Positions 1 to 55,083 of a stretch of DNA of 55,083 nucleotides are shown one piece after another (positions within the stretch are counted from its first letter, which is position 1; each line of letters begins with the position of its first letter). The notes below the pieces were generated by a model. The model saw only the letters and a program-made list of their open reading frames with translations. It did not search any database and was not told the origin of the DNA. The DNA is from a virus: IMG/VR virus record IMGVR_UViG_3300023284_000540, positions 1 through 55,083 of that record. One strand, given 5' to 3'. A program made the position numbers and the translations under genes.

Positions 1-144
1 TCCGGCACCCCTGCGCGGCGGCCTGTCATCCAACGGCGCACATAAACCTGACGTGGATCAGTCTTGCCTCCCGTAAGCACGTTAGGGATGACTTCGAGCA
101 GAGCATGAGCGGCAAAATCTCGATGGTAATCCATGTCACATTCT
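1..144. repeat. Terminal direct repeat, left copy
   Basis: Bases 1-144 are identical to 54940-55083. The repeat lies inside one coding sequence and the reading frame stays open when the two ends are joined, giving a 963-nt gene. This supports a circular (or circularly permuted) genome of 54,939 bp whose ends were duplicated by assembly; a genuine short terminal repeat cannot be excluded. Confidence 0.95.
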
Positions 145-899
145 ACCTTGATACATTTTGCTCCACCAATAATTTTAGTGTCTCTTTCGTGGAATGTAAG
201 TTGTACATTTGCTTCACCAAATCGCACCTCCTTGTAACTCTTTGTGGCTCCGGGATGAAATATGGCACTGCCAATCTCGGATCGGAATAAGCCCTCAGCC
301 GTAGCCATCTCCACTTGTTCAATTAATTCTGGGGTAGTATATGCAAAGAAGCGATCTTGTGATAATGGCCATATTATCTCCCCCATATAATCCAGAGGCG
401 TACCTGAAGGCAATTGAATAGATTCCATTGCCGTTGCGATGTTAAAGAATGCCGCCCAGAGAGCAGGTCCGGTCCTCATAGACTTCTCATAACTGTACTT
501 TGGCCCAGGCCCACTGTAGAGCAATAGTTTTAGTATTTCTGGGTGAGTGGATTCGACCGCTTTCCGAGCCTCTGCAAAATCAAATATTCCATCATTGGGC
601 AGCAGCATTAGATTAGCATGTTGCCAAGTATTTCTTGACAGTTTAACTGGCGTGATCCCAACCTGAACATGGTTCTTTGCGGACACTATGATCGTATAGT
701 TATCCCCAAAGTTATCAAATACTTGCAACCCTGATAAAGCTATGTTCGGTCCCTTTTTGTGTATTGGCTTCAACTGACGTTGATTCCCGTCAATGATGCG
801 TATCACGAGCGGAACCTTTGATGATATCCACTCACGGGCACCATTAAACACGCTTATCATGATGTTGCCGGTATCAGGACGACTTCTCTTGGGTTTCAT
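1..899 (-). CDS. Hypothetical protein, N-terminal part (gene continues across the genome junction)
   Basis: The ATG at 899 is preceded by a strong GGAGGACC ribosome binding site, and the frame is open to base 1. Joined to the other window end it runs on to the stop at 54876, giving 320 residues. The N-terminal 120 residues look like an all-beta domain (MISVFNGAREW..., LVIRIIDGNQ, DNFGDNYTIIVSA), followed by a mixed region. From memory, proteins with this layout occur as uncharacterised proteins in Acidobacteriota and some other soil bacteria, so this may be a host-derived cargo gene; that is recollection, not a search. A TGTAATCATTACA site lies just upstream of the ribosome binding site. It is the last gene of the leftward polymerase operon. 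Function unknown. Confidence 0.8.
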   Translation of the reverse strand, partial: MKPKRSRPDTGNIMISVFNGAREWISSKVPLVIRIIDGNQRQLKPIHKKGPNIALSGLQVFDNFGDNYTIIVSAKNHVQVGITPVKLSRNTWQHANLMLLPNDGIFDFAEARKAVESTHPEILKLLLYSGPGPKYSYEKSMRTGPALWAAFFNIATAMESIQLPSGTPLDYMGEIIWPLSQDRFFAYTTPELIEQVEMATAEGLFRSEIGSAIFHPGATKSYKEVRFGEANVQLTFHERDTKIIGGAKCIKVECDMDYHRDFAAHALLEVIPNVLTGGKTDPRQVYVRRWMTGRRAGVP

Positions 900-912
900 G
901 GGTCCTCCAATA

Positions 913-925
913 TGTAATCATTACA
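913..925. promoter_or_regulatory. Palindromic operator-like site 1
   Basis: TGTAATCATTACA, exact. Intergenic, between the polymerase stop and the ribosome binding site of the gene starting at 899. Confidence 0.9.
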
Positions 926-928
926 CTT

Positions 929-2323
929 TCACTTTGGTAAATCCCCCCACGTATCCGCTACAGCTACCCCTGCCCTGATTGGCACGGCCAAGGGTACTCC
1001 TGTCTCGAACCTATCCACCACCAGTTGCCCTAGGTCTTCTACTATATCTTCTCTAGCTTCGAATAGAAGCTCATCATGTAATTGCAATAGAGGATGTATA
1101 ACCTCCATCAAATGACCATTCTCCAAGTCATCCTGTGTGGTAGCCATACCGAGTTTTATGCAACCCTGCGCCCCAGATTGGATGGGGAAGTTACCGGCTT
1201 CCCTCAAGGATGCGCTAACCACCCACTTCAGCACACTACGGATAGCCGCAACATGCAGAACGCGGCCCCACATGTCCCACAGGTATCCTTTCTGCCTGAC
1301 TCTGCGATGATCCTCTGCCCTCATGTCCAGGACGCCAGGATATTTGAGGTAGAAAGAGTTAATTAGGTCCTGGCACTTGTTCTCGTTCCACAGTGACCTG
1401 AACCTGCCACAGTCATGCTTATCTGCTACCTTGTTACAATTGGCGCAGACTACCGGCATCTGTTCCAATAAACCCTTGGCAGTGACATCGTAGAAAGTAG
1501 CCAGCACACAGGTCTTAGCCGGATATCTGTGAGCCATCTTCTCCACTCCGGGGTACTGCCATTTGCCTGAGTGATCTTGATAACGCTGATCTTTTATTTT
1601 AAAGGCGGCGATGGCAAAGTCACTATAGATGTCTTCTCCATTTTGGTACACTTTAAGCAACCCATTGTCTAGACTGCGATGTGCTGTGACACGGGGCTCT
1701 ATCTGAGAGTAGTCAATGGATACTATTTTCCATCCTGGCTTAGTTATGAACCCGCGGCGTACATCCCTGCCACGCTCCGTCCTGGTCGGCATAGCCAGCA
1801 GATTAGGGTCCTTGCAATTTAGTCTGCCACTAGGTACCCTGGTCTGGGTCAAATGCTGGAACATACGATACTCATCCTTCGCCACACGCACGGCCAGGGC
1901 AGGCATGGGAGACACATAAGTACCCTTGAGCTTGCTTAACTCCTTATATTGCTGTATCTTGGGCACTACCGGATGATCGTGTTGGATAGCAGTAAGGACC
2001 TCATCTTCCACACTCTCCCTGGAGCCTGTTGCGGTAAGTTTGAATCGGGCTTGTTGGAGGCCCAGCTTCTTGAACAGCAAATCAGCCACCTGGTCCCCGC
2101 TGTTCAGATTGCAGTAGTAGCCCGTATCAGATTTAATCTCCTCCGTGATCCGGTCCATATCCAGGATAAGTTCCTTCTCCATCTTGGCGAAATGATCCAG
2201 GTCCACCTGCATACCGTTGGACATCATGGAGAGAATCATGGGAACTGCGCCATGATCTATCCGGGCTACGTTGGGGAGACAGGGGCCGTCAACTAGACGA
2301 ACTCCGTTATATAGTCTGGGCAT
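929..2323 (-). CDS. Family A DNA polymerase, polymerase domain only
   Basis: A 464-residue protein with all polymerase motifs of the PolA family but no exonuclease domain. Motif A is VSIDYSQIEP (Asp204), motif B is RYPAK...FYDVTAKGL (Arg266, Lys270, Tyr278) and motif C is LHDE (His416-Asp417-Glu418). By eye the position matching E. coli Phe762 is Leu274, a variant proposed in viral metagenomics to go with temperate or slow-replicating phages. A Cys cluster (Cys293, 296, 305, 317) is inserted after motif B and may bind zinc, which is unusual. The 3'-5' exonuclease domain is in a separate gene at 3789-5153, so the replicative polymerase is split, with five small genes between the halves. The ribosome binding site is a strong GGAGGTGA. 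Confidence 0.95.
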   Translation of the reverse strand: MPRLYNGVRLVDGPCLPNVARIDHGAVPMILSMMSNGMQVDLDHFAKMEKELILDMDRITEEIKSDTGYYCNLNSGDQVADLLFKKLGLQQARFKLTATGSRESVEDEVLTAIQHDHPVVPKIQQYKELSKLKGTYVSPMPALAVRVAKDEYRMFQHLTQTRVPSGRLNCKDPNLLAMPTRTERGRDVRRGFITKPGWKIVSIDYSQIEPRVTAHRSLDNGLLKVYQNGEDIYSDFAIAAFKIKDQRYQDHSGKWQYPGVEKMAHRYPAKTCVLATFYDVTAKGLLEQMPVVCANCNKVADKHDCGRFRSLWNENKCQDLINSFYLKYPGVLDMRAEDHRRVRQKGYLWDMWGRVLHVAAIRSVLKWVVSASLREAGNFPIQSGAQGCIKLGMATTQDDLENGHLMEVIHPLLQLHDELLFEAREDIVEDLGQLVVDRFETGVPLAVPIRAGVAVADTWGDLPK

Positions 2324-2341
2324 TCACCTCCTTATTAATAA

Positions 2342-2551
2342 TTAACAAGACTGTCTACCAATTTCAAGTGGGTCCGAAGGATCAAGGTAACTCGTGACAT
2401 CGATCAACGGCAACCGGGGGAATCGGATGACTCTGGCCGGCGGCGGGATAAATATCTTCTTGGCCCCAGGAACCCATAGGAGCTGGTCAAGATCATAAGT
2501 CATGCCCACTGCTGAGGCGAGGGAACTAAGGATAAAGTCTCTGCGGTTCAT
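2342..2551 (-). CDS. Small protein with twin-arginine-like signal
   Basis: 69 residues beginning MNRRDFILSSLASAVG. RR-D-F followed by a short hydrophobic stretch resembles a Tat export signal. The remainder includes LLWVPGAKKIFIPPP, a phrase I recall from small phage proteins of unknown role. It starts inside the 3' end of the upstream gene and is preceded by an AAGGAG-type site. Exported location is inference; the hydrophobic core is short. Confidence 0.7.
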   Translation of the reverse strand: MNRRDFILSSLASAVGMTYDLDQLLWVPGAKKIFIPPPARVIRFPRLPLIDVTSYLDPSDPLEIGRQSC

Positions 2552-2843
2552 TCATCTCCTTCCAAAGTGTAATGATTACATCTCCATGACACGGCCCAGG
2601 CTTGCACCAGCAGCCTAGTATGGCATCAGCGGGCAATTCCCTGATCTCAATCAATATTTTTGGGTCATTAAGCGCGTCCAACTCGAACCCAGTTATGGCT
2701 TCCTCAACTGACCCCACCACTACAACAGGCTTACCTCTAACTGTGGAGAACTTGGTACTTTTATTGGTGTATCTATTGGCTAGGGATGAAGGCCTGCCTA
2801 TGTAGTGGGTGTACTCAGAGTATCTGCAATGTACAACTTTCAT
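2526..2843 (-). CDS. DUF4326-like protein
   Basis: 105 residues with an N-terminal VVHCRYSEYTHYIGRPSSLANRY and a C-terminal CWCKPGPCHGDVI, the hallmark of the DUF4326 family found in many phages and of unknown biochemical role. The conserved Cys and His residues suggest metal binding or catalysis. The ATG overlaps the stop of the upstream gene. The HGDVIIT segment is encoded by operator-like site 2. Confidence 0.85.
   Translation of the reverse strand: MKVVHCRYSEYTHYIGRPSSLANRYTNKSTKFSTVRGKPVVVVGSVEEAITGFELDALNDPKILIEIRELPADAILGCWCKPGPCHGDVIITLWKEMNEPQRLYP
2568..2580. promoter_or_regulatory. Palindromic operator-like site 2
   Basis: TGTAATGATTACA, exact. Inside the 3' end of the DUF4326 gene, read in frame as VIIT, and 17 bp upstream of the start of the next gene (2551). 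Confidence 0.9.
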
Positions 2844-3160
2844 GATCTCATCAACTCCATGTGATCATGGCCGGGTTCCCAACCTAAAGGCTTGAAAGTT
2901 ACAATGACATTCTTTCCCATCTGTAGTTTGAACCCTTTCTCCTCAGCCGCTTCCTTTATAATTTCCCACTCATGGCGGCCCAGCCATTCCGTAAAAATAT
3001 AAGTATCCATATGTAGTCTGCATATGGCTTCCCCTATAAGGACGGTAGGTCTGTCAGTCTCTACCATTTCATCACTCATCCCCTTGGTTCTGACCGTGGG
3101 TATCTCTATGACAGGTATGAACTTCTGAGGATACCTACAGTTAGGATAGTTGCATAGCAT
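2840..3160 (-). CDS. Small putative zinc-binding protein
   Basis: 106 residues from the ATG at 3160, chosen because GGGAG lies four bases upstream; an earlier in-frame ATG at 3208 lies deep inside the upstream gene. The N-terminus is MLCNYPNCRYPQKF, with Cys and His residues further on (CRLHMDTY), suggesting a small metal site. The start overlaps the 3' end of the gene at 3141-3425. Family not recognised. Confidence 0.7.
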   Translation of the reverse strand: MLCNYPNCRYPQKFIPVIEIPTVRTKGMSDEMVETDRPTVLIGEAICRLHMDTYIFTEWLGRHEWEIIKEAAEEKGFKLQMGKNVIVTFKPLGWEPGHDHMELMRS

Positions 3161-3425
3161 CTTTCTCCCTCTTGGCTGCCTGCTCATACTGTACCTTCTC
3201 TGCAACATGCTTGAGATGGTTCACAGCGGATATGATTTGCTTTATTTGGTCCCCTTGACCGCCTCCTTTATATAAGTATTTGCGGTAAAGGGTAGGGTCC
3301 ACGATAGGGCCTACCGTCTCGGCCATATTAACGGCATTCAACATTTCCTCTGTGGGGACCAAACAAGCCACTCTAGCTATCATCAGAACCATGTCCAAGG
3401 CGACTGCGTACTCTGTTGATTTCAT
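3141..3425 (-). CDS. Small hypothetical protein
   Basis: 94 residues, largely helical by composition (VALDMVLMIARVACLV near the N-terminus, basic helical C-terminus). Its ATG overlaps the stop of the upstream gene in an ATGA arrangement, so it is translationally coupled in the leftward operon between the two halves of the polymerase. No family recognised. Confidence 0.7.
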   Translation of the reverse strand: MKSTEYAVALDMVLMIARVACLVPTEEMLNAVNMAETVGPIVDPTLYRKYLYKGGGQGDQIKQIISAVNHLKHVAEKVQYEQAAKREKDAMQLS

Positions 3426-3607
3426 GGCACCTTCTCTGTATATATTCTCTCCAGGATATCGATCTGCTTATCTGACAAGTGACCAGACCTCTCCAATTGA
3501 TCGAACACACTAGGCAGAAACTCATTCTTCTCCCAATGAGTCAGATTGCGGCCCTGCTCAAGGCAGTCATCTATCCATCGTGTGAGGGTGTCTTGGTTGT
3601 ATCGCAT
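3422..3607 (-). CDS. Small hypothetical protein
   Basis: 61 residues, charged and predicted helical (TRWIDDCLEQGRNLTHWEKN...). It overlaps its neighbours at both ends, typical for coupled phage early genes. No family recognised. Confidence 0.65.
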   Translation of the reverse strand: MRYNQDTLTRWIDDCLEQGRNLTHWEKNEFLPSVFDQLERSGHLSDKQIDILERIYTEKVP

Positions 3608-3792
3608 GTGTTCATCATTAGTGAGATGCCTAATGGGTATCCTGGCATGTCTTCAATAGAGCCGAAACCCCCACCTGTAGGATAACTCCCATCTCTGGTC
3701 AATGTTACTGCACAGGCTGATGATTCAAGCATATCTTTAACCATTTTAAGTATCTGATCCTTCTCAAACTGTGTCATCTCAAACTGTGTCAT
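3571..3792 (-). CDS. Small hypothetical protein
   Basis: 73 residues from the ATG at 3792, which overlaps the stop of the UDG-exonuclease gene as ATGA behind a G-rich site. A short direct repeat (MTQFEMTQFE) opens the protein. Its 3' end overlaps the next gene by 37 nt. No family recognised. Confidence 0.6.
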   Translation of the reverse strand: MTQFEMTQFEKDQILKMVKDMLESSACAVTLTRDGSYPTGGGFGSIEDMPGYPLGISLMMNTCDTTKTPSHDG

Positions 3793-5153
3793 GTATCCCC
3801 CCATCTCTCTTGCGGAACCTTCCTTACCTTGGATATCATTCTCTTGAGTAAAGGATACAACCTCAATGTAGAGTCAGAGTCACGGCAGGCGTAGTTGATA
3901 ACCTTGTCGAATGGTACATGGGTTATACACTTGCCAGGATATAGCCCGGCCACTTCCTCTATTGAATCATGCTGCATCTCCCAGTTACCCCAGGATTTGA
4001 ATACATCCTTTTCAGGGTTGTTATCGTAGTCAGTAAAGAATCTTTTTAACTTAGTCTTCATAGACTGAGGTCTGTACGACTTCCACTTCCCTTGTTCATC
4101 TCTTACTAGCTCTTCATCAGGTCTAGGCCAGTCCAATCTATAGGCATCCCTGAAGTACTCCAGGACCTTGGGCAATGAGTAAGGAGTAACTAGGTCGTCA
4201 AAGTCCAGCATGTCCATCCCTAACTCTCTGTAAGCTAAGGCTTTAAGCCCCTGTGGCAGGTTGCCTAGATGGTAGGCCATGACCATAGTATCGACTACTT
4301 TTTTGTGACGAATGTGGAGTCCCATTTTAGAAATAGGAAAGTAGTCATACATCCAATTATGGAATATTATGGGACCCTCCCATTTATTCAAGGAGTCCTG
4401 GAATGCGGCTAGAAGATCAGGTCTGTTGGAGCGTATCAGCCTACCCTCACCTGGATGGTTGGAAAAGGTCAGGCAAAATGGTTCTCTCTTTCTAGTGCTC
4501 TCAGTATCTATAGATAAAGGTTTGTCATACTCCATGAAGAAAGTACCTAGCTCTACCTGATCTTTAATCTCTGAGTAGTCAGGTTCAGGGTATTCGTCCT
4601 GCGGCACTGCTAGCCTATCAGTCAAGAATCTCTTGAGCCTGTACCAGTCTGTCCTGATCTGTAACATCTTCTTGGGCTCATGAATGCCTCTCGCCGGATG
4701 GTACATAGGGAATAGCCAGCCAAATGCCGAGCGCCGTGGTATGCCGTGATGCAGGTCTAAATCTATACTCGGATCAATGGCCCTGCAAGCGAATGCTCCC
4801 ATAGGAATAACAAGCCTATGATCCCTTTCTAGTTCTTTGCTGAGGTGGAATTGAGAGCAGGACTCTAGCAATTCTATGTCCCTCGGCTTACCAGAATCTA
4901 GCTTACCTCCGCGTCCAGGAGGGAGGCATCTAATGGCATTATCGAACCGGCAGTTGGCTCTGCGTAGTCCAGCCAAAGGGAGATAGTGGGCGTTCACTTC
5001 CCATCCTGTCTTGCCAGTAAATGGATGACCGCTCCTATCCTCATCCTTGCCAGGACCCTCTCCAAGGAACAATAAGTCACTATCTTCCGGCCCATCTGGG
5101 GGAACAACGTTATTGATTCCGGGACACTCAGGGCACCGCTCTATTAAAGACAT
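3789..5153 (-). CDS. Uracil-DNA glycosylase fused to the 3'-5' exonuclease domain of a split family A DNA polymerase
   Basis: 454 residues with two domains. Residues 1-160 match a family 4-type uracil-DNA glycosylase: LFLGEGPGKDED motif at about 28-39, YHPA at 151-154, and four Cys (7, 10, 76, 99) at the positions expected to hold a [4Fe-4S] cluster. Residues about 205-450 are a DnaQ-like 3'-5' exonuclease: LSIDTEST (Asp216, Glu218), FHNWMYD (Asp270) and YACRDSD (Asp425). The polymerase domain is encoded separately at 929-2323. The arrangement suggests that uracil removal and proofreading work on the same polymerase complex. It starts inside the 3' end of the upstream gene (5128-5319). Confidence 0.9.
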   Translation of the reverse strand: MSLIERCPECPGINNVVPPDGPEDSDLLFLGEGPGKDEDRSGHPFTGKTGWEVNAHYLPLAGLRRANCRFDNAIRCLPPGRGGKLDSGKPRDIELLESCSQFHLSKELERDHRLVIPMGAFACRAIDPSIDLDLHHGIPRRSAFGWLFPMYHPARGIHEPKKMLQIRTDWYRLKRFLTDRLAVPQDEYPEPDYSEIKDQVELGTFFMEYDKPLSIDTESTRKREPFCLTFSNHPGEGRLIRSNRPDLLAAFQDSLNKWEGPIIFHNWMYDYFPISKMGLHIRHKKVVDTMVMAYHLGNLPQGLKALAYRELGMDMLDFDDLVTPYSLPKVLEYFRDAYRLDWPRPDEELVRDEQGKWKSYRPQSMKTKLKRFFTDYDNNPEKDVFKSWGNWEMQHDSIEEVAGLYPGKCITHVPFDKVINYACRDSDSTLRLYPLLKRMISKVRKVPQERWGDT

Positions 5154-5319
5154 CCTTTTGTCGTCTCTTGTCTAAGGCTAATGCAAGATTCTTGATATTG
5201 AACACACCATCCAGGGTGAATGTGCCGTCACTCTCCTTATACACATAAGGACTAAATACCTCTTGGTCCTTAGACTGGGAGATGAGCCATTCAGCTATGA
5301 ACTGCTCTGTGCCTTTCAT
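5128..5319 (-). CDS. Small hypothetical protein
   Basis: 63 residues, preceded by a GGAGT site. Acidic N-terminal half and basic C-terminus (ALDKRRQKDVFNRAVP). It overlaps the start of the UDG-exonuclease gene by 26 nt. No family recognised. Confidence 0.65.
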   Translation of the reverse strand: MKGTEQFIAEWLISQSKDQEVFSPYVYKESDGTFTLDGVFNIKNLALALDKRRQKDVFNRAVP

Positions 5320-5349
5320 GATTGACTCCTAGACATACTACTTGGAAAT

Positions 5350-5598
5350 CTACGTTTTGGCTAAATTGGAATCCCATTGAACCAAAACTGCACTCATAGC
5401 CATAGAAAGTCGGTCTCTTTGCTGGAGATCTGTGAACCAGAATGTGACGGCTGATCTGTCATCCTCCCCAGGAGTATTATGAAGCTCTGGGGGGGATAGC
5501 AGAAATATTCTGGTTCCGTAGAAATATGTGCCATCGATGTTGTGCATCACATTTACGATTTGCTTGCTGAGTTCTTCAGCGTATACATTGACTCTCAT
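5350..5598 (-). CDS. Small hypothetical protein
   Basis: 82 residues of mixed alpha/beta character (MRVNVYAEELSKQIVNVM..., YFYGTRIFLLSPPEL). Its ATG overlaps the stop of the upstream gene. It forms a coupled trio with the two small proteins upstream. Function not recognised. Confidence 0.65.
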   Translation of the reverse strand: MRVNVYAEELSKQIVNVMHNIDGTYFYGTRIFLLSPPELHNTPGEDDRSAVTFWFTDLQQRDRLSMAMSAVLVQWDSNLAKT

Positions 5599-5777
5599 TG
5601 TGTCTCCTTGTCTTCCTCATCAGGATTTATGGGTTTCATATTTATGCTACCTAAGAATTCTAGTTCACTGTCACAGTCAATATCAGTCATACTGTGGAAA
5701 TGCCTAGCTACGAGATCAAGAGCCTCGTCTATATCGTCTGCCTCAAAAGAGACATCCACGGTAAGGTGAAATCTCAC
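5595..5777 (-). CDS. Small hypothetical protein, possible paralogue of its neighbour
   Basis: 60 residues beginning MRFHLTVDVSFEADDIDEAL. The opening beta strand followed by an acidic helix resembles the start of the upstream protein (MKIWMRIEVSITTKDMAVAL), suggesting an old tandem duplication. Overlaps both neighbours by four bases. No family recognised. Confidence 0.65.
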   Translation of the reverse strand: MRFHLTVDVSFEADDIDEALDLVARHFHSMTDIDCDSELEFLGSINMKPINPDEEDKETQ

Positions 5778-5998
5778 TTTGTCTCCTTATCCCTTTCCCC
5801 CCACACAGATATTGACCCATCGCAGTGGCCAGCATCTTCATTGGAATATTCAAATCTCCATTGTGATTTGCGCTTACCGTCCTCTAATGGAAAGTGGTCC
5901 ATGCCAAAAATGTCACCTATGCCCCCTAGCAAGTTCTGTAGAGCAACAGCCATATCCTTAGTCGTAATACTAACCTCAATTCTCATCCATATCTTCAT
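5774..5998 (-). CDS. Small hypothetical protein
   Basis: 74 residues from the ATG at 5998, which overlaps the stop of the ERCC4-type nuclease (ATGA); an earlier in-frame ATG at 6064 is inside that gene. Begins MKIWMRIEVSITTKD, resembling the start of the next gene. No family recognised. Confidence 0.65.
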   Translation of the reverse strand: MKIWMRIEVSITTKDMAVALQNLLGGIGDIFGMDHFPLEDGKRKSQWRFEYSNEDAGHCDGSISVWGERDKETK

Positions 5999-6774
5999 TT
6001 GCTGTTTATCTCCTTCACGATATTCTGGGCCGTCTTGACTCCTATTCCTGGCACCCTCAACCAATCTAACTCATCTGCTTGCGCCAAACTGCTGGCCTTC
6101 TTGAATAGTCTCTCAGCATCTATGCTGTGCTTGACACCCACTCCTGTCAGCTGAGCCGCCCATCTCCTGACTAGACTAGGCTTGCCTCTCATGTCAGGTA
6201 TAGCTAACTTCTGTGTTTCCAACAAGCTAGTATGATTTTCCCACTTCTTCTGGAAGTAGTGATAGCAGTTGCAGATGTTAACTGCTGTATGCTCCAGAGT
6301 CATACTATATGTAATGATTACACCTGAAAGTGATACGCTGAGGAGGTAGCGATAGAGCTTGGAGTACATAACTCTCTGGCTACGATAAACTAGGGGGAAC
6401 CAGCCAGCACCTTTGTTGGTTATTAGCAGACCCTCCCAATTAGGGCCGGAGCCAGCGGCCCAGACACCCTCTATGACTAGGAGACTCTTGTCATACATAT
6501 TCATCATACCTGGCCTCTGGTGAGCAACGTAACGGGCATCGTCAATGCAGTTGAGCATGTCATGTATAGTCTTGCGCTCTATTCCTATAGAAATAATACC
6601 TTTAGGTCCCTTGCCTTCGAAACATACATCACCGAACTCTAGCTGTGTTAGCTCAGCATGGACGCCTAGTCTTTTGATTGGGGGGAGCAGTTCCGCGCTA
6701 CCCACGCGAGAATCGATGAAGATCATTTGCCGGATTGCCTCCATGCGAATCCCTTCTTTGTCAGCAGCCACCAC
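5995..6774 (-). CDS. ERCC4-type (XPF/Mus81-like) nuclease with helix-hairpin-helix domain
   Basis: 259 residues. An ERCC4 nuclease core is shown by IERKTIHDML (the ERKxxxD signature) after an acidic GDV segment; the C-terminus carries a helix-hairpin-helix, VPGIGVKTAQNIVKEI, for DNA binding. Such phage enzymes cut branched or flapped DNA during replication and recombination. The start shown is a GTG with AAGGAG five bases upstream; an ATG at 6744 is an alternative. Operator-like site 3 is embedded in frame (GVIITY) in the second half. Confidence 0.9.
   Translation of the reverse strand: MVAADKEGIRMEAIRQMIFIDSRVGSAELLPPIKRLGVHAELTQLEFGDVCFEGKGPKGIISIGIERKTIHDMLNCIDDARYVAHQRPGMMNMYDKSLLVIEGVWAAGSGPNWEGLLITNKGAGWFPLVYRSQRVMYSKLYRYLLSVSLSGVIITYSMTLEHTAVNICNCYHYFQKKWENHTSLLETQKLAIPDMRGKPSLVRRWAAQLTGVGVKHSIDAERLFKKASSLAQADELDWLRVPGIGVKTAQNIVKEINSK
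6310..6322. promoter_or_regulatory. Palindromic operator-like site 3
   Basis: TGTAATGATTACA, exact. Inside the ERCC4-type nuclease gene, read in frame as VIIT. Confidence 0.9.
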
Positions 6775-7238
6775 GTAAACTCCTTATCCTTCGGGTTTGG
6801 GTTTGGTTGGGCTTCTACATAACCATTATTAACTAGTTCATCAAGGGCTATGTATTTGTCCCCAGCAGTATCAGTAAGCGTTCCACAGGGCCATATTCCC
6901 TTCAGCAGATGCTTGGCTGCTTCAGATAGTTTATCCTTCGGATTGGGTTGGGCCTTATGGATGGCTGGTGTCGAAAGGTCTGCCCATGTAGACCTATCCG
7001 AAGCCACCTTCTCGGTGCTGACTATAGGGGATTTAACCAGCGCCATCTTTAGCCTTTCCAGTTTGATCCACTCCACCAAGGACCAGCCACACACATCCAC
7101 CAATTCTGACTGAATCTCGGCTATTCCGTCTATATGGCTGATATTAAACGACTTGTCTCCATAGGTGCTGTGACCTGTTTCCATCTTGGAGTAGAGTTGC
7201 TGCATGAAGTCCATGAAGTAAGGCTTGAATGTTGACAT
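6723..7238 (-). CDS. Hypothetical protein, possible MazG-like N-terminus
   Basis: 171 residues. The N-terminal part (SKMETGHSTYGDKSF, then IAEIQSELVDVCGWSLVEW) recalls the all-alpha NTP pyrophosphohydrolase-like proteins of phages, with an ExxD-type acidic helix, but I do not see the full MazG metal-binding set. The C-terminal third (LDELVNNGYVEAQP, TWWLLTKKGFAWRQ) looks like a winged-helix unit also hinted at in the upstream small gene. Preceded by GGAGTTGTAG. Confidence 0.65.
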   Translation of the reverse strand: MSTFKPYFMDFMQQLYSKMETGHSTYGDKSFNISHIDGIAEIQSELVDVCGWSLVEWIKLERLKMALVKSPIVSTEKVASDRSTWADLSTPAIHKAQPNPKDKLSEAAKHLLKGIWPCGTLTDTAGDKYIALDELVNNGYVEAQPNPNPKDKEFTWWLLTKKGFAWRQSGK

Positions 7239-7448
7239 CTACAACTCCTGACTTGTGTAGGCGGTATTCCATGCAACACCTACGGCAGTGAGTACCCATT
7301 GATACTTGTACGGCTCCGACATTGAGCTTATGTCCACATGGCGTATGTACCCTTGGTGATACAATTTCTCCATCGCTTCCATTTCTGTAACATGAAAGCG
7401 ATCACGGGGCCACTTGCCCCTGAGCAGGCTTAACATTTTCTGTTCCAT
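7239..7448 (-). CDS. Small winged-helix-like hypothetical protein
   Basis: 69 residues from the ATG at 7448, which overlaps the stop of the ATPase gene as TAATG. The pattern AMEKLYHQGYIRHVD...YQWVLTAVGVAWN resembles a short winged helix and is similar in style to the C-terminus of the next protein. DNA binding is possible but unproven. Confidence 0.6.
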   Translation of the reverse strand: MEQKMLSLLRGKWPRDRFHVTEMEAMEKLYHQGYIRHVDISSMSEPYKYQWVLTAVGVAWNTAYTSQEL

Positions 7449-8263
7449 TAGAGCCCCCATTCTTTTAGACTAACATTAGGGTAGATAGTCTGAACCAGCC
7501 CCGCAAAGTTGCAGTCATCTCCCCATAGTTCTAATCCTTCTTTAGTTGTATCTGACTTACAAGTAAGGATACGAAGACCCCATTGAGGGGAGATTTCCTT
7601 CTTGCGGACCTTACTGTATCGTGCTGGCCGGTAGAGGTGTCCTATCTGAATGTGCCAGAGGTAAGTCTGATCCTTAAACCCTTGACGCTCCATTTTACCC
7701 GTAGGTATGCCAATCTCCTCACCTTTGTTATTCAGTTTGGTTTCATAGGCTTCCTTCATCTTGTTGGTGGCTATGATAATCTTCTTGGAGTCCCATGCTC
7801 TTGCTACCATAGCTCTCCTGGCGGAGTTTATATTGCCGTATCTAAAAGGGGGGACGTGATCCAACCTACCAAACGCAGCCAGACGCTGTAGCTCCCAGGA
7901 GTCGCTGTCACCATCTAATCCTATGGTGAGGGCGTCAGGGTTATTTAATGCTTGCATATAGACAGAGTAGAAGGCATTCCAATACTCCCCAAATTGTTCT
8001 TGGGATGCCTGTGTGGCCAAAGGAGCGGCAATCACTTTCACGGCGAAGTCATCTCTTCTGGCCCGAGGAGGATTAGGATTGTCCAAAGTGGAATCTATGC
8101 CCCTGTCGAGACAGATCACGATACCAGGGCCGGGGGCGGACAGTATGAACTCTGTCTTACCTGTATTAGTCAGTCCTTCAGTACCTATCATCAATCTGCG
8201 GGTGTTACGAAAGGTATCGAGGGGCTGGAATCCATCTCGCCCAAATGACTTAGGCAGGGGCAT
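7448..8263 (-). CDS. Phage P-loop ATPase, Sak4-like single-strand annealing/recombination factor
   Basis: About 271 residues from the ATG at 8263 (A-G-rich site upstream; an ATG at 8281 falls at the predicted transcription start and is less likely). Walker A-like GLTNTGKTEF is followed by a RecA-type core, with a Walker B-like LTIGLDGDSDSW. Proteins of this size and layout in phage replication modules are usually annotated Sak4/AAA_24 and act in homologous recombination with a single-strand binding protein. It is the first gene after a strong promoter (8289-8317) and leads the leftward replication operon. Confidence 0.8.
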   Translation of the reverse strand: MPLPKSFGRDGFQPLDTFRNTRRLMIGTEGLTNTGKTEFILSAPGPGIVICLDRGIDSTLDNPNPPRARRDDFAVKVIAAPLATQASQEQFGEYWNAFYSVYMQALNNPDALTIGLDGDSDSWELQRLAAFGRLDHVPPFRYGNINSARRAMVARAWDSKKIIIATNKMKEAYETKLNNKGEEIGIPTGKMERQGFKDQTYLWHIQIGHLYRPARYSKVRKKEISPQWGLRILTCKSDTTKEGLELWGDDCNFAGLVQTIYPNVSLKEWGL

Positions 8264-8288
8264 TAGTATCCCCCTGTGCATACGTGAG

Positions 8289-8317
8289 AGTATAGCATGT
8301 TAAGTTAATATTGTCAA
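8289..8317 (-). promoter_or_regulatory. Strong sigma70-type promoter, leftward (family with CTCACGTA box)
   Basis: On the minus strand: TTGACA, 17-bp spacer ending CATGC (extended -10 TGC), then TATACT, followed by CTCACGTATGCACAGG. The same -10-proximal and downstream sequence occurs at two other promoters (21264-21292 and 49645-49673). Drives the Sak4-like ATPase gene and the genes beyond it. Confidence 0.85.
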
Positions 8318-8321
8318 GCAT

Positions 8322-8594
8322 TTATCTATTATTCCTTCCCTGTGGCGTTTGCTTATGCAATCTCTTCTTCATTGAAGATAACTCGCTGCCAATTTTCCAT
8401 ATCAGGGTCAACTTTGCCAGTTCCTCTTTCTTCAATCTATCTATGTCGTTCCTTAATCTGGTATTGACACTGGTCAGCACCTCTATGCTGATTGTCACCA
8501 ACACCAGACACAGAACAAGTGACCAATGATAGTAACTAGCTATAATAAGTAGTAACACCCCAGTCAGGGATAACCGAACGAGCCATACAATCAT
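8322..8594 (-). CDS. Small membrane protein with coiled coil
   Basis: 90 residues. Two adjacent hydrophobic segments (about 1-22 and 25-42, WLVRLSLTGVLLLIIASYY and LVLCLVLVTISIEVLT) are followed by a charged helical region (NDIDRLKKEELAKL) and a basic tail. Probably an inner-membrane hairpin; role unknown. Its ATG overlaps the upstream nuclease stop. Confidence 0.7.
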   Translation of the reverse strand: MIVWLVRLSLTGVLLLIIASYYHWSLVLCLVLVTISIEVLTSVNTRLRNDIDRLKKEELAKLTLIWKIGSELSSMKKRLHKQTPQGRNNR

Positions 8595-9220
8595 TTCCCC
8601 TCCTTCTGATCTCTGTGCTCTGTCAGCAGCGCCCAGTTGTCATCTATCTCCTTCTGGGTGAACTCAATAGCCCAGCAACGTAGCTGGGGTCTTATCGGAT
8701 ATGAATAATCTCCACACAGAAATAATATGTGCATCCTTGCCCACCTGGTATTCTTACCCTTACAGTATGCTTTAACCTGGGACATCCACATCCATTCATT
8801 ACTCAGGTCTCCTACGGTCTTGGTACTTTTGTATGTGACCTTACACTCGTGGACAATGAGGGTATGGTTCCTGTACTTGCCCTGAGAACGTGTAATGATT
8901 ACATCCACAGACTCTCCATCTGGGGTCATATAAACCCCGTCAACTTGAATTTGACCAGGATGATCTACGACACCCAGCTCACCCAGGAAGGTAGGGATAT
9001 AGTATTCCTCCCAAGCCAGACCTATATTCATCCTGAGTACAGCCACGGGATCAGTTACTTGCCTCCCATCTACCAGAGACAACTCCTCTGCCCATTCAGG
9101 CTTCAGGATGCCTACCTCTGTGGCTATAGACCTGATAATATTGGAGATATGCACTCCCTCCGATCTGGGTACCCTAGACTTTGGCAGGGTCAGATTCACC
9201 GGGATTTCATTGACTATCAT
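8591..9220 (-). CDS. PD-(D/E)XK family nuclease
   Basis: 209 residues. QIQVDGVY / ESVDVIITRS then HECKVTYKS, with a downstream QVKAYC, is the pattern of RecB/Cas4-like PD-(D/E)XK nucleases (Asp, then Glu-x-Lys, then Gln). Likely acts in DNA recombination or end processing with the Sak4-like ATPase next door. Operator-like site 4 encodes the VIIT strand right before the catalytic region. Confidence 0.75.
   Translation of the reverse strand: MIVNEIPVNLTLPKSRVPRSEGVHISNIIRSIATEVGILKPEWAEELSLVDGRQVTDPVAVLRMNIGLAWEEYYIPTFLGELGVVDHPGQIQVDGVYMTPDGESVDVIITRSQGKYRNHTLIVHECKVTYKSTKTVGDLSNEWMWMSQVKAYCKGKNTRWARMHILFLCGDYSYPIRPQLRCWAIEFTQKEIDDNWALLTEHRDQKEGK
8891..8903. promoter_or_regulatory. Palindromic operator-like site 4
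   Basis: TGTAATGATTACA, exact. Inside the PD-(D/E)XK nuclease gene, read in frame as VIIT. Confidence 0.9.
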
Positions 9221-9226
9221 TTGTCT

Positions 9227-9454
9227 TTATCTGCTCCGCTCATTGGCGGCGCGAAGGGCTTCTCTGCTTTCCCCCCGCATGGGACGTGCCTTAATAATCT
9301 CTTCTATATCCGCCCGCAGATTGGTGAGCTTCTCTTCCAGATCGCGCGTCTTCATATCGACTTGTTGGTACACCTCTAAATCAAATCGCTGCTCCAACTC
9401 CGTGATGCGCTTGCGTAACAAATCTGTCCCAGAGTGGTTAGTTATTTCCGTCAC
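9227..9454 (-). CDS. Small coiled-coil protein
   Basis: 75 residues, almost entirely heptad-like helix (LLRKRITELEQRFDLEVYQ..., EEKLTNLRADIEEI). Starts by ATGA overlap with the upstream gene. Function unknown. Confidence 0.65.
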   Translation of the reverse strand: MTEITNHSGTDLLRKRITELEQRFDLEVYQQVDMKTRDLEEKLTNLRADIEEIIKARPMRGESREALRAANERSR

Positions 9455-9681
9455 ACAAATTTCTCCGTTTCCGTTAAGATGGCTTGGACTTGATCCTCCA
9501 ATTTAGATGGGCCGCCTGGATATTGTTGGCCCAATCTCTCCAATAACAGGTGCGTCTGAGAGAGCAACACCCGCAATCGTCGGATCGCTTCCAGAGCATC
9601 CGGGTAGAGGCAGGCATGGCTATCGACACCATAAACACGCTCCCCGCAAACATATTCCTTACACCCACAGTGTTCGCTCAT
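9451..9681 (-). CDS. Small Cys-rich hypothetical protein
   Basis: 76 residues with an N-terminal Cys cluster (MSEHCGCKEYVCGERV, plus a Cys near residue 24) that could bind a metal, followed by a helical C-terminal half (LEAIRRLRVLLSQTHLLLERL). GAGGAAGCC precedes the ATG. Family not recognised. Confidence 0.65.
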   Translation of the reverse strand: MSEHCGCKEYVCGERVYGVDSHACLYPDALEAIRRLRVLLSQTHLLLERLGQQYPGGPSKLEDQVQAILTETEKFV

Positions 9682-9693
9682 GGCTTCCTCATT

Positions 9694-10026
9694 TTAAATT
9701 TTCCAGATGGGTAAACATAATATTTGATCCGCCCTAAGCCCTCGCACACCCTCAACCTCAATTCTCTCCTGAGATTCCCCGTCAATTTGCTTGCTGATGT
9801 AGAGGACCAAGCCACTTTCCGTTTCTTTGCCAAGCACCGTCAGAAGGAGGTCCTTCTTTCCTTTAGCGGAGATGCGTTTTATTTCTGTATCTTTAGACAG
9901 CCCCAACACAAGTAGAGCCATCACAACCTCCTTTCCATCTACTTCTCCTTTGTTCAATCGAATGAAAGCCTGTCCTGTAATATCTGATTTGCCCTCTTCA
10001 CAAATAAGCATATCTAGCGTGTCCAT
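9694..10026 (-). CDS. Hypothetical protein
   Basis: 110 residues from the ATG at 10026, chosen because a near-perfect GGAGGTGAT lies upstream; an ATG at 10047 is an alternative. Beta-rich composition (GLVLYISKQI, RIEVEGVRGL). It directly follows the structured RNA on the same strand. No family recognised. Confidence 0.65.
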   Translation of the reverse strand: MDTLDMLICEEGKSDITGQAFIRLNKGEVDGKEVVMALLVLGLSKDTEIKRISAKGKKDLLLTVLGKETESGLVLYISKQIDGESQERIEVEGVRGLRADQILCLPIWKI

Positions 10027-10070
10027 AGCTATATCACCTCCAACCATGACTTCCTCGACTTCCTCATTTC

Positions 10071-10557
10071 AAAAAGTGGCTGCTGGTCGGACTTGAAACC
10101 GGCTTTCTGGCTATCTGTAGGCTTATTGGCCTGAGTTCACCCCGCCCAGATCGCGGGTAACGCTTCTTGGTGTTTAGTCGGAACCACGGGCGCGACCCGT
10201 CTATTTCCGCACCGTCCCTCACCTACAGCATGTAGCATGTCCCTTCCACGCTGCAGCAGCCTCTCAGCAGGCCGTACTCCCACCCCCTATGGAAATTGGA
10301 GGCGATGTTGTTTCCGGCCTGCCAAGCTCATTGCCAGTGACCCGCATGACGTTGCTTGTGTTTGAAGGCGCATATTATAGGCGTCTCCGCACACAGGGCC
10401 TTGGCCGATTCCACCAAGGAAGGCCACTGGCAATCTTTAGGGGCCACGCATCGCTTGCCTGTGATCCGGCTTCCGGCTTGAGGGGCTACCCCAAGTTGCC
10501 TATCTCGTGCGGCCTCAGCGTCGCGTGCGATGCACCGTCCTCTCGGACTATGGCCCC
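10071..10557 (-). ncRNA. Large, multi-domain structured RNA candidate (about 490 nt)
   Basis: No convincing reading frame fills 10048-10560, but the minus-strand sequence folds into four end-to-end domains, each closed by a perfect long-range helix. A: 10551-10557 with 10440-10446 (7 bp), plus an inner 10527-10533/10448-10454 helix and a GUCC-GAGA-GGAC hairpin (GNRA loop) at 10537-10548. B: 10425-10434 with 10330-10339 (10 bp), inner hairpin 10399-10419. C: 10315-10322 with 10267-10274 (8 bp). D: 10254-10261 with 10078-10085 (8 bp), inner hairpins 10223-10235, 10186-10200, 10141-10157. A run of five U follows the last helix. Size, complexity and phage location recall the GOLLD and ROOL class of ornate large RNAs; I cannot assign it to either. 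It sits between two protein genes of the same operon. Confidence 0.8.
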
Positions 10558-10560
10558 GTC

Positions 10561-11508
10561 TCAATCTCCAGGCACTATCCTGCCGGAATCAGACAGAGAG
10601 AACCCTATCTCACCAAGCAGTCCAGACAAATCATCATCCGTCGTGAAGTACGAATCAATAACTGCCTGAGCCATCTCGGTTCCATCTGCATCATTGACAG
10701 CTTTGAAGACTCCTGTCTTGAGTATCAATTTGGCGCAACCTTTAGGACTCTTGGCTAGAACAACGGATGCCCCACTCTTGGCAGATTCAAGAATGGCTTC
10801 ATCCCCTGCCAACTCATCAGGCGCGGGCTGTGGAGCTGCTTTGGCTCTCGATAGCGCGGCAGTCCTACTTGCCGTCACACCTGTTGATCTGGTGGAAGCC
10901 TTGGGGGGTGACCCGCCTGGTATCCCTCCACCTTCTTCCCAAGGCTTACCATCTTCCTTTATCTCTGAAACCACGGCTATGGTCCCTGGCCTGCGGATTT
11001 CAGCAGCAGCCTCACCCGTTTGCGCCGATGAAGCAAACCCTTTCCTTTCTTCAGGTTCCGGCACATTTGATATATGGACCCAGGTGCCTTCCAAAACGGA
11101 AATGTCATTCGTGAATATCCCCTTCGGTAACCCACAATCGGTCAGGGATTTAAGGAAGTACATCCAATTAGTCTGGTTGCTGAGAGTCATGCCCAAACCA
11201 CCAGGGATAGCAACGATACCCTTACCATTCTCAGGGTTCGGTGTAAATGACTTGTGAGCACTGGTCCCCATCGAATAGAACTGTTTCCTTTCCTTCTCAT
11301 CAAGATCAGTGAGAGATTGAAATGTAATCATTACACCAAGCCTGGACGGTCCCTTGAGTTCCCCCCTCTCGTTCTGTGCCTGGTACATCTCAACACCTAA
11401 CTCCATCATGCAATAGTCACCCTCTGGTAGACCACCACCAGCGACATACATATCAGTGTCGCCAAAGTTCACTGTGTCTACTACAGCCTTCCTCCTTTGT
11501 AATGCCAT
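10561..11508 (-). CDS. Conserved phage replication-module protein of unknown function
   Basis: 315 residues. Ordered N-terminal domain (about 1-165: VVDTVNFGDTDMYVAGGGLP, then FYSMGTSAHKSFTPNPENG, GLPKGIFTNDISVLEGTWVH), a Pro/Ser/Ala-rich linker (about 185-235) and a C-terminal helical domain ending in an acidic stretch. I recall similar proteins near Sak4-like ATPases and helicases in other phages; a single-strand DNA-binding role would fit position but is inference. Operator-like site 5 encodes LGVMITF in frame. The stop lies four bases before the structured RNA. Confidence 0.75.
   Translation of the reverse strand: MALQRRKAVVDTVNFGDTDMYVAGGGLPEGDYCMMELGVEMYQAQNERGELKGPSRLGVMITFQSLTDLDEKERKQFYSMGTSAHKSFTPNPENGKGIVAIPGGLGMTLSNQTNWMYFLKSLTDCGLPKGIFTNDISVLEGTWVHISNVPEPEERKGFASSAQTGEAAAEIRRPGTIAVVSEIKEDGKPWEEGGGIPGGSPPKASTRSTGVTASRTAALSRAKAAPQPAPDELAGDEAILESAKSGASVVLAKSPKGCAKLILKTGVFKAVNDADGTEMAQAVIDSYFTTDDDLSGLLGEIGFSLSDSGRIVPGD
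11323..11335. promoter_or_regulatory. Palindromic operator-like site 5
   Basis: TGTAATCATTACA, exact. Inside the gene at 10561-11508, read in frame as VMIT. Confidence 0.9.
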
Positions 11509-11529
11509 ACAGTTTTTCTCCTTTGTAGT

Positions 11530-11718
11530 TTATTGTTTTCTTTCTCGAATCCAACGCTTAGCAGCGTTTATAGCTTCATCCTCCATATCCTCCTGGCCAC
11601 AGTTTCCCAGTGAGGACCAAAACCATCTGTAACCTTTCTTCCACCAGTAGTACATGCCTTTCCTGCGGCGACTTCTATATAGAGCCTTGAAGGCATCAAT
11701 CGGGATATTGTTTTTCAT
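11530..11718 (-). CDS. Small basic, Trp/Tyr-rich hypothetical protein
   Basis: 62 residues, strongly basic with an aromatic cluster (RSRRRKGMYYWWKKGYRWFW), which suggests nucleic-acid or membrane contact. Starts by ATGA overlap with the upstream gene. No family recognised. Confidence 0.65.
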   Translation of the reverse strand: MKNNIPIDAFKALYRSRRRKGMYYWWKKGYRWFWSSLGNCGQEDMEDEAINAAKRWIRERKQ

Positions 11719-11894
11719 TGAGATAACTTTGTTTCACCTTTCGCAGCTTCCTTTTCCATTAAATCCTTGTCAAAGTTGTCATGCAGCTCACCAAAAAGAG
11801 CCCTCCATACCTCTGATCCTGTAGTGTTTTCAGCTATTTTAATGAGGTAAGTAAGAATATCTATCTTGGCTTTGAGTTCAGCAATGTTGTTCAT
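11715..11894 (-). CDS. Small helical hypothetical protein
   Basis: 59 residues (MNNIAELKAKIDILTYLIK... ending ETKLSQ). The ATG at 11894 overlaps the helicase stop and its own stop overlaps the next start, both as ATGA, so three genes are coupled. Largely helical, charged. Function unknown. Confidence 0.65.
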   Translation of the reverse strand: MNNIAELKAKIDILTYLIKIAENTTGSEVWRALFGELHDNFDKDLMEKEAAKGETKLSQ

Positions 11895-13459
11895 AGTTTC
11901 CTTAACGGTTGTGGCATGTTGTCCAGCATACGAAAGAACTTATGAAACGACCTTGGCGCAAGATGCCCATAGCGTGGCAGGAACCAATCCATATGACTAT
12001 CCACCATGATACTCTCACACATATCATCCCTGCTTCGCATACCTCTGCCGAATGCCTGAACCATATATTGCATAGCCAGGTAAGGCCCATACTCATTATC
12101 ATCTGATTGTCTCGCCTTGATGATCTTAGCCCTGCCATCAGGGAACGGAATCTTACACATAAACTGCCACTCACAGGTATCCATAGGAAAGTCGTAACCA
12201 GTGCCTACAGAAGGGCTTACGAGAGTAGTGCCTGGGGGGGAATCCTTGAATTTCCTAATAGTATCACTCATGGACCTTCCTCTCTGGTTTAGTATCATAG
12301 AGCTGGCGTATCTGCTGGATTCCAAGACCTCCTGCTGGCGGGCATAGCTGATAGTGTGGATGATGCCTTTTCTATCTCTCCGCCTGGCCATGAACTGATC
12401 TAGCCTGACCCACAGTGGTCTCAAATCTCTGGTTCGTGCATCCACCCGCACAGGAGGATTGGCAGGAACATAGTAAATAGGACAACGATCAGGATCAAAT
12501 CCGCTTGGAAACTCCTTGAAATCAGAGTCCTTCTGGGTTACACCTATCATGTAAAGTGTTTTGGGTCTTAGGGTTGCGCTAACTACAACGATCTTAGGCA
12601 TCTTCAAGAGCAGGGCCGCCTCTGCATACTGCGTCGGTCGGATAGGATCGAACTGATATCCTCCATCAATCTCATCCACTATCCAATTATTAGCCGTGCA
12701 TGTGGCCAGTATGGTCAACCTTGCGCAAAGCAGTCTCATATGGCTGAGATGTTTTACTAGACTTAGTGGAGGATCAGGGGAATACTTTATCTTCTTCGCG
12801 GATTCAACTCTTTCTTCCTCGGCTATGTACCGAACACGATCAGACCAGTGCTTCCACTCATTCATATTACTTCTGAACCTATCAGCAGGAAATGGAACCT
12901 TTAAGGTTTCCTCAATTTCCTTATGATTAAGGACTACTTGCATAGCTCTAGCTAAAGCGTCAGGGGCATCATGTCCTTCATCAAAGATAACCTGCTGGAA
13001 ATGCTCCATGCCCAGACCATATCTGCGGCAAGATGTCCATTTGTCGTAGTTTGTGACCACCAGCTTAGACGCTGCGGCTCTCATTTGAGCTTTGCTATAC
13101 GGACAGAGGACGGTCCCCTGAGATTCACACCGGGAAATATGACCGTCTTCGCAACTATAGCTCGGCCTAAGTTCACAGTTATAGTTATTGCGGCCTCTGA
13201 TGTCCACCAGACCTATACTGCTATAGTCTTGGATCAATTGATCTTGTAGACCTTTGGAGCTGGTGACGATACAGGTAGGTAACTTACTTAGTAAGGCGGC
13301 GGCCACATAAGCGGGAGATTTGCCAAATCCGGTAGGGGCTGACAGGGCTATCACTCTCTTCTGAGATGTAATCATTACATCCACGGCCTCCTCCTGACCG
13401 GTTCGCCAGCTATCAAACTTCTCAGGCAGGCCGCATTCGTGTGGGGCGGGTGTTTTCAT
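11891..13459 (-). CDS. XPD/DinG-like superfamily 2 helicase with putative iron-sulphur cluster
   Basis: 522 residues. Walker A APTGFGKS at 41-48, DEGH box at 160-163, a motif III-like VVSATLRP, and C-terminal helicase motifs ending QAFGRGMRSRDD. Four Cys (95, 103, 111, 119) sit between motif I and DEGH at the place where XPD/DinG helicases hold a 4Fe-4S cluster, implying a 5'-3' DNA helicase. It probably unwinds DNA in replication or repair together with the ERCC4-type nuclease and UDG of the same strand. Operator-like site 6 encodes VDVMIT at the N-terminus. No clear ribosome binding site is seen before the ATG. Confidence 0.9.
   Translation of the reverse strand: MKTPAPHECGLPEKFDSWRTGQEEAVDVMITSQKRVIALSAPTGFGKSPAYVAAALLSKLPTCIVTSSKGLQDQLIQDYSSIGLVDIRGRNNYNCELRPSYSCEDGHISRCESQGTVLCPYSKAQMRAAASKLVVTNYDKWTSCRRYGLGMEHFQQVIFDEGHDAPDALARAMQVVLNHKEIEETLKVPFPADRFRSNMNEWKHWSDRVRYIAEEERVESAKKIKYSPDPPLSLVKHLSHMRLLCARLTILATCTANNWIVDEIDGGYQFDPIRPTQYAEAALLLKMPKIVVVSATLRPKTLYMIGVTQKDSDFKEFPSGFDPDRCPIYYVPANPPVRVDARTRDLRPLWVRLDQFMARRRDRKGIIHTISYARQQEVLESSRYASSMILNQRGRSMSDTIRKFKDSPPGTTLVSPSVGTGYDFPMDTCEWQFMCKIPFPDGRAKIIKARQSDDNEYGPYLAMQYMVQAFGRGMRSRDDMCESIMVDSHMDWFLPRYGHLAPRSFHKFFRMLDNMPQPLRKL
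13367..13379. promoter_or_regulatory. Palindromic operator-like site 6
   Basis: TGTAATCATTACA, exact. Inside the helicase gene near its 5' end, read in frame as VMIT. Confidence 0.9.
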
Positions 13460-13471
13460 ACAGCCAATAAT

Positions 13472-13690
13472 CTAACGTATATGAAGCTCGAAATTAACAT
13501 CATCAAATCCGGCCTCAGAACCACAATGAGGGCATCTCCATGTGGCGTCGGGTCTATTCATCTGATTTATGTACTCTTGTTTTGTCAGGAACACTTGGCC
13601 GCAGCCTGCCACATCAGGCATATCCCACGGCCCTTCACAGGTAACAGCGTAAGGTGTAGGCTCAGTAGATGCCCCTGCGTGATTGCTCAT
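13472..13690 (-). CDS. Small zinc-ribbon protein
   Basis: 72 residues with CEGPWD...GCG and a C-terminal CPHCGSEAG: four Cys arranged as a zinc ribbon. A GGAGT site lies upstream. It sits between the HTH gene and the helicase. Role unknown, possibly nucleic-acid binding. Confidence 0.7.
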   Translation of the reverse strand: MSNHAGASTEPTPYAVTCEGPWDMPDVAGCGQVFLTKQEYINQMNRPDATWRCPHCGSEAGFDDVNFELHIR

Positions 13691-13691
13691 G

Positions 13692-13901
13692 TCAGACTCC
13701 TTCTTTTACAGAGGGCATACCTAATGATTTTACATAGGCAATAAGGTCATCACGCCTGTACCTGACTGAGACTCCCTGCTTGACCCACTTCGGACCCCTG
13801 CCATCTCTCCTCCATAACCTAACTGTCCAAATAGACTGTTCCAGCAGTCCAGCCACATCAATCTCAGTAGAAAACAGCTTAATTTCATTAAAATCAGTCA
13901 T
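13692..13901 (-). CDS. Excisionase/AlpA-type helix-turn-helix protein
   Basis: 69 residues. IDVAGLLEQSIWTVRLWRRD followed by GPKWVKQGVSVRYRRDDL is the MerR-like helix-turn-helix plus wing seen in excisionases and AlpA regulators (HTH_17). As no integrase is visible, a transcription-factor role is more likely than excision. A TTGACA promoter lies just upstream (13932-13960). Confidence 0.85.
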   Translation of the reverse strand: MTDFNEIKLFSTEIDVAGLLEQSIWTVRLWRRDGRGPKWVKQGVSVRYRRDDLIAYVKSLGMPSVKEGV

Positions 13902-13931
13902 ATCCAGCCCTCAGTTGGTACTGATTAGCAT

Positions 13932-13960
13932 ACATTAGGGTATGTCTGGTGGGATGTCAA
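13932..13960 (-). promoter_or_regulatory. Predicted promoter, leftward
   Basis: On the minus strand CTTGACA, 17-bp spacer, TAATGT. The -35 is perfect, the -10 weak. Precedes the excisionase-like HTH gene. Confidence 0.55.
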
Positions 13961-13974
13961 GCGAAATGTTTGAT

Positions 13975-14343
13975 TTAGACTATCTTTTTTAGGAGAGGTA
14001 TCCTAGGAATCCTGGGCCTGCCTGCTTTGAGTCTAGCATCATCCTCGGCTTTTTCACGCTTGAGCCGGGTGTCGTACTGAGAAATAATTCTCTTGTTCCT
14101 AGCTCTCAAGCCAGCCGTTCTCTGATCCAGGGTATCCAGGAACGCCTCCAAACCCATGCCAAGGGCAGCGGATACCTTCCTTGCGTATGCGAGACTAGGC
14201 TGCCTCTCGCCAGAGAATATCCTTGAGAGCCAGGATTGGTCGAGACCTTGAGTCCTAGCTAAACCCAACAAAGAGATATACTTACCATCAAATAATATGC
14301 TCTGGCGGGTAGGCTTCAGCTCCCAAGGTCCGCTCTGTGCCAT
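13975..14343 (-). CDS. XRE-type helix-turn-helix regulator
   Basis: 122 residues. ISLLGLARTQGLDQSWLSRIFSG...PSLAYARKVSAALGM is a Cro/C1-type helix-turn-helix, followed by a basic helical C-terminus (RARNKRIISQYDTRLKRE). Its own promoter has an operator-like site over the -10 element, so autoregulation or repression by the genome-wide regulator is likely. It sits at the boundary between the virion operon and the replication genes and may control that switch. Confidence 0.85.
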   Translation of the reverse strand: MAQSGPWELKPTRQSILFDGKYISLLGLARTQGLDQSWLSRIFSGERQPSLAYARKVSAALGMGLEAFLDTLDQRTAGLRARNKRIISQYDTRLKREKAEDDARLKAGRPRIPRIPLLKKIV

Positions 14344-14364
14344 AACTGCTGCCCCCTGCTAGGA

Positions 14365-14377
14365 TGTAATGATTACA
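14365..14377. promoter_or_regulatory. Palindromic operator-like site 7, overlapping a -10 element
   Basis: TGTAATGATTACA, exact. Its last base is the first of the -10 hexamer of the promoter for the XRE-type regulator. Confidence 0.9.
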
Positions 14378-14405
14378 CTTTAGCATGACCAAGTATGTCT
14401 GTCAA
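14377..14405 (-). promoter_or_regulatory. Predicted promoter of the XRE-type regulator gene
   Basis: On the minus strand CTTGACA, 17-bp spacer ending TCATGC (extended -10), TAAAGT, then directly the palindrome of site 7. A bound protein would block initiation. Confidence 0.75.
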
Positions 14406-14411
14406 GCAAGC

Positions 14412-14741
14412 CTACTCTGGCGATCCTGAGATTGTCCCGGCGGGAAGTTTACCGTCAGCCAGCAGCTTTTCCAAGATGCGAGTGTGTAAGCTCTTTGTAC
14501 TGAAATTACCGGTGTTCATCTGCTGGGCTAAAGTCTTAGCCTCGGCACCCTCCAGGGTGATACTATGAATCCAGCCAGTTTCGGGATGTTCCAACGTAAT
14601 TCCTAGTGTCACTCTGTTTTCAGCTTCTTGTAAGGCTGTTCTGGTAAAAGATATACCTACTACTCTAAAACGATCAACCATTACGGTTCTTTCAAAGCCC
14701 CCAATGTCCTTCTGAACGTCAAATACAATTTCTTCAGCCAT
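14412..14741 (-). CDS. Hypothetical protein downstream of the tail tip gene
   Basis: 109 residues from the ATG at 14741, which overlaps the stop of the tail gene as ATGA; an earlier in-frame ATG (14819) lies inside that gene. Beta-rich first half (MAEEIVFDVQKDIGGFERTV, RFRVVGISFTR) and a helical C-terminus. As last gene of the virion operon it may be a tail accessory protein; unproven. Confidence 0.65.
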   Translation of the reverse strand: MAEEIVFDVQKDIGGFERTVMVDRFRVVGISFTRTALQEAENRVTLGITLEHPETGWIHSITLEGAEAKTLAQQMNTGNFSTKSLHTRILEKLLADGKLPAGTISGSPE

Positions 14742-17700
14742 CAAATAATATCCTCCACCTGGAAGTTGCGCCTTTTTAGGTTGGACCTTATAGTTCCAGA
14801 CCCGCCCGCACGCCTCCAACGAAAATCAAAAACATAAGAGGTTCCTGGAGTCAGTCCAGTTTTTAGAAAGCTGAGAGATATCAAAACTTCATCAGTACTA
14901 GTCAGCTTATATATTCTCTCGGTTGCGTCCCCCATATTTACACTGTCCTGGAAAAACGAGAATTGTGGAAGGGGCGTTCCACTCTGAGCATGTACATTCA
15001 TGTTATACAGCAAGAGGACTTTGGTAGTCTTAGGTGTGTAGGTAATCGTCATTTGTGGGACAACGGCGTAGGTTGTGCTGCTAGTTTCTGGACTACTGTC
15101 CGATGCAGTTGCCGAATTCTCATTACTACGCCCCGCCCGCAATACCCAGTCCGTGTCCCCGCTGTTGCGCTGCCACAGCTCGTCGGTGTCGGTCTTGTAG
15201 AAGAACTGGTTGGCCGAGGTTGGACTCGGAAACGAGGTGCCCTGTTCCAGGCGCTTGAAGGCGCTGGTATCTGCGATGTTGACCAGGGTTTTGTTGGTGA
15301 CTTCTCCGGTTGCCAGATTGACACTAGCCTTCGTAGCCAGTGCACCTTGGCCTGTAATGTTCGCGGCTGTGTTGTTCAGTGTCTTGTCCGCTCCAGCCTC
15401 GACTGCTGCGAACCTGGTGGCGGAGTTTATAATATCATCCAAATCTGCCGGTGAAGCTATCACCCAGATGGCCCCATTGTGCCGTTTCAACACATAAGGG
15501 ACTACATTTATATCCAACCACAGTTGACTGGTATCCCCAGGTGCGGACGTACTCCGGTGGATTGTAATCTCAGCATTGACGTTGGCGGCGGTGCGATCTG
15601 TCAGGACAGTGAGGCTCTTTCCAGCGGTTGCATCGGCACCAGCCTCGGCGGGCTGTAGGGATTCAACTGTAGTGTCATCAGCAAACCTGAGTTCTTTAGC
15701 TTGAGCCACGCGGATTGCAAACATATCATCGACCCAACCAGTCTGCCCATTATCTGCACTTCCAGCGTGCGCCCCCACCCGGCACCAAACTGCGTTTACT
15801 GGAACGGTTCCCTCAGCCTCGATGACTACAAACGATGTGCTAGTAGTTCCTATTTGTATCGTATTTACAAATCCACCGTCTTTGTCCGCAAACCAGAGTT
15901 GAATAGTACAAGTATCTCCACTCGTTACCTTTGCGGCTCCACGGATCAGCATTCTCTCGCCTTCTATGACCGCGAAGTGCTGTATGGACTCTATGCCATC
16001 AAATCCACCTCCTACATTCGTGAACTTCAAGCTCCGCTTTCCTCTATATGGAGCGGCAGTTTCATAAGCTAAAGTGGCGTTGCCAGATGCCTTCCATCCA
16101 AGTGGCGGTAGTTCAGTGCCAGCCTCAAAGTTGGGATTGGTTGCAAGGTTATAGGAACTAAGCAGGGGGATTTTGACGTGTACCCCATCAACCAGTACAT
16201 CTATGCTTTTACCAGCAGTCTGGTCCGCTCCAGCCTCTACTGCCGCGAATCGAGTAGCGGAATCACCAACATCATCTAAATCCTGCGGGAAGAAGGTTGC
16301 CTGGAATCCATCGTAGAAGGCGGTTTGGGAAACTGTTGGGGCACCTGGTCCACCTTCTATTGTTGCGAAAAATGTTGACGCGGGGGCAGTGCCCAACACA
16401 CGCGAGGGCGCGTAGGTGCTGGAAGTAATACCGTTTCCGACCGCTACTCCAATATTGGCCTTGCTGGAATCTTTCCATCTTATATTCACTTTCGGGGAAC
16501 CATCGCCAGCTGTCCTCTTTATCATGCAACTGGCCATCAACCTATCGCCGGGCTGTATGGGGATAAAAACATCATTTATCAGGGGTGAATTTGAAGTACC
16601 GACGGATTTAGCCACCCATGAACCATCATAAGCATTGGGTGCATCATTTACGATTGTGAAATCCGGACCCTTCGTCCAATCCCGGTCCCCACCCTCAAAG
16701 GTGGGGTTTCTAACCAACTCAATAGCTCCAGATGCATTGGTGAGATTGAGGGCGTTGATGTCCAGTTCAGCCGGGATGATCGAAACATGAACGTTGTCGA
16801 AGAACCAGTGGCCAGAGCCGGGGTTGGTGCCAATCTCAATGCGGAAGAACTCAGTGTCAGAATCAATGATGTCAATAATTTTTCTCAAGTATTGATACGT
16901 TGATATAGCTTCATCCGCGTTAGCTGTAGCACTGGTAGTTCCTAGAACTTTAGAACCGTCATACTCCTTTATACGAATAGCTGCAATATCGCCTGGCAGG
17001 GATGCTGGATCACGTTTCGCCCATGCGCTGATGAGCACACGGTCACCAGTTGAAATTGGAATATAAGAAGAAAAGACACTTGCTCCATCGGATTCCGGTT
17101 TTCTCAAAGCATAAGTTCCATCATGCGGCGCACCGGCGGTATCAACTATTGCTGCGCTGCTTGACGTGGTGGTCCAACCCTCCGTATCCCCTGTCTCAAA
17201 GCTCCCGTTTATGAGCATGTTGGGGAATCTATCCTGAGTAGCTAGGACTACAGCCTCTAGCGCAGCACCTATGTATTGAGTCTTTTTACCTGTCCATCCT
17301 GATCCAGAACGCTCTACTTGGAATATGATGATGTCGGTATCAACGGGAGTGAAGCTGACCCAGAAACCATTCTGATCGTACTCCCATCCCCCCTGTATAT
17401 GCCTCACCACCAGAATATGAGAATCCTGGAAAGCCGCCAATCCCCGGACGCTATTGACCAAGGCCTTGGAAAAGATGATGAACACCCGGCCCGTATAGGA
17501 CTCCAGAGCAAACTGGCTTATACGACTTCGGTTGGCTATGGGTATGGTAATAACAGTCCCGTCTGGATGGAAGATAGTGTAATCCTCACCAGCATTTATA
17601 GGGTCAAAGTCAATTTCCCCAACATTAGGCGCTCCATTTGCCTGGTCTGGAACATACTTACCACGGAGAAAGAAGGTAGCCCCGCCTCCACTTAGCGTCA

Positions 17701-20700
17701 GACCTATATCTCCATAGATATAAATCTCCCTGTAAGGAGCCCTGGTGAAGTCCGGCTCCTTGTTATTAGCATTGCGAGTGAATACCTCCACCAACCACTG
17801 ATCCTTGACCAGATTACCTACATTGACCCGCATCAGGGTGAATGTATCTTTGCCAGCTACGGAGAATTCCCCAGTAATATCCTCGGTCCTGTGATGTAAC
17901 TGATGCACGATGTATACGGATGTGGTATCAGGCGTAGTTATCCAGTCACCGTCAATGTAAATCTTGTCCCCAATATTATCCTTGATGATGTAGCTCTCAT
18001 CTACACCTGTGCCGCCAATGAACCGCAGTACGAATCCCTTCAAGCCACCATCGCCGCCCTCATCATCCCCTAGGGACTGGCCACCCTGTCCGAAACCTGT
18101 ATCTTCAATGAATTCACCAGTTGCATCACTTCCTACAGAGGTAGCCTTGGTGCGGATCGCAACAATCGCACCTCCTCCATAATCGAAGGAACCTGGATTG
18201 GCCTGACCCGCAGAGAGGGTTAGCACGGTCCCTGTATTAGACGCAATCAGGAACTCAGCCTGTGCCATGCCACCCCCTTCTGACAGTGGCAGGGCAGGGT
18301 CAACTATGCCTATCAGACTGACATATCTCCCGGCCAGCACATTGGTAGTGAAGCCGGGACTGACGGTCAGGGTTATCGTGGTAGCTGTGGTACTGGCTAC
18401 CTCTCCCTTCCAGATTCCAGAGTGGCTGATCTGTTTGAGGCGGACTACAAGACTCTTCGCCCATTGATCCGGCGCCCCCTTATAGTGTGCGTAGTAACCT
18501 TCTGGGAAGTTGGTGGCGTCATTGAATCCCTCGAAGGAGATATCGGTCGGCCTAGCGTTCGGACCCGTTACTGTGATAGGAGGAGAGGTAGGAGCAGTGC
18601 CGTCATATTCCACCTGCCAGGATAATCTGTGCGGATCAGTGCCGAAGAACAGCTCCCAAAACGGATTAGTGGAGTCCCACGTAAGGCCTGAAATCTTGAC
18701 TGTATTGGTGTTGGTCCCCGCTGGCACGGCAACCGCCGCTATCTCAGAGAGTGTGGTACGAAGGTCACCGGAGTCCACGCCACAGACAGCAATGAAATAT
18801 GTCCTGCCTCCTTTTAAGAACCCTCCGGTGCTGGCCGTGGTAGCTATGAAGCTGGCATGAGGTGGGCGCAGAGCCGCCGAGAACTTGTTGATGGGCATCC
18901 TTCCAGCTACCATGATCTGCGGTATCTTGGTCCCATCCTGACTCTGTACGTATCTCTGTGCAATACCGAAACTATAATCCTTGACCGGTTTGAGAGTAGC
19001 CGCCGTAGAGCCCGGATGCTGCACCATCGCGGGGCTCCATCCGAATGGTATTGTCCTGCTAGATAGCAGTACCAAGTCCCTAGGTACGGGAGTTCCGTAC
19101 TCGCCTACAGCAAAGCCATATACATTTACATCACTCTCTCTCAGGAATGGCTTTGTAACCATCGCCAACCCGCCAGACTTATCCTTTACCTGCCCTAGAG
19201 AGAAGTTATTGACCTCAAAGGTCTTACCTGACCAGCTAAATCGAGAGTGAGTCCATGCTACAACATCCCCAGGTTGAGTCTTATACAGAGCCAAGCTGCA
19301 TGTAAGCTCCACACTGACCTGGCGACGGTTTCTTTCAAGCTCTATCTTAGCCAGCCTTTGAGCCATCCAGGGACTATTGGTGAAGGGCAGGGATATGTCA
19401 TTGTATATTCTGTCCCCGCCGTCCTCTGCCTCATAGACGGTCGAGGTAACAGGGGGGAAGTCGGTCTCTTTGTGATCGTTATCCGGGTCAATGAATACAC
19501 CCTTCACAGCATTAAACAGATCACGAGTACTTCTCTTAGACTCAATAGTGACGGGAGCGACAACATCTTTGTCCTCGATGGTTATCACTGTTGGTGTCCT
19601 GAATGCACCGGGGAGTATGACCCATTTACCGGATATGGGCAGTATTGCACCAGCCATAGCACCCGCCAGCCTGGGTATGATGGTCCTGGGCCTGCCCCAT
19701 TCAAATACTCCATTGACGGTGTACCTTTTCTCTGACCCTTCTCCCGCAGGTAGAGTAATGACCTCATCGCAAATATTAGCCGCCGCTATTAAGGCGGTCT
19801 CGTCTATCTCCGAGTAGGGCGCCCCGAATCCTCCTCTGATCTTGGAAGTGACTAAATAATCCGCAGCACAAAGGGCGGCGTTGTCTGAGTAATTCAGCTC
19901 GAATGATTCCCCCCCGGATGTGTAAGCCCCACTGCCAGCACTGCCGTCCAACTCGTAAGTAGTTGAGGTTAATACAGTTATGCCCCACTCACCATTAGCG
20001 GCCTTGTTCCCCCCTACGTCCCGTACCCTGACAACTTCACCCGTAGCATAGTCATGGGCCGTTGATGTGGTTATGACAATTGGAGTGGCATTGGTGGCAT
20101 TAGTGATAGTCTTTCTGGTGGCTGGCGTTGCCCTAGGATCATACATGAGCTTTCCAGCCACATCGAAGGAGATTCTAGGAGGGCCGCTCTGGAACGCCTC
20201 CTTCGTGAAGTTGAGACGGATATAGGCATTAGCCACTCCCCTCTGCCTGTGACTCGAAGTCCAGATTCCCAACGAATCGGATATAAGAGTGGTGTCCGCC
20301 GCCTGCCCATCTTCTCCTCTACCTACATTAATCAATACCCTTCCAAGGTACTGTCCCGATCCCAAAGCCTTCACCCTGACTACAGGAGGACCCGGCAGGG
20401 AAGTTACTATAGATAAGGGTACAGGTGTAGCATCTCCCTGGAAGTTTAGATCAACAATTCCGTGTATGACATGCCCAGCCAGGCTGACCAGGACTAACAT
20501 ATCTACATTGTTGGCCCCTACTGGTCTTTGGAATGTTATGATACCGCCCACTCTAGCCGTACCATATATAGTTCTGCGGACTGCCGCCGCCTGCCTCACC
20601 GTGACTTGGAGACCTCTGATCTTCTCAGTGGGCTTCTTCCTGAGAGCTTCAGAAATACCTGCTAAAGTCAGAGAGAAACCTATGGCAGCGACACCAATAA

Positions 20701-20797
20701 GTAGCTTTGCACCTAGGAACGCCAACGGCTGAAACCCAGGTATGACGGATAACCCTATAAGGGCTGCCCCGGCTACTACTTTAACTACAGCTCCCAC
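14741..20797 (-). CDS. Giant tail tip/central fibre protein (lambda J-like), with carbohydrate-binding-like modules
   Basis: About 2,018 residues from a GTG at 20797 overlapping the upstream stop (TAGTG) with GGAGG eight bases before. The N-terminus has a long hydrophobic region (about residues 5-50), then a J-like hub (RGLQVTVRQAAAVRRTIYGT, a LITAANICDE-like segment, IEDKDVVAP), then many beta-rich, fibronectin-like segments. Around residues 1200-1340, 1365-1500 and 1550-1690 three similar modules (NGSFETGDTEGW, NPTFEGGDRDW, NPNFEAGTELPPLGW) match the jelly-roll carbohydrate-binding style (CBM_4_9). The protein should sit at the tail tip and bind the host surface. No operator-like site lies within this 6-kb gene, the widest gap between sites. 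Confidence 0.9.
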   Translation of the reverse strand: MGAVVKVVAGAALIGLSVIPGFQPLAFLGAKLLIGVAAIGFSLTLAGISEALRKKPTEKIRGLQVTVRQAAAVRRTIYGTARVGGIITFQRPVGANNVDMLVLVSLAGHVIHGIVDLNFQGDATPVPLSIVTSLPGPPVVRVKALGSGQYLGRVLINVGRGEDGQAADTTLISDSLGIWTSSHRQRGVANAYIRLNFTKEAFQSGPPRISFDVAGKLMYDPRATPATRKTITNATNATPIVITTSTAHDYATGEVVRVRDVGGNKAANGEWGITVLTSTTYELDGSAGSGAYTSGGESFELNYSDNAALCAADYLVTSKIRGGFGAPYSEIDETALIAAANICDEVITLPAGEGSEKRYTVNGVFEWGRPRTIIPRLAGAMAGAILPISGKWVILPGAFRTPTVITIEDKDVVAPVTIESKRSTRDLFNAVKGVFIDPDNDHKETDFPPVTSTVYEAEDGGDRIYNDISLPFTNSPWMAQRLAKIELERNRRQVSVELTCSLALYKTQPGDVVAWTHSRFSWSGKTFEVNNFSLGQVKDKSGGLAMVTKPFLRESDVNVYGFAVGEYGTPVPRDLVLLSSRTIPFGWSPAMVQHPGSTAATLKPVKDYSFGIAQRYVQSQDGTKIPQIMVAGRMPINKFSAALRPPHASFIATTASTGGFLKGGRTYFIAVCGVDSGDLRTTLSEIAAVAVPAGTNTNTVKISGLTWDSTNPFWELFFGTDPHRLSWQVEYDGTAPTSPPITVTGPNARPTDISFEGFNDATNFPEGYYAHYKGAPDQWAKSLVVRLKQISHSGIWKGEVASTTATTITLTVSPGFTTNVLAGRYVSLIGIVDPALPLSEGGGMAQAEFLIASNTGTVLTLSAGQANPGSFDYGGGAIVAIRTKATSVGSDATGEFIEDTGFGQGGQSLGDDEGGDGGLKGFVLRFIGGTGVDESYIIKDNIGDKIYIDGDWITTPDTTSVYIVHQLHHRTEDITGEFSVAGKDTFTLMRVNVGNLVKDQWLVEVFTRNANNKEPDFTRAPYREIYIYGDIGLTLSGGGATFFLRGKYVPDQANGAPNVGEIDFDPINAGEDYTIFHPDGTVITIPIANRSRISQFALESYTGRVFIIFSKALVNSVRGLAAFQDSHILVVRHIQGGWEYDQNGFWVSFTPVDTDIIIFQVERSGSGWTGKKTQYIGAALEAVVLATQDRFPNMLINGSFETGDTEGWTTTSSSAAIVDTAGAPHDGTYALRKPESDGASVFSSYIPISTGDRVLISAWAKRDPASLPGDIAAIRIKEYDGSKVLGTTSATANADEAISTYQYLRKIIDIIDSDTEFFRIEIGTNPGSGHWFFDNVHVSIIPAELDINALNLTNASGAIELVRNPTFEGGDRDWTKGPDFTIVNDAPNAYDGSWVAKSVGTSNSPLINDVFIPIQPGDRLMASCMIKRTAGDGSPKVNIRWKDSSKANIGVAVGNGITSSTYAPSRVLGTAPASTFFATIEGGPGAPTVSQTAFYDGFQATFFPQDLDDVGDSATRFAAVEAGADQTAGKSIDVLVDGVHVKIPLLSSYNLATNPNFEAGTELPPLGWKASGNATLAYETAAPYRGKRSLKFTNVGGGFDGIESIQHFAVIEGERMLIRGAAKVTSGDTCTIQLWFADKDGGFVNTIQIGTTSTSFVVIEAEGTVPVNAVWCRVGAHAGSADNGQTGWVDDMFAIRVAQAKELRFADDTTVESLQPAEAGADATAGKSLTVLTDRTAANVNAEITIHRSTSAPGDTSQLWLDINVVPYVLKRHNGAIWVIASPADLDDIINSATRFAAVEAGADKTLNNTAANITGQGALATKASVNLATGEVTNKTLVNIADTSAFKRLEQGTSFPSPTSANQFFYKTDTDELWQRNSGDTDWVLRAGRSNENSATASDSSPETSSTTYAVVPQMTITYTPKTTKVLLLYNMNVHAQSGTPLPQFSFFQDSVNMGDATERIYKLTSTDEVLISLSFLKTGLTPGTSYVFDFRWRRAGGSGTIRSNLKRRNFQVEDII

Positions 20798-21240
20798 TAC
20801 CCAATCCTCCAAGCCTTAGAGCATTCTCTAGTTAGCACTCTTTCCAACCCGTCCGGACCAGCAAAGCAAGCCCACACCCCATCCATGCCGACTATACCCA
20901 GAGCCATGCCGGATTCGAGTGTAATCATTACACAATCTCCCCTGCGGGCGAACAGGATAGGGACCTCCCGAATACCATGTTCCTCCGCGACCATGCTATA
21001 GAAGGCCACGGGTCCACTATCTCCAACTGCTTCATTTATAAGGACATGGCCCTCCTCCTGCGTGGAATACAAGCCTCGCACAGACAGTGCTAGATCGACC
21101 CCGGTGATAGCTAATACAGCATCACATGCGAACAAGGCACAATCATTCACACCTATCTGAAATGGGATGTGCATTTTATCCGAGAAGAATTGAACCAGGC
21201 GGCTCTCCCAGTCAGGGAAACGAATGAGGGAATTAGGCAC
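20797..21240 (-). CDS. NlpC/P60-like tail peptidase (DUF6950-type)
   Basis: 147 residues from a GTG at 21240 behind GGAGGGATA; an earlier ATG (21273) overlaps the -10 box and cannot be translated from that promoter. GVNDCALFACDAVLAITGVD holds the catalytic Cys of NlpC/P60-like phage tail peptidases; ARRGDCVMI and GMALGIVGMDGVW match the downstream His/strand region in DUF6950-like proteins. Placed between hub and tail tip genes, as lambda K, suggesting cell-wall opening during DNA entry. Site 8 encodes VMIT in frame. Confidence 0.8.
   Translation of the reverse strand: MPNSLIRFPDWESRLVQFFSDKMHIPFQIGVNDCALFACDAVLAITGVDLALSVRGLYSTQEEGHVLINEAVGDSGPVAFYSMVAEEHGIREVPILFARRGDCVMITLESGMALGIVGMDGVWACFAGPDGLERVLTRECSKAWRIG
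20920..20932. promoter_or_regulatory. Palindromic operator-like site 8
   Basis: TGTAATCATTACA, exact. Inside the tail peptidase gene, read in frame as VMIT. Confidence 0.9.
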
Positions 21241-21263
21241 TATCCCTCCTGTGCTTACGTGAG

Positions 21264-21292
21264 ATTGTAGCATGAGAATTTTAGTCTGTCAA
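21264..21292 (-). promoter_or_regulatory. Strong promoter for the tail peptidase and tail tip genes (CTCACGTA family)
   Basis: On the minus strand CTTGACA, 17-bp spacer ending TCATGC, TACAAT, then CTCACGTAAGCACAGG. From the -10-proximal CATGC to the leader it nearly matches the promoter at 8289-8317, although the genes served are unrelated. Confidence 0.85.
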
Positions 21293-21300
21293 GTGTTATT

Positions 21301-21954
21301 TTAGTCATCATCGTCATCATCATCATCATCATCGTCTCTCTCAATACGGGTACTACCTCCCGAAGTGGCCGCAAATTGAGAGGGTCCCGGTTCACCCCAA
21401 GGCATACGGGCACCTTCTATTTCCTCCACGAACTCAAATCCCTTATCATTAGGGAACTCGGAAACTTGATCCTCCTCTGTATATCTTCTTTCCCTAGTTC
21501 TATTTAGCTCGATCAACCTACTTTCACAGGATATTCTGAGAGAGGATGTATCTGATTCCTTTGCTCCTTCTATCAGCTTCACGGAATCAGTTCTGCCAGA
21601 GAAAGATAAGTAAGGGTCAACTACGATGACATCGCTAGAGTCAAGCAACCCAAAGTAGACCTTGACGGGTTTGAATGGCCGGGAATCTGTCAAGGCTAGA
21701 GTCACCATGCCACTGGGTATGCCTGACAGGGTTAGGATTAAACCCACAGCGTTAACACCTGAAGTCTCAGGAATGGCTGATATTGATCCGAAGTCACCTA
21801 CCCCCAGCCAGGTTTGCGAGTTCCAGGTCCTCGAGCCTAAGCCAGTCCATAGGCGCTGAGTGGCAGATGCCGTCTCGATCTCCACGAAGTATGCAGGGCG
21901 CACCACCTTCTGCCCGATCTCGGTCAACATGCCGGAGGTTAATCCTCTAGCCAT
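21301..21954 (-). CDS. Tail hub/DUF2163-like protein with a poly-aspartate tail
   Basis: 217 residues from the ATG at 21954 (overlapping the upstream stop as TAATG). LTSGMLTEIGQKVVRPAYFVE and LWTGLGSRTWNSQTWLGVGD are typical of the DUF2163/BR0599-like baseplate or tail-tip proteins. The protein ends in eleven consecutive Asp encoded by a GAT/GAC trinucleotide repeat (21304-21336), an odd and probably length-variable end. It lies between the distal tail protein and the tail peptidase, as in lambda L. Confidence 0.8.
   Translation of the reverse strand: MARGLTSGMLTEIGQKVVRPAYFVEIETASATQRLWTGLGSRTWNSQTWLGVGDFGSISAIPETSGVNAVGLILTLSGIPSGMVTLALTDSRPFKPVKVYFGLLDSSDVIVVDPYLSFSGRTDSVKLIEGAKESDTSSLRISCESRLIELNRTRERRYTEEDQVSEFPNDKGFEFVEEIEGARMPWGEPGPSQFAATSGGSTRIERDDDDDDDDDDD
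21304..21336. repeat. Trinucleotide (ATC/GAT) repeat encoding poly-Asp
   Basis: Eleven codons, all GAT or GAC on the minus strand, at the very 3' end of the hub gene. Confidence 0.95.
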
Positions 21955-22568
21955 TATATTGACTCCATAACTTTGAAGGACAGGCCATATATCTGGGCTT
22001 GGTCTATATCCCACTCGCGCACATTGCCGACTAACCTGAACAAACCAACGGGGTTAACAAAGGAACAAGCTGCTGAGTCGGCAGGGGAGGTGATCCTTAG
22101 TTGAGGCCGTATAGCTATAGATGCAGGGCCAGTAGTATCAGCCACTACCATGTATAGTCTCTTGACCGAACTGGGGTGGAGGACTTGTATAAAGTCCCCC
22201 CTTAGTAGTTGTCCGGTCCAGCCTTTTAGCAGAATAGTCGTACCTGTTTGGGAGGCGCCATCCACCAGGGGCGTACCTGTCGCCGTACCCCTAGGATTCT
22301 TCTCAGCCCCATCAGGTCCTAGGTAAAACTCGTTTGATCCCCCATCATTCTCCATCAGGAATGCTAGCCAGTCGGCAGCCTCGGCCCTCTCCATAGGAGG
22401 CAATTGTACATCCGCCTCCAGAGCGTCTCCAGGCCACACAGTAACTTGCTGCTGTTTGGTGAACTCAGACTCAGTGATGCCAATGAGCTTGATGTACCTC
22501 CACTTGGTCTTCATGTACCCGGTACCGCTGCCAGGTTTGGTTATGGTGGGTAATGTGATAATAGCCAT
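21954..22568 (-). CDS. Distal/minor tail protein (lambda M-like position)
   Basis: 204 residues. FTKQQQVTVWPGDALEADVQLPPM and WLAFLMENDGGSNEFYLGPDG resemble minor tail proteins that follow the tape measure in siphovirus tail operons. Operator-like site 9 lies between the tape measure stop and this start, only 3 bp from the ATG, so the spacing to the AAGG-type site is long and translation may be affected by a bound protein only if transcription is. Confidence 0.8.
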   Translation of the reverse strand: MAIITLPTITKPGSGTGYMKTKWRYIKLIGITESEFTKQQQVTVWPGDALEADVQLPPMERAEAADWLAFLMENDGGSNEFYLGPDGAEKNPRGTATGTPLVDGASQTGTTILLKGWTGQLLRGDFIQVLHPSSVKRLYMVVADTTGPASIAIRPQLRITSPADSAACSFVNPVGLFRLVGNVREWDIDQAQIYGLSFKVMESI

Positions 22569-22570
22569 GA

Positions 22571-22583
22571 TGTAATCATTACA
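22571..22583. promoter_or_regulatory. Palindromic operator-like site 9
   Basis: TGTAATCATTACA, exact. Intergenic, fills the short gap between the tape measure stop and the start at 22568. Confidence 0.9.
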
Positions 22584-22585
22584 CC

Positions 22586-25500
22586 TTAGAATCCTCTTAG
22601 AGCCATCTCCTTTGTAGTAATAACGGCGTTCTCTACAGACTGATTTTGCATTTCCTCAAGGGCATTGGTTATACGTTGCACCACTGACACATCTGCTCCT
22701 CTGGCATCAATGAAGTTGTTGACAGTATTGCCACTTATCCTGTCAAGTGGTACAGCACTGCCGGATGTACCGGGTAGTATCAATTCAGGTACCCCGCTTA
22801 TGAATGCTTGATTGGCTCTGAACAGACCACCTGTATCGAACACGGGAAGGGTGAGTCCCTTCAGGATATCCGTGTTTAGAAAGTCTTTGCTTACGGCTGC
22901 CGTAGGTGCTGATGCCGCCGCTCCTGCGCCGGGAGCAAAGCCTCCAAATATAGCTTTGGTTATGAGACCAAAGAGTCCTCCAAACCCACCAGATTGCTTG
23001 GAGGCGGTTACCATATCGGACTGGCCGGTGAGCCAGGCGGCAACCATGTCAAATACGGCCCCCTCAAAGGATCGGGCCAGCTCGTCAAAGATGTTGGCCA
23101 TAGCATCCTGGAAAGACTCAGCGGATCGTATGTTGCGATTAAACATAGATTGTAAATCGTCCCCAATCCTGTTTATTACCTGCCGCCTTCGCTGTCCTCC
23201 GATCTCCTCCAAAAGAGTCTTGGCTTCTTGTAGTGCAGCAAAATTCTTCTCATCGTCTCCGTAGAATATTCTTTGCCTTTCAATCTGTTTGGCTGTACGA
23301 GCATCAATCCGAGCCATAACCAGGGTGAATTTATTAGCTCGGCCCTCTAGTGATTGTTCTCGGAGAATATCTACCTGATTCAGTAAGTCCTCATGCCTCA
23401 GTGCTTTGGCCTCCTCCACTCTGGCCTCAATGGCAGCCTGGGTGTTGTCTCTCTTTAGCTGTGCCCTGAATATGGCATCATCAGCCTTATTCATGGCAAG
23501 GATTCTGGCCTGCTCAGCCTTGGCGGTCTTTGCTGCTGCGGCATCTCGTAAGGCTTGCTTCTTCAGCTCAGTATTGGCCAGAATGATCAGCTCATTAGCG
23601 GCTAGGGACTCTTGGCTAGCTGAATCATTACTGAAGTTTCTTCTTTCCCTCTCTATATCCCTCTGGGCCGCCGCATCCAAGGAAGCCTGCTTTTGATCGA
23701 GAGTTCTCTTCTGTAGGGATTCGTTCTCCAGTATCAGAGCCACCCGCCTTTGCGCTATCCGTTCCTCGACACTAAGCTGATCCTTAGCCAGCTTGGTTTC
23801 ATTGGCCTTTTGTGCTTCTACTAGGTCAGCCCTGATCCGGTCTAGTCTTATTTGGTTGAAGCTGCCCCTCTCTTCTATTTTGTTTAACTCTTCAAGTTGG
23901 TCAATCAAGCTAGCTTGCTTGAGTCGTTTGGCACTGAAGTCCTTCTCGAATAAGTCTAACCTTCTAGCATCTGCGGCTCTTTGTGCAGCTTCCGCATCCT
24001 TAGCTCCTAATGTCGGGTCCTCGCCACCTTCTATCTTTGCCCTTGTCTTCTCCGCTTCCGCTAGAGCGTTGGTCACAGCTATTAACCTAAGCTCCGCATC
24101 CACCTGTTCAATAACCCCTCGAATGAGTTCGTCCTGGTTTAAGCGGAGAACGGCTAATCTCCCGCCCTCTCTCCTAATTATTTCTTTACGCCTCTCTAGA
24201 GCCTCCTGTATTCTGTTCTCTCTATCCAGAGCCTTGAACTCTCTCTCCTGGAGTTCATCTAACCCCTTATTAGTTATTTCTATGGCCTCAAGTGCACTCT
24301 TCAGCCCACCCACAAGTGCAGCACCGAACGTCACCCTGGCGGCATTTGCTATCCTCTGACCCAATATCGTCATTTGGTCAGATAGATTGCTTGCCCTCTC
24401 GGCAGCTAAGTCCTCTATACTGGTAAGGTTACCGAAAGAGGCCACCACCTCCTCTATAGTGGCACCCTCTTTCAGCAAGACGGCTATGAACTTGGATGTT
24501 CTGGCCTCTAAACCCAGTTGGACCGAGTTGAAAGCATTAGTGGCCTCATCCGTTGTGCCTATAGCTTTGGCTAACTCTTTCATTACATCGGAGAATTCCT
24601 TGCCTGTGTTCCCAGCCTTACCCAAGGAAGGAACCAGGTCATCCCATGCCTTCTGGTTCTGTACAGCCTCATCCCGCAACCTCTGCATGATCTGGCCCAG
24701 AATTTCTCCAGAGCGGGAGGCATCTATGTTCTTCAGCCCCATAACTGTAAGGGCAGCCACAACTTGCTGGAAACTGTTACTTGTCTTGTCCGCAGCGGAC
24801 GCAGCGGCAGCCAATCCTTGCAACAACTCCAAAGGAGCTTGGCCACCTTCTCTGGAGGCAGTGACTATTGTTTTGGCTATGAGTTCCAGGTTCTTGAGCC
24901 TATCCTCTTCAGTCCTGATATTGAACTCTGTCTTGAAACCCCTCTGGATAGCCACAAGGAGCTTTATGGATTCCCCTAGGTCCGCGTTGGCAGCCACGCT
25001 GAACGCCACAAAGGCAGGCCATGAAGCTATGGCTTGTTGAGCAGATAATCCAGCTTCCCTGATTTGCTCCATAGACTCCACGATCTTTGCAGCCGAGACC
25101 GGGAACTGGTTGGACAGGGATGTGGCCGCTGCGGACAATCCCTCCCGCAAGGCGGCGGTCATGCCCTTTATGTTGGCCGTGGATTGTATCAGGGCCTTGT
25201 CAAAATCAGCAGACTTCTTGATGACGGCGCCCAGCCCTAGCACAGTAGCCGCAACTGCAACTGTAGTAGTACCAGCTACACCAATCAACCCTGTTACCAA
25301 GCCTGCTCTACCAGCGACTAGGAAGGAAGAAAGGACTAAGCCTCTAATTGCTTGTCTTTGTATACTCACAGACTCCAAGGTAGCTGCCGTGTCACTGGCT
25401 GCTCTAGCCTTGGTGGCAGCCGCCATATTGACTTGGCTCTGCCTGTGGGCTACGGCTAGTACTTGTTGCAGCGCCAACTGCTGATTGGCAGCCCCCTTCG

Positions 25501-26209
25501 TAAATCCTATCTGAGCTGCCACTGACGCCTGAGTAGCCCCAGCCATGCTGCTAAGCATTAGCTTATGATGTGCGGCCTCACCAGATATGAGAGACCTGGA
25601 GATGGCACTTCTTTCCTTCTCCTGGGCTATTCTCCTGAGTTCCTGCTGCCTCCTTTGCTCGTTCTGAATCTTATTGGCTGCCGTTACCCTTCTATCTATA
25701 TCCAGCTCTCTAGCAGCGGCTTCTTGCCTGAGCTTCTGAAGGATCAACGTAGAGGCAACAGCTTGGTTCTCCTTAACGGAACCTTGAATCGTTAATTCAG
25801 ATGCCTGCTGCTTTAACGCCGCCGCCTGTAAAGCTAGCTCCCCACTTTCTTTCATACCTGCCGAAGTTAGTTTGCCCTGAAGCAAAGCCTTGGATTGGGC
25901 TTGGAGTACAGCCGCTTCATTCCTAAGCCGCTGTCTGGCAGCAGTTACACCCGCCACCGACTGTTTATTGAACTCAGCGGTTAGCTGAGCCACCATAACT
26001 TGTGCTTTCTTGGTAGCAGCCGGAAGGTCTCCGCCAATAAGAGCGGCTATTTCAGCCATCCTCTGCCTTTGATTAGCCAGATCAACGCCAATACCCTTGG
26101 CGAACGCAGATAACTCCGCCTTAGCTGTTCTCAAGTTGGTACGGAACAGGGTAGTCTCCATACCCAGCGTGACGAACAGCTCAGCTATAGGTCCTGTGAA
26201 TCCAGCCAT
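22586..26209 (-). CDS. Tail tape measure protein
   Basis: 1,207 residues, long helical Ala/Gln/Glu/Lys-rich protein with a central hydrophobic region (about 300-350, including VTGLIGVAGTTTVAVAATVL) and the minor-tail signature SADFDKALIQSTANI. The C-terminus (GGLFRANQAFISGVPELILP, later EEMQNQSVENAVITTKEM) is typical for tape measures. Length predicts a tail of roughly 180 nm at 1.5 Angstrom per residue. It follows the frameshifted chaperone genes, the canonical siphovirus order. No operator-like sites occur within it. Confidence 0.95.
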   Translation of the reverse strand: MAGFTGPIAELFVTLGMETTLFRTNLRTAKAELSAFAKGIGVDLANQRQRMAEIAALIGGDLPAATKKAQVMVAQLTAEFNKQSVAGVTAARQRLRNEAAVLQAQSKALLQGKLTSAGMKESGELALQAAALKQQASELTIQGSVKENQAVASTLILQKLRQEAAARELDIDRRVTAANKIQNEQRRQQELRRIAQEKERSAISRSLISGEAAHHKLMLSSMAGATQASVAAQIGFTKGAANQQLALQQVLAVAHRQSQVNMAAATKARAASDTAATLESVSIQRQAIRGLVLSSFLVAGRAGLVTGLIGVAGTTTVAVAATVLGLGAVIKKSADFDKALIQSTANIKGMTAALREGLSAAATSLSNQFPVSAAKIVESMEQIREAGLSAQQAIASWPAFVAFSVAANADLGESIKLLVAIQRGFKTEFNIRTEEDRLKNLELIAKTIVTASREGGQAPLELLQGLAAAASAADKTSNSFQQVVAALTVMGLKNIDASRSGEILGQIMQRLRDEAVQNQKAWDDLVPSLGKAGNTGKEFSDVMKELAKAIGTTDEATNAFNSVQLGLEARTSKFIAVLLKEGATIEEVVASFGNLTSIEDLAAERASNLSDQMTILGQRIANAARVTFGAALVGGLKSALEAIEITNKGLDELQEREFKALDRENRIQEALERRKEIIRREGGRLAVLRLNQDELIRGVIEQVDAELRLIAVTNALAEAEKTRAKIEGGEDPTLGAKDAEAAQRAADARRLDLFEKDFSAKRLKQASLIDQLEELNKIEERGSFNQIRLDRIRADLVEAQKANETKLAKDQLSVEERIAQRRVALILENESLQKRTLDQKQASLDAAAQRDIERERRNFSNDSASQESLAANELIILANTELKKQALRDAAAAKTAKAEQARILAMNKADDAIFRAQLKRDNTQAAIEARVEEAKALRHEDLLNQVDILREQSLEGRANKFTLVMARIDARTAKQIERQRIFYGDDEKNFAALQEAKTLLEEIGGQRRRQVINRIGDDLQSMFNRNIRSAESFQDAMANIFDELARSFEGAVFDMVAAWLTGQSDMVTASKQSGGFGGLFGLITKAIFGGFAPGAGAAASAPTAAVSKDFLNTDILKGLTLPVFDTGGLFRANQAFISGVPELILPGTSGSAVPLDRISGNTVNNFIDARGADVSVVQRITNALEEMQNQSVENAVITTKEMALRGF

Positions 26210-26210
26210 A

Positions 26211-26564
26211 CTAACTCTTCTTCCTCGGGTTGAACGGCTTCAGCTTCCTTTTCTGCCTAGCTCTCTTCTCTGTCATAGCCTTCATACTAGCTTTCAGCTC
26301 CCGACCTCCACTAGCCCCCTTCTCGGAGCCTGATCTAGATGTAATGATTACACTTTCCTTCTTGCCGTCCGGGTACACCATTGACAAGAAGTCGTTTGGA
26401 TTCCACACTCTATCTGATTCTTTTGAACGGAGATACCGGTTGGCTTGGAAGGATGCGATCTGGGCCAGGAAATAGTCTCTAGTCTTGTCCCAATCCAGCC
26501 TCTTGACATCATAAAGGGCAACCACCTTGGCTAGAGTTGACCGCCAGAACTCGTCCTCAGTCAT
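26211..26564 (-). CDS. Tail assembly chaperone, distal part reached by -1 frameshift (lambda T-like)
   Basis: 117 residues from MTEDEFW, but no ribosome binding site precedes that ATG. In the -1 frame relative to the upstream chaperone gene the frame stays open through SSFWLKYWATARALG directly into MTEDEFW, a phrase typical of the extended G-T product. The shift must occur between the -1-frame stop at 26628-26630 and the upstream stop at 26594-26596. The C-terminus is very basic. Operator-like site 10 encodes ESVIITS. Confidence 0.8.
   Translation of the reverse strand: MTEDEFWRSTLAKVVALYDVKRLDWDKTRDYFLAQIASFQANRYLRSKESDRVWNPNDFLSMVYPDGKKESVIITSRSGSEKGASGGRELKASMKAMTEKRARQKRKLKPFNPRKKS
26340..26352. 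promoter_or_regulatory. Palindromic operator-like site 10
   Basis: TGTAATGATTACA, exact. Inside the T-like chaperone part, read in frame as VIIT. Confidence 0.9.
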
Positions 26565-26593
26565 GCCGAGGGCGCGGGCAGTTGCCCAGTATT

Positions 26594-27040
26594 TCAGCCA
26601 GAAGGAACTGGCGGCTTTGTAGGGTCCTCAACCACCTCTGGAACCTTTTCAGAAGCCATAACCATTGCCTTTTCCTCTTCGGTCAGCTCTGGCATGAATA
26701 AGGTCACAGCTTTGGTTATCCTATCTAGGACGTACAGATAATGCTTCAGGCTGTACAGCTTGTCCGCCTCTTCCTGAGTCATCTCAGGGTGGTGGGTCTT
26801 CAACCCATAATACAAGAAAGCCCCGAAGATTTCAGGGCTATGCATGTAAGCAAGGCGGGGCTCCTTGGACATCAAGTTGTACCCCGTGTCCTTGAGAATA
26901 CCCTTCACAGCGTAGTTGTTGAATTCAAGCTGATATTCCTTGCCCTTGAGCATAATAGTGACAATAGGATCGAGCTTAAAGCTCTCCTCGATCCATTTCC
27001 GCCGATCATCACCATTGCTGGTAGTCTTGCTTATGTCCAT
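26594..27040 (-). CDS. Tail assembly chaperone (lambda G-like)
   Basis: 148 residues. FKLDPIVTIMLKGKEYQLEF...YAVKGILKDTG and the acidic helical C-terminus (MPELTEEEKAMVMAS...) fit siphovirus tail assembly chaperones encoded between tail tube and tape measure. Most product should end here; a minority is expected to read on by -1 frameshift into the T-like frame. Confidence 0.8.
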   Translation of the reverse strand: MDISKTTSNGDDRRKWIEESFKLDPIVTIMLKGKEYQLEFNNYAVKGILKDTGYNLMSKEPRLAYMHSPEIFGAFLYYGLKTHHPEMTQEEADKLYSLKHYLYVLDRITKAVTLFMPELTEEEKAMVMASEKVPEVVEDPTKPPVPSG

Positions 27041-27459
27041 ACGGGCTGACCTGTTACTTTCATGGTGACTGAAGCGACCAGCACAGTCCCAATATCAGCG
27101 TTGGGCTCGATGTTGGTAATGTAGGCCGCCACATCCACGGTGTCATCCGAGCCCGCTGGAGGGAAGATTATCTTGAAATTCCTCTTGGTACGGGCATAGC
27201 TGTCCACTCTGACGCCTTTGTGGACGACGTTGGCGGGCACCCAGTTGATACTGGCTTGGACGTTGTCCCCATCAGCCAAGCCTGGGATGAACTCTCTGAA
27301 GAAGCCTGTGGAGTCGTGACTGGTCACATCCAATAGATCAAACTTCACAGCAGGCCCTGACAGCTTGGTGACTTCAGGGACAGTGGTAAACACTTCAGGA
27401 CTAGCCGCATCTCCAATCTTGAGGAGAGTGCCGTCCGCAACCTTTGCTATGGTGGGCAT
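27031..27459 (-). CDS. Major tail tube protein
   Basis: 142 residues, beta-rich: MPTIAKVADGTLLKIGD...FTTVPEVTKLSG, FREFIPGLADGDNVQASINW and the C-terminal TVLVASVTMKVTGQPVW are typical of siphovirus tail tube proteins. Position before the tail chaperones supports the call. Confidence 0.85.
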   Translation of the reverse strand: MPTIAKVADGTLLKIGDAASPEVFTTVPEVTKLSGPAVKFDLLDVTSHDSTGFFREFIPGLADGDNVQASINWVPANVVHKGVRVDSYARTKRNFKIIFPPAGSDDTVDVAAYITNIEPNADIGTVLVASVTMKVTGQPVWT

Positions 27460-27472
27460 TCTAAATTACCTC

Positions 27473-27706
27473 CTAAGAATACGGTGGATCAGTTGTGTCA
27501 ATGTCATTGGACTCCGGGTCATCATACTGCCCAGGATAGGGCCAAGGATGAACGCCGTCATCCAAGTGCTCTTCCATTTTTACTCTCCAGAGTGTCGCAT
27601 ACTGACAATAAATGCACTCGTAGTTGTTGTATTCATGCCACTTAGTTATCCTGTAGCCCCTAGTCTGGTCCTCACTGTCAGTTATGATAATGCGGGGCTC
27701 TGCCAT
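27473..27706 (-). CDS. Small C2H2-like zinc-finger protein
   Basis: 77 residues with YECIYCQYATLWRVKMEEH, a Cys-x2-Cys...His pattern, and a Pro/Asp-rich acidic C-terminus. Inserted between the sugar/methyl-transferase cassette and the tail tube gene. No known function. Confidence 0.65.
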   Translation of the reverse strand: MAEPRIIITDSEDQTRGYRITKWHEYNNYECIYCQYATLWRVKMEEHLDDGVHPWPYPGQYDDPESNDIDTTDPPYS

Positions 27707-27796
27707 AAATACATCCAGGTCAGTATAACAATGCAGTCTTTTGAATTACTATGCTTATTAGACATAGGCTCATACCTAATTTAGAACACAGCAAAG

Positions 27797-27809
27797 TGTA
27801 ATGATTACA
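27797..27809. promoter_or_regulatory. Palindromic operator-like site 11
   Basis: TGTAATGATTACA, exact. Its TAA is the stop codon of the gene at 27805-28611. Confidence 0.9.
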
Positions 27810-28611
27810 TCACAGTTCTAAGCGTCTCCCAGGCTGTGCCATTCTCGATTTCAGAAAGTTTCCATTGGCACCATGCTAACTTGTTGACCCAGTAGTACCT
27901 ATCAGGACGGACCAGGAAATCATTCAGGGAATGGCTGGCAACGGGCCAGGGTGTGGCACCAGCATCCAGGGTTACTGTAGGCACCCCAGCCAACACAGCA
28001 TCTACACCAGAATTGGAGTTGAATGTGACACAGAACTCAGCCCCAGCCAAGTCCTGCTCCAGGGGAGCATCCACAGATAGCTCAGCGCCAACCGGACAAA
28101 CCTCTTTATCACTAGCCCAGGGATGAGGTCTAAACCTGACCCTCTTACCCTGTTGCTTGACCAGTATGTTAGTCACCCCCTGTGCCCACTCCTTCAGGTT
28201 GAGACCATTCAGGGCAGCATCACCAGGAAGCTGTCCGCATATTAGAGCATAACAGCCATCCTCCTTCCAAGGCTTTAGGATGCCGGGCCAGTTGGATTCC
28301 AATCTCTGACCCTGATCCTGGCACTCTGGGAGCTTGCCACGATTGTTCAATCTATCCCAACTTAACGCGGTCCATTTCATACGGTCGGGGAAGAAGCCTC
28401 TCTCCATCAGAAGTAAACGGGCACCGAGGGATTCCATGCCGCCCACAAACTCTTTCGGCTTGTAACCCCAGATAATGGCAATGTCACACTTCGACAAAAC
28501 ACCTCGCGGAACAATTTGTCCTTCAATCCCATGCCGCTTCAGGCCAGCGGCCATAGCATTTGCATGGGCCTTCTGATGCTCACGCTCATTAGTATAAATA
28601 ACGATCTTCAT
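27805..28611 (-). CDS. GT-B-like glycosyltransferase candidate
   Basis: 268 residues from the ATG at 28611, which overlaps the methyltransferase stop (ATGA). MKIVIYTNEREHQKAHANAM starts an alpha/beta domain; the second half has FRPHPWAS and FCVTFNSNSGVDAVLAGVPTVTLD, the donor-site pattern of capsule-type GT-B glycosyltransferases (His-Pro, then Ser/Asn and Gly-Val-Pro). Third gene of a three-gene cassette within the tail module, probably modifying a glycan on the virion. Substrate unknown. Confidence 0.75.
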   Translation of the reverse strand: MKIVIYTNEREHQKAHANAMAAGLKRHGIEGQIVPRGVLSKCDIAIIWGYKPKEFVGGMESLGARLLLMERGFFPDRMKWTALSWDRLNNRGKLPECQDQGQRLESNWPGILKPWKEDGCYALICGQLPGDAALNGLNLKEWAQGVTNILVKQQGKRVRFRPHPWASDKEVCPVGAELSVDAPLEQDLAGAEFCVTFNSNSGVDAVLAGVPTVTLDAGATPWPVASHSLNDFLVRPDRYYWVNKLAWCQWKLSEIENGTAWETLRTVM

Positions 28612-29198
28612 AGGTCTATTCTCCAACCTTCGGAGACATAGTGATGACCGCTCAACCAAGCCACCTTAGCCCCCTCAAACCACTCCCGGAACAGAGAATC
28701 CCATTCCTCATAAGGTCGTTTGTTTATATGGAGTTGCGTGCCATCTGGTAGTTTGGAGTCTCTATTATTTGCCGTGATAAGAACATGCTTCCTGGTTACT
28801 CTCCTTAACTCCTGACAAGCCAGGAAGTCATCCCCAGGAACCAAGTGCTCTATAACGTCAAAAAGTGTAGCCACATCAATGGATCGTTCTGGCAGTGGCA
28901 GCTTATGCGCCTCTCCATATACTACCCTATGACCGTCAATCAAATAATTGACAACCTCTGTGCCGAAATATGCAGAGAATCCTATAGATTTAGCATAGTC
29001 TATCATTTCCCCACGACCACACCCGACATCCAGATAGGTACCTCTGCAAGGTACATCCAACAGGTCCCTCTTAGCATCCCTCGTTCTACACAGCCCCATA
29101 GCATACTTCAGGTCCCGGTATGCCTCATCGTACTTCCTATATTCACGTTGGCGCACTTCATAAGCGATGAGTTTCATTTCGGAGGTTTCAGATGACAT
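28608..29198 (-). CDS. Class I SAM-dependent methyltransferase
   Basis: 196 residues. YLDVGCGRGEMIDYA is the SAM-binding motif I; ATLFDVIEHL is the motif II-like acidic strand; HVLITANN follows. Fold and motifs match the type 11/23 methyltransferases that act on sugars or small molecules. It lies between two putative glyco-enzymes and overlaps both genes. Confidence 0.85.
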   Translation of the reverse strand: MSSETSEMKLIAYEVRQREYRKYDEAYRDLKYAMGLCRTRDAKRDLLDVPCRGTYLDVGCGRGEMIDYAKSIGFSAYFGTEVVNYLIDGHRVVYGEAHKLPLPERSIDVATLFDVIEHLVPGDDFLACQELRRVTRKHVLITANNRDSKLPDGTQLHINKRPYEEWDSLFREWFEGAKVAWLSGHHYVSEGWRIDL

Positions 29199-29802
29199 TT
29201 GCGATTATCTCCTTCCTGAAACACAGAAGCTTGGAGGCTCTGCTACAGTTGATGACGTTTATACCAGCCTTGTGCAGATCATAGAAGGCACTGTCAAAAG
29301 CGGCAATAAACTCTGCATAGTTAGATGCTTTGTCTAGCAAGCCTGGATGACCATCATGCCAATGTGTCTTGTGAGGCTGCGTGCCCATGTCAAAGCCTAA
29401 CAGGAGAATTCTCTTGGCTCCGAACAGCACGGCCAAGTTCAAGGCTTGAAACCCTGAGTTGCCCCCCGGGCCATTGGTCCCTCCCAGATGGATCAGCCCA
29501 GGTGTAAAAGAAACACTAGAAGCGTAATTATACCCAATTAGGTTCAGGCCGTATTTATCACTAGCGTCCTTGCTGCATGTCCACTTTTGACCAGAGAATG
29601 CATTGGTGCGAATGTGATGAAGCGCCCACCAGTCAAAGTCGCAGGCATATAACAGATCAGCCCACGGAGCCAGCAAGTAAGCATTATTAACAGCTACAAC
29701 TTTAGCCTTGCCCTTGCAGTAGTCCACGTCCTGCCTAGTAAGAGATGGACCCCCACCCAGGATAACGACGGTCTCTCCTTCCCATATCCTGGATGTAATC
29801 AT
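29188..29802 (-). CDS. DUF115-like/glycosyltransferase-related Rossmann protein
   Basis: 204 residues. VVILGGGPSLTRQDVDYC, VVAVNNAYLLAPWADLLYACD and ILLLGFDMG resemble phage proteins related to the DUF115/sialyltransferase-like Rossmann fold, often near glycosyltransferases. The start codon lies inside operator-like site 12, read as M-I-T. Role inferred from context: sugar transfer or activation for virion modification. Confidence 0.7.
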   Translation of the reverse strand: MITSRIWEGETVVILGGGPSLTRQDVDYCKGKAKVVAVNNAYLLAPWADLLYACDFDWWALHHIRTNAFSGQKWTCSKDASDKYGLNLIGYNYASSVSFTPGLIHLGGTNGPGGNSGFQALNLAVLFGAKRILLLGFDMGTQPHKTHWHDGHPGLLDKASNYAEFIAAFDSAFYDLHKAGINVINCSRASKLLCFRKEIIANVI

Positions 29803-29806
29803 TACA
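29794..29806. promoter_or_regulatory. Palindromic operator-like site 12 containing a start codon
   Basis: TGTAATCATTACA, exact. On the minus strand its central ATG is the start of the gene at 29188-29802. Confidence 0.9.
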
Positions 29807-30211
29807 CTATACCTTCTGCCACCAAATCAGGAACCGGGCTATCACCTGATGACGCTCCACCTCGCCATTGAACAGTTCCCAATCCATCATGTGCCTGACT
29901 ATTTGCACATGAGCCTCAGTAACAGAGGCTATCACCACGTTGCCGGTGAACCCGAACAGGTAGTTCTTGATGGAGGTCCGCAGAGTGTCGGCAGCCTCAT
30001 AGTCCTTATCCCATATATTGACCTGAACGATTGACCTGGCTAAGTCACTAGCCCCGGTCATCGACTCTAACTCCTTAGATTGTATTTCCTGTACTGTAAC
30101 GTAAGGGTCTCCGGCGTCATTGGGCAATGGAGGGGGACTAATCCCAGCTATAGTGGGACTGGGGAACTGAGTATTGAGCAAGGATACGACTGCCGCTGTA
30201 TGGCTAACCAC
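29807..30211 (-). CDS. Tail terminator/completion protein (DUF3168-like)
   Basis: 134 residues from a GTG overlapping the previous stop. VQEIQSKELESMTGASDLARSIVQVNIWDKDYEAADTLRTSIKNYL is the typical pattern of DUF3168-like tail completion proteins. Lies between the neck protein and the inserted glyco-cassette. Confidence 0.8.
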   Translation of the reverse strand: MVSHTAAVVSLLNTQFPSPTIAGISPPPLPNDAGDPYVTVQEIQSKELESMTGASDLARSIVQVNIWDKDYEAADTLRTSIKNYLFGFTGNVVIASVTEAHVQIVRHMMDWELFNGEVERHQVIARFLIWWQKV

Positions 30212-30662
30212 CAGACACCAAACCTCTCACAAGTTCGGTTACACCTGAATGAACCTCATCCCTAATCTCTGCATCCCGGCCAAAGACAGAATTGAGCAAG
30301 ATACCAGGAGGGGCAGTGGCTGTCCCATTGAACTCAATGAACGGGGCATAGTCTTTGTGAGACACATTCCTGGAATCATTGATCAACTTCTCCCCCCCAG
30401 CCTGCAAAACCACCCTGGCTCTCACTGCGGCTGCCTCAACCACATCCAAGGATATAGAGTCCCTACTGGCTCCAGTCTGCACAGGCCACTCTGACACAGC
30501 CTGGTCAAAACTAGGTCCCATTGCCTTGAGCAGAATATCAACTATAGCCTCCCCAGTGACTCCAGCCTCCAACCTACTCATTCCAAAGGTATTTAGCTGG
30601 ACCCCTACCTGTGTCCCAGGGAGCCTGGACCTTGTACCTGTTGTTACTCTGACATCGGCCAT
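30204..30662 (-). CDS. HK97 gp10-like neck/tail joining protein
   Basis: 152 residues. WPVQTGASRDSISLDVVEA and a C-terminal helix fit the gp10-like head-tail proteins (PVdTGrlr...S pattern). Follows the head-closure gene, as in many siphoviruses. Coupled to both neighbours. Confidence 0.75.
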   Translation of the reverse strand: MADVRVTTGTRSRLPGTQVGVQLNTFGMSRLEAGVTGEAIVDILLKAMGPSFDQAVSEWPVQTGASRDSISLDVVEAAAVRARVVLQAGGEKLINDSRNVSHKDYAPFIEFNGTATAPPGILLNSVFGRDAEIRDEVHSGVTELVRGLVSGG

Positions 30663-31045
30663 TACGGTGTTATTATCTCCAAACGTAACCTGGTGCTATG
30701 TAAGTTACCGTCATGCTCCACCCCCACGATAGGGTAAGAGACTCCGTCTACCTGAGCGACCATAGCATTGGCCTTTATCGTGGAGAAGTACCCGTTCAGT
30801 TTACATTGCCTAGCCGTTACAAGAATATTGGCATCCGAACTACGCCTCTCCTTGTCCGTGGGCCGAAGCTCAATAAGAGGTCCTATACGGCAGGATATGT
30901 TGACTAGACCAGCCACGGCAGTCTCCCCACTAGGCACCTTCTGATTAGCCTTGTTCGTGGTGAAGGTCTGGGTTGCAACGGTGCAACGAGACGGGTACAT
31001 GCCGTCCAGAGTCGCCCTCATTCTGTTGTCTATTAGAGGTCTCAT
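30662..31045 (-). CDS. Head closure (stopper) protein
   Basis: 127 residues. MYPSRCTVATQTFTTNKANQ, CRIGPLIELRP and VDGVSYPIVGVEH form the small beta-barrel pattern of head-tail joining proteins (SPP1 gp16/lambda FII style). Position between adaptor and gp10-like gene agrees. Confidence 0.75.
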   Translation of the reverse strand: MRPLIDNRMRATLDGMYPSRCTVATQTFTTNKANQKVPSGETAVAGLVNISCRIGPLIELRPTDKERRSSDANILVTARQCKLNGYFSTIKANAMVAQVDGVSYPIVGVEHDGNLHSTRLRLEIITP

Positions 31046-31593
31046 CCTTCTCTCATGTTATCTTTAATGACTTTCTCACGGAACCCGGCAGCATCATTGA
31101 TCTGCTCCGCAAGGTCAAATACAGGTTCCAGATAAGCCTGCTTACGGAGGCTTTCAGCCTGGTCCCTCAGAGATTTGGCCAGGGCTGGGCCGTCAGTCTG
31201 AAGGTCCAACACCTTTATTTTCTTCTGGATAAGAGCCTGAGTAGCCGCAATAGAGTCAAGAGCAGCAGCAGCGGCCAACTTGAGATCATCACCCTCTATG
31301 GAAAAGAAATCAGTCAGTTGGGCGTCTGACAGCAGACTATGCTCATAGGTTATGACCACTTCCTTGTCAGTGGCGGGGGCCGTCAGGAAAGTAACCAAGC
31401 CTAGAGCATCATTCAAAGTATAGTCTGTAACCTCCACTTTAGCCGACCCATCAACAGTCACGGTCTGAGTGTCCGGCCTGACCGGGGTGTTTGGTATTGC
31501 ATATTCTAAGGTGGTGCCGTCTCCTGTAGCAGTGGCCCTGTCATACAGGAAAGGATCACCGATCAGGTTTCTCATCTGGGACTCAGTACTCAT
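31042..31593 (-). CDS. Head-tail connector/adaptor protein
   Basis: 183 residues. The C-terminal part (LSDAQLTDFFSIEGDDLKLA..., LDSIAATQALIQKKIKVLDLQTDG) is the helical pattern of gp6/gp15-type adaptors. The N-terminal 80 residues add a beta domain (TTLEYAIPNTPVRPDTQTV). Preceded by a G-rich site, with operator-like site 13 further upstream. Confidence 0.8.
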   Translation of the reverse strand: MSTESQMRNLIGDPFLYDRATATGDGTTLEYAIPNTPVRPDTQTVTVDGSAKVEVTDYTLNDALGLVTFLTAPATDKEVVITYEHSLLSDAQLTDFFSIEGDDLKLAAAAALDSIAATQALIQKKIKVLDLQTDGPALAKSLRDQAESLRKQAYLEPVFDLAEQINDAAGFREKVIKDNMREG

Positions 31594-31611
31594 AGGATTC
31601 CCCCCCTAGAG

Positions 31612-31624
31612 TGTAATCATTACA
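31612..31624. promoter_or_regulatory. Palindromic operator-like site 13
   Basis: TGTAATCATTACA, exact, within a longer GTGTAATCATTACAC palindrome. Intergenic, upstream of the adaptor gene. Confidence 0.9.
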
Positions 31625-31629
31625 CTTTT

Positions 31630-32574
31630 TTACTTGGACTCCGGCTTCATTTCTGAATCGGATTTGAATGCTGTGGATTTGCCTCCCAACAATGTGGACT
31701 TACCCCCCATAAGACGTATTAGATTGGGTATAACCCCTACAATACCACCTGCCAGTATAGCAGAAAATGTACTCATACTGGAAGTCAACACCTTGCTCAC
31801 CAACCTACTGATGGACCCTGAGAAAGTGGACATGGATGCGGGTAAAGCCTTTAGAGTCAACCGGGTAACGGACCCTGAGAAAGTAGACATGGAAGCCGCA
31901 AATGCTATAAGAGCTACCTTTACCCCCGTAAGGACTGCACTGAATGTAGACATGCTGGCGGTCAGAATCTTGTCCGTGAGCTTGGTGACTGACCCAGAGA
32001 AAGTTGACATGGAGGAGGTTAGACTTTTCAAGGTCTCTTTTGTAAGTGACCCTGAGAATGTAGACATAGAAGCTGTGAGAAGTTTGATGGCCACCTTCAC
32101 GCCAGTTAGTACCGCACTGAATGTAGACATGGAAGCCGCCAGTACCTTGTCCGCCCGTTTGACTAGCGTACCTGCAAAAGTGGACATGGATGAGGCTAGA
32201 ACCTTCAGGGTCAGCTTGGTAGTGGCGCCGGAGAAAGTAGACATGCTCGCCACCAGAACCTTAGCCGGTATCTTAATCAGGGTACCGGCAAAAGTAGACA
32301 TGGAGGCTGTGAGAGAGTGTAGGGTGACACGAGTTAGGGCACCAGCGAAAGTGGACATCCCACTAGTCAAAACCTTGTCTGCTCTCTTGATTATAGTAGC
32401 GGCAAATGTTGACATAGAAGAGGTTAGGCTCTTCAGAGTCTCCCTGGCAAGCGCCCCTGAGAAGGTAGTCATAGAGGCAGTGAGAGTCTTGAAGGATAAG
32501 ACTCCACCCTTGCTCAGCGTCCCCAGAGGATTAGGGCGCGGATAATGCCTGAATGGTTGGCGAAATATCCCCAA
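31630..32574 (-). CDS. Repeat protein with 13 SMSTFSG-type repeats, probable virion component
   Basis: 314 residues from a TTG start with GGAGG seven bases upstream. After a short N-terminus it has 13 copies of a 19-residue unit opening S-M-S-T-F-(S/A)-G (two or three copies are 21 long), roughly 57 bp per unit, alternating hydrophobic and basic residues. A regular beta-strand or fibre-like array is likely. Similar LAASMSTF repeats are found in uncharacterised phage structural proteins from memory. It sits between the adaptor and small structural genes. Copy number may vary by recombination. Confidence 0.8.
   Translation of the reverse strand: MGIFRQPFRHYPRPNPLGTLSKGGVLSFKTLTASMTTFSGALARETLKSLTSSMSTFAATIIKRADKVLTSGMSTFAGALTRVTLHSLTASMSTFAGTLIKIPAKVLVASMSTFSGATTKLTLKVLASSMSTFAGTLVKRADKVLAASMSTFSAVLTGVKVAIKLLTASMSTFSGSLTKETLKSLTSSMSTFSGSVTKLTDKILTASMSTFSAVLTGVKVALIAFAASMSTFSGSVTRLTLKALPASMSTFSGSISRLVSKVLTSSMSTFSAILAGGIVGVIPNLIRLMGGKSTLLGGKSTAFKSDSEMKPESK
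31745..32490. repeat. Tandem repeat array (about 57-bp units)
   Basis: DNA basis of the 13 SMSTF repeats; each unit carries a conserved core such as GTGGACAT (plus strand) or its variants. Units have diverged at third positions, arguing for maintained protein-level selection rather than recent expansion. Confidence 0.8.
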
Positions 32575-32577
32575 CTA

Positions 32578-33048
32578 TTATCCTCCAATTTCCTCAATCG
32601 TGATGGTGCCACTCGCCGTAATCGAGTCGGCAGGAGTTGTAGCTAACTCAACCGTTAAACGGGCACTGGGAGATATTACCGGACGGGTCTCAGGGGTCCA
32701 TATCTTTTGCAGCATGATACGAACATTCCAGTGCCATGCGTACTTCGTAACAATCGACCCCGTTATAGCCTTCGTTGTATTGTTCACCTCAACCGTTCCA
32801 CCAAAGGCCGCATCGTTCAGTAACCTGGGGATAGCCGTTGGAGCCGTGCCGCCGGAGCCAGAGGTAGTCTGCCCAGACTTCAGAAGGATAGTCAGCATTT
32901 CTTCCTCTGCATCCTTAACCTCAGTCTCTTGAGATATTTCAAGCTCATGGACCAGCACTATGGAATCTGCGGGCGCGACTATCTCAAACAAGTCCTGCTG
33001 AGCTGTCATCGCAACCCCATCAAATGTGACCGTATAGATTCTTCCCAT
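32578..33048 (-). CDS. Putative structural protein
   Basis: 156 residues, beta-rich (IYTVTFDGVAMTAQQDLFEI, PSARLTVELATTPADSITA, GTITIEEIGG). I recall similar proteins in capsid-to-tail regions of environmental phages; probably a virion decoration or tail-associated protein. Function unknown. Confidence 0.7.
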   Translation of the reverse strand: MGRIYTVTFDGVAMTAQQDLFEIVAPADSIVLVHELEISQETEVKDAEEEMLTILLKSGQTTSGSGGTAPTAIPRLLNDAAFGGTVEVNNTTKAITGSIVTKYAWHWNVRIMLQKIWTPETRPVISPSARLTVELATTPADSITASGTITIEEIGG

Positions 33049-33065
33049 ATTATGCCTCCTTTTAC

Positions 33066-33764
33066 TTACCTTCCCATCAATTGTCGCATTGGGTTCGCCC
33101 CTACAATCAAGCTACCTGCCGCCGCAGCCGCTGGCCGAACCGCTGTTATATTTGCAACCCAACCCTCTAAGTTGTTCATGGTAAATGTTCCAGGGTTATC
33201 ACTGGTAGCATTTAGGTCTCGCCGCGCTGAACCGCCCAAGCAAGAAGAGGAAAAATCGTTTGCCCGTGCATCTAGCTCATTAGTATAGCTTGTGGGTATG
33301 GCGTCAACAGTTCCGTTCCCACTGGGGTCATCACCCCCAAAGTGCGCGATCCAAAGAGTATCTTCTGCGCCCCAACTCGGTATCAGATTGGGCGGATCAG
33401 GACTTACACTCGCGCCTTCTGCTGCTGTACCCACTTCTGGTGGAGTAGTCCCATGCCAGCTTGTGATGCGGTACACCGCCGCCACTGCGGTTTCGGTTCC
33501 GCTGGTGACAAAATCAACTGTGGTTCCACCTTCAGTTCCATCAGCGATCTTATAATAGCCACTGTGGCGCACACTGGGTGAACGAGTCTCAGAAAAAAGC
33601 TGGGTCCAACCAGTCGGGGTCGCTACAGTATCAGCGGCATCGTTGGTGAACATAACCAACAATAAATCACCGGAATTGACGGTGGTTGGCATGTCCACAA
33701 GATGTTCAGTGGTGTTGCTCGCAAATGCTTCAATCGTCTCATCTGATACAATAGGAAAAGCCAT
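33066..33764 (-). CDS. Putative virion decoration or fibre protein
   Basis: 232 residues, rich in Thr, Ser, Gly and Asp with jelly-roll-like periodicity: VNSGDLLLVMFTNDAADTVA, PTGWTQLFSET, GYYKIADGTEGGTTVDF and AVAAVYRITSWHG. This layout is common among phage proteins of unknown function placed near capsid and tail genes. Surface decoration is inference. Confidence 0.7.
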   Translation of the reverse strand: MAFPIVSDETIEAFASNTTEHLVDMPTTVNSGDLLLVMFTNDAADTVATPTGWTQLFSETRSPSVRHSGYYKIADGTEGGTTVDFVTSGTETAVAAVYRITSWHGTTPPEVGTAAEGASVSPDPPNLIPSWGAEDTLWIAHFGGDDPSGNGTVDAIPTSYTNELDARANDFSSSCLGGSARRDLNATSDNPGTFTMNNLEGWVANITAVRPAAAAAGSLIVGANPMRQLMGR

Positions 33765-33765
33765 T

Positions 33766-34140
33766 TTACGAACCTGTTGACTGCGCCCCAGCTATCAGTC
33801 CCAGTGATATTAGACCCGACTCCAAAGAATCTTGAGCGTCAGTTATGATAAGTAGAAGGGCCGTCTTCTGAGCAGAAGTGAGTGTGATTTTACGGTAGAA
33901 GTCTAGTTGTGGAACTGATGTTTCCAGAATGGAGTTACCAGTGGCAGGAATAGTTACAACTAAAGTTCCAATCAATGGCTGCATAGCCGGATTCGCAGTA
34001 GAAGTCAATACAAGACTTCCTCGAACCGTTCTGGCTATTGCATCCAAAACGAACGGAGAGATCACCATCTTGTCATAAGAAACCGTAGCTGTTCCACCTA
34101 AGACACTTTTGATACTAATGGGCGTTGTCAAACTAATCAT
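33766..34140 (-). CDS. Putative structural protein
   Basis: 124 residues: mostly beta N-terminal half (SLTTPISIKSVLGGTATVSY) and a helical C-terminus (SAQKTALLLIITDAQDSLES). First gene after the terminator at 34177-34204 and directly behind operator-like site 14, so it may start a separately controlled transcript. No family recognised. Confidence 0.65.
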   Translation of the reverse strand: MISLTTPISIKSVLGGTATVSYDKMVISPFVLDAIARTVRGSLVLTSTANPAMQPLIGTLVVTIPATGNSILETSVPQLDFYRKITLTSAQKTALLLIITDAQDSLESGLISLGLIAGAQSTGS

Positions 34141-34157
34141 TGTAAACTCCTCTCATT

Positions 34158-34170
34158 TGTAATGATTACG
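34158..34170. promoter_or_regulatory. Palindromic operator-like site 14 (one mismatch)
   Basis: TGTAATGATTACG, last base differs. Intergenic, just beyond the terminator and upstream of the gene at 33766-34140. Confidence 0.8.
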
Positions 34171-34176
34171 TTACTA

Positions 34177-34204
34177 ACAAAAATGGGCCACCCGAAGGCG
34201 GCCC
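34177..34204 (-). terminator. Rho-independent terminator after the capsid gene group
   Basis: On the minus strand an 8-bp stem (GGGCCGCC with GGUGGCCC, one G-U pair) closed by a UUCG tetraloop at 34185-34204, followed by AUUUUUGUU. Stands between the genes at 34233-34862 and 33766-34140. Confidence 0.9.
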
Positions 34205-34232
34205 GTTAGCGGCAAGGAGAACGGCTCTACCC

Positions 34233-34862
34233 CTAAGAGCCACCATTATTGACCGTTAAAGTATAAGTAAACTGGATACTGTCACCACTCACCACATTGA
34301 TTGCAAGGAATACCCGACGATCCCAAAGAGAACCAGCAGTCAAAGCACTGAAGAGACCCCATTCAGTGATCGCCTTGGTGGTAGAGTAGGACCTCGTCGC
34401 TACAGAACGATATTGATTGGCAGCCGGATTGGAGGCGGTACCAGATACTCTAGCCTCACCATCCGTAGTCTCAATATCCGTGTCGCCCACGGCTGCCGCT
34501 GTGGTGCCGATGCCAGCATCATGGAACTTGAATCCACTGATAGTGGGTGTGACTCCATCGGAAGCGAAGTCCGTGGCCATATAGTTGACCCCGGCTGTAG
34601 TGACGAGACCAAACATCACCAAAGCCGTAGGATCATACAAGGACCACAACAGGAAGCCGAGAGAGGACATGCCCAAGGGAGCTTTTCCTGTGGCTATCTT
34701 CTTCCTAAACAACCACTTCCAGCACATCAGCATGGATATGATACGGGTTCGTAGAGACCTCCCTCCACCGGAGATGAGGCCATAGTCAACCCTGGTTCCA
34801 TCCTTACGGATCAGGACAGCTCCAAGCTCCCCCTTGCAGTCTATTCTGCCACCCATCTCCAT
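34233..34862 (-). CDS. Putative virion protein
   Basis: 209 residues. N-terminal segment IDCKGELGAVLIRKDGTRVDYG..., then PTISGFKFHDAGIGTTAAAVGDTDIE and a C-terminal AINVVSGDSIQFTYTLTVNNGG. I recall this C-terminus from environmental phage structural proteins. Probably capsid- or tail-associated. Begins seconds after the small upstream gene (TGATATG). Confidence 0.7.
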   Translation of the reverse strand: MEMGGRIDCKGELGAVLIRKDGTRVDYGLISGGGRSLRTRIISMLMCWKWLFRKKIATGKAPLGMSSLGFLLWSLYDPTALVMFGLVTTAGVNYMATDFASDGVTPTISGFKFHDAGIGTTAAAVGDTDIETTDGEARVSGTASNPAANQYRSVATRSYSTTKAITEWGLFSALTAGSLWDRRVFLAINVVSGDSIQFTYTLTVNNGGS

Positions 34863-34863
34863 A

Positions 34864-35043
34864 TCAATTCTCCCCTCGTTCGGGCCTCCGCTTCGGCAGT
34901 GATTCCTTCACACTGTAAACCGGCCCATTCTTCTTGGGCTTTGATCCCATCAACTGGCTCTGAACCAGCAGCTCATCCAGGATCGCCTTCAGATAAAGCT
35001 CTACCGTAGTGGATGCCAGAGGAAGATCGTAAGGCCACCCCAT
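34864..35043 (-). CDS. Small hypothetical protein after the major capsid gene
   Basis: 59 residues (MGWPYDLPLASTTVELYLKA ... ending RRPERGEN). AAGGAGTTGAG precedes the ATG, and the stop is two bases before the next start. A helical first half and basic tail. Possibly a head-associated protein; family not recognised. Confidence 0.75.
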   Translation of the reverse strand: MGWPYDLPLASTTVELYLKAILDELLVQSQLMGSKPKKNGPVYSVKESLPKRRPERGEN

Positions 35044-35052
35044 CTCAACTCC

Positions 35053-36264
35053 TTACGAGAGTGAACTGTCAGACGACACTGCCATCTTCACATCCCCTTG
35101 GGATGCTCCAAAGATGTGACGGAGCTTGTAGTCAATCGCATCCGTATCGAAGTCACCCTCGGTGGGATCAACCGCCCCACCACCCAATTGCCTCTGGTCA
35201 GAATCCTTCACGAACAACTGCGGGTCTCTCCGGCCACGAAGGAATCCGAAGTGGAAAGCGGGCCGCTGTGTCGCATCATTCGGGTCAGCAATCAGGAACC
35301 AGGGGTCCGTGGACAGGGAGGTTGCAATGATCTCGATATAGGGATTCACAACCAAGGTCAATTTGGATTTCATCCAGTTAGCAACCTGAAGGAACTGCTC
35401 AGTGGTACCCCCACCCGTGGGTCCACGAATTTCGAGGGTCAGAGCATTGAGGATATTCTGGGCAGTGACAGACAGATTGGGGCTGACCACAAGAGTCACA
35501 GCATCGATCAGGATAGGCTCACTATCCTCATCCAATTGAGCCGCAAGGACTTTGAAGGCCGTCTGCAAGCCAAGGATAGTCAGGGCGGGATTGGCAGTAA
35601 CGATGTTTTTGTTGCCAGCCGTGAAGAACGAGGCATGGGGACCGTTCGCATCCACCAACTGCTGAGTGGCCAGTTTCTCCTCTGACCTCCGAGCAGCTAC
35701 GGCCATCATCTGCGGCCTGTTCTTGAAAGCATTCAGGTCATCGTTAATCAGCATCTCAAAGGAGATGCCATAACGCTGACCATACTTCTCCACGAGGAGG
35801 GTTTTCTTACCTTCCTTGAAAGCGAACTCTTTGTAGGGTTCCCTCTCAGCCACTTTAGGCAGCTGCCCCTGACCCCCATCAATGGTGTACATGTTCATGG
35901 TCCTGAAATCCTTCAGATCATGCACCCTCATCCATTTCTGGTAGCTCACAGGCCACGCCCGATAGTTGCCAAGTAGCTGACGATAAAGCAGATCGCCAAA
36001 CAGATCGGGGAAATCAGCTATGGTCATGGCTTCCTGCAAGTGGTAAGATGGTCTACTACCATCCATTACCCCTGCGAACAAATCAGCACACTCGGCCACG
36101 GCTGCCTTCCACCTGGGATCATTGCGCCGACGGATCAGCCTTTCTCCGCTGGTCAGTCTATAGGAGGGATCAAACCCCTCCTTACGAGGGTCAAACACGG
36201 TCAGAGACTCCTTAACTGCTGTAGCCTCAGCCGCAATCTTCTTCAACTTAGCTGCAATACTCAT
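35053..36264 (-). CDS. Major capsid protein, HK97-fold type
   Basis: 403 residues. The FGDLLYRQLLGNYRAWPVSY, VHDLKDFRTMNMYTIDG, YGISFEMLINDDLNAFKNRP and VVNPYIEII / DPWFLIADPND patterns match capsid proteins of the Mu T/HK97 group. Follows protease-scaffold and a DUF2190-like gene. GGAGGACC precedes the ATG and operator-like site 15 lies 30 bp upstream. Confidence 0.9.
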   Translation of the reverse strand: MSIAAKLKKIAAEATAVKESLTVFDPRKEGFDPSYRLTSGERLIRRRNDPRWKAAVAECADLFAGVMDGSRPSYHLQEAMTIADFPDLFGDLLYRQLLGNYRAWPVSYQKWMRVHDLKDFRTMNMYTIDGGQGQLPKVAEREPYKEFAFKEGKKTLLVEKYGQRYGISFEMLINDDLNAFKNRPQMMAVAARRSEEKLATQQLVDANGPHASFFTAGNKNIVTANPALTILGLQTAFKVLAAQLDEDSEPILIDAVTLVVSPNLSVTAQNILNALTLEIRGPTGGGTTEQFLQVANWMKSKLTLVVNPYIEIIATSLSTDPWFLIADPNDATQRPAFHFGFLRGRRDPQLFVKDSDQRQLGGGAVDPTEGDFDTDAIDYKLRHIFGASQGDVKMAVSSDSSLS

Positions 36265-36293
36265 TTGGTCCTCCTAATAGACCGGGAATACAG

Positions 36294-36306
36294 TGTAATG
36301 ATTACA
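36294..36306. promoter_or_regulatory. Palindromic operator-like site 15
   Basis: TGTAATGATTACA, exact. Intergenic, upstream of the major capsid gene. Confidence 0.9.
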
Positions 36307-36317
36307 CTATTAATAGG

Positions 36318-36737
36318 CTAGGGTAGTGCTCCAACCTTGACCTGAATCTTGGTGGTGAGGACACCAGATGCCACCAGGGTTGCGCCATCATCCCCAAAGG
36401 CAACACCGAACGGAACCCCGTCCGCTCTCTTGCTCAACGGGGGACCATCACCCTTGTCGAAGTAAATCTTATCTCCGCCGAGAACCGTCACATTGGCATC
36501 GCTCCCGGCGGAGCCACTGTTGTCAACACCCCCCACCAGCAACTCAAAAACACCGTCAGTCTGGATGACAGTCTGGGCGCTGGAATTCACACCGGACAGA
36601 GCCACACCGGGTAGCTTGCCCACAACACAAGGATCACCGGCGATAGGCTGATTGGTTGTCCTTGATGCAGTCTGAGCAATCGCCTTAATCAGCTTGGTTG
36701 TGGTATTTGTCTCCGCATACTTTCTGTTTGTTGCCAT
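36318..36737 (-). CDS. DUF2190-like capsid decoration protein
   Basis: 139 residues. GDPCVVGKLPGVALSGVNSS, VIQTDGVFELLVGGVD and LGGDKIYFDKGDGP match the DUF2190 family, small beta proteins near major capsid genes that act as decoration or capsid-spike bases. Located between scaffold and capsid genes. Confidence 0.8.
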   Translation of the reverse strand: MATNRKYAETNTTTKLIKAIAQTASRTTNQPIAGDPCVVGKLPGVALSGVNSSAQTVIQTDGVFELLVGGVDNSGSAGSDANVTVLGGDKIYFDKGDGPPLSKRADGVPFGVAFGDDGATLVASGVLTTKIQVKVGALP

Positions 36738-36785
36738 TTCAACTAGCCTCCCTTTTTAATCAAGTTCACTTTCGCAAGCGAGGAC

Positions 36786-37211
36786 TTACCGACCTGCTAC
36801 AGCCGCATCCAGTCCGGCTTCTGGTATACCGAGTTCTGCTAAAGACCCTCGGAGCCGCTTATCTACCTCGTCCATCTTGGGTTCGCCGCCGGACTCCATG
36901 ACGTGCTCTGCTCCCATACCCTCCACCTTACCAGGGGCCTCTGGAGAGAAATCCTCCACGATGCCCTTGATCCACTCCGGGTCAACTTTACCTTCCTTGA
37001 TGACCGGGCTGGCACAGGCCCGTGCAACCAAATTGGCCCTGAACGGTATCTCCCCTTCTTCCAAGACTTTACAGACCTCATGGATGGCGAACGACCTGAA
37101 GTCCGCAGTAGCCCGATTAGCCAACTGCTCCTTAAAGATGGAGTTCTCCATCCTCAAAGAATCCCGCTCCTTCTTAGTCTCCTCAGCGGCTTTAATTTCC
37201 TCCGTATTCAT
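36786..37211 (-). CDS. Nested capsid scaffold protein (internal start)
   Basis: 141 residues in the same frame as the protease gene, starting at the ATG at 37211 (MNTEEIKAAEETKKERD). A good ribosome binding site, AAGGGAG six bases before the ATG, lies within the protease gene. This mirrors lambda C/Nu3, where the scaffold is made from an internal start of the protease gene. Confidence 0.7.
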   Translation of the reverse strand: MNTEEIKAAEETKKERDSLRMENSIFKEQLANRATADFRSFAIHEVCKVLEEGEIPFRANLVARACASPVIKEGKVDPEWIKGIVEDFSPEAPGKVEGMGAEHVMESGGEPKMDEVDKRLRGSLAELGIPEAGLDAAVAGR

Positions 37212-38258
37212 TGTAGACTCCCTTCCTTGCGGGTTAGGTTCCCGCTGAGATTCCAATACAGGAGCACCCCCTGCCCCAGCCTTGGTCACGAAATCTGCTG
37301 AAAAACCATGCACGAACTCGTCAGCGATAAGACCAGATTTACCCTCAGCCTCCCCCGCGTGTCCTTTGAGAGCAGCATTAATGGAAACACCAATATGGGG
37401 ACCTTTCTCCCCAAGCTGAGTAGCATGGTCAGAGAACACCTTGGTTAAAGCATACAAACCAGAGCCTTTAGGTCCATTCTTATCATAGTAGGCGTCCTCA
37501 GTAGTGATAGCAGTCAATTCATTCAGGTCTCTTATACCCTCCGGCCTATCAGCCTCCTCAGAGGCGGTAGCATGATTCCAATACATGTGAGTTCCCTTAC
37601 GGAACGCCACAGGCCCAGAGTTCTTTATCATTGATTCAGAATAGTAAGCCATCGAACCCCAACCAGGACCGATGATCTTGACGAGTACCCTCTCTACCGC
37701 CGCTTCCTTTATGGGGGTGAACTCCTCAAAAGATACGGACTCCTGCACAACCTGAGCCGACCCATCCAGTGTAATCATTACATCCTGGCCAAGAGGCAAG
37801 GATTCCACGAACGTATCTCCATCATAGTATACCCTATCTGACTCAGTGCTTTTGCTATCCACATAAGCTACATGGACTCTCTTGGACTCACCGAGTTTGA
37901 TCTTGGGGTCCGATCCCTCAGAGCCATAAGAGACGGAATAGGATCGCTTGTAGGAAATTCCCTGGAACTCATAGATCACGAAACCAGGGAAAATGTCGGC
38001 CACATAAGGGCCTGATTCATAATACTGACCTGAAGCCAGACCATGAACCTCCTCCAGAGACCGCCTCAAGTGCTTCCGTAGAGCATCATGGGACGCATTC
38101 ATGGCAAGATGAGCAGCTTCTTGAGCGGATTCTTTAGATTTGGAGATGCACACAGCTATTCTTTGAGCCTTCTTAGGGAACTCCTTCGTCATACCGGCAT
38201 CCCCTATACAGCGGCTCACAAAAGCCGAGTCAGTCTCTCCCTTTTTACGACTGGGCAT
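36786..38258 (-). CDS. Capsid maturation protease with C-terminal scaffold region
   Basis: 490 residues. The N-terminus (DSAFVSRCIGDAGMTKEFP) is a leader often seen on phage head proteases; the middle (about 165-350) contains GPGWGSMAYYSESMIKNSGP, MYWNHATASEEADRPEG and HIGVSINAALKG, the layout of Mu I/S49-like prohead proteases; the C-terminal part after residue 350 is acidic and helical (EEIKAAEETKKERDSLRMEN), a scaffold. Site 16 encodes QDVMITLDG. An internal start at 37211 probably makes the scaffold alone. Confidence 0.85.
   Translation of the reverse strand: MPSRKKGETDSAFVSRCIGDAGMTKEFPKKAQRIAVCISKSKESAQEAAHLAMNASHDALRKHLRRSLEEVHGLASGQYYESGPYVADIFPGFVIYEFQGISYKRSYSVSYGSEGSDPKIKLGESKRVHVAYVDSKSTESDRVYYDGDTFVESLPLGQDVMITLDGSAQVVQESVSFEEFTPIKEAAVERVLVKIIGPGWGSMAYYSESMIKNSGPVAFRKGTHMYWNHATASEEADRPEGIRDLNELTAITTEDAYYDKNGPKGSGLYALTKVFSDHATQLGEKGPHIGVSINAALKGHAGEAEGKSGLIADEFVHGFSADFVTKAGAGGAPVLESQREPNPQGRESTMNTEEIKAAEETKKERDSLRMENSIFKEQLANRATADFRSFAIHEVCKVLEEGEIPFRANLVARACASPVIKEGKVDPEWIKGIVEDFSPEAPGKVEGMGAEHVMESGGEPKMDEVDKRLRGSLAELGIPEAGLDAAVAGR
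37770..37782. promoter_or_regulatory. Palindromic operator-like site 16
   Basis: TGTAATCATTACA, exact. Inside the protease gene, read in frame as VMIT. Confidence 0.9.
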
Positions 38259-38321
38259 AGCTCAACCTAACATATAATCAACTCTGTCCATAATAAATCA
38301 GGGTAACTAATTGAAAACAGA

Positions 38322-40034
38322 TTAGCGATTACTAGCGCCAGGTAGTGGGGAACCTGAAGGTTTAGGTTTGTTTAAAGCGGCCTTCCTAGCTGCATCCGCC
38401 TGATCCAGTGCTGCCTGACCTAGATCAGCCTTACCCTGAGCAGCCTTTTTATCATCTTTAGCCACATCCTTGGGATCGATAAATCCTTGTCTCACGGGCT
38501 CAGGATAAAACTCCTCTACTAAGCCCTCAATATTTCTCTCTCCCATAGCAGTCACCAGTAGCTTGAATAGGTATCTCCTATCGGGGATTATGCCCTCAGC
38601 CTGGCTACCTCCCAGAGTAGCCGCTTGCACCACAGCCCGGACTCGATCTACGACATCCCTCTCTAAAATGTTCGGGAAGTCGATAACTACGCCCAAGGAT
38701 TTGCCGTTTGGAGATGTAATGATTACATTCGTACCGCTGCCAAAATCATCCCTGGAAACGGCTGCTCTGAAGCCAGCCTTATGCAGCTTGCCGAGCGGGG
38801 CCGCAGCAGACCATTCTTTCAACTTCTCACACATATGAAGAATCACACACAGCCACATATTCTGCCTGGCGACCATCTTTAGCTCTGTGGGCCGATCCAG
38901 GGTAGAGGATGTAGCAAAGTTGCCAAGATTGGAGTCTCCAAAGAAGTGTTCGGGCAAATCCGACCCAGCAGCAAGCATTGAACGAAGTGCCCTAGCTTCA
39001 TCCGGCCCTGTGGTGTGTCCAGCAGTTTTGATAGCAGATATTTTAGTATCACCTGCCAGCGTAGCCCAAGCAGCCGTGTTAGCAGGAGGATTGGTGTCCA
39101 ACGCATTGCCTGTGGAGATGGCCGTATTCAGCTTACTCTTGGCAGCAGCTACTCCTTTTTTACCAGCTAAGCCGGATATCTGCATAGCCAGTCTGGAGTA
39201 AGCCTTCAAGATCGTGGCGAAGTTCTCAAGGATACCTTTATAGGCCGTGGCCCAAGGCATGGCGGAAAATAGCTCAGGAATACCAAACTGCATCTGCGAC
39301 AGGCCGCCCGTGGATACATGAAGCACTGGAGAATCCCAGAGAATACGGATACCCTTGAAACTGGAGGGTTTAGCCCTAGTGCGGGGGTTATAGTCAACAT
39401 CAGGATACAGTACCCTGCTAGCCTCTACACCATTCTTGGAAGGGATATGACGCTCGTAAAACCAAGGCTCCTGAGCATCATCAGGATTGCTGATAATACT
39501 TTGTATTTGATCGAATGGCAGAAGTCTGACCCTGGCACTCCCATTAGACTTATTACGGAAGAACACAAAGAAAGTATTACCATCCAACCTCTGATCCTTC
39601 TCCCTCTCCGGCCATCCCTTATCCCCATTGCCTATGATCCTTTGATTCTTACGGTCTGTGAAGAAGTCCCGAATGATTTCATCCACATCCTCATCATCAG
39701 CCTTGATCTTAACCCCGCCCCCCCAGACATAGAGTTCTTGCACAGTGACAGCTCTCTTGATAAGGGGGTTCACAAGGTACATAATCCTGGATAAAGCAAC
39801 CATCTTGCGGACGGTATCCCGGTCAAGATTCCAGCTACCAAGAGCAGTAGTCAGATCGGTCCAGCCCATAGCATCCACGGACAGCTGAATATCAGCTAAG
39901 CTGGCGGTCTCCTGGATGGGGGCTTCCTGAGATTTGACCATAGCCTCTTCAGCATTATTTGCTGATTCCATTAGACTTCTGGCACCCATCCAGAAGCCAG
40001 CCAGAGCCCCGACAAATTTGTCACGAATGCCCAT
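38322..40034 (-). CDS. Portal protein
   Basis: 570 residues. LIKRAVTVQELYVWGGGVKI, DGNTFFVFFRN, LPEHFFGDSNLGNFATSSTLDRP and the acidic/basic C-terminal tail match phage portal proteins (SPP1/HK97-like). The last A of operator-like site 18 is the first base of its ATG; site 17 is embedded in frame (TNVIITS). It is separated from terminase by a cassette of membrane and exported proteins, not the usual direct neighbour. Confidence 0.9.
   Translation of the reverse strand: MGIRDKFVGALAGFWMGARSLMESANNAEEAMVKSQEAPIQETASLADIQLSVDAMGWTDLTTALGSWNLDRDTVRKMVALSRIMYLVNPLIKRAVTVQELYVWGGGVKIKADDEDVDEIIRDFFTDRKNQRIIGNGDKGWPEREKDQRLDGNTFFVFFRNKSNGSARVRLLPFDQIQSIISNPDDAQEPWFYERHIPSKNGVEASRVLYPDVDYNPRTRAKPSSFKGIRILWDSPVLHVSTGGLSQMQFGIPELFSAMPWATAYKGILENFATILKAYSRLAMQISGLAGKKGVAAAKSKLNTAISTGNALDTNPPANTAAWATLAGDTKISAIKTAGHTTGPDEARALRSMLAAGSDLPEHFFGDSNLGNFATSSTLDRPTELKMVARQNMWLCVILHMCEKLKEWSAAAPLGKLHKAGFRAAVSRDDFGSGTNVIITSPNGKSLGVVIDFPNILERDVVDRVRAVVQAATLGGSQAEGIIPDRRYLFKLLVTAMGERNIEGLVEEFYPEPVRQGFIDPKDVAKDDKKAAQGKADLGQAALDQADAARKAALNKPKPSGSPLPGASNR
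38715..38727. promoter_or_regulatory. Palindromic operator-like site 17
   Basis: TGTAATGATTACA, exact. Inside the portal gene, read in frame as VIIT. Confidence 0.9.
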
Positions 40035-40046
40035 GTAATGATTACA
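40034..40046. promoter_or_regulatory. Palindromic operator-like site 18 abutting the portal start codon
   Basis: TGTAATGATTACA, exact. Its terminal A forms the portal ATG. Confidence 0.9.
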
Positions 40047-40049
40047 CTC

Positions 40050-40433
40050 CTAACGGGCTCCAACAGCCGCATCTCTCTGCGCCAAACTGGACCGCAGCAA
40101 AGTCCGTACTGTGTATATCATAGTAGCTGAGCCAACACCAAGGTAAATCCATTTCCACACTGATCCATCTCTATCCCCAGCCAGCTCTCTTATCATTATT
40201 CTATTGTTCTCTACAAGAGCACTCTGGTATCCTTGATTGATGGAAAAACGGGTCTGGAAATCCTCAATAGCTTGCTCCTGCTGCCTGATTTGCTCCTCTA
40301 AGTTGTTTATTATCACCCTATACGAAGAGAAAATCTCCTCAACCTCAGCGTGGGTATAGGTTTGCTGGATGCCCTGCTGTGCAGATACCGGCAAACTACA
40401 CAATACAATGAGGATAAGACCCAGCAGCTTCAT
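40050..40433 (-). CDS. Exported coiled-coil protein with C-terminal membrane segment (spanin-like)
   Basis: 127 residues from the ATG at 40433, where AGGGG lies upstream; it starts with a signal peptide (MKLLGLILIVLCSLPVSAQ), then a heptad helix (IINNLEEQIRQQEQAIEDFQ) and a hydrophobic stretch (WIYLGVGSATMIYTVRTLL) before a basic tail. This suggests a periplasmic coiled coil anchored to the membrane, a possible lysis protein. No lipobox Cys follows the signal. Confidence 0.65.
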   Translation of the reverse strand: MKLLGLILIVLCSLPVSAQQGIQQTYTHAEVEEIFSSYRVIINNLEEQIRQQEQAIEDFQTRFSINQGYQSALVENNRIMIRELAGDRDGSVWKWIYLGVGSATMIYTVRTLLRSSLAQRDAAVGAR

Positions 40434-40443
40434 GCTATATCCC

Positions 40444-40632
40444 CTACTTCTTGGCAGCCGCCTTCTCGATCTTGTGGCCAATTCCGATCATGCCCAGACC
40501 TCCACCTACCATAGTGATACCGCTCTGAATCTCCCCAAAGCTGAATTCACCAGACGCTATGACACTAGCTATCTGAGCCAAACCCCCAAAAATCAAGGTA
40601 ACACCAGCAGCCCATGTTTTAATCCCTGACAT
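40444..40632 (-). CDS. Small membrane protein, holin candidate
   Basis: 62 residues with two hydrophobic segments (AAGVTLIFGGLAQIASVIA and SGITMVGGGLGMIGIGH) and a basic C-terminus (KIEKAAAKK). Class II holin-like in size and topology. Among the membrane cassette between terminase and portal. The endolysin is elsewhere (52.6 kb). Confidence 0.65.
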   Translation of the reverse strand: MSGIKTWAAGVTLIFGGLAQIASVIASGEFSFGEIQSGITMVGGGLGMIGIGHKIEKAAAKK

Positions 40633-40650
40633 CCACCCACCTCCCTATTC

Positions 40651-41226
40651 TCAGTTTATGGTCATGACCAAGGCTTCTCTAACACCATCATCCTTGGACA
40701 TTAACAGTTTATACGCGCAGGCACCACCAGATAGTTCCATGAGCCCATCCAGAAACGATCTTTGAATAACAGCCGTATCCGGGAGGTCGGTTTCAAGCTC
40801 TCTGCCCACACTATCAAAAGTCTGCACACTCAGAGGCAGGATACCACGGACAGTATCACTAAGGTTGACGGCATCAGTGCCGGACAGGATCGCCGCCGTT
40901 AGAGAACCCCATTTAGCTGCCCTCACAAATATCCTGATCCAATTCCTGCTCTCCGCCCGCCTTATCACTGAAGAAATAAGAAGAGGGGAAATAGTGGGGA
41001 TATCATTCTTATGAGCGGCTATGTAAATTTTCCCGGCATGAACAGTAGTGGTCTCAGCCGACAAGTTGCAAATGTCCGCTTGCCACAGGATGTATCCATT
41101 GCCACTGGAGCCAAATACGGTCTTGAAGATATCCGGTGGCTGTGGGAATAGAGACATCTCGATCTGGGCTGATGCTGTACCACCAATAAGACACATGCAA
41201 AGGATAAGTGTAGTACATTTAAGCAT
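40651..41226 (-). CDS. Secreted hypothetical protein
   Basis: 191 residues with a clear signal peptide (MLKCTTLILCMCLIGGTASAQ). The mature part has no family I recognise; includes ILWQADICNLSAETTTVHAG and a central hydrophobic patch (WGSLTAAILSGTDAV). GAGGTGG precedes the ATG. Likely periplasmic; function unknown. Confidence 0.65.
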   Translation of the reverse strand: MLKCTTLILCMCLIGGTASAQIEMSLFPQPPDIFKTVFGSSGNGYILWQADICNLSAETTTVHAGKIYIAAHKNDIPTISPLLISSVIRRAESRNWIRIFVRAAKWGSLTAAILSGTDAVNLSDTVRGILPLSVQTFDSVGRELETDLPDTAVIQRSFLDGLMELSGGACAYKLLMSKDDGVREALVMTIN

Positions 41227-41239
41227 TTACCACCTCTCT

Positions 41240-41425
41240 TTAGTCATCAAGCCGCTCCCACAGATGCCAGAAGTTACTCTCGATAATAGCTTTCAACTCA
41301 ACAATCTCCTGTTGCAGAATCTCAACCCTGGCAGTGACCTGACCATATCCATACACGGTACCAATGAAATAAGCTGAGAGTACGACAGCAAGACTGGCTA
41401 TTGCTAACTTGATACCGCTAGTCAC
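41240..41425 (-). CDS. Small membrane-anchored coiled-coil protein
   Basis: 61 residues. Hydrophobic segment LAIASLAVVLSAYFIGTVYG followed by a heptad helix (VEILQQEIVELKAIIES). Starts by ATGA overlap. A type II membrane protein, possibly an inner-membrane spanin-like lysis accessory. Confidence 0.65.
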   Translation of the reverse strand: MTSGIKLAIASLAVVLSAYFIGTVYGYGQVTARVEILQQEIVELKAIIESNFWHLWERLDD

Positions 41426-41838
41426 TGCTTCCTCTCTCTCAGAGCCCCTTCACAGATACCAAGCCGATAACTGATACTGACCTGCTCCTTGATGGCATCA
41501 TCACCTTTCTTCTCAACAAACTTTATCCACTCACGAGCATCTTCAAACCTCTGATCCGTACTCTTCATCCTCTCAGCGAGCAGGCCTTTCAAACCTTGTA
41601 TGTCTGATTGTCTCGCAATATCCTTAAGGATACTCTCTATCCTCTTTATATCCGAGCACATCGCAACCTCGTCCTTCAGACAACCCTCTATCCTGTCTAC
41701 GTCCTTCTGCTTTGCGTAGTTGTTCCCATTGCGCCGCTGAAACCACCAGCGTACTCCGAGTCCTCCCAACACTCCTGGACCCAGCAAGAAAGTGATTAAG
41801 TGAACCAGAGAATCATCAACAGGAATAGGTACCTGCAT
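41422..41838 (-). CDS. Membrane-anchored coiled-coil hypothetical protein
   Basis: 138 residues. N-terminal hydrophobic stretch LVHLITFLLGPGVLGGLGV, basic stop-transfer (RWWFQRR), then a long charged helix (VDRIEGCLKDEVAMCSDIKR, ERMKSTDQRFEDAREW). Overlaps the LuxR-type gene upstream and the next gene downstream. Role unknown, grouped with putative lysis genes. Confidence 0.65.
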   Translation of the reverse strand: MQVPIPVDDSLVHLITFLLGPGVLGGLGVRWWFQRRNGNNYAKQKDVDRIEGCLKDEVAMCSDIKRIESILKDIARQSDIQGLKGLLAERMKSTDQRFEDAREWIKFVEKKGDDAIKEQVSISYRLGICEGALRERKQ

Positions 41839-42073
41839 AGTGAGAAGTCTCCTGTATCCCTATTCGATCCTTAAATTTAACCGCTACCTCTACACGGTTA
41901 CGGGACTTCGTCTTCTCCATGATAATACTGATGGTGTTCTTTACTGTCTGGACGCTGAGGTTCATAGCTGTGGCTATCTCCTCATTAGTCCGCGCATCAA
42001 CTATAAGAGAGACAAAATCCATCTGACGAGGGGTCAACGGTCTGTCAGCAAACATTATCGTGTCCCGTCGCAT
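41816..42073 (-). CDS. Stand-alone LuxR-type (GerE) helix-turn-helix protein
   Basis: 85 residues. LTPRQMDFVSLIVDARTNEE followed by IATAMNLSVQTVKNTISIIM is a complete GerE/LuxR helix-turn-helix without a receiver or autoinducer domain. Starts as TAATG overlap with the upstream gene. A transcription factor within the late operon is unusual; it could modulate host or phage late genes. Confidence 0.85.
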   Translation of the reverse strand: MRRDTIMFADRPLTPRQMDFVSLIVDARTNEEIATAMNLSVQTVKNTISIIMEKTKSRNRVEVAVKFKDRIGIQETSHYAGTYSC

Positions 42074-42486
42074 TATGGATTCACAGTGACAGTCACAGTG
42101 ACAGTAAGGCCCGTAGGAGGAGCAGGAGCAGCGCCAAACGACACCGGAGCAGATACAGTACTCAACAACTCTCCCCCACCACCCTCTATCCCAATTGTTT
42201 GTGCCACTACAGCACCAGTAGGAACAGCGATGGGGCCGTTCCCCAGGGCACTTATAGTCCCGGAGAAGCCTGAAGTAGGTGCAGCAATATCAAACAATGC
42301 ACCGCTGGATATTTCTGAAATCCTCCAGCCTGCAATACAATTTGTCAGAACAGAGGTAGAACAGGGTGTTTGCCAGGGGGAAGTTACAGTGTAATTGAGA
42401 GAAACAGCGATAGTCCCTTGAGCGAACAGTGACGCCGGGACTAGGGAAAGGACCAAAGCAGTGAAAAGTAAAGCAAATCTCTTCAT
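42073..42486 (-). CDS. Secreted beta-rich protein
   Basis: 137 residues with a signal peptide (MKRFALLFTALVLSLVPASLFAQ would be the N-terminus; cleavage after S-L-F-A). The mature part is beta-rich with two Cys (CSTSVLTNC) and ends in a fibronectin-like GLTVTVTVTVNP encoded by a CAGTGA-type simple repeat. Likely exported to periplasm or cell surface. Downstream of terminase. Function unknown. Confidence 0.7.
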   Translation of the reverse strand: MKRFALLFTALVLSLVPASLFAQGTIAVSLNYTVTSPWQTPCSTSVLTNCIAGWRISEISSGALFDIAAPTSGFSGTISALGNGPIAVPTGAVVAQTIGIEGGGGELLSTVSAPVSFGAAPAPPTGLTVTVTVTVNP

Positions 42487-42513
42487 TTCTGTCTCCTTTT
42501 ATCCAAAATAAAG

Positions 42514-42526
42514 TGTAATGATTACA
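42514..42526. promoter_or_regulatory. Palindromic operator-like site 19
   Basis: TGTAATGATTACA, exact. Intergenic, between the terminase stop and the secreted-protein gene. Confidence 0.9.
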
Positions 42527-42527
42527 C

Positions 42528-43931
42528 TCAATAAGGGCTGATCGTGACCTCCTCATCGTACACTATTATAGATTCCTGATCCTGTGGGTCAATAGCCAAG
42601 TCATCCACGAATGCCGTCATGTACCGAACGTCATCCATGCCATGATTGTCCTTATCTATAGGAAGCTCATCTCTTTTGCTATTAGCCCTCTCATTATGGC
42701 TTAAATCCCATACATATCCGTCCCATTCATCCTCTGTTTTGACAGGTTTCCCTTCAGCTTTCAATGTTTCGTCCTCGTGTACGAGGGAGTCCCTTATTAT
42801 AAACAGTCCCGGTTTCCCATCCCAGTCCTTCCGCAATCTAGCTTTCACACCTTCCACACCTGGTTGGATAGACTTATATGCAGGCAGAGTGATGTACCCT
42901 GTATGCCTCTCCAGGGTAGCCCTGCCCTCGGCGTCATGGTCACAGATGATGGCTCTGGGGATCACACCATCTGATATTTCCATAATATCAGCAGCGTGGT
43001 CCTCGACTAATCGCTGCGTTCTGTAGATTTGGTGCAACAAATACATGCGCCCACGGGGGTCCTGAATCCAGTCCTGCCATACAAAAGGATGAGTAAACCC
43101 AAAATCTATGACCCAGTAATGGGGCCAGTTCCCCCAATCAGCGGGTAATTCAGATAAGTTCAACATATGAATGTCAGGGTCCCAGCCCTCATATATCAGA
43201 CCCTCAGCAGCAGCCCACAGGCCCAGATACAGCCTAGCTCTCCGGGGTCCACTCAATCTCTCCAACTTGGCTAAGTATGCCTGACCCTCAGAGGTCCACT
43301 TCTTATGAATGTGGTCCCACAGACGAGGGTTGTCTTTATGCACGGATACCAGCATTTTGGTCAGGCCGTTATCACATCGTTTCTTGATCCAATGAGTAGG
43401 CTTGTCCGGGTTACAGTCCATGATAATCTGCTGGTAGGGTATCTCCCAATTACGGAGTCGGGTGGTGCATATTTCCATATCGTTTTCCGTACACTCCGTA
43501 GCTTCCTGGATAAACCCCACATCCCAATCCGTGGACTTGATACGCTCCGGGTCATCCAGTCCGATGATGGCCAGTATGGAACCATTAGGATAGTTGAAAA
43601 CCTGATCCTGCTTGTGGAGATGCACGTTATCATATGGTTTTAGGACCTGTCTCCTGAAGGTATGCAGGCATGAATTGGTCATGCTAACCCTGGTCTTACG
43701 GGCCATAAACCCTTTAGAATTAGGGTACTTGCTGAGCATCAAGTGTATTTTTTGTAGGGCTGAGAGGGACTTCCCAGTACCGGCTGGACCAGCTAAAAGG
43801 ATTTCATCGTCGTGGCAATGGAACAGGTCGCGGGACGCCCCATATGGATGATATCTGATGCTGTGTTTCGTGGTCTCAACCAGGGCAGCATTGTCTTCAG
43901 CAGAACCTTTCACCCTGATTCTGTCCTTCAT
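42528..43931 (-). CDS. Terminase large subunit
   Basis: 467 residues. Walker A LAGPAGTGKS (Gly48-Ser55), Walker B DVGFIQEATE (Glu143), and RNase H-like nuclease residues: VIDFGFTHP (Asp276), AIICDHDAEG (Asp331), and GMDDVRYM near the C-terminus. Packages DNA into proheads. Its start overlaps the small-subunit stop. Confidence 0.95.
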   Translation of the reverse strand: MKDRIRVKGSAEDNAALVETTKHSIRYHPYGASRDLFHCHDDEILLAGPAGTGKSLSALQKIHLMLSKYPNSKGFMARKTRVSMTNSCLHTFRRQVLKPYDNVHLHKQDQVFNYPNGSILAIIGLDDPERIKSTDWDVGFIQEATECTENDMEICTTRLRNWEIPYQQIIMDCNPDKPTHWIKKRCDNGLTKMLVSVHKDNPRLWDHIHKKWTSEGQAYLAKLERLSGPRRARLYLGLWAAAEGLIYEGWDPDIHMLNLSELPADWGNWPHYWVIDFGFTHPFVWQDWIQDPRGRMYLLHQIYRTQRLVEDHAADIMEISDGVIPRAIICDHDAEGRATLERHTGYITLPAYKSIQPGVEGVKARLRKDWDGKPGLFIIRDSLVHEDETLKAEGKPVKTEDEWDGYVWDLSHNERANSKRDELPIDKDNHGMDDVRYMTAFVDDLAIDPQDQESIIVYDEEVTISPY

Positions 43932-44488
43932 ACTTTATCCACATCCACGCCTACGTACTCTCTGACGGAGGATTCAGCCGCTCCCTTGGTTTCCGGCTCA
44001 TCCAGGGCCAACAATTTGGCTCTACGTGACTCTATCTGAAGCACTAACTGGGCGGCTGCCATACTGGATGGCACAATTTGTCCATCGTCAGTCACCAAAA
44101 CTTCAGTGGCGATTTCGTAGTAGGCTTTGAGTAGTCCATCGAGCCTGTCAGTAGCGAGCTGCCGATTCTCAGTCTTAGTCTCCGAGCTATCTCCAACAGT
44201 GTGAAATAGCACAGCCTTCAAGTCCGCATAGGCCGTTGCCTCACTTATATTCAACTCCTGGGCTATCTCTCTAAATAGGGTCCCGGATGTGCGGAGTTTG
44301 ACCACTTGGTATCTCCGCTCGATTATGGCTATATTTGCGGGTGTCAGTAGACCCGTCCTCCTCGGCTTCCTAGACCCGTTATCTACTCCCTTCCTGAAGT
44401 TCTTCAGGGGTCTAGGTGGCTTGGGAGTATACACCTCCACCGCTATTTCTTCAGCAGTTTGAGCAGCTTGTTTCCTCTTATTCCTCAT
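43928..44488 (-). CDS. Terminase small subunit
   Basis: 186 residues from the ATG at 44488, with GGAG upstream and overlap with the previous gene; an upstream in-frame ATG (44542) lies inside that gene. Basic N-terminus, then a helix-turn-helix (GTLFREIAQELNISEATAYADLKAV) and a helical C-terminal region with oligomerisation character. Immediately before the large subunit. Expected to recognise the packaging site. Confidence 0.8.
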   Translation of the reverse strand: MRNKRKQAAQTAEEIAVEVYTPKPPRPLKNFRKGVDNGSRKPRRTGLLTPANIAIIERRYQVVKLRTSGTLFREIAQELNISEATAYADLKAVLFHTVGDSSETKTENRQLATDRLDGLLKAYYEIATEVLVTDDGQIVPSSMAAAQLVLQIESRRAKLLALDEPETKGAAESSVREYVGVDVDKV

Positions 44489-44639
44489 AATCACTCCACG
44501 AGACTCGACTTTTGCATTTATTGCACACGCCCACGTTGGCATTCCATGTAGGGCATACTTCCCCAGTGCATCCCTTCTTCAAACAGGGTTTGGGCTTATC
44601 ATTATAGCCCTTCAAGGTAAAAGCACTCTCTGTAGCCAT
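44478..44639 (-). CDS. Small zinc-ribbon protein, first gene of the virion operon
   Basis: 53 residues from the ATG at 44639, which has a strong GGAGGAGG site; an earlier ATG lies within operator-like site 20 and is unlikely. PCLKKGCTGEVC and CNKCKSRV are zinc-binding Cys pairs. As first gene after the leftward promoter it could be a regulator or terminase partner. Confidence 0.7.
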   Translation of the reverse strand: MATESAFTLKGYNDKPKPCLKKGCTGEVCPTWNANVGVCNKCKSRVSWSDYEE

Positions 44640-44667
44640 AGACCCCCCTCCTCCGCTATCCCCCAAA

Positions 44668-44697
44668 AGTGTAATCATTACATATTCCCCCTGTCAA
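44668..44697 (-). promoter_or_regulatory. Leftward promoter of the virion operon, with operator over the -10
   Basis: On the minus strand TTGACA at 44692-44697, an 18-bp spacer and TACACT at 44668-44673. Site 20 (44670-44682) covers part of the -10 and spacer, so a bound regulator would block RNA polymerase. Confidence 0.75.
44670..44682. promoter_or_regulatory. Palindromic operator-like site 20 (in the divergent control region)
   Basis: TGTAATCATTACA, exact. Overlaps the leftward promoter and lies about 30 bp from the -35 of the rightward promoter. Confidence 0.95.
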
Positions 44698-44711
44698 CCC
44701 CGAAATTAAAC

Positions 44712-44740
44712 TTGACATACATCCTTATTATCGTTATTTT
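44712..44740 (+). promoter_or_regulatory. Rightward promoter for the HTH repressor candidate (leaderless)
   Basis: TTGACA at 44712-44717, 17-bp spacer, TATTTT at 44735-44740. The ATG begins seven bases after the -10, so transcription should begin at or next to the start codon, as with lambda cI from PRM. Confidence 0.8.
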
Positions 44741-44746
44741 AGCTCC

Positions 44747-45358
44747 ATGAACGGCTCAAATGGCCAAAATAGTGAAAATAGAGAGGTTATACGTTGCAAA
44801 AAGTGCAATTTGAACCAATTTATCACTATAAGTAGTCTCTGCCGCCGTTGCAGATACTCACTATCCCCTGTAAAAGAAATACCTGAGAAAACCCCCCAAG
44901 AAGCTATACCAAAGCCTATCCCCCTCCGATCACACTTCTTCCCGGAGCCGGGATCAAGGCCATTCTGTCCTAAGCCCCCTAACTTCGGCTCCGTTCTAAG
45001 AGCACTCCGGGAAGATATCGGCTACAATCAAGTCCAGATGTCCCACATTATGGGCATCAAGCGCCCTTACTTGAACAGGGTAGAGGGCGGGTTCATCAAC
45101 CCTGGTCCCTCTACCCTAACTAGGCTGTGTAGCGCCCTTCGCACTACTCTGTCCGATCTACTTTACTGCTATCAAAACTGGCCAGGCTCCTCTAAATCGG
45201 CTCAATTCCACGCTCAGACTTTGCAGATATTGGGCACATTTCGGGATTTGGGTACAGATCAGAAGCAGCGGGTCTTGCGTATGGTCAAAGATGCTCTCAA
45301 CTCGCCGCAGGAATCACCTAGAGTACTAGAAGAATCTATACCGTCTGGGGACAACTAG
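44747..45358 (+). CDS. XRE-type repressor candidate with N-terminal Cys motif
   Basis: 203 residues. The N-terminus has two CxxC pairs (IRCKKCNLNQ, LCRRCRYSL) forming a probable zinc ribbon; residues about 83-145 are a Cro/C1-type helix-turn-helix (LRALREDIGYNQVQMSHIM, KRPYLNRVEGGFINPGPSTL, LCSALRTTLSDLL); the C-terminus is helical (LGTFRDLGTDQKQRVLRMVK). Divergent from the virion operon, leaderless and next to operator site 20. Good candidate for the immunity repressor. The DNA-binding target is inference. Confidence 0.85.
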   Translation: MNGSNGQNSENREVIRCKKCNLNQFITISSLCRRCRYSLSPVKEIPEKTPQEAIPKPIPLRSHFFPEPGSRPFCPKPPNFGSVLRALREDIGYNQVQMSHIMGIKRPYLNRVEGGFINPGPSTLTRLCSALRTTLSDLLYCYQNWPGSSKSAQFHAQTLQILGTFRDLGTDQKQRVLRMVKDALNSPQESPRVLEESIPSGDN

Positions 45359-45487
45359 ATGTATACTTACAGAGCAATCAGCATTCTGGGCCACTTTCTC
45401 TCCCTCCTGGACCACACAGACCCCAAGAATGGCTGGGCTAGAGTCAAGCTGGAACACGCCATATGGCATTTAGTCAGGGGAATGTAA
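45359..45487 (+). CDS. Very small hypothetical protein
   Basis: 42 residues (MYTYRAISILGHFLSLLDHT...). Starts directly after the repressor stop (TAGATG) and ends with the TAA inside operator-like site 21. Weak ribosome binding site, so translation is likely coupled. Existence moderately supported. Confidence 0.5.
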   Translation: MYTYRAISILGHFLSLLDHTDPKNGWARVKLEHAIWHLVRGM

Positions 45488-45495
45488 TCATTACA
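45483..45495. promoter_or_regulatory. Palindromic operator-like site 21
   Basis: TGTAATCATTACA, exact. Provides the stop codon of the gene at 45359-45487; 15 bp before the next gene. Confidence 0.9.
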
Positions 45496-45509
45496 CATAG
45501 GAGACTACA

Positions 45510-45734
45510 ATGAAAAGTACAGGCTACCAACCCTGGGAGATTACAACGGAAGTTAAAGGCTATCAACCCAAAGGCCCCGTACCTGACAATCCTAAGCCCC
45601 CTAATGCCGGACCGTCCGCCGTGTACCCTACAGAAGATCGAAACGCATGGATGCTCAAGCGCAAGGTTTGCACCTGCCCCACGCCTGATTGTGGTTGCAT
45701 GGAATGCTGCATTCTACGAGACGGCACCCTGTAA
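45510..45734 (+). CDS. Small Pro-rich protein with Cys-rich C-terminus
   Basis: 74 residues: Pro-rich N-terminal half (GYQPKGPVPDNPKPPNAGPS) and a C-terminal Cys cluster (VCTCPTPDCGCMECCIL). AGGAG precedes the ATG. Metal binding likely; function unknown. Confidence 0.7.
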   Translation: MKSTGYQPWEITTEVKGYQPKGPVPDNPKPPNAGPSAVYPTEDRNAWMLKRKVCTCPTPDCGCMECCILRDGTL

Positions 45735-45793
45735 CACGGTTACCATTTAGATGTTAGAGTCAATAAACCTCCCCCCCCCCCGGCCTGGCAGTA

Positions 45794-45826
45794 CTGGGAG
45801 TCCCATCGCTCGACTGTGACTCCCAG
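45794..45826. repeat. Inverted repeat (9-bp stem)
   Basis: CTGGGAGTC and GACTCCCAG separated by 15 nt. No T-run, so not an obvious terminator; within the origin candidate. Confidence 0.8.
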
Positions 45827-45881
45827 CCCGCCTATTACGACTAGGACCACCAGTACCATGACACGCCGACCGGCACGCTGA

Positions 45882-45953
45882 CGTATACCTAATGTATATA
45901 CAACGTATATGCAACGTATAGACTCAGTATATACAATGATACAATGTATACAC
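45882..45953. repeat. AT-rich short direct repeats
   Basis: Two CAACGTATA and two GTATATACAA units plus GTATAC words within 72 bp. Iteron-like in appearance. Confidence 0.6.
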
Positions 45954-46060
45954 GACCAGGTCCTAACAGTACCAGGGACCACAGCACGTAGCCTGCCAAA
46001 CTGAGTACTATGGGGGTCCTAGTCCAATAATTAGGACCACTAGTACCACCAACACCAGAA

Positions 46061-46073
46061 TGTAATCATTACA
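46061..46073. promoter_or_regulatory. Palindromic operator-like site 22
   Basis: TGTAATCATTACA, exact. In the repeat-rich non-coding region. Confidence 0.9.
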
Positions 46074-46163
46074 CATTGGGACCTATCCATACTAGTCGGC
46101 CTACTGGTCTCAAAAACAAATCAGGGCTTCCAGTACTAGGTATGCCTAATATACAATCTCTCC

Positions 46164-46397
46164 ATGGACGCGACTCACAGTGAACGACGCGGCCCTGATA
46201 GTGGCTGCTATCATGCATCGGATGGTATTGGCAAGGTCCCGATGGCCTATCCGCATATACTAAGAGAGGCATTTATCCCTCTTCGTGCAAAACGGTTGGA
46301 CCGTGAGCAACGGTGGGCGGTAGCACTGATAACCGTCTCTCTGCTAATGATACCATTGGCTGGAATGCTGATGCTGTACCTTGCACCTAAAGTTTAA
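46164..46397 (+). CDS. Possible small membrane protein
   Basis: 77 residues with one C-terminal hydrophobic segment (WAVALITVSLLMIPLAGMLMLYL). No ribosome binding site at the ATG; an internal ATG at 46242 (MAYPHILREAF) is a possible alternative. Low confidence that the N-terminal part is translated. Confidence 0.45.
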   Translation: MDATHSERRGPDSGCYHASDGIGKVPMAYPHILREAFIPLRAKRLDREQRWAVALITVSLLMIPLAGMLMLYLAPKV

Positions 46398-46407
46398 TGG
46401 AGGGGAA

Positions 46408-46626
46408 GTGAAAAGACACAATCATCAAATGATATTCGGGCAGCTGGAAACCGGTTGCCCTAGGTGCGATGAACTAAAGGCGGGGGCTCCCATACGACAG
46501 GCTCCTTGGTTCAAGCGAGCACGCCAACGCAAGGCTGCCTTGGCGCATGAACTACAAGCCATCCAGGAGCATGACTTTGTGGCCTGCTCCAAAAAGCACA
46601 TCGCCTGCACACACTTTGACTGGTAG
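46408..46626 (+). CDS. Small conserved phage zinc-binding protein
   Basis: 72 residues from a GTG behind GGAGGGGAA. GCPRCDELKAGAP followed by a basic helical middle and a C-terminal HIACTHFDW. This Cys/His layout is widespread in phage early regions from memory (CPRCxELxxGAP...CTxxxW). Function unknown. Confidence 0.75.
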   Translation: MKRHNHQMIFGQLETGCPRCDELKAGAPIRQAPWFKRARQRKAALAHELQAIQEHDFVACSKKHIACTHFDW

Positions 46627-46672
46627 ATAACCCCTGCTACACACAGCAGAGAAAGGATAACAACTAAAAATT

Positions 46673-46930
46673 ATGGGACGCAATGAGATTTTAGCAGAAT
46701 ACGAAATTGACAAAAATGGGAGAATTTCAAATCCTGGAAAATTTGAGGGGGAGATGCTTTATGTTCCCTTCTATTGGGACGCGTTTCTGAATGGTGGCGC
46801 CGATAGGGATGATGGAACAACACTTGGATTCAACATAACAAAGGAAGATAAAGACGAATTCCCGGATTTAAAGCATAGACGCACAGTAAACCTCGTTGAA
46901 GATAGTCAAGGATTTGTGCGTGAAGTCTAA
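46673..46930 (+). CDS. Small acidic hypothetical protein
   Basis: 85 residues, acidic (YEIDKNGRISNPGKFEGEML, KEDKDEFPDLKHRRTVNL). AGGA lies upstream but is distant. No family recognised; plausible coding by composition. Confidence 0.6.
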   Translation: MGRNEILAEYEIDKNGRISNPGKFEGEMLYVPFYWDAFLNGGADRDDGTTLGFNITKEDKDEFPDLKHRRTVNLVEDSQGFVREV

Positions 46931-46999
46931 CACCCTTTATTGAAACCCCGATAGAGGCATTGCGCGGGTGTACAACTGGGAACTGTGCGCCTAGCGGAA

Positions 47000-47012
47000 T
47001 GTAATCGTTACA
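47000..47012. promoter_or_regulatory. Palindromic operator-like site 23 (one mismatch)
   Basis: TGTAATCGTTACA, one internal base differs. Directly upstream of the gene starting at 47029. Confidence 0.8.
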
Positions 47013-47028
47013 CAAAAGGGCAATCTAA

Positions 47029-48129
47029 ATGGCTTCGTGGAACATAAGAGAGGTTTTTCGTTTCCGCAACGGCACTTACCAAACCTTTCCGCAAGAGGTA
47101 TGGACTAAGTTGAACCAGCATAATGTGATGCTTTGCTGGGAGCATTATATACACCTTTCCACGCAACGCCCTGACATGGTGGCGTACACTCAATCGGACG
47201 CGCACGGTGAAGAGGACAGGCAAACATTAATGCGATTCGGGCGATATCTAAAGCGATACCATCCTCTGCTCTCTGACAAACAAGTTGAGGAACTAGCAGG
47301 ATTGCTTAGGACGCGCAAAGATGATAGCAAGCAGAACGGTGGCGGGTTGCACTTGGCAACGGACAGGGAAACCATTAAGGAAATATTTGAGACTCCCCTA
47401 CACGCCGGCGAGAGTGCTCCGGTCTCCTGTATGTGTGAATTTGATACCTGGACAAACCCACCCTACATGGTATACGCGGGATCGCCGGATGTAGCTATTG
47501 CGTATCTGCGCGAATCATCCGGCATTATAGCCCGAACGGTAGTGTCAACAAAGTATAAATGGTGGGTGAGGATGTATACAACGGGCGGCGATGATCACGA
47601 GTACCTCTGTAGCAGACTACGTGAGGCACTTCACAAAGCAGGTTACGAGAGGAGAGGGTCATTAAAAGATTGCAGATTATCGGTGCTGGAAGAGGAAGGA
47701 CATTACGCACTTCCCTATATTGACGGGAGTGCTTGGTACGTATATCAGAACGGCGATTATTGGGTTGTAACGGATAATGATGAAGAGGGGGAGTACTCCT
47801 GTCAAGAAACGTCGGGCAGGGGTGATGAGGTAGAACGGACTCACTGCGCCAATTGTGAGGAAATAATCTCGCAAGGGGATGAAGAGTACCCCACAGTCGA
47901 TGGCACCGTTTGTTCAGATTGCATCGAAAACTACATCCGCATAAATGACTATAATAGGGATGGCTATTTTCCCGCAGATGACTGTTCCGAAGGTTGCGAT
48001 GGCGAGTACCATCTAAGCAGAGATTTAGAGAGAGATTGCCACGTAACAGATTGCACCTGCTTCGAAGACCAGCAAGAGCTAGACCTAGAATCCAACACAG
48101 ATGGGGGAACGGAAAGTGAAACGGTATAA
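47029..48129 (+). CDS. Large Cys-rich phage protein of unknown function
   Basis: 366 residues. N-terminal helical region, then CMCEFDTWTNPPYMVYAGSP, then beta-rich segments and a C-terminal Cys-rich, acidic region (THCANCEEIISQGDEEYP, VCSDCIENYI, CHVTDCTCFEDQQ) likely to bind zinc. I recall similar proteins in environmental phages near small early genes. AAGGG precedes the ATG. Function unknown. Confidence 0.7.
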   Translation: MASWNIREVFRFRNGTYQTFPQEVWTKLNQHNVMLCWEHYIHLSTQRPDMVAYTQSDAHGEEDRQTLMRFGRYLKRYHPLLSDKQVEELAGLLRTRKDDSKQNGGGLHLATDRETIKEIFETPLHAGESAPVSCMCEFDTWTNPPYMVYAGSPDVAIAYLRESSGIIARTVVSTKYKWWVRMYTTGGDDHEYLCSRLREALHKAGYERRGSLKDCRLSVLEEEGHYALPYIDGSAWYVYQNGDYWVVTDNDEEGEYSCQETSGRGDEVERTHCANCEEIISQGDEEYPTVDGTVCSDCIENYIRINDYNRDGYFPADDCSEGCDGEYHLSRDLERDCHVTDCTCFEDQQELDLESNTDGGTESETV

Positions 48130-48988
48130 TTCCTTATTATTGAACATCTTAGAGAGAAAGCGCCGCTCTAATAGCAGGACGGAAAAGCGATTCCTACGGG
48201 CGGTCCTTGATCCAGTACCGGGAATGCAAAGGGACGGATTCGGCAACCGTTGGCTCCGAATAGGTGAATCAGAGACCATGATAGCCTGCCACACAGATAC
48301 GGTCCACATAACTGGCGGGTTGCAAAAGTTAGCAGCTTGGCGTGGTGAATTGATGCTACTGGAGAATGATGGGGATTGCCTCGGTGCCGATGACGGAGCA
48401 GGAGTCTATGCGGCGCTTCGCATGATAGCAGAGCAAGTCCCTGCCCTCTATGTGTTCCATCGACAAGAGGAAATTGGCGGTCATGGCTCGGAGTGGATCG
48501 CTTCCAGTGAACCGGAGCTAACAAAAGGAATCAAGCGATGCATTTCCCTCGACAGGCGCGGGACTCAGGATATCATCACGCATCAATTCGCGGGGCGCTG
48601 TGCAAGTGACGAGTTTGCCGACGCCCTTGCTCAATTGTTAGATATGGGTCACAGTGCTAGCGATAGGGGATCGTTCACTGATTCCGCCAATTATACGGAC
48701 CTAATACCCGAATGCACTAACCTGTCCATAGGCTATGAAATGGAGCATAGTCTCATGGAGACTCTGGACGTCGACTACCTGGAGAATCTAATAGCTAGGT
48801 TGTGCGGAGCGGACTTAGAATCCCTGCCTACTGTGCGCGATCCTTCAGAGTGCGCGAGCTGGCCTCGGCATGATACCTCTTTTGTTCCTTTCTATCAAAG
48901 AGAATTTGCATGGAAGAATGGCGCGGAGCTGTATAACAGGGAAATGACTCCAGCAGACAAGGTGCTGCTCGATTATGAGGGAAAGTGA
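48116..48988 (+). CDS. M20/M28/M42-like zinc peptidase
   Basis: About 290 residues from a GTG (an ATG at 48101 with no ribosome binding site is the alternative). MIACHTDTVH (His-Thr-Asp), GDCLGADDGAGVYAAL (bridging Asp), FHRQEEIGGHGS (catalytic Glu-Glu), CISLDRRG (Asp) and a late MEHS (His) reproduce the metal and catalytic residues of co-catalytic zinc aminopeptidases. Such enzymes are rare in phages. Possible roles are peptide or cell-wall peptide cleavage or host-protein turnover. Overlaps the upstream gene. Confidence 0.8.
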   Translation: MKRYNSLLLNILERKRRSNSRTEKRFLRAVLDPVPGMQRDGFGNRWLRIGESETMIACHTDTVHITGGLQKLAAWRGELMLLENDGDCLGADDGAGVYAALRMIAEQVPALYVFHRQEEIGGHGSEWIASSEPELTKGIKRCISLDRRGTQDIITHQFAGRCASDEFADALAQLLDMGHSASDRGSFTDSANYTDLIPECTNLSIGYEMEHSLMETLDVDYLENLIARLCGADLESLPTVRDPSECASWPRHDTSFVPFYQREFAWKNGAELYNREMTPADKVLLDYEGK

Positions 48989-49191
48989 CTAAAACTCGTC
49001 CTGACATACAGTTAGCAGCATTTCAGAACTATGCCGAGTATGTCTACATGAATGAGCGGCGGGAGATGCAGAAGAGTGCGGCTGATGCGACGGAGCAGAC
49101 TAAGGTTAGGCTACTGGAGAAATGCTTGCCCTCGATGCGTCGGCATGTACAGAGTGCCGTACTGAAAGCTAGGAAACGATTTGGGGATTAG
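48985..49191 (+). CDS. Small helical hypothetical protein
   Basis: 68 residues from a GTG overlapping the peptidase stop (GTGA). Basic, helical (EYVYMNERREMQKSAADATE, RHVQSAVLKARKRFGD). No family recognised. Confidence 0.65.
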   Translation: MTKTRPDIQLAAFQNYAEYVYMNERREMQKSAADATEQTKVRLLEKCLPSMRRHVQSAVLKARKRFGD

Positions 49192-49193
49192 AC

Positions 49194-49206
49194 TGTAATC
49201 ATTACA
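49194..49206. promoter_or_regulatory. Palindromic operator-like site 24
   Basis: TGTAATCATTACA, exact. Intergenic, 12 bp upstream of the next start. Confidence 0.9.
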
Positions 49207-49217
49207 AGAGGGGCTAT

Positions 49218-49409
49218 ATGAGCCTAGTAGATGAAAATCCCGAATGGTTCAACAATTGGATTGAACTGCAAGCTATCCTAGGCAGGTTTGGCGTGAGTGC
49301 CCAGGAGCAGGTTGTGGCAGGAGAGATAACCGGGAGCGACTTATGGGAAGAGCACCCGGACTTGTACACTGAGGCAGAGACTACTTTCTTAGAAAGACTC
49401 GTGATGTAA
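49218..49409 (+). CDS. Small acidic hypothetical protein
   Basis: 63 residues (MSLVDENPEWFNNWIELQAIL...), acidic, preceded by GAGGGG. Its TAA stop lies within operator-like site 25. No family recognised. Confidence 0.65.
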   Translation: MSLVDENPEWFNNWIELQAILGRFGVSAQEQVVAGEITGSDLWEEHPDLYTEAETTFLERLVM

Positions 49410-49417
49410 TCATTACA
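49405..49417. promoter_or_regulatory. Palindromic operator-like site 25
   Basis: TGTAATCATTACA, exact. Provides the stop codon of the gene at 49218-49409. Confidence 0.9.
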
Positions 49418-49435
49418 AGATAAGGGGAGGGAATA

Positions 49436-49648
49436 ATGTTTTTTTTGAGAGAGATATCGAAAAGGGATGTAAACAAAGCAATTTTCTGGGCCAATGGTCG
49501 GCCTTATCTCACGGCTGATTTCATAGGTCGGATAATACCTCAAGATGTAGGCAAACGGGTTCACCTTGTAGGGGAGAATGTGCTGCAAGTTGAAAACGCA
49601 GAACAATTCGCTGCTCGAATGGGAAATAAAAGCAATAAAAAGACTTGA
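49436..49648 (+). CDS. Small hypothetical protein
   Basis: 70 residues (FLREISKRDVNKAIFWANG, IIPQDVGKRVHLVGENVLQV), basic C-terminus. GGAGGGAATA precedes the ATG. The -35 of the next promoter overlaps its stop. No family recognised. Confidence 0.65.
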   Translation: MFFLREISKRDVNKAIFWANGRPYLTADFIGRIIPQDVGKRVHLVGENVLQVENAEQFAARMGNKSNKKT

Positions 49649-49673
49649 CAAGGTTTTACAATCATGCTAAAAT
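49645..49673 (+). promoter_or_regulatory. Strong promoter, rightward (CTCACGTA family)
   Basis: CTTGACA, 17-bp spacer ending TCATGC, TAAAAT, followed by CTCACGTAGTTACACAG. Same -10 and downstream design as promoters at 8289-8317 and 21264-21292 on the other strand. Confidence 0.85.
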
Positions 49674-49714
49674 CTCACGTAGTTACACAGAAGGACCCAC
49701 ACACACCAGCCAGT

Positions 49715-49939
49715 ATGATTCCAGTGACTCAGCCAAGCCGCTCTGAGTGTCGCATTTGCGGCTGCAAACGGGTTGCTTACGCTGTAAATAATTTGGGCTA
49801 TTGTGTCAGCCACAAGCGAAAAGCAGTCAGAGCCATGAAAATCCGGCTGAGTGTCAAGTTTCGGGTTACAAAATCAAATCGGTTTAATGACCCTACTGAC
49901 CCGGATAATCCTAACAACAATCCTGATATGAGAGGATAG
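49715..49939 (+). CDS. Small zinc-finger protein
   Basis: 74 residues from the ATG at 49715 (an earlier in-frame ATG at 49664 overlaps the -10 box). CRICGCKRVAYAVNNLGYC then SHKRKAVRAM holds four Cys/His in zinc-finger spacing, followed by a basic region and an Asn/Asp/Pro-rich tail. First gene after the promoter; possible DNA-binding role. Confidence 0.6.
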   Translation: MIPVTQPSRSECRICGCKRVAYAVNNLGYCVSHKRKAVRAMKIRLSVKFRVTKSNRFNDPTDPDNPNNNPDMRG

Positions 49940-50266
49940 ATGATGGTGGAATTCAAGCAGCATCCTAGGTTTCCCAATATAGTATGCTCATCTGACGGGC
50001 GCGTTTTCATCCATAAGAAAGGATGGAGGAGAGGCGGACCAGACGGCATCACTTACCTAGCTATAGATTGGTGGGTGGGTCCGCGCTCGGACAAAGTTAA
50101 CAGGATTGTTCAGTACATACACAGACTGGTCGCTGAGACTTTTGGAGAAAGTATCATGAGCATGGATGTGGATCACCTGGATTTTAACAAACAAAATAAC
50201 AATTGTCATAATCTGAAAGCTAGCCATGCCTCCGATAACAGAGGCAGAAGTAGTAAAGGCAAATAG
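49940..50266 (+). CDS. HNH endonuclease
   Basis: 108 residues. An N-terminal NUMOD4-like segment (FKQHPRFPNIVCSSDGRVF) and the HNH signature IHRLVAETFGE...MDVDHLDFNKQNNNCHNLKA. Free-standing phage HNH enzymes of this type are often homing endonucleases. Directly follows the upstream stop with GAGAGGATAG. Confidence 0.85.
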   Translation: MMVEFKQHPRFPNIVCSSDGRVFIHKKGWRRGGPDGITYLAIDWWVGPRSDKVNRIVQYIHRLVAETFGESIMSMDVDHLDFNKQNNNCHNLKASHASDNRGRSSKGK

Positions 50267-50306
50267 TTGTTAACTCGTTTACTTTCTATAGTTTAAGGAG
50301 GTCAAG

Positions 50307-50579
50307 ATGAATCAGGGTGTTGCGATAAAGGTGCATCTTTCAGAGGAGGACCTAATTGCTCTCCGAAGTATACAGAGGCGGATCGGGGGCAGCCGATTGG
50401 TCCCAGGGCCGTCAATACATTCTCTGATCCTCAAAGCCATACGGCTATATTATACCGAGTGCCTTGAGGGGGTTGATGGGGTTGGTGCCGAGAAGGCGCT
50501 GGGAGATAGCTGGGAAGAGGGTTGGCGCAATGACATTGACAGAAAGCACCGATACCCAGGAGAGGAGCCTACGCAATGA
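50307..50579 (+). CDS. Small hypothetical protein
   Basis: 90 residues with an excellent AAGGAGGTC ribosome binding site. IKVHLSEEDLIALRSIQRR then IHSLILKAIRLYY resembles a ribbon-helix-helix-like strand-helix-helix order, so DNA binding is possible. Acidic C-terminus. Confidence 0.65.
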   Translation: MNQGVAIKVHLSEEDLIALRSIQRRIGGSRLVPGPSIHSLILKAIRLYYTECLEGVDGVGAEKALGDSWEEGWRNDIDRKHRYPGEEPTQ

Positions 50580-50797
50580 ATATACCCATAGATCAGGCCC
50601 TATTATGCGTCAATTGTGAGTGCATAGTTGACATTGACCCTGAGTCCAAGGGTACGCGCTGCATTCATTACGGGAGCAGAGGTGTAGTTCTCTTGGCCAT
50701 TCTCCTGTCAGAGAGCAAGGCATGGCCCCATGATGTAATCATTACACCCTTAAGCGAGACTTTAGCTGTTAAAACTGACAGGGAAAAGGAGAAATAA
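50576..50797 (+). CDS. Small Cys-containing hypothetical protein
   Basis: 73 residues. CVNCECIVDIDPESKGTRCIHYG suggests a small metal site. Starts by ATGA overlap. Site 26 encodes HDVIITP in frame. Function unknown. Confidence 0.6.
   Translation: MNIPIDQALLCVNCECIVDIDPESKGTRCIHYGSRGVVLLAILLSESKAWPHDVIITPLSETLAVKTDREKEK
50734..50746. promoter_or_regulatory. Palindromic operator-like site 26
   Basis: TGTAATCATTACA, exact. Inside the gene at 50576-50797, read in frame as VIIT. Confidence 0.9.
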
Positions 50798-50799
50798 CA

Positions 50800-50886
50800 A
50801 TGATCTTTATATGGGCCATTGTATTCGGCTCGTTCGTCTCAGGCTTCCTTTGTGGGTATATTTATAGTACCAGCCGCAGGTCCTAG
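50800..50886 (+). CDS. Very small membrane protein
   Basis: 28 residues (MIFIWAIVFGSFVSGFLCGY, then IYSTSRRS), one transmembrane helix with a basic end. AAGGAG lies upstream. Short but well-formed. Confidence 0.6.
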   Translation: MIFIWAIVFGSFVSGFLCGYIYSTSRRS

Positions 50887-50920
50887 TGTAAATTGAGACC
50901 GATAGTACCCTATTATTTGA

Positions 50921-50949
50921 TTGACAACCAGACAGACCTTTGATAGATT
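50921..50949 (+). promoter_or_regulatory. Predicted promoter of the ParB-like gene
   Basis: TTGACA, 17-bp spacer, TAGATT, about 40 bp before the gene. No palindromic site overlaps it. Confidence 0.65.
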
Positions 50950-50990
50950 CGGCCTAGTAGTTAAATCTAACCTAGCAAGGAGAACAAAAC

Positions 50991-52265
50991 ATGGCAAAGA
51001 AGAGAGCAATGGTTTCTCAAAAGGAGGGGACCCTTGCATACCTGGAACCAGAAAGTATCGAGATGAGCGAGAATACCCGATTCGGCCTGAAGCAGAGCAG
51101 GGTTGACTCGATAGCTCAGAGCATCATGGAAATGGGGGGAGTCATGGTCCCTGGAGAGGTGGATGAGTTGGACCATCCGATTGGCGACTACCGCTACCGG
51201 CTCACGGCTGGGGCCTACCGCTTAGTAGCCATATTGCAGGTGAACAGGGAAGGGGCCGGACTGTTATTTCCAGCGATGATAGTTTCCCCCGCTAATGCAG
51301 AGGAGAGGCTGAGGCGGCAACTGACGGAAAACATGGAGCGGGAGAACCAGACCCCGATGGATCAGGCGACGGCCATCCGGCAACTGCTTGACAATGGGGT
51401 GGCTAAGATGGAAATTCGCAACATCTTCTCCCGCCCTGGAGGGCGCAAGGGCGTGAGAACTCAGCCTGCATCCAACTCGTTCATCAATATGACCTTATCG
51501 TTCCTCGACCTTCCCAAAGACACCCAGCGCAAGATTCATGAAGGTGCCGTGGGCGTGGCCGCTGCCTACCAGCTTACGAGGGTTCCACCAGACAAGAGAG
51601 AGGAAGTCCTGGAGAAGGCAGAGAAGGAGCGCGAAGCCGAGGTGAAAAAGGCGGAGAAGGAAGAGGAAAAGTTCCTGGCTAGCGAGAAAAAGGGCCAGGG
51701 CGCCATCGAGAAACAACAGGATATGGAAAGGGACCTTGAGGTGGCCAAGGAAACACTTGCCAAGGCAGAAAAGAATCTTGCCGACAGGACTGAACTGGAG
51801 GTTGCGGCCTATAAGGAGAAGGCTTCTCTAAAACCCAGCTCCGCCCCCAAGAAGACCCTGGAGAAGCTGAACGAGCAGTTTCGAGCCGCTGAGGCCGAAG
51901 CCAAAACGGCACGCCGGGCAGTGGAGGTTGCCCGCAATGCCGTAGTCAAGCGAGAGGACAAAACCGCCAAGGCTACTGAGGTTGCAGAGGCCAAGCCTGA
52001 GAAGGACAAGAAGGCCAAGGTCGTCAAACTAGGACCTGAGCACATCAAGAAAGCGGCCAAGCAGACTGGGGCATCAACTGGGCTCGTTGCTCCGAGTTCC
52101 AAGAACATAAGGGATACGTTCAGGACTCTGGCCCTACCGCCTGACTGCAAGACGAGGCGGATAGGCAAGGCACTTGTTCGGTTCGGAGCCGGTACGACAA
52201 CCGAGAACCAGCTCATTGAGGAAATCCAGGCAGTCGTGGGTGAGGTTCCCAAGAGCAAGAAATAG
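50991..52265 (+). CDS. ParB/KorB-like DNA-binding protein with long coiled coil
   Basis: 424 residues. Residues 15-135 carry the ParB N-domain boxes: YRYRLTAGAYRLVAI (box II, but GAYR instead of GERR) and ENMERENQTPMDQATAI (box III, close to ENLQREdLnPlEeA). Residues 137-200 fit a ParB/KorB helix-turn-helix (IRNIFSRPGGRKG, INMTLSFLDLPKDTQRKIHE). Residues 200-335 are a Lys/Glu/Ala-rich coiled coil, then a basic C-terminal domain. The altered box II may mean no CTP hydrolysis. With its own promoter and 27 palindromic sites in the genome it is a prime candidate for the site-binding protein. No ParA partner was recognised. Confidence 0.8.
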   Translation: MAKKRAMVSQKEGTLAYLEPESIEMSENTRFGLKQSRVDSIAQSIMEMGGVMVPGEVDELDHPIGDYRYRLTAGAYRLVAILQVNREGAGLLFPAMIVSPANAEERLRRQLTENMERENQTPMDQATAIRQLLDNGVAKMEIRNIFSRPGGRKGVRTQPASNSFINMTLSFLDLPKDTQRKIHEGAVGVAAAYQLTRVPPDKREEVLEKAEKEREAEVKKAEKEEEKFLASEKKGQGAIEKQQDMERDLEVAKETLAKAEKNLADRTELEVAAYKEKASLKPSSAPKKTLEKLNEQFRAAEAEAKTARRAVEVARNAVVKREDKTAKATEVAEAKPEKDKKAKVVKLGPEHIKKAAKQTGASTGLVAPSSKNIRDTFRTLALPPDCKTRRIGKALVRFGAGTTTENQLIEEIQAVVGEVPKSKK

Positions 52266-52294
52266 TCTTTGCTGGCTCCTGGAGAGGAGCAACA

Positions 52295-52378
52295 ATGGAG
52301 CAGGATATAATGCTAGTATTAGGTGTCATAGTCTGTTTCATACTTTTTTGTGCATTTATCTTGGATATGCGGAGATGA
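52295..52378 (+). CDS. Very small membrane protein
   Basis: 27 residues (MEQDIMLVLGVIVCFILFCA, then FILDMRR), single transmembrane helix. GGAGAGGAGC precedes the ATG. Comparable with the 28-residue protein upstream of the ParB-like gene; may be holin-like or regulatory. Confidence 0.6.
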   Translation: MEQDIMLVLGVIVCFILFCAFILDMRR

Positions 52379-52382
52379 ACCC

Positions 52383-52592
52383 ATGACAAAAGTAGAAATA
52401 TATTTCTTTGATCGCAGGGGAATAGTTCAGCGTTACGTCACAATGTCTAATAGATCGGCACCCTCGTTGATCCGAAGCATCCTAAAGTATGGGTTTGCGG
52501 ACTGTAGTGACTTCAGGGAAAGGACTATAGCCCCAGGTGCGATTCTGGAGCTAGGGGAGATAAAGGATACTAGGAAGGCGGGAGGACCATGA
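52383..52592 (+). CDS. Small hypothetical protein
   Basis: 69 residues from the ATG at 52383 behind GGAGATGAACCC. Beta-alpha-beta-like (KVEIYFFDRRGIVQRYVTMS, ERTIAPGAILELGEIKDT). Overlaps the endolysin start (ATGA). Function unknown. Confidence 0.65.
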   Translation: MTKVEIYFFDRRGIVQRYVTMSNRSAPSLIRSILKYGFADCSDFRERTIAPGAILELGEIKDTRKAGGP

Positions 52593-53035
52593 CAGAGCAT
52601 TTCACGAGGAAAGAGTTCGAGAAGGGCGGGGCTATACCACTGAAAGCACTGGACTTACTGGCTGACTTTAGCCAGACCATCCTGGAGCCCATCAGGTCCA
52701 AGTTCGGCAAGCCTGTGCATATCACTAGTGGCCATAGGAGCGTAAAGTACAATAGGAAAGTAGGCGGGGCCTCTAACAGCCAGCATGTCTACACTAGGGA
52801 AATGTGCGCTGCTGATATTACGATCCCAGGTGTTCTGCTACAAGAGGTATTCGATTGGATCAGACTGAAATCAAAGCTGCCATTCGATCAGGTTATCCTT
52901 GAGAGGGGAAAGCAGGCTAGGCATGAGGCTGATGATTGTATTCATATCTCATATGTCAGGGGACCGCGTAGGGTGGCGTTGGAAGGATCGACTCACGGGA
53001 CAGGGGGTTACAAGAAGGTGGAAGTTAAAACCTAG
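52589..53035 (+). CDS. Endolysin, peptidase M15A family
   Basis: 148 residues. VHITSGHRSVKYNRKVGGAS, SQHVYTREMCAADI and DDCIHISYV contain the zinc ligands and catalytic residues (His, Asp, His) of the M15 D-Ala-D-Ala carboxypeptidase/L-alanyl-D-glutamate endopeptidase group used as phage endolysins. Far from the putative holin genes. Its 3' end overlaps a convergent small gene by 11 nt. Confidence 0.9.
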   Translation: MTEHFTRKEFEKGGAIPLKALDLLADFSQTILEPIRSKFGKPVHITSGHRSVKYNRKVGGASNSQHVYTREMCAADITIPGVLLQEVFDWIRLKSKLPFDQVILERGKQARHEADDCIHISYVRGPRRVALEGSTHGTGGYKKVEVKT

Positions 53036-53174
53036 TCCCTAAAGTTTCCTCTAGAGTCTTTATTTCATTCTTCAGCTTGACAATCTCTAGCTCAGACTCA
53101 GTACAACCAGGGCAATGCTGATTATCCCTGATTCTGCCATCAGCCTCAACAAACATCAATCCTTCACAGTCCAT
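53025..53174 (-). CDS. Small acidic coiled-coil protein
   Basis: 49 residues from the ATG at 53174 (GGAGG five bases upstream, overlapping the upstream stop as TAATG). Contains HCPGC and a C-terminal helix (ELEIVKLKNEIKTLEETL). Convergently overlaps the endolysin end. Confidence 0.65.
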   Translation of the reverse strand: MDCEGLMFVEADGRIRDNQHCPGCTESELEIVKLKNEIKTLEETLGTRF

Positions 53175-53407
53175 TAGTTCCTCCCGGTCCATCCCATACT
53201 ATATTTAGTATGCAAGTATGCTAATTCTAGTATGTCCTCTTTATCCGGCATATCGTACCTACAGGCCAGGTCCGATATTCTCCAATTGGTCTCAATACCA
53301 AAACAGTCCATGATTTGTATCCTGAACCCGCTCACACCTCTGGTCAGGGCTATAAGTAGTACTGACTTGGGTGTATTGGGATGTGAGAATACCTTTGCAA
53401 TGAACAT
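53174..53407 (-). CDS. Small hypothetical protein
   Basis: 77 residues, mixed (MFIAKVFSHPNTPKSVLLIAL, FGIETNWRISDLACRYDMPDKE). No clear ribosome binding site. Operator-like site 27 is 11 bp upstream of the start. No family recognised. Confidence 0.6.
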   Translation of the reverse strand: MFIAKVFSHPNTPKSVLLIALTRGVSGFRIQIMDCFGIETNWRISDLACRYDMPDKEDILELAYLHTKYSMGWTGRN

Positions 53408-53417
53408 GATAGAGATA

Positions 53418-53430
53418 TGTAATGATTACA
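53418..53430. promoter_or_regulatory. Palindromic operator-like site 27
   Basis: TGTAATGATTACA, exact. On the minus strand it provides the TAA stop of the gene at 53426-53746. Confidence 0.9.
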
Positions 53431-53746
53431 CTGCCCACAGGAGGCTGATGACCTCGCCCTTATTGACCCTGACTCTGTGGTTGGACAAGTTGAATACATA
53501 GGTCACAACAGGGCCGTCTGATAAGAGCCCTTGATCTACTATAAAGTTTTTGGTAATAAACACTCCAGGGGATCGTAACAGTATAACTCTATCCTCGTTA
53601 CATTTCAGCTCGCATCCATGCTGTACAGTACCGTAACACATACCTGGGACTTCTATACTTGTGGATGCCATGAGTTCTAACATAGCACCCTTTGGCAAGT
53701 CAATTCTAATCTCGTCTCCTCTATCAGGCCGCAGAATAAGGGCCAT
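53426..53746 (-). CDS. dUTPase/dCTP deaminase-fold-like protein
   Basis: 106 residues. RPDRGDEIRIDLPKGAMLEL, LLRSPGVFITKNFIVDQGLL and VFNLSNHRVRVNKGEVISLL resemble the beta-rich dUTPase/dCTP deaminase fold, but the protein is short and the catalytic motifs are not clear. If related, it could keep uracil out of phage DNA alongside the UDG. Tentative. Confidence 0.5.
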   Translation of the reverse strand: MALILRPDRGDEIRIDLPKGAMLELMASTSIEVPGMCYGTVQHGCELKCNEDRVILLRSPGVFITKNFIVDQGLLSDGPVVTYVFNLSNHRVRVNKGEVISLLWAV

Positions 53747-53747
53747 G

Positions 53748-54116
53748 CTAACTCCTGGCTTTGCGGGACAGCTTTACAGCTCTTTCCATAGGTAACTTAT
53801 GGGCTCTGAATAGGTGCATATGGAGACCTTTTGTCTGGTAGTGGATCTTGCATTTTGGACAAGGGATCCTTAATCGTGCCTCATCTCGTGCGCTGCCAGC
53901 CACCGCCACTTCCGATAGCTGCTTAGCTCCTGCGGGGGAGCCAGGTGGCAATATGGGCAAGCGATCCACAGTCCTCTTCCCCGTACCGAGAAGTAGTTGT
54001 GCCATCCTCTCGGTAAGTATTGATTGAGATATGCCATTGTCTCTCGCATAGTCTTCGAGTTTCGCGAGGTGGTATCCATAGTTGAACGCGACGTGGTTGT
54101 TTTCTTCATGATTCAT
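53748..54116 (-). CDS. Zinc-finger hypothetical protein
   Basis: 122 residues with a C-terminal C2H2 finger (CPKCKIHYQTKGLHMHLFRAH) and a helical N-terminus. AAAGGAGGAG precedes the ATG. Likely nucleic-acid binding; target unknown. Confidence 0.7.
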   Translation of the reverse strand: MNHEENNHVAFNYGYHLAKLEDYARDNGISQSILTERMAQLLLGTGKRTVDRLPILPPGSPAGAKQLSEVAVAGSARDEARLRIPCPKCKIHYQTKGLHMHLFRAHKLPMERAVKLSRKARS

Positions 54117-54166
54117 TCACTCCTCCTTTGTCAATCTTAGCTAGACTATCCCTGGCAGAGTCCTGC

Positions 54167-54355
54167 TCAATCTGGACCCATCAGTTTGCCCAAAATAACT
54201 CTAGCAGAATCCCGCTCAGTCTGGACGATCCTCTTCAGTCTGTCCATTTTCTCTATAATATTCTCCAGATGGACTATCCCATCTGAAACTATTTCTATAA
54301 ACCTCTCCTGGTGTTCGAGTTCTTTTCTCAGCCTGACGATATCTTGGGCGTCCAC
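54167..54355 (-). CDS. Small coiled-coil protein, possibly truncated by frameshift
   Basis: 62 residues from a GTG behind GGAGTAGCCC. Helical (RLRKELEHQERFIEIVSDGI, IIEKMDRLKRIVQTERDSAR). Just downstream, 54119-54176 carries in the +1 frame a near-copy of the VQTERDSAR segment (QIEQDSARDSLAKI) that runs to the next gene, suggesting a short duplication and a frameshift that shortened the protein. Confidence 0.6.
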   Translation of the reverse strand: MDAQDIVRLRKELEHQERFIEIVSDGIVHLENIIEKMDRLKRIVQTERDSARVILGKLMGPD

Positions 54356-54358
54356 GGG

Positions 54359-54823
54359 CTACTCCTCCTTCGGCGGTGTGATCCGCAGAGTGTAAACAGG
54401 CGTGACCTGGGTGGAAGCCTCGATGACCCCAGGGCTAACTCCATGAGATAGAAGGAGTTCCGCCTTTATAGTAGACCGTGGAGCATTGAAATAATTGACT
54501 AGATTATCAGCCACCATGACCTTGCTAATCCCATAGGAGCCCACGATCTTCTTCATGGCGTCAGATATCTCCTTCTTCTTCCCCGTAGCCTCTTTCTCCT
54601 GGACGCTCCATTCCAGGTATTCACCGACCATCTGCTTCATCTGCCGCTGCTCTGCTCTGTCCTCGATCAATTCCTTCAATTCAGGGACGCGCTCCTCCTC
54701 TTTAGGTGGAGGTGGGGGAGTCTTGTCCTTAGGTACCATGCTGGCCCCAGAGCCCACGGCCTGCCTGAGTTTGGACTTCATCTCCTTGACCTTCGCTGTG
54801 CTCGTAAGTGCTCTAACTGCCAT
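54359..54823 (-). CDS. Conserved phage hypothetical protein
   Basis: 154 residues. Basic N-terminus, a Pro-rich spacer (KDKTPPPPPKEEE), helical middle and a C-terminal domain (VNYFNAPRSTIKAELLLSHG, STQVTPVYTLRI) that I recall from other phages near polymerases. AGAGGAGG precedes the ATG. First gene of the leftward operon that begins at the promoter 54851-54879. Confidence 0.7.
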   Translation of the reverse strand: MAVRALTSTAKVKEMKSKLRQAVGSGASMVPKDKTPPPPPKEEERVPELKELIEDRAEQRQMKQMVGEYLEWSVQEKEATGKKKEISDAMKKIVGSYGISKVMVADNLVNYFNAPRSTIKAELLLSHGVSPGVIEASTQVTPVYTLRITPPKEE

Positions 54824-54850
54824 AGTTTAACCTCCTCTGTGTACAGTATG

Positions 54851-54879
54851 AGTATGACACACAAGCATACCATTGTCAA
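54851..54879 (-). promoter_or_regulatory. Predicted promoter, leftward
   Basis: On the minus strand CTTGACA, 17-bp spacer, CATACT. The -35 overlaps the stop codon of the junction-spanning gene. Drives 54359-54823 and following genes. Confidence 0.7.
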
Positions 54880-55083
54880 GCCTTATTTTTAACAGATCGT
54901 GATTTCTTTGCGCTCAGGATGACATAAGGTGGATTAAACTCCGGCACCCCTGCGCGGCGGCCTGTCATCCAACGGCGCACATAAACCTGACGTGGATCAG
55001 TCTTGCCTCCCGTAAGCACGTTAGGGATGACTTCGAGCAGAGCATGAGCGGCAAAATCTCGATGGTAATCCATGTCACATTCT
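54876..55083 (-). CDS. Hypothetical protein, C-terminal part of the junction-spanning gene
   Basis: C-terminal end of the gene that starts at 899. Bases 54940-55083 duplicate 1-144, so only 54876-54939 is additional sequence. The C-terminus is basic (ends KKSRSVKNKA). Its TGA stop overlaps the TTGACA -35 box of the promoter for the next leftward gene (54359-54823), showing very compact packing and supporting the circular join. Confidence 0.8.
   Translation of the reverse strand, partial: ECDMDYHRDFAAHALLEVIPNVLTGGKTDPRQVYVRRWMTGRRAGVPEFNPPYVILSAKKSRSVKNKA
54940..55083. repeat. Terminal direct repeat, right copy
   Basis: Exact copy of bases 1-144. See the left copy for interpretation. Confidence 0.95.

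Follow-up and report, generated by a model that had tools for sequence, protein, structure and literature searches.

A 487-nt stretch of the minus strand of a phage genome may well encode a new large phage RNA; the candidate, strong but still unproven, matches no known family, and no relative of it was found. The window analysed here is a viral record of 55,083 bases, the genes of which lie mainly on the minus strand up to ~44.6 kb, and the candidate sits in a protein-free gap of its replication gene cluster (Table 1). That this gap holds a large, multi-domain RNA is a prediction supported by folding statistics together with the lack of a coding signal. The reading that we favour, at roughly even odds (a probability of about 0.5), is that the segment specifies a lineage-specific structured non-coding RNA of ~290-490 nt that is co-transcribed with its neighbours, released, and acts as RNA. 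Phage RNAs that are both large and highly structured fall into very few known classes.

Table 1. Genes of the cluster, the RNA candidate, its predicted domains and the perfect helices within it (window coordinates)
Feature	Position	Strand	Description
Family A DNA polymerase domain gene	929-2323	minus	
Uracil-DNA-glycosylase + 3'-5' exonuclease protein gene	3789-5153	minus	
ERCC4-domain protein gene	5995-6774		in the cluster around the RNA candidate
Nuclease-like gene	8591-9220	minus	conserved; 44-64% identity in relatives
117-aa ORF	9694-10047	minus	directly downstream of the RNA candidate
Candidate structured non-coding RNA	10071..10557	minus	four domains, then short U-tract CACUUUUUG; from folding and shuffles, without coding signal
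Domain 1 (predicted)	10440..10557	minus	closing helix GGGGCCAU/GUGGCCCC (8 bp)
Domain 2 (predicted)	10330..10434	minus	14-bp closing helix AUUGCCAGUGGCCU/GGGUCACUGGCAAU around hairpin arms
Domain 3 (predicted)	10263..10326	minus	12-bp closing helix CUUGGCAGGCCG/CGGCCUGCUGAG and inner 8-bp hairpin
Domain 4 (predicted, conditional)	10078..10261	minus	7-8-bp closing helix GGCUGCU(G)/(C)AGCAGCC around several short helices
Perfect helix, 7 bp	10533/10448	minus	GCATCGC/GCGATGC
Perfect helix, 10 bp	10434/10330	minus	ATTGCCAGTG/CACTGGCAAT
Perfect helix, 8 bp	10322/10267	minus	GCAGGCCG/CGGCCTGC
Perfect helix, 8 bp	10261/10078	minus	GGCTGCTG/CAGCAGCC
315-aa protein gene	10561-11508	minus	conserved, directly upstream; ~30-54% identity in related phage loci
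Helicase gene	11891-13459		in the cluster around the RNA candidate

An earlier note on this DNA described four adjacent domains closed by perfect helices of 7, 10, 8 and 8 bp, and all four helices are exactly present on the minus strand, which is the coding strand. No dinucleotide shuffle out of 400 attained their combined 33 bp, although elsewhere in the contig 32 bp is attained twice. The energy-model fold of the minus strand comprises four adjacent domains with closing helices of 8, 14, 12 and 7 bp (mean pair probability 0.95-0.99), which are separated by linkers of 5, 3 and 1 nt and, extending over 10078-10557, cover 97% of the segment 10071-10557. The GNRA and other tight hairpins reported inside the domains are likewise found in the fold, as a GAGA hairpin and AAG and CGC triloops. 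At least three domains of this kind occurred in 0/400 dinucleotide shuffles and in 0/113 other minus-strand windows of the contig, a statistic that is strong but not independent, since the measure was devised after the fold had been seen and other windows reach lower z-scores. Over the full length the folding z-score is -2.8 on the minus strand versus -0.9 on the plus strand, and several other windows of the contig have an overall folding z equal to or below that of the candidate. Two further regions, 35398-36000 and 44632-45144, stand out by unusually low folding z on both strands, down to -4.6.

Because of their z-scores and their behaviour with added flanks, domains 1-3 are solid predictions and domain 4 is a conditional one. 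The pair probabilities of the first three stay at or above 0.90 with flanks of up to 300 nt. Domain 1 is predicted to enclose the GNRA hairpin GUCC-GAGA-GGAC, the 7-bp helix GCAUCGC/GCGAUGC and the further hairpins CUUGGGG/CCUCAAG and CCGG/CCGG; its closing probability is 0.97, or 0.95 with 300-nt flanks, and its z is -2.1. Irrespective of context, domain 2 retains a probability of 0.97-0.98 (z -4.7) and domain 3 one of 0.90-1.00, the latter with a z of -4.2 on the minus versus -1.4 on the plus strand. Domain 4 is weak by itself (z -1.4), and its closing probability drops from 0.95 alone to 0.16 with 50-nt flanks and stays low with longer ones. The four-domain architecture put forward earlier thus holds for domains 1-3, but its last member is lost with at least 50 nt of flank; domain 4 would need some condition in order to close, of which cleavage close to its 3' end is one example.

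The strand on which the structure forms bears on whether RNA or DNA is the active molecule. Replication genes would be a natural setting for an element that works at the DNA level, as double- or single-stranded DNA, for instance a replication origin or a protein-binding region with inverted repeats; the segment does contain a 13-nt inverted repeat (spacing 79 nt), and some of the helices also form on the plus strand. The coding strand folds better, however, most clearly in domains 2 and 3, and a search of the region for iteron-like direct repeats found none, and we regard a DNA-level role as highly improbable.

The statement that the region holds no good protein gene was borne out by codon scoring and by six-frame family searches. 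Between the 315-aa gene and the 117-aa ORF lie 513 non-coding nucleotides, the longest gap in the closely packed leftward arm (the next measures 213 nt, for a gene set picked by hand). The three minus frames of the gap score about -0.17 to -0.20 bits per codon, under every gene scored, the comparison genes of up to ~700 nt ranging from -0.13 to 0.36. Unlike in most neighbouring genes, the GC content by codon position is flat, and overall it amounts to 0.59 versus 0.44-0.51 in the neighbours. Read-through translations of all six frames had no match in Pfam or PHROGs, and the one translated gap frame tried against phage records matched nothing there. A conserved protein encoded across the region, which the earlier note had named as one of two observations that would speak against an RNA, was looked for in six frames and none was found. 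A 78-aa ORF at 10328-10564, with a TTG start and overlapping the upstream stop codon, was rejected as a gene; it scores under all genes scored and does not have the normal codon-position GC pattern.

The description of the surroundings as a replication operon is fair because polymerase, uracil-DNA glycosylase/exonuclease, ERCC4-domain and helicase genes all occur in the cluster. The family A DNA polymerase is split, its polymerase domain forming a gene of its own while a second gene ~1.4 kb away joins its 3'-5' exonuclease domain to a uracil-DNA glycosylase domain. The 315-aa protein has no Pfam or PHROG match and is conserved in related phages; the nuclease-like gene shows a weak similarity to RE_XamI, under the cut-off; and a search for relatives of the 117-aa ORF found none. 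Just upstream of this ORF and of a 76-aa ORF lies a 15-nt direct repeat (9684-9698 and 10059-10073, 14/15 identical) that contains the ribosome-binding-site-like motif GAGGAAG. Elsewhere in the window, the terminase is closest to those of Streptomyces and Thermobifida phages (43%) and the portal to that of a Methanoculleus virus (37%).

The immediate junction with the upstream gene is where the main rival explanation comes in. Domain 1 begins ~4 nt past the stop codon that ends the 315-aa gene, and the segment shares the strand of the genes, an arrangement that would suit an element acting in cis between two cistrons of the replication mRNA; its stable domains would halt 3' exonucleases, lend stability to the message upstream of them and either uncouple the genes downstream or dampen them. 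The same interpretation could account for the negative outcome of the search for a promoter or terminator belonging to the RNA itself, for the ability of sequence 3' of domain 4 to pair with the leader of the downstream ORF, and for the disturbance of domain 4 by downstream sequence. One stable hairpin would nevertheless be enough for such a role, for which a multi-domain structure of 490 nt is unusually large, and the junction in the relatives examined lacks any such element; a cis-acting function of this kind seems to us somewhat unlikely, if a serious contender.

Protein searches identified related phages in which helicase, 315-aa gene, nuclease-like gene and P-loop ATPase come in the same order, at ~30-64% identity. 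Between their 315-aa and nuclease-like genes there is either nothing or some other small ORFs, but no such RNA candidate, and in ~33 related phage records the same position was usually taken by other small genes or by nothing. The longer gaps among them mostly contain small ORFs and none has a similar architecture; one 246-nt gap, in L037, is free of ORFs of at least 40 aa. Blastn with the candidate returned no homologue in phage and plasmid records and no convincing one in the related phage records plus one metagenome-assembled genome (MAG), where a 29-nt match (E 0.007) was set aside. Three domain covariance models, each built from one sequence and liable to miss strongly diverged homologues, found none anywhere in the 33 records, nor was a homologue found in 380 genomes of the phylum of the MAG that holds one related contig. 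Two DNA patterns, which could detect near-identical motifs only, were scanned against viral contigs; the 80 loci retrieved for the first were chance matches, and the second had no match. The collections searched may omit close relatives, and because of this, of the one-sequence models and of the strict patterns, the missing homologues say as much about the limits of the search as about the RNA itself. Since a covariation test depends on homologues, structure and function are predictions.

The interval between the 315-aa and nuclease-like genes (9227-10560 in the window, with equivalents in L021, L030, L037, L072 and L078) is a variable slot whose small ORFs differ between related phages. In the related record L034 (7636-9714) it spans ~2 kb and contains, among others, a 460-aa ORF that shows a weak similarity to beta-helices; the 315-aa homologue of that record aligns over residues 13-196 only. 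The helicase ORF of the related phage L004 (2320-4752) is continuous (810 aa) and its halves are ~290 aa apart beside a DEAH-type motif; the insert is probably an intein, judging from a similarity to an intein-splicing domain (E 1.8e-6, under the Pfam cut-off). Another related contig, L044 (JAGWWT010000009.1), is binned in a Patescibacteria MAG, which reflects either the host or a binning error.

Such variability invites the explanation that the segment is passenger DNA: GC-rich material, either newly acquired or decaying, that sits at a variable insertion site and owes its strong folding partly to chance. The differing contents of this interval among relatives, the lack of homologues and conservation, and a GC content unlike that of the neighbouring genes would all agree with it. 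Dinucleotide-preserving shuffles, which keep the GC content as well, never gave the architecture, however, and the signal of a decayed protein is absent from all six frames; we consider passenger DNA unlikely.

If the segment does encode a free structured RNA, it would be co-transcribed with the replication and recombination genes of the leftward arm and would begin immediately past the 315-aa stop codon, and domains 1-3 would, as the predictions support, fold locally during synthesis. Near the U-tract at 10071-10077 the RNA would then probably be cut from the downstream mRNA or end ahead of it, so that domain 4 could close. Once freed, the stable RNA would act as itself and not as a message, for instance as a scaffold or decoy for host RNA-binding factors. 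Four high-probability domains, the stability of the first three, the bias to the coding strand, the length of the gap and its distinct GC content speak for this reading of a released RNA; the lack of homologues and covariation, the instability of domain 4 in context and the low z-scores elsewhere in the contig speak against it, as does a search for promoter-like or terminator-like sites on the candidate's strand that found none. A more specific proposal, that a new class of large phage RNAs, multi-domain and particle-forming or scaffold-like, is seen here for the first time in the variable slot of the replication cluster, is possible but tentative.

A comparison with known RNA families gave no assignment. 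No Rfam family reached its gathering score in the window and no sensible match was obtained at E<=10 in 9950-10650, GOLLD, ROOL and OLE included; weak matches with E of 0.4-6 are far under the curated scores and look like chance. This agrees with the earlier note, which had proposed the covariance-model search and saw no feature of a known class. Group I and group II introns were discarded (the Rfam intron models were unmatched and the upstream 315-aa gene is complete in alignment to its relatives), and a circularly permuted group I intron, considered for a short GACUA/UAGUC complementarity, was dropped for want of any core. The suggestion of a tRNA-like end found no support. Like the ends of tmRNA and tRNA-like RNAs, the candidate has a sequence resembling a T-arm, GGUUUCAAGUCC, beside an 8-bp helix, but its T-stem needs a C.A mismatch and an 8-nt loop, the best fold does not form a T-arm there and pairs its GUCC with GGAC at 10217-10214, and ARAGORN predicted no tRNA or tmRNA in the 55-kb contig.

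GOLLD, ROOL and OLE all form RNA-only complexes (PMC12286853). The first two are phage RNAs, often near tRNA islands, that assemble into RNA-only cages larger than the ribosome, with functions still open (PMC12286853). The likeness to GOLLD and ROOL drawn earlier holds for size and setting but not for family, as neither model matched at E<=10 and the contig has no tRNA; the missing Rfam match and tRNAs likewise argue against membership in any of the three families, though the candidate may work in a similar way. Members of GOLLD are often longer than 800 nt and share a 3' region that is universally conserved (PMC12286853); as a large ornate phage RNA GOLLD resembles the candidate, but the latter is only ~490 nt long. 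OLE is similarly large, structured and rich in domains, but it is a bacterial RNA and the candidate lies in a phage. ROOL is a large multi-domain phage non-coding RNA of unknown function (PMC12286853), a description that the candidate shares on the strength of its predicted fold; in contrast to ROOL, it shows no loop-loop complementarity of at least 5 nt within its four domains, and it is co-oriented within a replication cluster. Its 487-nt sequence is short enough for direct in vitro testing. If the prediction is correct, it would be an orphan RNA of GOLLD/ROOL-like scale that resides in a replication cluster instead of beside tRNAs, which would point to more RNAs of this kind than the conserved examples that comparative searches have brought to light.
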